DNA of 20,237 bases, from the IMG/VR virus record IMGVR_UViG_3300017748_000203, positions 1-20,237 of that record; one strand, written 5' to 3'. The notes under the pieces are model-generated. The model did no database searches. It had not been told where the DNA came from and saw only the letters and a program-made list of their open reading frames with translations. Both the position numbers and the translations under genes were made by a program. How positions within the stretch are numbered: the stretch's first letter is position 1; each line of letters begins with the position of its first letter. Below, piece after piece: positions 1 through 20,237 of this stretch. Source of the DNA: a virus.

Positions 1-208
1 ATTAGTTAAATTACCAATTGGTTCAAGAGTTAAAAATAACCATGTAAGTAAAAGAACCGCTTCATCAAATAGAGGTGGAAACACAATCAATATTACAATT
101 AATGCAAAAGATACTTCCGATGCTGAAATGCGAAGAATAGCAGAAAAGGTCGGAAGATTAGTTAATAATAGCATTAATAGAAATACAGGAATGTCGGGGA
201 TAAGGTGA
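1..208 (+). CDS. C-terminal end of a probable tail tape-measure protein (5' truncated)
   Basis: Frame 2 is open from the window edge to a TGA at 206-208 and encodes about 68 residues. The tail has a Ser/Asn/Gly-rich linker, then a beta stretch (NTINITINAKD), then an amphipathic helix (DAEMRRIAEKVGRLVNN). That linker, strand and helix pattern is common at the C-terminus of phage tail tape-measure proteins and of some other long tail proteins, which sit inside the tail tube. Position supports this, because it is directly upstream of tail tip genes. The TGA stop is embedded in the ribosome-binding site of the next gene (AAGGTGATAAAATG). Most of the protein lies outside the window, so the family call is inference. 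Confidence 0.55.
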   Translation, partial: LVKLPIGSRVKNNHVSKRTASSNRGGNTINITINAKDTSDAEMRRIAEKVGRLVNNSINRNTGMSGIR

Positions 209-212
209 TAAA

Positions 213-857
213 ATGCCAATAGATGTAATCAATACTGAACATAATGTTTTTCTAAAAATAAATGCTCATAATAGTTTAGTTGGTAATCAAGTTGATACTA
301 TTCCATTAAAATGTATTTCAGTCGGGGTTGATGTTAGCAGAACAGTTCCGGCATTACCCGTTCCTCTTTCAAGTATAGCAAGGGGTCAATCGGAAACAAT
401 TGCCGTTGATTTAGGAATGGCGAGCAAGAGCATTACATTGAGTGGAGTCATTACAAGCGCAACAATAAGAAGAAGCCATACTAAAAGTTCCGGAACATTT
501 ACTCCAATAAATATGACCGCAGAAGAATTGGCTCAAATAATTGCATCGGGTGTTGATTCTTCCGGTTTGGCTCACTATCAAAATTTTAATGAATTGGTTT
601 TTTTAATAGAATCAAATATTGATGAAAACTATGTTGAAAGAAATGCAGTAGAAAGAATACCATTTACCTTTGCTTCAAGAGGTTCGGCATTAGAAAAAGA
701 TAATGAGAGAGTTCCATTACCTGCTGATTTCCCAACAGACCATAACTCAACCGGATTAACGGGCTTTATTGAAAATTTTAACTTTTCAATAGAAGCAGAA
801 CAACCAACACAGATTACTTTCAGTATGAGTTTTAGAGTGGCTAATATTTTCCCATGA
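213..857 (+). CDS. Tail-associated structural protein, 214 aa, family not recognised
   Basis: This 214-aa protein starts at an ATG four bases after the upstream stop, with a good ribosome-binding site (AGGTGAT, spacing about 4). It has no signal peptide and no membrane segment. The sequence is mixed alpha/beta with many beta-like stretches. A middle segment (around residues 70-90, TIAVDLGMASKSITLSGVI) and a C-terminal beta segment (FSMSFRVANIF) resemble distal-tail or baseplate adaptor proteins that carry one beta-sandwich. It lies between the tape-measure end and the LamG and hub proteins, which is where distal-tail proteins are usually encoded. I do not recognise a specific family. A role as tail tube cap or hub adaptor is inference from position. 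Confidence 0.6.
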   Translation: MPIDVINTEHNVFLKINAHNSLVGNQVDTIPLKCISVGVDVSRTVPALPVPLSSIARGQSETIAVDLGMASKSITLSGVITSATIRRSHTKSSGTFTPINMTAEELAQIIASGVDSSGLAHYQNFNELVFLIESNIDENYVERNAVERIPFTFASRGSALEKDNERVPLPADFPTDHNSTGLTGFIENFNFSIEAEQPTQITFSMSFRVANIFP

Positions 858-867
858 GGCGATTTAA

Positions 868-2013
868 ATGTATGATATTTATGTAGGAAAACAAAGAAGC
901 ATAGTGTTTCCCATTATGTGTAATGCTCATATAAATATTAATTATGCAGATAACATTGTTGATTTTGCTAATAACAATGATACAACAGACGATGTTCCTT
1001 ACGGTGTATGGGGTCATAGCGGGTCTTTTACTTATGAAGCGATATTTACTCCATATGATATTAATGGTATGGGTTCAGGTGGATTGAGAGGCCGTAGTGT
1101 TCAGCAAACTAATGATTTTATAATGCCTCAAGGCGGCTCAAATAAATTAAGTGAAGAATACTTACCTACTGCGAGCAGGTATACGCATAGTATGGTTCTT
1201 TTTCATAATGCTAATCTAACTGTATCTTTGAAAAATACCACAACAAATAACAGTAATCAACCTGCTGAATATAAAATCAAAGTGGATATGAAAATAGGCG
1301 GAATCAATCAGTCTTTTGAAACAGGAACGGTAATTAGTGCAGTATCGGATAAGTCTTGGTTAAAAGGTAATGCAGATAATAATTTTAATTTTTCGGGAAT
1401 TGATGCCGATGGTAAATTAAAATATGAAAGTGTGGGTATAACAAACGCTACTTTTAATGCAGGAGGAACAAGTTTAGAATTAACCGTAAATGGGTCAAGA
1501 CCTGCCTCGCATTTCTTTGAAGGACAAAAATTGTTTGTTAGAGATGGTTTTAATTTTACTGAAATAGGAACAATAGCAAATGGTGGAATTGGAAATCTTA
1601 GTAATAGCGATATTACATTAACTATTAGTGCCTATAATGCTAATATTACTAATGGAAGTGAGATATATATTGAGCCTTTCAAAGAGCCAAAATATGTTAA
1701 GAATATGCATCATGTAGCGGTTATATTTAATGAATTTAATAATTCAGTAGATATTTTTTACAATGGTGGTTTAGTCCATTCCTCTTTTCATAATACAAGT
1801 GGGGTTTTTGAGTTTAGTAGAACAGATTGTTTAATTGGTAGAAATACTACTAATGGCTCAACTTCTGCATCAGCCGCTTATCAATATATGGGAGAAATAC
1901 ACGAAATGTCATTAGAACAAGGAACAAAGAAAAAAATAACTTATACTAATTCTTTATTCCCATTTTTTGATAATACCTTGATGTATCTAAGATTTGAAGA
2001 GGTTGATGAATAA
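868..2013 (+). CDS. LamG/concanavalin-like tail protein with an inserted beta module
   Basis: This 381-aa protein probably sits on the virion tail tip and binds glycans or other surface ligands. Residues about 48-75 (GSFTYEAIFTPYDI) match an early strand of LamG/concanavalin jelly-roll domains. The C-terminal part, about 280-380, carries the typical LamG closing pattern: HHVAVIFNE, then VDIFYNG, then LIGRN, then YMGEIHEMSL. Between them, at about 160-272, is a Gly/Asn-rich beta segment with the pattern GQKLFVRDG...IGTI...LT...GSEIYIEP. The same pattern recurs in the next protein. The ATG at 868 follows AGGCGAT, a near-consensus ribosome-binding site, and another ATG lies at 872 in a different frame. 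The stop overlaps the next start by one base (TAATG). LamG is a fold call, and ligand binding is inference. Confidence 0.7.
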   Translation: MYDIYVGKQRSIVFPIMCNAHININYADNIVDFANNNDTTDDVPYGVWGHSGSFTYEAIFTPYDINGMGSGGLRGRSVQQTNDFIMPQGGSNKLSEEYLPTASRYTHSMVLFHNANLTVSLKNTTTNNSNQPAEYKIKVDMKIGGINQSFETGTVISAVSDKSWLKGNADNNFNFSGIDADGKLKYESVGITNATFNAGGTSLELTVNGSRPASHFFEGQKLFVRDGFNFTEIGTIANGGIGNLSNSDITLTISAYNANITNGSEIYIEPFKEPKYVKNMHHVAVIFNEFNNSVDIFYNGGLVHSSFHNTSGVFEFSRTDCLIGRNTTNGSTSASAAYQYMGEIHEMSLEQGTKKKITYTNSLFPFFDNTLMYLRFEEVDE

Positions 2014-5000
2014 TGTCAATAAGTATCGGAGGTGTCGCTTCTTCCTATAATACAAGCCCAAATAGTTTTTATGATGTTCCCACTAATCCTCGTATTTATA
2101 CTGCTGGATTTAATTTCGCAACGGGAGATAAACTATTTACAATAATATATGAAGATGGGAGCGTATCTAATGATACATTCCAAAGACCTATTTCTTCCGG
2201 TAATATACATACTGAATATTCAAATCTACACGCTACCGATGGATTTTCTATTAGATGTTTTGATAGCCACTCAAACACAGGGCTGAATTTATCAAGTATT
2301 AATTTAGCAAACAATGATTTTTTTGTATTATTACATTCAGATAATATGTATCAATATCACTTTGCTAAAATAACTAAAGTAGTAAGTGCTGATGCACAAG
2401 GAGATAAATTTGAATTTAGTCCAAGATTAGGTAATGAAGTAGCAAAGGGTGTTAAGTTTAAAGTTTTTAAAGGCCCATCTAATACTGATAAAATAGTTGC
2501 TATTTCAGCAGGAATAGACCAACAAATAGGAGATACAATCAATAATGTAGTATCAATGTTCAATATAGCAAGACCCTTCTTTTATTTTTACAATGATAAA
2601 TTAGATAAAAAGAATGAATTAAATCATAATACTAAATATATGTTAAGAATGGGAGATACAAATAGTAATGTAAATTCGGTCACAATAAATACTCATAATC
2701 ATGTTTTTACTACTGTTGCCGACCATAGATATAAGATAATTGATTACAGCAAATTTACTTATAATATTAAATTAGAAGATAAATTAAAATTATTAGACGA
2801 CCCTGATGATGGAACAAGTAATGAAAGTAGCCTTCTTAATTCAACTTATACTACAACAACTGATTATAATAATTGTTTTATTAATGCAAGAAGAGACGCT
2901 AATGACGACCCCTCTTCTTTAGATTTAACCGGCCCGAAAAGATATGTTTATTATAATTTTTCACCCGAAGATAATAATAGAATGCCAATTATTTATGAGT
3001 GTAATATTGCAGATTCATTTGATGCTAAGGCTGGTTATGCTTCTCTTAAATTAATTGATAGCACTAAAAATTTATCAAATAAGGTTTTTAATAATGATAG
3101 ATTATTTGTTAATCAAAAATTAAGTGAAGAAAATTTAAATGAATGGGTTGAAGTTGGAACTATTAATACTTTAGTGAATGCAGGAACACGGACTTATTCT
3201 TTAGAAGGAACAGTTGAAAGACCTAATTTATATTTTAGTGCTACTAATGAAATAAAAATAGGCGATAGGATTTGTATTGTTAATAGTGTTGCATCAACTC
3301 ATAACATTTCTTTAGAAACTCATAGTCGTTTAGCAACAGAATCAATTTTTACAAATGCTACTTCTTTAACTTCTTTCTCTAATGGAACAAAAGTATATAG
3401 AAGAAGATTAAATTCTGTTGATAGCACTTTCTTTACCGGAACAAATATATCAGGAGATAAATTAGAAAGATTAAATTCAATAATTATTTCAAATGAATAT
3501 AAAAACTTTTATTGTCACATGGGTAGTTTTGTGTCAAATGCTGATGAAGATTACGGATTATTGACTTTAACTTTTGAAAATAATTTAATGGATAGCGAAA
3601 CTGCTTTAAGATATGTTTTTGGTGAATTTTTGTTAAATTATCAAATATTTTTTGGAAAGATTGAACAAATAGATAAAAGTTTAGAAAACCAACAAAGCGT
3701 TTTTAAAATTCAAGGAAGAAACACATTGTCTAAATTAGTAGATATTATTATTAATAGAGATACTTTATTTAGTGCTGATTTTATTACAACAGGGTTTAGT
3801 CCATATAACGACCTTTCATTGGTTGGACAGGCTACATGGGGAGGCGGAGCAACAAATATTACTTTTACAAGTGGAGTGACTTTATCCGAAGGCGACCACT
3901 TATGGTCGGATAGTGGATATATAGGGCAAATTTCCGCAAGTGGCTCTAATATAACAAATTATTTTTTAATTAATCCTGCTTCACATGAAAATGGGCCAAC
4001 TACTAATGATAAAAAGGTCTATAAAGAAACAAATAAACATTATATTTTTGGAAAAGCGATGGCTTCAAATTCTTATACTAATTCAGTTACAAGTTTAGCA
4101 GGAGCAAGTGATAAAGGTTTATTTTTTAATGATGGTATGAAACTTAGCGGAACACGAATAGATAATTTGGTTGAATCAACCCCATTAGTCGGTTCTGCCG
4201 AAGATGCTAACATAAAGGCTCAAGGTTTTAACATTAACAAAACTGAAAATTTACTAAACGATTTACCATTCCAAGCAACTATTGATGGATTTACTGATGA
4301 AGTAATTAATACTTTGATTGATTTTACAATTATTGGAGTTAATAAAGACAAATCATTAACTACTGTAAAACTTGCTCCTTATATGCCATTAACTTTAGGA
4401 AGAGAGACAGTTAATTATTTAAATCTTGAACCGCCTTCTTTGGTAAGTTTAGGTAATGTTAGCAGTTATGTTGAAACAGATGCAACAAATGGGAATAGAC
4501 ATATTTTATTAACTACTGAAAGTTTTGGACACTCTACTCAAATGAATCAGTTATACTATTTACGAATTGGCGACCCTTTATTTTGTAATAATCAATTTAT
4601 TGGTAGATTTACAGGGTATCAAACAAGACAGGTTTCCGCATCTAACAGTATAGGAAATGTGGCCGACTCTACTCGTATTTTTATAGATAGAACCGTAAGT
4701 TTAACTGCGGGAGACACAATAACTTGCTTACCTGCTGGCTATGGTAATAGAAACATACCATTACATTTAGTAAATGGAGCGCATTTACATCTAAATAAAA
4801 TGATAGGCTTAATTGGACAAAGAGCAACGAGCGATAGTGTTAGAAAATATAATTATAAATTAGACTACGGAACTACAAGTCAGCAAATAGGACAAAATAC
4901 TTATACAACCGAAGTAGATAATATAAAAAGATACTCCGACCAATTTTACAGAATATTTAATTTAGAAAAGGGTCAAATAGGAGATAAAAAATATAATCTT

Positions 5001-8000
5001 GTTAATGTTAAAGAAGATACTATTGGAGGAAATTCTACACCCCTAAAGGGAGTAAATAAGCCATTTTATTCTTTCTCTCCTATTTTTTATTATTATGCTG
5101 ATACATATAATAAGCACCCTAACTATGCAGTTTCAAATATAATTGAACACATTGGCCAAACAAGTTCTGTAAAAAATAGGTCTTTACCAATTGGCCAAAG
5201 AGGGGTTAGACCAATAACATATTCTAATTTTGCCGATAAAAAGTTTGTTCCTCCAACCTCTAAAAGTTTGATGGGAACAATACAACAAACCTGCACAACT
5301 ACTAATGGAAGCCCTGATGTAGATGTTGAGGATTCATCTAATTTAGTTGTTGGAATGACTGTTGGTGGAGTCGGTATTCCTTTGAATGGAAATTTTGCCG
5401 CTAAAATTCAATCTATAAATAGTAATAATACAACAGAAATAACTTTAGATGTAAATGCTAATGCTAACGGCACTAACACTTTAGTTTTTATTAAACAATA
5501 CAAGGTCAATACCAAAGACAACACTTATCAAGTTCTTTTACCAAATACTCCGAGTAATATATACGGACACAAACCGACTTCCGGTTCGGGAATAGAAAGC
5601 ATATTTAATCCTCTTTTAGTAAGGGATAAATTGCATCAAATTGATAATAAAGCGGCAAGGTTATTTTTATATGGTAATAGGGATATAGAATTTTACACTT
5701 CAAGAAGAAAAGATAGTTTATTAAATAGTGCTACAAGAACATTAAGTAGTTATGGATTATTTTCTATTGATTCTCCTATTAGTTCTACACATTCAGCAGG
5801 TAAAAGCGATGCTTATGGAAATACTGTTTCATCTGTTCATTTTGATACAAGTTATAAACATTCTAATATTATTAACAGTAATAAAACATTATCTAACCTT
5901 AAAAGATTTTCATTGATGAGATTAACTGAATGTGTTTATGATTCATTTTTTAATCCTATAAATCCTGAGTTTGAGGTTTCGGAAGATGCTACCGTTGAAT
6001 CAACAGTTATTAATTCTATAAAGGTGCATGAAACACCGGAAACTATAACCGCAATACCCGCTATTGGTAGTAATGATATTATTTTATCCTCCCCGCCATC
6101 AGTAGGTCTTAGTGTTGGTTGTTTTATTTATGACCGTTTAACTAATAAAATTGTAGGGAGAATTACTGCAATAAACGGTGCAACAATTACTTGTGGAGAT
6201 GGTTTATTTTATACTCGTATAAATGATGGGTTAGGAGGCTCAACTGCAAATAATCATTATACTTCTTCACAAGAAATGTTGTCAGGATTTGCTTATGTTG
6301 CCGGAGATAATTTATTGTATATTAAAAATGCAGATATAGTAAATCCCATAACTATTGGTGGAAGAGAAATTGGTTCAATAATATATGAATATCCTATGGG
6401 TGTTAATAATTTTACAGATTTTAGATTTAAAGCAACTAATATTCATTTATTATATGGAACAATAATGAATAAAAACGACATATTTACAGGAAATAATGAC
6501 CCTCTTGGACAAAATAATGCAGATAATCGCATAACTCCTTCATCTTGGAGTGATTATTATATTGAGAAAAACCCATCTGCGGGAGATTTTCCAACAAGCA
6601 TGAGAACTATAAGAAAAACCACTATTTATGATAAACAAAGCATATTACTTCCTTACGCATTTTTTGGAGCAAATAATAACCACCCGACTAATACTACGGG
6701 AACTCCTGCCCCTACAAATTCTTCCGCTTCCGACCCCGAAGGTTTTTGGAGAGTTGAAACAGTTGATGCTTCCGATAATGATACTATTGAACATTGGGAT
6801 TATTATGGAGATTATTTGTATAATCAACAAGGTCAGCAATTAAATCGTTTATATAGAGACATAAATGATTTTGATATGGTTTGGTTTTTAGATAGATTAA
6901 GATTTGATGGTGGCGCAAAAGATGATGATAAATTAGTATCGTCAATAAAAATGGTTAATCTTAGACCAATAGGAACAGGAAGCGAAGAGGCCAAAATTAA
7001 TTCACATATGGTAAGCCCGTTTTGCACATATGCTTCATTAGGTTTTGTGTTTAGACACGGTGAAGTCGCTATTAACACAGGGCGCAGTATTGTTTATCCT
7101 ATGCTTGGAACTACTACTAATTGTGGGTATGGAATACCATCGGAATCAACAGATAAAGAGCAAACTACCATAAGTGGATATATGGGAATTAAATTACATT
7201 TAGATATGACTAATCAACAAAATCTGCCTATTTCCGGAACAGGTTCTATTGGTAATTATAATCATTCACTTATGATGACGGAAGAAAATACTTTTTTGAA
7301 ATTTGTTGATTTAACAGGTTGTTATCTTGTTCCCGCAGGAAGAGGAAAAAAATACATACGAGGAAATGCGGCAAGTGGGAACTTTTCTTCCGATAATGAA
7401 TTAATGCATAATGATAATGAACTAATATATGTGGTCGCTCATGAAAATGATATGACAACTGAAAATTCTATTTCAACAGCATCAGGGCTTGTTTATGGTA
7501 ATTCTTGTCGTATTATAACAGATAAACCATTAGACAATAGAAAATATAAAATTATGCAACCTAATCCTGTTTGTTTTTGGGAGAAAACACCAAAAGAAAT
7601 AAAACTTAATACATTAAGTTCTGCATATACAAAAAACATGGATAATGAAAATATGATTTCCGAACCGCCTTCATGGAGTAATTATCTAAATTCCGAAGGA
7701 GATGGAAAATCCTCTAAAGAAGGTGTTCAATCAATGTATGTAATAGCCGATTTAGATAATTTAGGAGGACAACATGATTTAGTGGTAAGAACAACTTCTG
7801 CTTTATCTGCTATTTTAAACAATTTAGAAGGTGAATTTTGTTTATCCGATGGAGATAATTCTTTAGTTTGTAATGTAAGAGGAATAGACCAAAATGACAA
7901 TTTAGGATATTATTTAGAATTAGCAGACATAAAGAAATTAAATGGGGTTATTTCTGTTTCCGAAACATTTGAACTATCAGTTAATGGTGATATAAATGAA

Positions 8001-8930
8001 AAAGCAACAAGAGCAGTAATAGGCACAACTGTTGATATATGCAAAGAAATAGAAGAGACAGTTGAAGAACTATTGATAGAAAATGATATTGATTTTCAAT
8101 TAACAAAGGAAGATTATAAGTTATTTGCTTCTCCTAATTTTCAAGGAACAAATTTATTTAACTTGCTTAATTATTTATTAAAACTAAAAGATAAAAAAAT
8201 GGTTAATGTAGGAGGCCAAATCAAAATAATAAATTATGATGATTCAGCCTTTGATGCTAAATATTCTTTTAATGATGATGATATAACAGAAATAAATACT
8301 ACTACATCTAATTTTAACTATTTTAATGAAGTAATTGTTTATGGCAGTAAGCATAAGGCTATTAGAAAAGACTTTAGAGAGATAAAGAAAAACGGAAAAA
8401 AGACATTAGAAATATTTGAAGACAAATTAACTACAAAAGAAGATGTTGAAAGAGAAGCACAAGAAAAGTTAATTATGCACACTCAATTACAAGAATTGGT
8501 TGAGTGTAAAATACCTGTTTCTAAAATTAAATGTTTAGATGTAGGAGAAACTATTATTTTACAGTCTCAAGTTGCAGGAATAAAGCCAAGACCGTTTATG
8601 ATATTAGAAAAAATACAAAGTTTTAACGGATTAGTTGGTTTAAAGTTAGGTAAATACATTAAAGGAATAGAAGATACAATTGCTGATTTACTTCTTGATA
8701 GTAAGCAGACTAAATCGTATATAAGAAATAAAAATTTCAATGTTAATGAAAACGGTTTTGATTTCTTTGACGGTATGAAAATAAATGAACTACACCTATT
8801 GATTAGAAAGAAGGCTGTTTCGGGAGGATTCTTTTTCGGTTTCGGAACACAGTTAAATACAAACACAAACCCACTTGGGTTTGGTGGAGCAAGCATTACT
8901 TACACTACTTTAAAGGAGGAAAGTTTATGA
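2013..8930 (+). CDS. Giant tail hub/tip protein (2305 aa) with repeated beta modules
   Basis: This is the largest gene in the window and probably encodes the central tail tip or baseplate hub. Residues about 2007-2230 resemble the second half of phage hub proteins (gp27/gpD/tail-endopeptidase type): a helical piece ending NLLNYLLKLKDKKMV, then FNEVIVYGSKH, then a helix with DVEREAQEKL, then a beta-barrel around KCLDVGETIIL. Residues about 500-585 (VFGEFLLNYQIFFGKIEQI then FKIQGRNTLSKL) look like an earlier hub segment. The roughly 1400 residues between appear to be insertions. Several Gly-Asp beta modules recur at about 100-155, 360-424, 620-672, 850-910, 1115-1163, 1367-1400 and 1939-1993. 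No signal peptide or membrane segment is seen. The end overlaps the next gene as ATGA. The hub call is inference from motifs and position. Confidence 0.7.
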   Translation: MSISIGGVASSYNTSPNSFYDVPTNPRIYTAGFNFATGDKLFTIIYEDGSVSNDTFQRPISSGNIHTEYSNLHATDGFSIRCFDSHSNTGLNLSSINLANNDFFVLLHSDNMYQYHFAKITKVVSADAQGDKFEFSPRLGNEVAKGVKFKVFKGPSNTDKIVAISAGIDQQIGDTINNVVSMFNIARPFFYFYNDKLDKKNELNHNTKYMLRMGDTNSNVNSVTINTHNHVFTTVADHRYKIIDYSKFTYNIKLEDKLKLLDDPDDGTSNESSLLNSTYTTTTDYNNCFINARRDANDDPSSLDLTGPKRYVYYNFSPEDNNRMPIIYECNIADSFDAKAGYASLKLIDSTKNLSNKVFNNDRLFVNQKLSEENLNEWVEVGTINTLVNAGTRTYSLEGTVERPNLYFSATNEIKIGDRICIVNSVASTHNISLETHSRLATESIFTNATSLTSFSNGTKVYRRRLNSVDSTFFTGTNISGDKLERLNSIIISNEYKNFYCHMGSFVSNADEDYGLLTLTFENNLMDSETALRYVFGEFLLNYQIFFGKIEQIDKSLENQQSVFKIQGRNTLSKLVDIIINRDTLFSADFITTGFSPYNDLSLVGQATWGGGATNITFTSGVTLSEGDHLWSDSGYIGQISASGSNITNYFLINPASHENGPTTNDKKVYKETNKHYIFGKAMASNSYTNSVTSLAGASDKGLFFNDGMKLSGTRIDNLVESTPLVGSAEDANIKAQGFNINKTENLLNDLPFQATIDGFTDEVINTLIDFTIIGVNKDKSLTTVKLAPYMPLTLGRETVNYLNLEPPSLVSLGNVSSYVETDATNGNRHILLTTESFGHSTQMNQLYYLRIGDPLFCNNQFIGRFTGYQTRQVSASNSIGNVADSTRIFIDRTVSLTAGDTITCLPAGYGNRNIPLHLVNGAHLHLNKMIGLIGQRATSDSVRKYNYKLDYGTTSQQIGQNTYTTEVDNIKRYSDQFYRIFNLEKGQIGDKKYNLVNVKEDTIGGNSTPLKGVNKPFYSFSPIFYYYADTYNKHPNYAVSNIIEHIGQTSSVKNRSLPIGQRGVRPITYSNFADKKFVPPTSKSLMGTIQQTCTTTNGSPDVDVEDSSNLVVGMTVGGVGIPLNGNFAAKIQSINSNNTTEITLDVNANANGTNTLVFIKQYKVNTKDNTYQVLLPNTPSNIYGHKPTSGSGIESIFNPLLVRDKLHQIDNKAARLFLYGNRDIEFYTSRRKDSLLNSATRTLSSYGLFSIDSPISSTHSAGKSDAYGNTVSSVHFDTSYKHSNIINSNKTLSNLKRFSLMRLTECVYDSFFNPINPEFEVSEDATVESTVINSIKVHETPETITAIPAIGSNDIILSSPPSVGLSVGCFIYDRLTNKIVGRITAINGATITCGDGLFYTRINDGLGGSTANNHYTSSQEMLSGFAYVAGDNLLYIKNADIVNPITIGGREIGSIIYEYPMGVNNFTDFRFKATNIHLLYGTIMNKNDIFTGNNDPLGQNNADNRITPSSWSDYYIEKNPSAGDFPTSMRTIRKTTIYDKQSILLPYAFFGANNNHPTNTTGTPAPTNSSASDPEGFWRVETVDASDNDTIEHWDYYGDYLYNQQGQQLNRLYRDINDFDMVWFLDRLRFDGGAKDDDKLVSSIKMVNLRPIGTGSEEAKINSHMVSPFCTYASLGFVFRHGEVAINTGRSIVYPMLGTTTNCGYGIPSESTDKEQTTISGYMGIKLHLDMTNQQNLPISGTGSIGNYNHSLMMTEENTFLKFVDLTGCYLVPAGRGKKYIRGNAASGNFSSDNELMHNDNELIYVVAHENDMTTENSISTASGLVYGNSCRIITDKPLDNRKYKIMQPNPVCFWEKTPKEIKLNTLSSAYTKNMDNENMISEPPSWSNYLNSEGDGKSSKEGVQSMYVIADLDNLGGQHDLVVRTTSALSAILNNLEGEFCLSDGDNSLVCNVRGIDQNDNLGYYLELADIKKLNGVISVSETFELSVNGDINEKATRAVIGTTVDICKEIEETVEELLIENDIDFQLTKEDYKLFASPNFQGTNLFNLLNYLLKLKDKKMVNVGGQIKIINYDDSAFDAKYSFNDDDITEINTTTSNFNYFNEVIVYGSKHKAIRKDFREIKKNGKKTLEIFEDKLTTKEDVEREAQEKLIMHTQLQELVECKIPVSKIKCLDVGETIILQSQVAGIKPRPFMILEKIQSFNGLVGLKLGKYIKGIEDTIADLLLDSKQTKSYIRNKNFNVNENGFDFFDGMKINELHLLIRKKAVSGGFFFGFGTQLNTNTNPLGFGGASITYTTLKEESL
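8915..8919 (+). promoter_or_regulatory. Strong ribosome-binding site GGAGG for the collar-like gene
   Basis: GGAGG lies seven bases before the ATG at 8927, inside the end of the giant hub gene. It fixes the start of the 111-aa protein and suggests it is translated independently as well as by ATGA coupling. Confidence 0.8.
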
Positions 8931-9262
8931 TAACAGATAAATTAAAAGAAATATTAGCAACCCGAATAAAAGACATAGTTGATGAAGGCAAGTTAGGGTT
9001 AGGTGGAAATACTACAAGCCCGTTAGCCCTTGATTTAGATGTTCCAATAACAGGGTCGCCAACAATTAGTGTTGAAAAATCAAATACTAATGTGGTGCAG
9101 ATAATGGTTGAGGAAGTAGGTTCTAATATAACAGGAAAAATGATAAGAGAAATGGCTTTTTTTGATGGAACAGATATGCTTGGTAGAGTCAATTTTGAAG
9201 CAGTTGGGCCATTTAGCGAAACAGAAAGAATACAGATTTTTTTGACAGTAGAGGTTGAGTAA
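8927..9262 (+). CDS. Small tail protein resembling a tail-fibre collar domain (111 aa)
   Basis: This 111-aa protein starts at an ATGA overlap with the hub gene. Its C-terminal half follows a pattern seen in N-terminal collar domains of phage tail fibres (DUF3751-like): a strand (VVQIMVEE), then GSNITGKMIREMAFFDG, then LGRVNFE, then a final strand (RIQIFLTVEVE). The equivalent motif in those families is an IRELGLFD-like turn followed by a strand that ends in a repeated hydrophobic pattern. It sits between the hub and a long fibre-like protein, which fits an adaptor that joins the fibre to the tail tip. The family match is from pattern memory and is moderate. No membrane segment or cysteine is present. 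Confidence 0.55.
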   Translation: MITDKLKEILATRIKDIVDEGKLGLGGNTTSPLALDLDVPITGSPTISVEKSNTNVVQIMVEEVGSNITGKMIREMAFFDGTDMLGRVNFEAVGPFSETERIQIFLTVEVE

Positions 9263-9263
9263 T

Positions 9264-11387
9264 ATGAGTAAAGCAATCAATAATCCGAATTTTATAGCCA
9301 CAAATGATGAACCGGAAGCACAAGCACCGATAACAGGACAAATAGTTGATGGGTTTGATTTTCCACATACCGGATTAATCAAAGCATTCAATTTAGCATG
9401 TGCAGGAAGTTATGCTATTAATGGTTTTAATGGAACAAATATTAACGCTACACAGGCTACATTTGCGGGAGGCGATGTTTTCTTAAAAGGAGAATTAGTT
9501 CCAATAACAGGTGCAACAGTCACTATAACTGCTACTTCATATAATCAACATTTACTTGTAGCAAGAGGCGGTACTGTAGTTTTGATTCAAGGAACTGCTT
9601 CTGATGTAGTGCCTTCTTTTGCTGATGGAGATGTAATTATAGCCCTTCTAAAATATACAGGTAGCAACCCTATGCAAATACAATATTTGACTTTTAATCA
9701 AACTTCTAAATCTTTAAGCGTAGGGCATATCGCAAATGGAGAATATGTAGAATCGGGAAAAATTACAGGAGATTCTAACAGTTTAGATATTGTTTCTACT
9801 CCGACTAATGCAGATATTAACATCACACCAAACGGAAACGGTAAAATTGTCCTTGATGGATTGAATTGGCCTATTGCTGACGGAAATGCGGCTCAAGTCT
9901 TAACAACAGATGGCAATAATGGTCTATTTTTCAGCACTATTAGTTCTAACTCTATTACTGATGCTGATGGAGATACAAAGATACAGGTTGAGGAATCTGC
10001 TGATGAAGATAAAATTCGTTTTGATACTGCTAACAATGAAAGAATGATTATTGATAATGTTGGAAATGTAGGAATAGGAACATCTACTCCTGCCTTTGCA
10101 TTAGATGTAGCAAATGGAGGACTTAGGACTTCTGCTAATATTGTAAGTTTAACAGATATTTCAGCAAATAATGGAAGTGTTAGTGGAAATGTTATTTCAG
10201 CAACAACCACTTTAGGTAATAGTGGTGCAAGAGTTAAAAGTATCTTAAAATCCGCAAGAGTTCAAGGACATGCCGCTTCTACTGTATATGCACATGCAAC
10301 TATAAGTCAAGCAGTACAACATGGCGGTATGATTGATGCCGCAAAAGAAATATATTATGTTGGTATGAATACTGATGGTGGTGCTTCTCATCAAATGATA
10401 CAAAGCGGCCCGCTATTTTTTAATGGAATGCCAGTACCAGCCGGTTCAAATAACCCTTCGGATTTTTATACAATAACAGAAGCAAATTACAATGTATTAA
10501 ACTCCGGTGATGTAGTAAATGGCCATACTTATGTTGCAGAAAGTGTTTTTGGAGGCGGAGCAATATTTGTACCATTAATAGCACCGGAATTAGTATCAAA
10601 TACAGAAGTAATTATACATAATGTGACAGGGTTTGCATTATATGTTATTGTTATTAATCCTACTTTAGACCCAAGCGTACCTGACTTTATATCAAGAAAT
10701 AGATTTAATGGAGGTTATCATCATCATACCCAGTTTGCTAATATTACTGGTAATGATAGACTTTTTAATTTAGGAAGGCTATTATTAGGTAATCCTTCTT
10801 CTTCTCTTTATAATTTTGCACCTTCTCCGCCCACATTACCTCATTCTAATCCTTACAATAAAGATGCTATGCTAATAAAACCAAGAGAATCAGTAAGGCT
10901 AACTGCGATGAAAGCCTCGGCAGGAGAAATAGGTAATGACTTTGAAATAGATTGGCATACTCAACAAGGATTATTAAGTAATGTTGTTGGAGGCCAATAT
11001 GAAAATTCTCAATGGATGATTACTTCTTCTTCTAACGGTACTGATAAAGCACAAATGGTTGAATTATTAGATTCATTTATGCATGTACCCGTTCATTATA
11101 CCGGAACAACTTTTATTTGCGAAGGAGATAATGAAGTAGTATTGCCTGACAATCCCGAAAATGGTACGCAATTTGCTTTTTTATGTATACAAGGTACGAC
11201 AACAATTACTTTACCACAAGCGGCAAACTCAGTCACTCAATTTGGACAAAACTTTTTACCACCTGCATTTTTTGAAGCAGGTACAAACCCTGTTTCAAGT
11301 ATAATTTTAACTGCCGGAGATACCCGTACTTTTGTTGCTTATACATCTCAACAAGGAAGTACGAGGGGCTATCAAGTAATAGGTTGA
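9264..11387 (+). CDS. Tail fibre / receptor-binding protein (707 aa)
   Basis: This protein is likely a tail fibre that contacts the host surface. Residues about 1-170 form a beta-rich head. Residues about 170-290 show the layout common in phage fibres with trimeric shafts: SNSLDIVSTPTNADINITPNG, then DADGDTKIQVEESADEDKI, then the signature GNVGIGTSTP. Residues 320-707 are a unique beta-rich C-terminal part with His-rich (YHHHTQF) and Asn/Gly-rich turns. I see no S74 (intramolecular chaperone) motif at the C-terminus. I chose the ATG at 9264 over an in-frame TTG at 9255, because GAGGTTGA lies about six bases upstream and the previous stop ends at 9262. The C-terminal half may determine host specificity, which is inference. 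Confidence 0.7.
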   Translation: MSKAINNPNFIATNDEPEAQAPITGQIVDGFDFPHTGLIKAFNLACAGSYAINGFNGTNINATQATFAGGDVFLKGELVPITGATVTITATSYNQHLLVARGGTVVLIQGTASDVVPSFADGDVIIALLKYTGSNPMQIQYLTFNQTSKSLSVGHIANGEYVESGKITGDSNSLDIVSTPTNADINITPNGNGKIVLDGLNWPIADGNAAQVLTTDGNNGLFFSTISSNSITDADGDTKIQVEESADEDKIRFDTANNERMIIDNVGNVGIGTSTPAFALDVANGGLRTSANIVSLTDISANNGSVSGNVISATTTLGNSGARVKSILKSARVQGHAASTVYAHATISQAVQHGGMIDAAKEIYYVGMNTDGGASHQMIQSGPLFFNGMPVPAGSNNPSDFYTITEANYNVLNSGDVVNGHTYVAESVFGGGAIFVPLIAPELVSNTEVIIHNVTGFALYVIVINPTLDPSVPDFISRNRFNGGYHHHTQFANITGNDRLFNLGRLLLGNPSSSLYNFAPSPPTLPHSNPYNKDAMLIKPRESVRLTAMKASAGEIGNDFEIDWHTQQGLLSNVVGGQYENSQWMITSSSNGTDKAQMVELLDSFMHVPVHYTGTTFICEGDNEVVLPDNPENGTQFAFLCIQGTTTITLPQAANSVTQFGQNFLPPAFFEAGTNPVSSIILTAGDTRTFVAYTSQQGSTRGYQVIG

Positions 11388-11392
11388 TTAAA

Positions 11393-12052
11393 ATGAATCC
11401 ATTGTTTCTAATTACTAAAGGCATTAAAGCCAAAAAGAAAAGATTAGCAGGTGGCGGTGGTGGCGGTGGTATTTCTGCTGGAACTAAATTAATTGGAGAT
11501 ACAAGTAAACAAGGGCCGATTTCAAATCATTCTCATTTACGATTACATATAGAAGATACGACCAACGGACAATTCTATGCAGACCCAATTAGCGGTTCTT
11601 TAATTATAGGTAATCGTGTTAGTGATTTTGTTGCTATTGCTAATTCTGTTGTTGGAGTTTCTACTGTATTAACTAACGGTACTGCTACATTAAGTGCTGG
11701 TAATGCATATGAAATAGCACCGGAGGCTTATTACAGTGGCCATAGTTCAGTAAACCCCACAGGAACAGAACAATTAACTGTTTCAGTAATACAAGATACT
11801 GCTAATAATGTATCAAATGGCCATATTGGTATTAATGGAATTAATATTGCTGGCGGTGTAACTTTTAATTTAACTCAACCATATAGGTCGGCTTTTAATA
11901 TAGGTCGTATAGAAATTAGTCCAAGTGCTTCGGCAGGTACTCTTATTTTTAAATTACACATAGCAGGAGGAACAACAGATACAGATGCTAATGTACTTGC
12001 TGGAAATGCGGCAACTTCCGATAGTTATTATTTAAGAGTGATTTTAAGTTGA
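11393..12052 (+). CDS. Adhesin-like virion protein with a polyglycine hinge (219 aa)
   Basis: The protein has a short basic N-terminus (ITKGIKAKKKRLA), a run of seven glycines at about residues 21-27, and then a beta-rich domain of about 190 residues full of Gly, Asn, Ser and Thr. The polyglycine run probably acts as a hinge between an anchoring N-terminus and an exposed domain. The ATG at 11393 follows GGTTGATTAAA, in which TGA is also the stop of the fibre gene, so I prefer it over the in-frame TTG at 11384. The place after the fibre gene suggests a fibre tip, fibre assembly or secondary adhesin role, but no family is recognised. The high glycine content makes distant matches unreliable. 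Confidence 0.6.
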   Translation: MNPLFLITKGIKAKKKRLAGGGGGGGISAGTKLIGDTSKQGPISNHSHLRLHIEDTTNGQFYADPISGSLIIGNRVSDFVAIANSVVGVSTVLTNGTATLSAGNAYEIAPEAYYSGHSSVNPTGTEQLTVSVIQDTANNVSNGHIGINGINIAGGVTFNLTQPYRSAFNIGRIEISPSASAGTLIFKLHIAGGTTDTDANVLAGNAATSDSYYLRVILS

Positions 12053-12057
12053 GAAAC

Positions 12058-12201
12058 ATGATTTACTTAATATTAGCATTTATTATTAGTTTTATTTTTG
12101 GCTATTTTACTATGTCATTATTATTAAAAGATAGTGAAAAGGTCGGAATTATTTTTGTTCAAGAAAATGATTTTGATTTACCCGAACAAAATTCAAAATA
12201 A
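12058..12201 (+). CDS. Small single-span membrane protein (47 aa)
   Basis: This 47-aa reading frame starts at an ATG five bases after the stop of the previous gene and ends at 12201. Residues 2-23 are almost entirely hydrophobic (IYLILAFIISFIFGYFTMSL), which gives one membrane span at the N-terminus. The rest is a charged tail rich in Asp and Glu with two lysines. It closes the rightward operon, where tailed viruses often encode lysis or membrane proteins, so a holin-like or other envelope role is possible but unproven. An in-frame TTG at 12049 could extend it by three residues. No strong ribosome-binding site is visible, so translation may be coupled to the upstream gene. Confidence 0.6.
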   Translation: MIYLILAFIISFIFGYFTMSLLLKDSEKVGIIFVQENDFDLPEQNSK

Positions 12202-12207
12202 GCGAAC

Positions 12208-12224
12208 AAAAAATCGTGATTTTT
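12208..12224 (+). terminator. Weak terminator-like inverted repeat ending in T5 for the rightward operon
   Basis: AAAAATC at 12209-12215 is complementary to GATTTTT at 12218-12224, seven bases after the stop of the last rightward gene. The run of five Ts is downstream-facing on this strand. The stem is A/T-rich and the loop is very tight, so this is only suggestive. Archaeal termination can rely on T-tracts alone. Confidence 0.35.
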
Positions 12225-12270
12225 AAAAAACCAAAAAAAAAAATGAGAGAGGCCGAAGCCCCCCTCATTT
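12225..12270 (-). terminator. Strong hairpin with UUCG loop and T-tract ending the leftward operon
   Basis: On the minus strand, 12270-12241 folds into a hairpin. The outer stem is AAATGAG paired with CTCATTT, the inner stem has two A-C mismatches, and the tip is GGC-UUCG-GCC, a stable C(UUCG)G tetraloop. It is followed by eleven Ts (12243-12233), then GG, then six more Ts. This is a near-textbook intrinsic terminator for the leftward replication operon. The stop codon of the zinc-ribbon gene (12265-12267) is inside the stem. For rightward transcripts the hairpin has only a short T4 after it. Confidence 0.8.
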
Positions 12271-12408
12271 AGTTTTATCCGACCATATTCCATTACAAGC
12301 CCTGCATTCCCACAATTTTACTTGTTCGGGCGAACCTACATAAAAGCCTAATAGCCTTCTCGCCACTGTTTTTTCGCCACAGTAGCGGCATTCTTGTTTT
12401 AAACTCAT
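12265..12408 (-). CDS. Small zinc-ribbon protein (47 aa)
   Basis: This is the last gene of the leftward operon. It has two CxxC knuckles, at Cys7-Cys10 (CRYC) and Cys35-Cys38 (CRAC), separated by 24 residues, and ends about nine residues after the second pair. That is a classic zinc ribbon of the kind found in small nucleic-acid-binding or transcription-linked proteins. The start lies five bases after the stop of the upstream gene, in the context AAGTGATTGTATG, where the previous TGA is part of a weak ribosome-binding site. Its stop lies inside the terminator hairpin. The function could be nucleic acid binding or assembly with a replication protein. No specific family is recognised. Confidence 0.75.
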   Translation of the reverse strand: MSLKQECRYCGEKTVARRLLGFYVGSPEQVKLWECRACNGIWSDKTK

Positions 12409-12412
12409 ACAA

Positions 12413-12562
12413 TCACTTGTTTTTGTTTTCTTCGCTCATCAAACGCTTCATATATTCTTCAACGCTTTCATCGGTGATATTAGTTCCACCGAAAGCGGCA
12501 AAGAAAAGAAGCATAAGAATTACGACGAAAACAAACAAGCCGAACCATTCCCAACCAGTCAT
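12413..12562 (-). CDS. Small single-span membrane protein (49 aa)
   Basis: The protein has a short N-terminus (MTGWEW), a hydrophobic span at about residues 7-24 (FGLFVFVVILMLLFFAAF), and a charged helical tail with EEYMKRLMSEENKNK. The start overlaps the stop of the exonuclease gene by one base (TAATG), and GGAGGTTGAT lies upstream. It is co-transcribed with replication genes, so it could tether a replication factor to the membrane or be an accessory membrane protein. The tail on the predicted cytoplasmic side is strongly charged. No family is recognised. Confidence 0.7.
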   Translation of the reverse strand: MTGWEWFGLFVFVVILMLLFFAAFGGTNITDESVEEYMKRLMSEENKNK

Positions 12563-13155
12563 TACCAATCAACCTCCATTTCTTTATGTTCTCCCTTTTC
12601 CATAGAAAAGCCTTTAACTAATCCATTATCTTGTCCATATTTCCAAAGGTCATAGACTAATTGTGTATCTTTCATGCAATACTCAACAACTTCATCATAT
12701 TGACCCATTTTCCATAACTTAGGAGCATCTGCACTATCCATTAGTTTTGCATCATTCATAGTGCATTTAACTAAATTCTTTAATTGAAATCTTTCTTTAT
12801 GTTCTTTCATTAAGATGCGACTTGTATCTATAAACTTCTCTTCCTTTAAATACTTATTAATACAATAAATATCCATAGAGTCTCTCAATATAGGTAAATC
12901 AAAAGCCTTAATGTTATGTCCTAAGAGGACTCCGCCTTTTTGTAAATGCTCATCTAAATCATATTTTAGTTCGGATAATGGTTTAATAATATGACCGGAC
13001 TTAGCAAAACTATCCATTTTCTCATCAACATAGACTTTTCCAATTTTACCATCCCAAGTAGCAACAGTAGATACTTGGAACATATGAGTATTACCAAAAC
13101 CGCCTATGTCAAAAGACATATTTTTAGTTTCTAAGTCAATAGCCAATACTGACAT
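12562..13155 (-). CDS. Stand-alone DEDDy 3'-5' exonuclease (RNase H-like fold)
   Basis: This 197-aa protein has all three exonuclease motifs. Exo I is AIDLET (Asp7, Glu9), Exo II is GHNIKAFDLPIL (Asp86), and Exo III is YCMKD (Tyr159, Asp163). The tyrosine in YxxxD places it in the DEDDy subgroup, which includes the proofreading domains of family B polymerases and related stand-alone nucleases. It is expected to remove nucleotides from 3' ends of DNA using two metal ions. No polymerase domain is attached. It lies downstream of the DUF4177-like gene, two bases after its stop, in the replication operon. It may proofread for the split polymerase encoded at the right, but whether that polymerase has its own exonuclease domain is not visible here. 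Confidence 0.88.
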   Translation of the reverse strand: MSVLAIDLETKNMSFDIGGFGNTHMFQVSTVATWDGKIGKVYVDEKMDSFAKSGHIIKPLSELKYDLDEHLQKGGVLLGHNIKAFDLPILRDSMDIYCINKYLKEEKFIDTSRILMKEHKERFQLKNLVKCTMNDAKLMDSADAPKLWKMGQYDEVVEYCMKDTQLVYDLWKYGQDNGLVKGFSMEKGEHKEMEVDW

Positions 13156-13157
13156 AC

Positions 13158-13388
13158 TTATTCACCAGCATTAGACCAAAGTTTGCTAATCTTTTCCTCT
13201 TCTTTATTTACTTTAGGTTTTTCATCTATGTCAGTTCTTCTTTTTAAGAAACAAACTATCTGTTTATTAGCCACAATTAGTTGAGAACAACATTCCCAAC
13301 CATCGTCTCCATAAGTATTTAATGTGTCAATTATTACTTTTGGCCCTTTTTCTACTTGAAAAACTAAATATGTATTTTCCCATTTCAT
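13158..13388 (-). CDS. DUF4177-like small protein (76 aa)
   Basis: The N-terminal half follows the DUF4177 pattern: an initial strand (TYLVFQV), a helix ending in LNTYGDDGWE, then two more strands with CCSQLIV and IVCFLKR. This small alpha/beta fold is widespread in bacteria and archaea and has no agreed function. The C-terminal quarter is a charged tail (KPKVNKEEEKISKLW). Its ATG overlaps the stop of the helicase gene as ATGA, and its stop is two bases before the exonuclease start, so it is translationally linked to both. I do not know its role here. Confidence 0.65.
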   Translation of the reverse strand: MKWENTYLVFQVEKGPKVIIDTLNTYGDDGWECCSQLIVANKQIVCFLKRRTDIDEKPKVNKEEEKISKLWSNAGE

Positions 13389-14848
13389 TCATCATCACCT
13401 TTTATCATTCTAATATATGTTGTTCTGCCTTCCTTCTTTTCTGCAAACTTATGTCTAATAACTTCATAATATCTGTAAATCTGCGCCCTTGACTTCTTTG
13501 CTTTGGTCTTGACTTCGGTTAAGAGGTTGGTCTTATTCACGAATCCCTCATCATCTTTATTTAACTTATCGTAGATTTCGACGAAAATCGGCTCTAAATT
13601 GTTTTCTGCGATGCTTCGCTTCTTCTGTCTCATGGTTCTTTCAAGCCAATCAACTAATGTCATGTAGCATTGTTTGATAATAGTTGCGGCTTGACGCACA
13701 TTATGTCCTGTCACTTTGAATCTATCTTCTTCATTGTTAATAGATGGTGCGGAAGCAACGCTACAAAGAACAGACATTTTATACAATATCTTCATCAATC
13801 GAGTAGTAAAGTTTCCTGCAATAACCGCAACATCTTCTCTTGCATCTTGCATGATTTTTCTTAATGTTTCATATTCTAATGTTAGAACTTGGTTAAAGTC
13901 CGGAGTAAATGTCATTGTTTCAAGGGAGTTCTTATTCGCATCTTCCCATCTTTTCTTAGTCATGTTGTAAATAGTCATTAAAGCCTCAACATATCTATCA
14001 ATCGGTGCATTTACTTCTTCTATTGTTCCTGCTTTTGCTATTTGCTCAAGTCTCATTTTATGTTGAATAAATTCGGGAACTTCCCAACAATAAACAAGCA
14101 TTCTTTGTAATACTCCTTTTTCAGCCATTACTTGATTAAGATTACTTGGAGGGTAAGTCATAGCAATTACTGAACGCTCACAAAAACATTCCATAACCAT
14201 GCCACCAAAAGAAGTTAATGCTTTTGATATTATCCAAGAATTACCCGATAATGAGTTCATTAAAGTGTTTAGATAAACAATTGAATTTTCTTTATGTTGA
14301 GTTTGTTTAAAGATACCGGAGTATTCAAATTCATCCCAATGGGCTAAACCGTTTCCTTCTAAAACGCCCGGATTTCTTTCATATTCAACTTCTCCATCAT
14401 CATCTTGTTCTTTAGTAAAACCACCAATTAAAACAGAATCGGTATAATCAGTAATACCAAAAGTATCAAAGATTCTATTCATAGGTATATTGTTTTCATT
14501 TAAATATGGTGGGTGTGCGTTTTGTGTGTTTATTCTCTTAAATACTCTATTAGCAACAGGGCCAACAAAATTCCATAGAGTTGATTTACCCGTTCCTGAA
14601 GTTTGAATCCAACAAAAGTGTATTCTTGTATCTTCATGGTTTCTTCCGTTAGGAATAGTAATAAAATCTTTACAAATCTGTCCTAAGATAGTAAAGAAAC
14701 TTATTGCGGCAGGTATCTCATTATAGTGCGATACTTCAATTGCTGATTTTTGAAAGTCTCTAACGACTCTCGGTAGGGCTTCACTGAAAACACCTGCATT
14801 AGTTTCAAGCATTTCCATATATTCGTCTTCATTATATTCTTCATTCAT
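13385..14848 (-). CDS. P-loop ATPase, probable replicative helicase (MCM/DUF3987-like), with C-terminal winged helix
   Basis: This 487-aa protein probably unwinds DNA at the fork. A modified Walker A lies at residues 82-90 (QTSGTGKST, Lys88), with Gln where many P-loops have Gly. Walker B is LAHWDEF (Asp172, Glu173). A sensor-1-like strand is VIAMTYPPSN at 227-236, and an arginine-finger-like residue is Arg249 in VLQRMLVY. Together these are the arrangement of AAA+/SF3-type helicases and DUF3987 proteins. The C-terminal region, about 415-487, looks like a winged helix (KTNLLTEVKTKAKKSRAQIYRYY), which can bind DNA at the fork. The N-terminal 80 residues have no recognised domain. It lies directly downstream of an ERCC4 nuclease and close to the primase. 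The exact family is uncertain. Confidence 0.75.
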   Translation of the reverse strand: MNEEYNEDEYMEMLETNAGVFSEALPRVVRDFQKSAIEVSHYNEIPAAISFFTILGQICKDFITIPNGRNHEDTRIHFCWIQTSGTGKSTLWNFVGPVANRVFKRINTQNAHPPYLNENNIPMNRIFDTFGITDYTDSVLIGGFTKEQDDDGEVEYERNPGVLEGNGLAHWDEFEYSGIFKQTQHKENSIVYLNTLMNSLSGNSWIISKALTSFGGMVMECFCERSVIAMTYPPSNLNQVMAEKGVLQRMLVYCWEVPEFIQHKMRLEQIAKAGTIEEVNAPIDRYVEALMTIYNMTKKRWEDANKNSLETMTFTPDFNQVLTLEYETLRKIMQDAREDVAVIAGNFTTRLMKILYKMSVLCSVASAPSINNEEDRFKVTGHNVRQAATIIKQCYMTLVDWLERTMRQKKRSIAENNLEPIFVEIYDKLNKDDEGFVNKTNLLTEVKTKAKKSRAQIYRYYEVIRHKFAEKKEGRTTYIRMIKGDDE

Positions 14849-15534
14849 ATTTTCACCTTCTCTTCCGAGTTTAATGTGGAGAGTATTCTTTTGGCTAAGG
14901 TTTCCCCAATACCTTCAATTGCTTGCAGTTCAAAAACTGAACATTCACCAATTTCCATAATAGAGCCGAATTGCTTTATTAGTTCTTTTGCTTTTTTTAC
15001 TGATATTCCTTTAATACTTGTTAATAAATCTAATCTTAAATCATCTGTTGTTATTCTTTTAAATACTTGTGGTGCTATTGTTTCTCTTGTTCTTGGTTTC
15101 ATTTTACTTACTGCTGTTATTATTGATGCCGCTTCTTCTTCTGTTTTTACCCAAAAGGGCTTTATGTCTGTGTCTAATACTATTCTCCCTAATGCTCCAA
15201 GAAACTTATTGTTTAACATCACGCTTCTTGCGGCTACGGGTAATTTACTGCTGGAATGTTCAATTATATTTAGTATGGCCTCGTCAAGAGAGCCATAGAT
15301 GATTACTACATTAGTTTGGTAATGTCTATCCATGTTATCAAGTTGAGTCCAAAGCCTCTTTGACATTACAGACCCGATGAAATCAATAGTGGATTTTGCT
15401 TCAAAGCAAACATCATCATAAACATAGTCGCCTATCTCAATCCATTTTTTCTCATGTGGAATGAATAGGGCTTTTGCTTTTTTCATTACTAAATCGGCTA
15501 ATTTAGACTTTTCTCTTGAATCAATTATTAGCAT
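14845..15534 (-). CDS. XPF/ERCC4-type nuclease with tandem helix-hairpin-helix
   Basis: The protein is a probable structure-specific DNA endonuclease that cuts branched or flap DNA. The ERCC4 nuclease domain spans about 1-150, with IIDSREK (Asp5), IGDYV (Gly35, Asp36), Glu45-Ala46-Lys47 and Asp51. The normal catalytic motif is ERKxxxD. Here it reads EAKSTID, so the Arg is replaced by Ala while Glu, Lys and Asp are kept. Two HhH DNA-binding motifs follow, at about 174-190 (GISVKKAKEL) and 207-220 (EGIGETLAKRI). I chose the ATG at 15534, which follows GGAGGT by six bases, over an earlier ATG at 15573. This gives 229 aa and a 14-base overlap with the primase gene. The stop overlaps the helicase start (ATGA). 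Confidence 0.88.
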   Translation of the reverse strand: MLIIDSREKSKLADLVMKKAKALFIPHEKKWIEIGDYVYDDVCFEAKSTIDFIGSVMSKRLWTQLDNMDRHYQTNVVIIYGSLDEAILNIIEHSSSKLPVAARSVMLNNKFLGALGRIVLDTDIKPFWVKTEEEAASIITAVSKMKPRTRETIAPQVFKRITTDDLRLDLLTSIKGISVKKAKELIKQFGSIMEIGECSVFELQAIEGIGETLAKRILSTLNSEEKVKI

Positions 15535-16561
15535 TTGAATACCTCCAACATTTCCCAACACAAAACCCATCACTAATCAGTTTATCACAATGAGGGGTAT
15601 TATAATTATTATATACAGTAAATTTAGAATGCTTGATAGTTTCGCTTTTATCCCAATCCAACCATACTGAATCGGATTCAGCAAACACTCTTTCTAATTC
15701 TTCAACTACTAATTTATGCACTTGTGTTTTATCTGCTTGATTTACTAAATCAGTATAGCCTGATAATAAATCTCGATACCAAGATACCAAATAGGCTCTT
15801 GCTAAATGCGTTGGATTTTCTACCATAACGGCATTATGCAAACAAGGCAACATAGGCAAATTACCAACTGTTGAAGGCACAGAAATCGAGCCTTCCATAG
15901 CCTCGATAGGGGGTGCTTCGGGGAAAACTACCTCTTTTTTCCCGCTTTTTTTGAACGGTAAAAGGCGTGGCTCAAGAGCCATTGTTAGTATTTCTTCAAT
16001 ATCTAATCTTAAGTCATTAATTGTTAAGGGTATGCAATACCGAGCATTTCCTTTACCATCGGAAGAGGACATATTAACAGTATTAGGAACTCTTCTCAAT
16101 CTTGTTTTCTGTCCAACTCTTTCATCTAATGAATTTTTCTTACCGACTTTTAAATCCAGCAATTGTTTTATTTCTCTAAAAAATGTTTGAACATTTCTCA
16201 TATTTTTTGTTGTCTTACCAAATAAAAATAAATGAAATCCACGACCTGAAAAAAACAAGGTATGTAAATAATTATTTTCAATAACCATTTCCATCACAAC
16301 CTTAACATCTCTCCACGCCATATCTAAATTATCTTCATGAGCATCAAAATCTAAAAAGATTCTATCAATAATTACACTATCCTCAACAGGCATAGTTTCT
16401 GTAAAATGTTCAAAATCATAAACGGTAGTATATACATTAGTTCGGTTGTTATGAGATTTAACAAACTCAAAGTATTCATTCTTTGTTGTCATCTTTTTTC
16501 TTTTCATTTGCGGAGCGTTTTTTACTTGACTCCCCGCCCAAACCATTCTCGGAAACTTCAT
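15521..16561 (-). CDS. Archaeo-eukaryotic primase with PriL-like iron-sulfur C-terminal domain
   Basis: The protein probably makes primers for DNA synthesis and joins what are normally two subunits. The PriS-like catalytic part has IFLDFDAH (Asp71, Asp73), SGRGFHLFLF (His110) and a third region, LDERV, then RLRRVPNTVN (Asp146, Arg155, Arg157). These correspond to the DxD, sxH and RLxRxP patterns of archaeo-eukaryotic primases. The C-terminal part has LPCLHNAV (Cys240), then THLARAYLVSWYRDLL, then TPHCDKL, GFCVGKCW (Cys325, Cys334, Cys338). This resembles the four-cysteine 4Fe-4S domain of PriL. The start at 16561 follows GGAGGT by seven bases. A later ATG at 16492 is possible and would remove a 24-residue basic extension. 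In the longer version it overlaps the upstream gene by 86 bases. Confidence 0.87.
   Translation of the reverse strand: MKFPRMVWAGSQVKNAPQMKRKKMTTKNEYFEFVKSHNNRTNVYTTVYDFEHFTETMPVEDSVIIDRIFLDFDAHEDNLDMAWRDVKVVMEMVIENNYLHTLFFSGRGFHLFLFGKTTKNMRNVQTFFREIKQLLDLKVGKKNSLDERVGQKTRLRRVPNTVNMSSSDGKGNARYCIPLTINDLRLDIEEILTMALEPRLLPFKKSGKKEVVFPEAPPIEAMEGSISVPSTVGNLPMLPCLHNAVMVENPTHLARAYLVSWYRDLLSGYTDLVNQADKTQVHKLVVEELERVFAESDSVWLDWDKSETIKHSKFTVYNNYNTPHCDKLISDGFCVGKCWRYSNANN
15541..15546 (-). promoter_or_regulatory. Ribosome-binding site GGAGGT that fixes the ERCC4 nuclease start
   Basis: GGAGGT on the minus strand lies six bases before the ATG at 15534, inside the 3' end of the primase gene. It supports the shorter 229-aa nuclease over the 242-aa version that begins at 15573. 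Confidence 0.8.
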
Positions 16562-16847
16562 TGTTATTACCTCCAAAATTAACTGTTGCAGTATTAAGCA
16601 TCTGTTTAATTACTTCCGCTACATCTGCTTGTATTTGTATTAATCCAATATCTCTAAACATATCTTCGTAGGTTCTTCCTACCATATTTTCATTTATTCT
16701 AATATCTCTAATCAATTCAAATCTTTCTTGAAGTGATAATTCAATATAAATATCATTGGCTAAAGCACCAATAGAATTTGCTAAATCGCTAACTTCAACA
16801 AAAGACCATTGTTTAGATAAAACTTTTTTCTTAATTAGTTCTTTCAT
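16476..16847 (-). CDS. Unknown protein (123 aa) with charged Lys/Asp tail
   Basis: This 123-aa protein begins at an ATG at 16847 that overlaps the stop of the upstream gene as ATGA and follows GGAGAGGAAAGA. The ATG at 16877 is less likely. The first 90 residues look helical (KELIKKKVLSK, then ALANDIYIELSLQERFELIRD, then ADVAEVIKQMLNTA). The last 30 residues are low-complexity, polar and highly charged (SSKKRSANEKKKDDNKE), a type of tail that can bind DNA or a partner. No family is recognised. The 3' end overlaps the primase start by 86 bases if the primase begins at 16561. Its position between zinc-finger and primase genes suggests an accessory replication factor, which is inference. Confidence 0.6.
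   Translation of the reverse strand: MKELIKKKVLSKQWSFVEVSDLANSIGALANDIYIELSLQERFELIRDIRINENMVGRTYEDMFRDIGLIQIQADVAEVIKQMLNTATVNFGGNNNEVSENGLGGESSKKRSANEKKKDDNKE
16569..16574 (-). promoter_or_regulatory. Ribosome-binding site GGAGGT for the primase, inside the upstream gene
   Basis: GGAGGT lies seven bases before the ATG at 16561. It is inside the coding sequence of the 123-aa protein, and it is the main reason to prefer the longer primase start. Coincidence cannot be excluded, because the same bases encode Gly-Gly in the upstream frame. Confidence 0.55.
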
Positions 16848-17137
16848 TCTTTCCTCTCCTTTATTGGAATATTCCATGTTTCTAATTGTTCATATGCTTG
16901 TAGTCTGCTTTGTTTTAATGAATTAGCCATTTGTATAACTGATGCTATTATAGAACAAACTCCCTCATGGGCTTCACGGTCTAATCCTCTAAGTAATATT
17001 CTACTTGCAGTAACATAATCATTACAGTCTCTACATACTCTATCTTCAAAATTCTCAAGAAGAGGTTGAGGATTATTACTTTCAAATTCTATCATTTTTT
17101 CATTACATAATTTACATTCTATTACATTAGTATTCAT
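16844..17137 (-). CDS. Small zinc-finger protein (97 aa)
   Basis: The ATG at 17137 follows GGGTTGATAAA, in which TGA is also the stop of the Cas4-like gene, so I prefer it over an ATG at 17182. The protein has two CxxC knuckles (CKLC near residue 8-11 and CRDC near 35-38), separated by 23 residues. A helical C-terminal half follows (LDREAHEGVCSIIASVIQMANSL). This is a zinc-ribbon-like N-terminus joined to a helical domain. It may bind DNA, RNA or a replication partner. No specific family is recognised. The stop overlaps the next gene as ATGA. Confidence 0.65.
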   Translation of the reverse strand: MNTNVIECKLCNEKMIEFESNNPQPLLENFEDRVCRDCNDYVTASRILLRGLDREAHEGVCSIIASVIQMANSLKQSRLQAYEQLETWNIPIKERKE

Positions 17138-17141
17138 TTTA

Positions 17142-18077
17142 TCAACCCCATGTATCTTCTTGTGCCGCAGGACAAATACCAAAATAAGAGCATGAAGAAC
17201 ACATCTTGTAAAAGAAAGTTGGTGTAAATTCTTTTATTTCATATGCTTTTATCAGTTTAGCAATATTTAATTTAACAGAAGACATAGACCTTTTCTTTAC
17301 TTCTTCAACTGTAATATGATTAGCCGCAGGATAATACCAACCCCAATGAGTGACCTTCATATCTTTGTTTAAACCATGTTTAGCCAAAACTTCTTCACTA
17401 CAATTCTCTATCATTAGTTGATAAAAAGCCATTTCTTGACGCATAGAAGTTGTTTTGTAATCTTTCCAACCTCCTGTTTTATATTCAAAAGGAATTAAAT
17501 TACCATTCTCTATAAATATTCTATCAATAATACCTTGAAGTCTAACCGTATATGGTCTGTTAAGAGTAAATTCTTGATAATTATTCCATGCTCCGCCTTT
17601 ATATGGGCCAATTGGAATAACTATTTCTGTATCAAACATTTCTTCATTAACAATAGGAAGAAACTCATGTAGTTTCTCTTCTGATTTTGCTTCAATAAAT
17701 CGTTGTGCTTCAAATGCCGCTACATTTAGTGTAATGTCAAAATAATCATCAACAGGCATTAGACTTGTGCAATATTCTAAGACTTCACTATTATTCATAT
17801 TCTCGGCCTTTTTAATATCAAAAACATTAAAGAAATCTTCACGATGATTATGTAATACCGTTCCTTTACGCATGGCTTCGGTTTGGTCTTGTGGCCTTCT
17901 CTCAATATAATTAAATTGATACTTTTTAGGACACCAATTAAATGAACCTAAAGAAGATTTACTAATCTTCAATATTGGTTTAGATGGGTCATCAAAATTT
18001 TCCCATTCCCATTTATATGTAAAATCCTGCATACTTGCTATTCTTGCTTTATATTTTTCATCTTTATTCAAAACCAT
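17142..18077 (-). CDS. Cas4/AddB-like PD-(D/E)XK nuclease with iron-sulfur cysteines
   Basis: The protein is a probable RecB-family nuclease that resects or trims DNA. It has SKSSLGSFNWCPKKY (Cys49), a GTVLH motif (His76), GIIDRIF (Asp185), PFEYKTGG (Glu198, Lys200), and QEMAFYQLM (Gln214, Tyr219). These are the D, ExK and QxxxY residues of Cas4/RecB-like nucleases. The C-terminus has CSSCSYFGIC (Cys293, Cys296, Cys302), and with Cys49 this makes the four-cysteine 4Fe-4S site of Cas4 and AddB. Known Cas4 proteins are often about 200 aa, so this one is longer. I give the ATG at 18077. GGAGGA directly abuts that ATG, so the true start may be the TTG at 18071, which has good spacing and a TTGA overlap with the polymerase stop. 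No cas1 or cas2 is present. Confidence 0.87.
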   Translation of the reverse strand: MVLNKDEKYKARIASMQDFTYKWEWENFDDPSKPILKISKSSLGSFNWCPKKYQFNYIERRPQDQTEAMRKGTVLHNHREDFFNVFDIKKAENMNNSEVLEYCTSLMPVDDYFDITLNVAAFEAQRFIEAKSEEKLHEFLPIVNEEMFDTEIVIPIGPYKGGAWNNYQEFTLNRPYTVRLQGIIDRIFIENGNLIPFEYKTGGWKDYKTTSMRQEMAFYQLMIENCSEEVLAKHGLNKDMKVTHWGWYYPAANHITVEEVKKRSMSSVKLNIAKLIKAYEIKEFTPTFFYKMCSSCSYFGICPAAQEDTWG

Positions 18078-18958
18078 TCCTCCAAACTTCTTTGTATTGT
18101 TCCCGTTCTTATTGATGTTAAATCCCATGCCATAGCACTAAAAATAGGCTCGGCCTTCTTTATTACCTGCTCGGCATAGTGCTTGAGGTCGGGATTACAA
18201 CCCTCAAACTCCTTCGCAGTTGTGCATGATACATACTCAACTACTTTTCTTTCCTTTGTTAAAGGGTGAATATAATACTCACTATTGTTTAATACTTTCA
18301 TAAAGATATAGGAATCATCAAATTCCGTATCTTTACTCCAAGCATAAATAACTCCTGCGATACCCGAACCTATTGTTGGTTTTTTACCTTTAAGAGTTGT
18401 GAATTTCTTTGTATGTGTAGCGCATTTACTACATACAGAATGCTCTAATTCTAAACATTCTTTTAGATGATATTTAGCATTACAATCCGGACATTTAACC
18501 ATGAGTCTATTAGTTCTCAATCTACTTCTTTTAATAAGAGGCGTTAATCCTAAATTACCATCTAAAACATCTGCATATTTATTATGCAGATATTGGACTA
18601 TTTGTGCCTGTGAATTTTGGTTCACCCACATTTTTAATACATCTGTTTGAACTTCTTTAGCCAACTTAGTTTCACTAACTCTTTTGGCAGTAAATCCGGT
18701 CATGCTGAATTTAGGCTCATCAAGCCATTCTCCATCTTCCCAAGATACTAAACCTGCATTTCTGTTTCTAACAGTTCCAACGCCTAATGCTGAAAAATAC
18801 TTTTCAAACTCCAATACTACGGGGTGTTCATCTAACCCCATAACATTTGGAAAATGTTCTCTTACGCTTTCTTCTATCTCCTTGATAGCCGTCTGCGCTT
18901 TTTCAACAGAATCTATTTGAACATAAATAGAATCCGTATGCCCATAAACTACTTTCAT
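18068..18958 (-). CDS. DNA polymerase B, C-terminal part: motif C and thumb (split gene)
   Basis: This 296-aa protein carries the second half of a family B DNA polymerase. It begins immediately with motif C, KVVYGHTDSIYV at residues 2-13. Canonical motif C is YGDTDS; His7 replaces the first Asp while the catalytic second Asp (Asp9) is kept. The KKxYxG-like region is changed to RNRNAGL. It is followed by TGFTAKRVSETKLAKEVQ and a helical thumb. A zinc-ribbon-like insertion with CPDC (156-159), Cys168 and CSKC (176-179) lies in the thumb, before KPTIGSGIAGV. The N-terminal partner is encoded upstream (19763-20237), and five small genes lie between. Both parts are likely needed to form an active polymerase. 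The ATG at 18958 follows GAGATGAT. The stop overlaps the nuclease gene. Confidence 0.92.
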   Translation of the reverse strand: MKVVYGHTDSIYVQIDSVEKAQTAIKEIEESVREHFPNVMGLDEHPVVLEFEKYFSALGVGTVRNRNAGLVSWEDGEWLDEPKFSMTGFTAKRVSETKLAKEVQTDVLKMWVNQNSQAQIVQYLHNKYADVLDGNLGLTPLIKRSRLRTNRLMVKCPDCNAKYHLKECLELEHSVCSKCATHTKKFTTLKGKKPTIGSGIAGVIYAWSKDTEFDDSYIFMKVLNNSEYYIHPLTKERKVVEYVSCTTAKEFEGCNPDLKHYAEQVIKKAEPIFSAMAWDLTSIRTGTIQRSLEEWF

Positions 18959-18962
18959 AATA

Positions 18963-19172
18963 TCATCTCTTTATGCGAGTAAATAACATTCCAACAGGTT
19001 GCTTTGCTGACTTAGCAACTTCTTCTTGTAATTCTTCAATACAATATTTTATCATTCCTAAATCGGGGCTATTCTCTACAATATAATCCAAGTCTCTCTC
19101 CAAGCCTCTAATCTTTTGCTCTAAAACTGCTATCTTATTTTTTAGTTCTTTTAATTCTTTATCTTTATTCAT
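18963..19172 (-). CDS. Small coiled-coil protein between the polymerase halves (69 aa)
   Basis: The first 35 residues form a heptad-rich, highly charged coiled coil (ELKELKNKIAVLEQKIRGLERDLDYI). A second helix follows (GMIKYCIEELQEEVAKSAK), and the tail is short and basic (MLFTRIKR). The ATG at 19172 overlaps the stop of the 43-aa membrane protein as ATGA and follows GGTGAT. The stop lies four bases before the polymerase C-terminal gene. The coiled coil suggests homodimerisation or bridging. No family is recognised. It may bring replication proteins together, which is inference. Confidence 0.7.
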   Translation of the reverse strand: MNKDKELKELKNKIAVLEQKIRGLERDLDYIVENSPDLGMIKYCIEELQEEVAKSAKQPVGMLFTRIKR

Positions 19173-19300
19173 ACTATCACCGTCATAATTGTTATAATGG
19201 TCGCTATGTTCACGATATTTACCATCATTAATATCTTATTTGATTTTGCTATCATAGCCAGCAATTCTTCTAATAATTCATTCGTCTTGTCCATCATCAT
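19169..19300 (-). CDS. Tiny membrane protein (43 aa) between the polymerase halves
   Basis: This reading frame starts at an ATG at 19300, with two more in-frame ATGs at 19297 and 19294. GGAGTGA lies about seven bases upstream. The protein has a short acidic amphipathic helix (NELLEELLAMIAKSNK) and then a long hydrophobic segment (ILMMVNIVNIATIITIMTV), so one membrane span at the C-terminus is likely. The stop overlaps the coiled-coil gene as ATGA, and the start overlaps the end of the 57-aa gene by 23 bases. No family is recognised. It could anchor the neighbouring coiled-coil protein at the membrane, but this is only a guess. Confidence 0.65.
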   Translation of the reverse strand: MMMDKTNELLEELLAMIAKSNKILMMVNIVNIATIITIMTVIV

Positions 19301-19451
19301 TTTTATTCACTCCTTGCTCAATATCAATAATGACCGCATTACGCTTTAAATTATTCATCATTTGAAATATCTCCTTTACTTCTTTTAAAGTAATATCCCA
19401 TGTTTCTTCGGTATCATACGATACCTTTACACTTACAATTTTAGTTCTCAT
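19278..19451 (-). CDS. Small unknown protein (57 aa) between the polymerase halves
   Basis: The ATG at 19451 follows AGGAGG by seven to eight bases, so I chose it over the ATG at 19505. The protein is predicted alpha/beta: a strand (TKIVSVKVSYD), a helix (LKEVKEIFQMMNNLKR), a strand (AVIIDIEQ), and a short charged tail (NKNDDGQDE). No conserved motif is visible. It overlaps the upstream wHTH-like gene by 11 bases and the downstream membrane protein gene by 23 bases. No family is recognised. Confidence 0.6.
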   Translation of the reverse strand: MRTKIVSVKVSYDTEETWDITLKEVKEIFQMMNNLKRNAVIIDIEQGVNKNDDGQDE

Positions 19452-19668
19452 GTTTAATCCTCCTGTAAATCTTTCTTCCTTTAGTTGTTTTAATAGGCTC
19501 AACATATTTTTGTCTATTTAAATACCACCCGATAGCGGCATTATCACAAACAAAATTTGTTCCTCTTGTTTCAATTAGTTTTTCTTTTATTGACATAGCG
19601 AAAAATTCTTCGCCAATATCAAGGGATAAAACTAATTCATCTATCCATCTTTTAATATGGGTATTCAT
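19441..19668 (-). CDS. Small winged-helix-like protein (75 aa) between the polymerase halves
   Basis: The ATG at 19668 overlaps the stop of the upstream zinc-finger gene as ATGA and follows GGAGATGAAAAA. The order of helices followed by a C-terminal strand pair fits a winged helix: WIDELVLSLD, then AMSIKEKLIETRG, then NAAIGWYLNRQKYVEPI, then a wing ending KGRKIYRRI. Such small proteins usually bind DNA as repressors or accessory replication factors. This call is from pattern only and could be wrong. It could regulate the operon that encodes the polymerase parts. Confidence 0.55.
   Translation of the reverse strand: MNTHIKRWIDELVLSLDIGEEFFAMSIKEKLIETRGTNFVCDNAAIGWYLNRQKYVEPIKTTKGRKIYRRIKHEN
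19459..19463 (-). promoter_or_regulatory. Ribosome-binding site GGAGG for the 57-aa gene
   Basis: GGAGG lies seven bases before the ATG at 19451, within the upstream wHTH-like gene, and sets the shorter 57-aa start. Confidence 0.75.
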
Positions 19669-19766
19669 TTTTTCATCTCCTGTTCTACGGCACATCTTTT
19701 ACAATGATATTTGCCTTCAAATTGAGGGTTATGTGCTAATGGTTTTTTACATTTAATTCTTTTCAT
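19665..19766 (-). CDS. Tiny zinc-finger-like protein (33 aa) right after the polymerase N-terminal part
   Basis: The frame starts at 19766 as an ATGA overlap with the stop of the polymerase N-terminal gene, and ends as an ATGA overlap with the wHTH-like gene. GGAGATGAAAAT lies just upstream of the ATG. The protein has Cys6, His12 and then HCKRC (Cys22, Cys25), a pattern compatible with a small zinc finger. At 33 residues it is among the shortest plausible genes here, but the double ATGA coupling and the ribosome-binding site support it. No family is recognised. Confidence 0.65.
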   Translation of the reverse strand: MKRIKCKKPLAHNPQFEGKYHCKRCAVEQEMKK

Positions 19767-20237
19767 ATTTTCATCTCCTTCGCCTTAAACGCTGCTAATC
19801 TAATAGCCTCTCTTGCACTTGCTGTTATAGAAGCCGCTAAATTAACATTAGCCCAACCAAATCCTTGAAAGGCAATAATTCCATAAAATGAAGCCATTAA
19901 ACGCTTTACTGCCATTTGATTATTATACCATTTTTGATACTCGCCACTATCATTAGTGGCTTTCATTCTTTTCTTGTAGTCGTTTCTTAACTCTTTTAGT
20001 TCTAATACTGCTCTTGGCAAAAGACCTAATTCATCTGTTTTAAAATACAACATATGTTTCATTTTAACAGGGCTAAAATCTCTCGGTGTTAGAATATTAA
20101 CTGCAAATTCTGTGGGTTCTTCACTAATAGTTTCCCAACTTATATTGCGAGCAATCATCATTGAAGGATATAGACCTGCAAAATCAAAAGCCGCAACATT
20201 AAGATGTAATCCTTGAGTTTGTTCACTTAGAGGGTCA
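19763..20237 (-). CDS. DNA polymerase B, N-terminal part: motifs A and B (split gene, 5' truncated)
   Basis: The frame is open to the right window edge, so the true start is outside. The visible part begins about 20 residues before motif A, FDFAGLYPSMM, at the start of the palm. It continues through the fingers with LPRAVLELKELRNDYKKRM and motif B, KRLMASFYG, where Ala replaces the usual Asn. It ends with a palm helix (ASAREAIRLAAFKAKEMKI) and a stop at 19763. In a single-chain polymerase the next residues would be motif C, which here starts a separate protein at 18958. There is no N-intein cysteine or motif at the end. Any exonuclease or N-terminal domain would lie beyond the window. This gene precedes the small-gene cassette in the leftward operon. 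Confidence 0.93.
   Translation of the reverse strand, partial: DPLSEQTQGLHLNVAAFDFAGLYPSMMIARNISWETISEEPTEFAVNILTPRDFSPVKMKHMLYFKTDELGLLPRAVLELKELRNDYKKRMKATNDSGEYQKWYNNQMAVKRLMASFYGIIAFQGFGWANVNLAASITASAREAIRLAAFKAKEMKI

Follow-up and report, generated by a model that had tools for sequence, protein, structure and literature searches.

The window analysed here, the whole 20,237-nt stretch of IMG/VR record IMGVR_UViG_3300017748_000203, comes from a marine tailed virus that probably has an archaeal host, and it probably encodes the hub of an archaeal-type virus, a protein whose N-terminal part, together with a LamG-like neighbour, carries copies of one family of small beta-modules that relatives have gained or lost at many sites. 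Profile comparisons unite modules A, B, C and E (Table 1) as a single family of beta-modules of about 60-95 residues, and the distribution of module B among relatives marks it as an insertion made in the window's own lineage.

The virus and its baseplate hub

According to two papers (PMC10160649, PMC12999244), the Magrovirales, viruses of marine group II archaea, are characterised by PolB, ERCC4-type and PD-(D/E)XK nucleases and opposed transcription. All of these features are present in the window, which holds PolB and both types of nuclease and in which replication and virion genes are transcribed in opposite directions; genes for ligase, glycosylase, portal and capsid were not seen within the 20,237-nt fragment.

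An ORF check confirmed the reading frames and coordinates that the first-pass annotation had given for the hub and the LamG-like protein. Searches with the whole hub against Pfam, PHROGs and PDB sequences returned nothing significant, and neither the window hub nor that of the related locus L010 had a tblastn match among 50,697 phage records. The two structure models that were predicted reached mean pLDDT values of 64.8 and 67.1, a middling confidence. Foldseek gave 39 matches to the hub model at E<=1e-3, all with titles of tail-tip, hub, spike or tail-lysin chains, and in VIA-align model residues 922-1066 fell on a JBD30 baseplate chain (Z 11.4, 136 aligned, 4.2 A), the lambda tail tip (Z 10.9), HFTV1 (Z 10.3) and T5 (Z 9.6), with Mu gp44, MuSo2 and gp27 matching from model residues 848-850 at lower Z and larger rmsd. 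These similarities to tail-tip chains of Mu (gp44), MuSo2, lambda, T5 and HFTV1 support the hub core proposed at first pass. The predicted fold, with a C-terminus of the gp27/gp44 type, identifies the 2305-residue protein as baseplate hub of a tailed virus of the archaeal type. The model of residues 342-1165 also had three strong matches in BFVD, the viral proteins A0A516M0A8, A0A516LI86 and A0A516LT38.

The relatives used below are 52 non-redundant hub proteins including that of the window, 46 of them uncut by a contig end. In L006, L010 and L014 the gene order is tail tube, long protein, 212-216-aa protein, LamG-like protein and hub; the tail tube of L006 matches Phage_tube_2, the long protein is a putative tape measure and the 212-216-aa protein a putative distal tail protein.

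Table 1. Positions in the window of the hub, its LamG-like neighbour and the segments discussed
Feature	Position	Strand	Evidence
LamG-like neighbour	868..2013	+	ORF, 381 aa; label from the first-pass annotation, without Pfam match
Module E, LamG-like residues 192-271, family I	1441..1680	+	iterated HMM about 5e-11; profile match to C 84.6% (score 30.8), to family I 98.5% (71)
Baseplate hub protein	2013..8930	+	ORF, 2305 aa; predicted C-terminal fold similar to gp27/gp44-type hubs
Hub 88-156, first segment of the first-pass list	2274..2480	+	no detectable relation by profile
Different barrel, hub 378-464, covering most of 360-424	3144..3404	+	VIA-align of predicted fold
Module A, hub 600-674	3810..4034	+	profile match to C 99.3% (score 89), to family I 90% (29), to LamG-like module 93.6% (36.5)
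Possible module D, hub 822-908	4476..4736	+	mixed evidence
Module B, hub 1088-1161, family I, lineage-specific insertion	5274..5495	+	iterated HMM about 7e-14
Module C, hub 1345-1440	6045..6332	+	E 1.6e-6 with A in self-comparison
Hub 1920-1993, last segment of the first-pass list	7770..7991	+	no detectable relation by profile
Hub core, residues 2008-2225	8034..8687	+	VIA-align of predicted fold

A module family in the hub and the LamG-like protein

The first-pass annotation had described seven hub segments and one in the LamG-like protein as one repeat set sharing a Gly-Asp start and an IGxI middle. The Gly-Asp forms are enriched in the hub, GDx[LI][FY] occurring 4 times against 0.18 expected (500 shuffles) and the longer GD...I[GV]x[IV] 4 times against 0.15; IGxI alone, however, is weak there (3 against 0.99, a number reached by 7% of shuffles), and the LamG-like protein has IGxI twice against 0.15 expected but lacks both Gly-Asp forms.

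Whole-profile hhalign self-alignment of the hub gave no row, and windows were used instead; one trial pair of windows, taken from nine aligned sequences (Neff about 2), produced no match. The self-comparison covered 223 windows of 80 columns, with no preset places and with reversed-sequence controls. Here the relation of A to C was clear, the top pair being 605-654 with 1345-1396 (score 44.9), but the lower pairs overlapped the control scores: the second, 601-640 with 810-866 (29.6, E 0.004), which was followed by weaker pairs of 618-660 with 408-442 and 809-866 with 1337-1384, lay below the top reversed score of 32.1. Rows above 40 numbered 29 forward and 0 reversed, those above 20 275 and 132; the 15 control rows listed are all residues 905/907-935 against their own reversed copy. 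For A, B, C and E the matches between profiles clearly exceed those of reversed controls, the maximum of 156 reversed pairs being 16.0. The module A profile found 119 domains in 74 proteins (at least two copies in 45 of them) and that of family I 183 domains in 127 proteins, with 0 in reversed decoys for each.

Since 132 reversed rows exceed 20 and unexpected forward pairs reach 22.9, the latter score joining LamG-like residues 260-345, outside the module, to D, scores near 20 prove little, which affects D, hub 404-466, the direct match of family I to C (21.5) and the N-terminus of the tail tube. This N-terminus bears a weak likeness to family I (38.6%, score 22.2), which we record as a lead only. 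A search of ten further ORFs of the window yielded no complete family I domain, their best rows being short fragments at 0.0036 (residues 28-46 of the protein at 9255-11387) and 0.11 (a 111-aa protein).

Of the first-pass list, the segments at hub 620-672, 1115-1163 and 1367-1400 and at LamG-like 205-272 are thus modules, the second starting at about 1088. The remainder fared less well. The segment at 850-910 lies almost wholly in D (822-908), a possible member of the family, which pairs with A in the self-comparison and by profile (51%, score 21.1) and has a similar predicted strand order, but the LamG-like stretch outside its module scores as highly, and the fold matches of 798-909 are Gar1/NAF1-like barrels. 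Neither 88-156 nor 1920-1993, which correspond to the proposed 100-155 and 1939-1993, gave a profile match above controls, although the predicted strand order of 1939-1993 is similar to that of the modules; their occupancy in other complete hubs is 0.99-1.00 and 0.98-1.00, and 1920-1993 perhaps belongs to the hub core.

Beyond the window, single modules matched phrog_17105 (11 of 36 members, best 3.6e-10) and the virion structural proteins phrog_5838, 6002 and 6005 (6-7 members each), so that, judged by sequence, relatives of the modules are likely to occur in other phages. A tblastn search of the 50,697 phage records with a module query gave no match, an absence that says little because Ser/Thr-rich queries may have been masked. 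Profiles of A and C against PDB sequences gave nothing significant.

Predicted folds of the modules

Taken from two separate models, A and C fall on one shared region of a solved tail-tube protein, A on residues 103-179 of 9n71_A (Z 7.0, 69 residues, 2.5 A) and C, modelled as 1339-1443, on residues 104-181 (Z 8.1, 74 residues, 2.4 A); C also matches residues 284-372 of the tailspike 4ru4_B (Z 7.6), a VIA-align Z below 8 being one that may reflect merely a common arrangement. Residues 1065-1165, which hold B, were predicted with pLDDT <50, so the fold-level evidence for the family is that of A and C.

The first-pass idea of a set of similar small barrels agrees with the predicted folds of A and C but not with that of 378-464, of which the proposed segment at 360-424 is mostly a piece and whose predicted barrel resembles EF-Tu/EF1A domain 2, a VP1 capsid chain, RimM and riboflavin synthase (Z 6-7.3). 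A weak profile match joins 404-466 to A (22%, score 18.9, against reversed pairs of up to 16.0); the 346-416 profile is within the control range, its 96% with 404-466 reflecting shared columns only.

Gain, loss and spread among relatives

Block 1088-1161 is present in 3 of the 52 hubs, which form one clade and require one change on the tree; it is missing from L017 and L018, the closest outgroups, in the second of which the flanks are recognisable. Over 1093-1160 the other hubs have 0-29 aligned residues, which we took as alignment noise. The proposal that the modules are inserted decoration domains is thereby shown directly for this copy, but A, C and possibly D are old parts, because the same place is occupied in most relatives (A 0.86-1.00; C 0.79-0.92 save for a stretch at 0.30; D 0.77-0.94).

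Family I occurs in 25 of the 52 hubs at 17 sites, for which the tree requires no fewer than 22 gains or losses, and in 17 of 25 connector-like proteins with 3 changes; site calls and counts rest on a single MAFFT alignment, site bins set by hand and a single quick tree, and counted changes may be losses. The connector search also caught L086 (469 aa) and L062 (163 aa), which were excluded in stating the length of these proteins, and the L086 ORF, situated behind the LamG-like gene, probably represents a piece of a hub. In relatives, family I copies are nested within the regions of A and D and lie beside C, and the module is also found in tail-tube proteins.

At the DNA level no recent copying is visible, since the 12 most similar of 190 within-locus copy pairs share only 50-61% of nucleotides. 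The window has no tandem arrays, and in the 20 repeat families listed of 42 all matches are short and imperfect (21-34 nt), as the first-pass remark on the lack of long identical stretches had it.

Nature and role of the modules

That the modules have a defined ligand, as carbohydrate-binding or enzymatic domains, and are more than mere ornaments strikes us as rather improbable. Their tail-tip position would suit such domains, as would the degree of DALI similarity to xylanases and glycosaminidases that PMC12494034 reports for the HFTV1 hub, but 36 diverse members had no convincing match in Pfam or NCBIfam (single matches at 0.019 or weaker), and no conserved active site is seen in the family alignment, in which one column is conserved at >=90% and none is invariant. 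We consider it very unlikely that the modules arose by ancestral duplication within the hub and have stayed in place since, their presence and absence being due to loss and alignment error: this would account for A, C and D keeping their place in most relatives, but not readily for a block found in one three-member clade with its flanks recognisable in L018, nor for family I copies that in other lineages sit in loops within the A and D regions, and in different genes. The least likely explanation, that there are no true repeats and that generic beta-rich tail sequence (hydrophobic strands joined by Gly-Asp turns, Ser/Thr-rich) is alike by composition, would fit the three of eight segments that score like controls, the bare IGxI that is not clearly enriched in the hub and the large composition bias of the sole PDB match of family I at E<=1, but is already disfavoured by the composition-keeping reversed decoys (0 against 183 and 0 against 119) and by decisive profile scores of 29-89 against 16.0.

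In the preferred reading of one module family, a copy was inserted at 1088-1161 in the window's lineage, and in relatives the same module has entered or left many sites, including the inside of older modules, and also occurs in connector-like and tail-tube proteins. The modules may occupy outward loops and fold on their own, and we infer a role in surface adhesion or stabilisation, the ornaments either attaching weakly to the S-layer or glycans of the host surface or bracing neighbouring subunits; their turnover could then reflect selection at the contact between virus and host. A more tentative idea, which we hold to be doubtful, is that the module forms a mobile domain pool common to the virion genes of this virus family, its copies passing from one to another of the connector-like, tail-tube, LamG-like and hub genes and also into each other; if so, turnover of the tail surface would be a system for host range or escape and an archaeal-virus counterpart of promiscuous Ig-like domains.

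Of note is a small beta-module, distinct in sequence from the Ig-like ornaments and unmatched in Pfam and NCBIfam, that is repeated, inserted and nested across four virion proteins of this marine virus group. With 52 aligned hubs and 17 occupied sites, gain and loss of tail ornaments become countable on a tree, and the insertion sites help to separate core from decoration in hubs of 2000-2900 residues.

Comparison with known systems

Ig-like folds are the most familiar tail ornaments of phages, examples being the C-domain of lambda gpV and T5 pb6, which are Ig-like (Big_1, Big_2) ornaments of tail-tube proteins. PMC8718954 likewise treats ornament domains of phage tails as best known for Ig-like folds, states that lambda tails still form without the Ig-like domain and describes YSD1 domain2 as a domain inserted in a tube protein. 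The papers searched included no work joining magrovirus with tail and immunoglobulin and none linking 8ECI with decoration protein, and among five of 180 papers listed for the Mystique tail tube no title concerned its structure. It is this tube, of an Acinetobacter phage (PDB 9n71), on which the predicted folds of A and C align within residues 103-181, and the profiles of both had no match to its sequence at E<=1. PDB 8eci chain 1 ('Decoration protein', 126 residues) is the sole PDB sequence that the family I profile matches at E<=1. The match covers 59 positions at E 1.8e-4, but its composition bias is high (17.6 for 23.7 bits), so that we treat it as a lead only.

Like the ornaments of lambda gpV and T5 pb6, the modules are proposed to be beta-domains added to, and protruding from, a tail protein; unlike them, they occur as several copies in one hub and, in relatives, inside each other. 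No Ig-like model was among the Pfam and NCBIfam matches of the 36 members (E<=0.1), and on this comparison, confined to sequence, the modules are a family separate from the phage Ig-like ornaments that would work like them. The hub itself has C-terminal domains in common with gp27/gp44-type hubs and with the tail-tip hubs of HFTV1, lambda and T5, the last two of which we take to be gpJ and pb3, but the matched chains are below 1000 residues except for one of 1420, whereas the window's hub has 2305, mostly as N-terminal elaboration.

Identity of the hub protein

As modelled, the 2305-aa protein matches hub and tail-tip proteins. A Foldseek search with the model of hub residues 1160-2305 (mean pLDDT 64.8) gave 39 matches at E<=1e-3, headed by the MuSo2 43-kDa tail protein (3.2e-9) and followed by T5, T1, lambda and Mu gp44, with Haloferax tailed virus 1 at rank 21. 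In VIA-align the match region is model 849-1066, which is hub 2008-2225 (Z up to 11.4); scored over its full length, the model has low TM-scores (~0.1) and large RMSDs, as is to be expected when the match is confined to one domain of a long model of low confidence.

Genes of the 20.2-kb virus record and modules of its hub and LamG-like proteins
Feature	Coordinates	Strand	Remarks
214-aa protein	window 213-857	+	
LamG-like protein, 381 aa	window 868-2013	+	
Hub, 2305 aa	window 2013-8930	+	
111-aa protein		+	first after hub
710-aa protein	window 9255-11387	+	second after hub
222-aa protein		+	third after hub
Replication genes		-	Pfam: RNase H-like; ERCC4 and HhH; PD-(D/E)XK; PolB
PolB gene, two pieces	window 18068-18958, 19763-20236	-	~800 bp between pieces
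84-aa ORF	window 19441-19695		within PolB gap
Module A	hub 600-674		
Module B	hub 1088-1161		insert, family I
Module C	hub 1345-1440		
Module D	hub 822-908		possible
Module E	LamG-like 192-271		family I

Repeated modules

The first-pass annotation proposed eight repeated beta segments, seven in the hub and one in the LamG-like protein; profile comparisons uphold four firmly and a fifth possibly, whereas hub 88-156, 346-416 and 1920-1993 gave converged-profile scores no higher than controls. It had also suggested a profile self-comparison, in which 80-column windows of the hub profile were set against each other and against reversed windows. Here the top pair, 605-654 and 1345-1396 (score 44.9, E 1.6e-6), exceeds the reversed maximum of 32.1, but the second, 601-640 and 810-866 (29.6), falls below it. 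All 15 control rows listed pair 905/907-935 with its own reversed copy, and rows scoring above 20 number 275 forward vs 132 reversed (29 vs 0 above 40).

In a second test converged profiles were compared, the controls being 156 reversed pairs (<=16.0) and a forward control, hub 2160-2216, which scores 16 with A and also with C. Modules A and C match at 99.3% (score 89); family I matches A at 90% (29, almost full length) and C at 47% (22), while D matches A at 51% (21) and C at 14% (17), and hub 404-466 matches A at 22% (19). The pair 346-416 and 404-466 (96%) was rejected as repeat evidence because it merely reflects shared columns. LamG-like region 185-270 links the module set together, matching family I (98.5%, 71), A (93.6%, 36.5) and C (84.6%, 30.8). 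Residues 260-345 of that protein, mostly outside the module, score 22.9 with D, as much as A does, and D is therefore graded a possible rather than a probable module; the odds of our main explanation are unaffected, since it does not need D.

Family I was seeded from a module in an L006 protein which, from gene order, we take to be connector-like and which had no match in a Pfam search. It comprises 183 domains in 127 proteins (exact duplicates alone were removed, near-identical relatives being counted several times), with 0 reversed decoys matched, and includes hub 1093-1160 (~7e-14) and LamG-like 195-268 (~5e-11). The module A search found 119 domains, module C among them, in 74 proteins, 45 with at least two. 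In these comparisons the two sequence families merge.

Predicted folds

Structure prediction was likewise suggested. From separate models, hub 600-674 (342-1165 model, mean pLDDT 67.1) and hub 1339-1443 (1160-2305 model) share one target, 9n71_A, the tail-tube protein of Acinetobacter phage Mystique, the former at 103-179 (Z 7.0, 69 residues, 2.5 A, 17% identity) and the latter at 104-181 (Z 8.1, 74 residues, 2.4 A, 27% identity). Other targets come up for hub 378-464, namely EF-Tu domain 2, RimM and riboflavin synthase (Z 6-7), and for 798-909, whose hits are Gar1/NAF1-type barrels (Z ~6). The predicted strand order is largely shared by A, C and D: an opening strand, then a long loop or helix, a short and a long strand, and two further strands. 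Module B is assigned to the family by sequence kinship alone, because hub 1065-1165 is predicted at pLDDT <50.

Insertion and turnover among relatives

Six near relatives were found with the hub, and distant ones via alignment or via those six. The LamG-like protein alignment led to 420 related stretches, and the 80 top-ranking loci were retained. A minimum length of 1500 aa left 70 hubs, one from the window and 69 from loci, with repeated fetches of a contig counted once; these gave 52 non-redundant proteins of 1574-2903 aa for alignment, six running off their contig and 46, the window's included, complete.

Hub 1121-1160, within module B, has occupancy 0.00 in complete hubs outside the window's clade, and by alignment the block is missing from the nearest outgroups, L018 (flanks recognisable) and L017; it measures 64-68 residues in three of the 52 hubs and 0-29 in the rest. 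Near loci L002, L004 and L005 carry this insert too, so it is not a single-contig assembly error. Its closest kin beyond its own clade are connector modules (<=53% identity vs <=44% for other copies), and a connector-like source is hinted at. Recent copying is not apparent, however: the 12 most similar within-locus copy pairs have only 50-61% of nucleotides in common.

Family I modules occur in 25 of the 52 hubs at 17 sites (bins drawn by hand), and a quick tree built from 674 core columns requires at least 22 site changes; only columns with a window-hub residue entered the analysis, so that other hubs' inserts fall between them. Among complete proteins, the modules are present in 58 of 65 LamG-like ones and 3 of 46 tail-tube matches. 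Of the 25 connector-like proteins on the tree, 17 have the module, with 3 changes; connector-like proteins measure 430-443 aa with it and 372-376 aa without. One copy lies within the module A region in L070 and L093, two within the module D region in L064, L057, L070, L071 and L093, and one adjoins module C in L055, L063, L068 and L082.

The richest hubs (L047, L053, L057, L059, L064, L070, L071, L093) fall in one clade, are 2807-2903 aa long and have 3-6 family I modules each. Among the 46 complete tail-tube matches (L006:2234-3835 and relatives), 39 measure 515-560 aa and the other seven 603-752 aa; of these longer ones, three have a recognisable family I module, and L072, L078, L018 and L028 have other unexplained extra sequence. 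The insert aside, hub 1400-1620 (window 6210-6872) is most variable among relatives, with occupancy down to 0.16. In L086 the hub behind the LamG-like gene seems split into at least two frames, 7870-9276 (469 aa) and 9307-11022 (open, 572 aa). The 710-aa protein resembles its L003 (492 aa) and L006 (611 aa) counterparts at the N-terminus, differs in length and middle sequence, and is variable and perhaps fibre-like.

Probable virus group and possible role of the modules

The downstream PolB piece starts MKVVYGHTDS, at motif C (consensus YGDTDS), with His replacing the first Asp; the piece in distant relative L010 (22559-23512) opens likewise, so both start and His are conserved there. The eight phage records matched by the window PolB piece are all haloarchaeal tailed viruses, and the ERCC4 protein matched one Methanobacteriales-associated virus (listed twice). 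In these matches and in the opposite transcription of two gene blocks the window resembles magroviruses, as portrayed in PMC10160649 and PMC12999244, and we infer an archaeal host.

The first-pass guess at the nature of the segments, inserted decoration domains, was a good one and holds for some of them. The modules are spread over proteins of four kinds (hub, connector-like, tube and LamG-like), come and go separately and are inserted in loops, all of which would agree with outward-facing ornaments comparable to the Ig-like domains that lambda and T5 tubes bear (PMC8718954); they may serve either host binding or tail bracing. The module family is without a name and of known type; what is unusual is its extent, across many sites and four proteins and with nesting. 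A near structural precedent from an archaeal virus is offered by HFTV1, from whose hub three flexible globular domains project, suggested in PMC12494034 to aid docking or S-layer passage.
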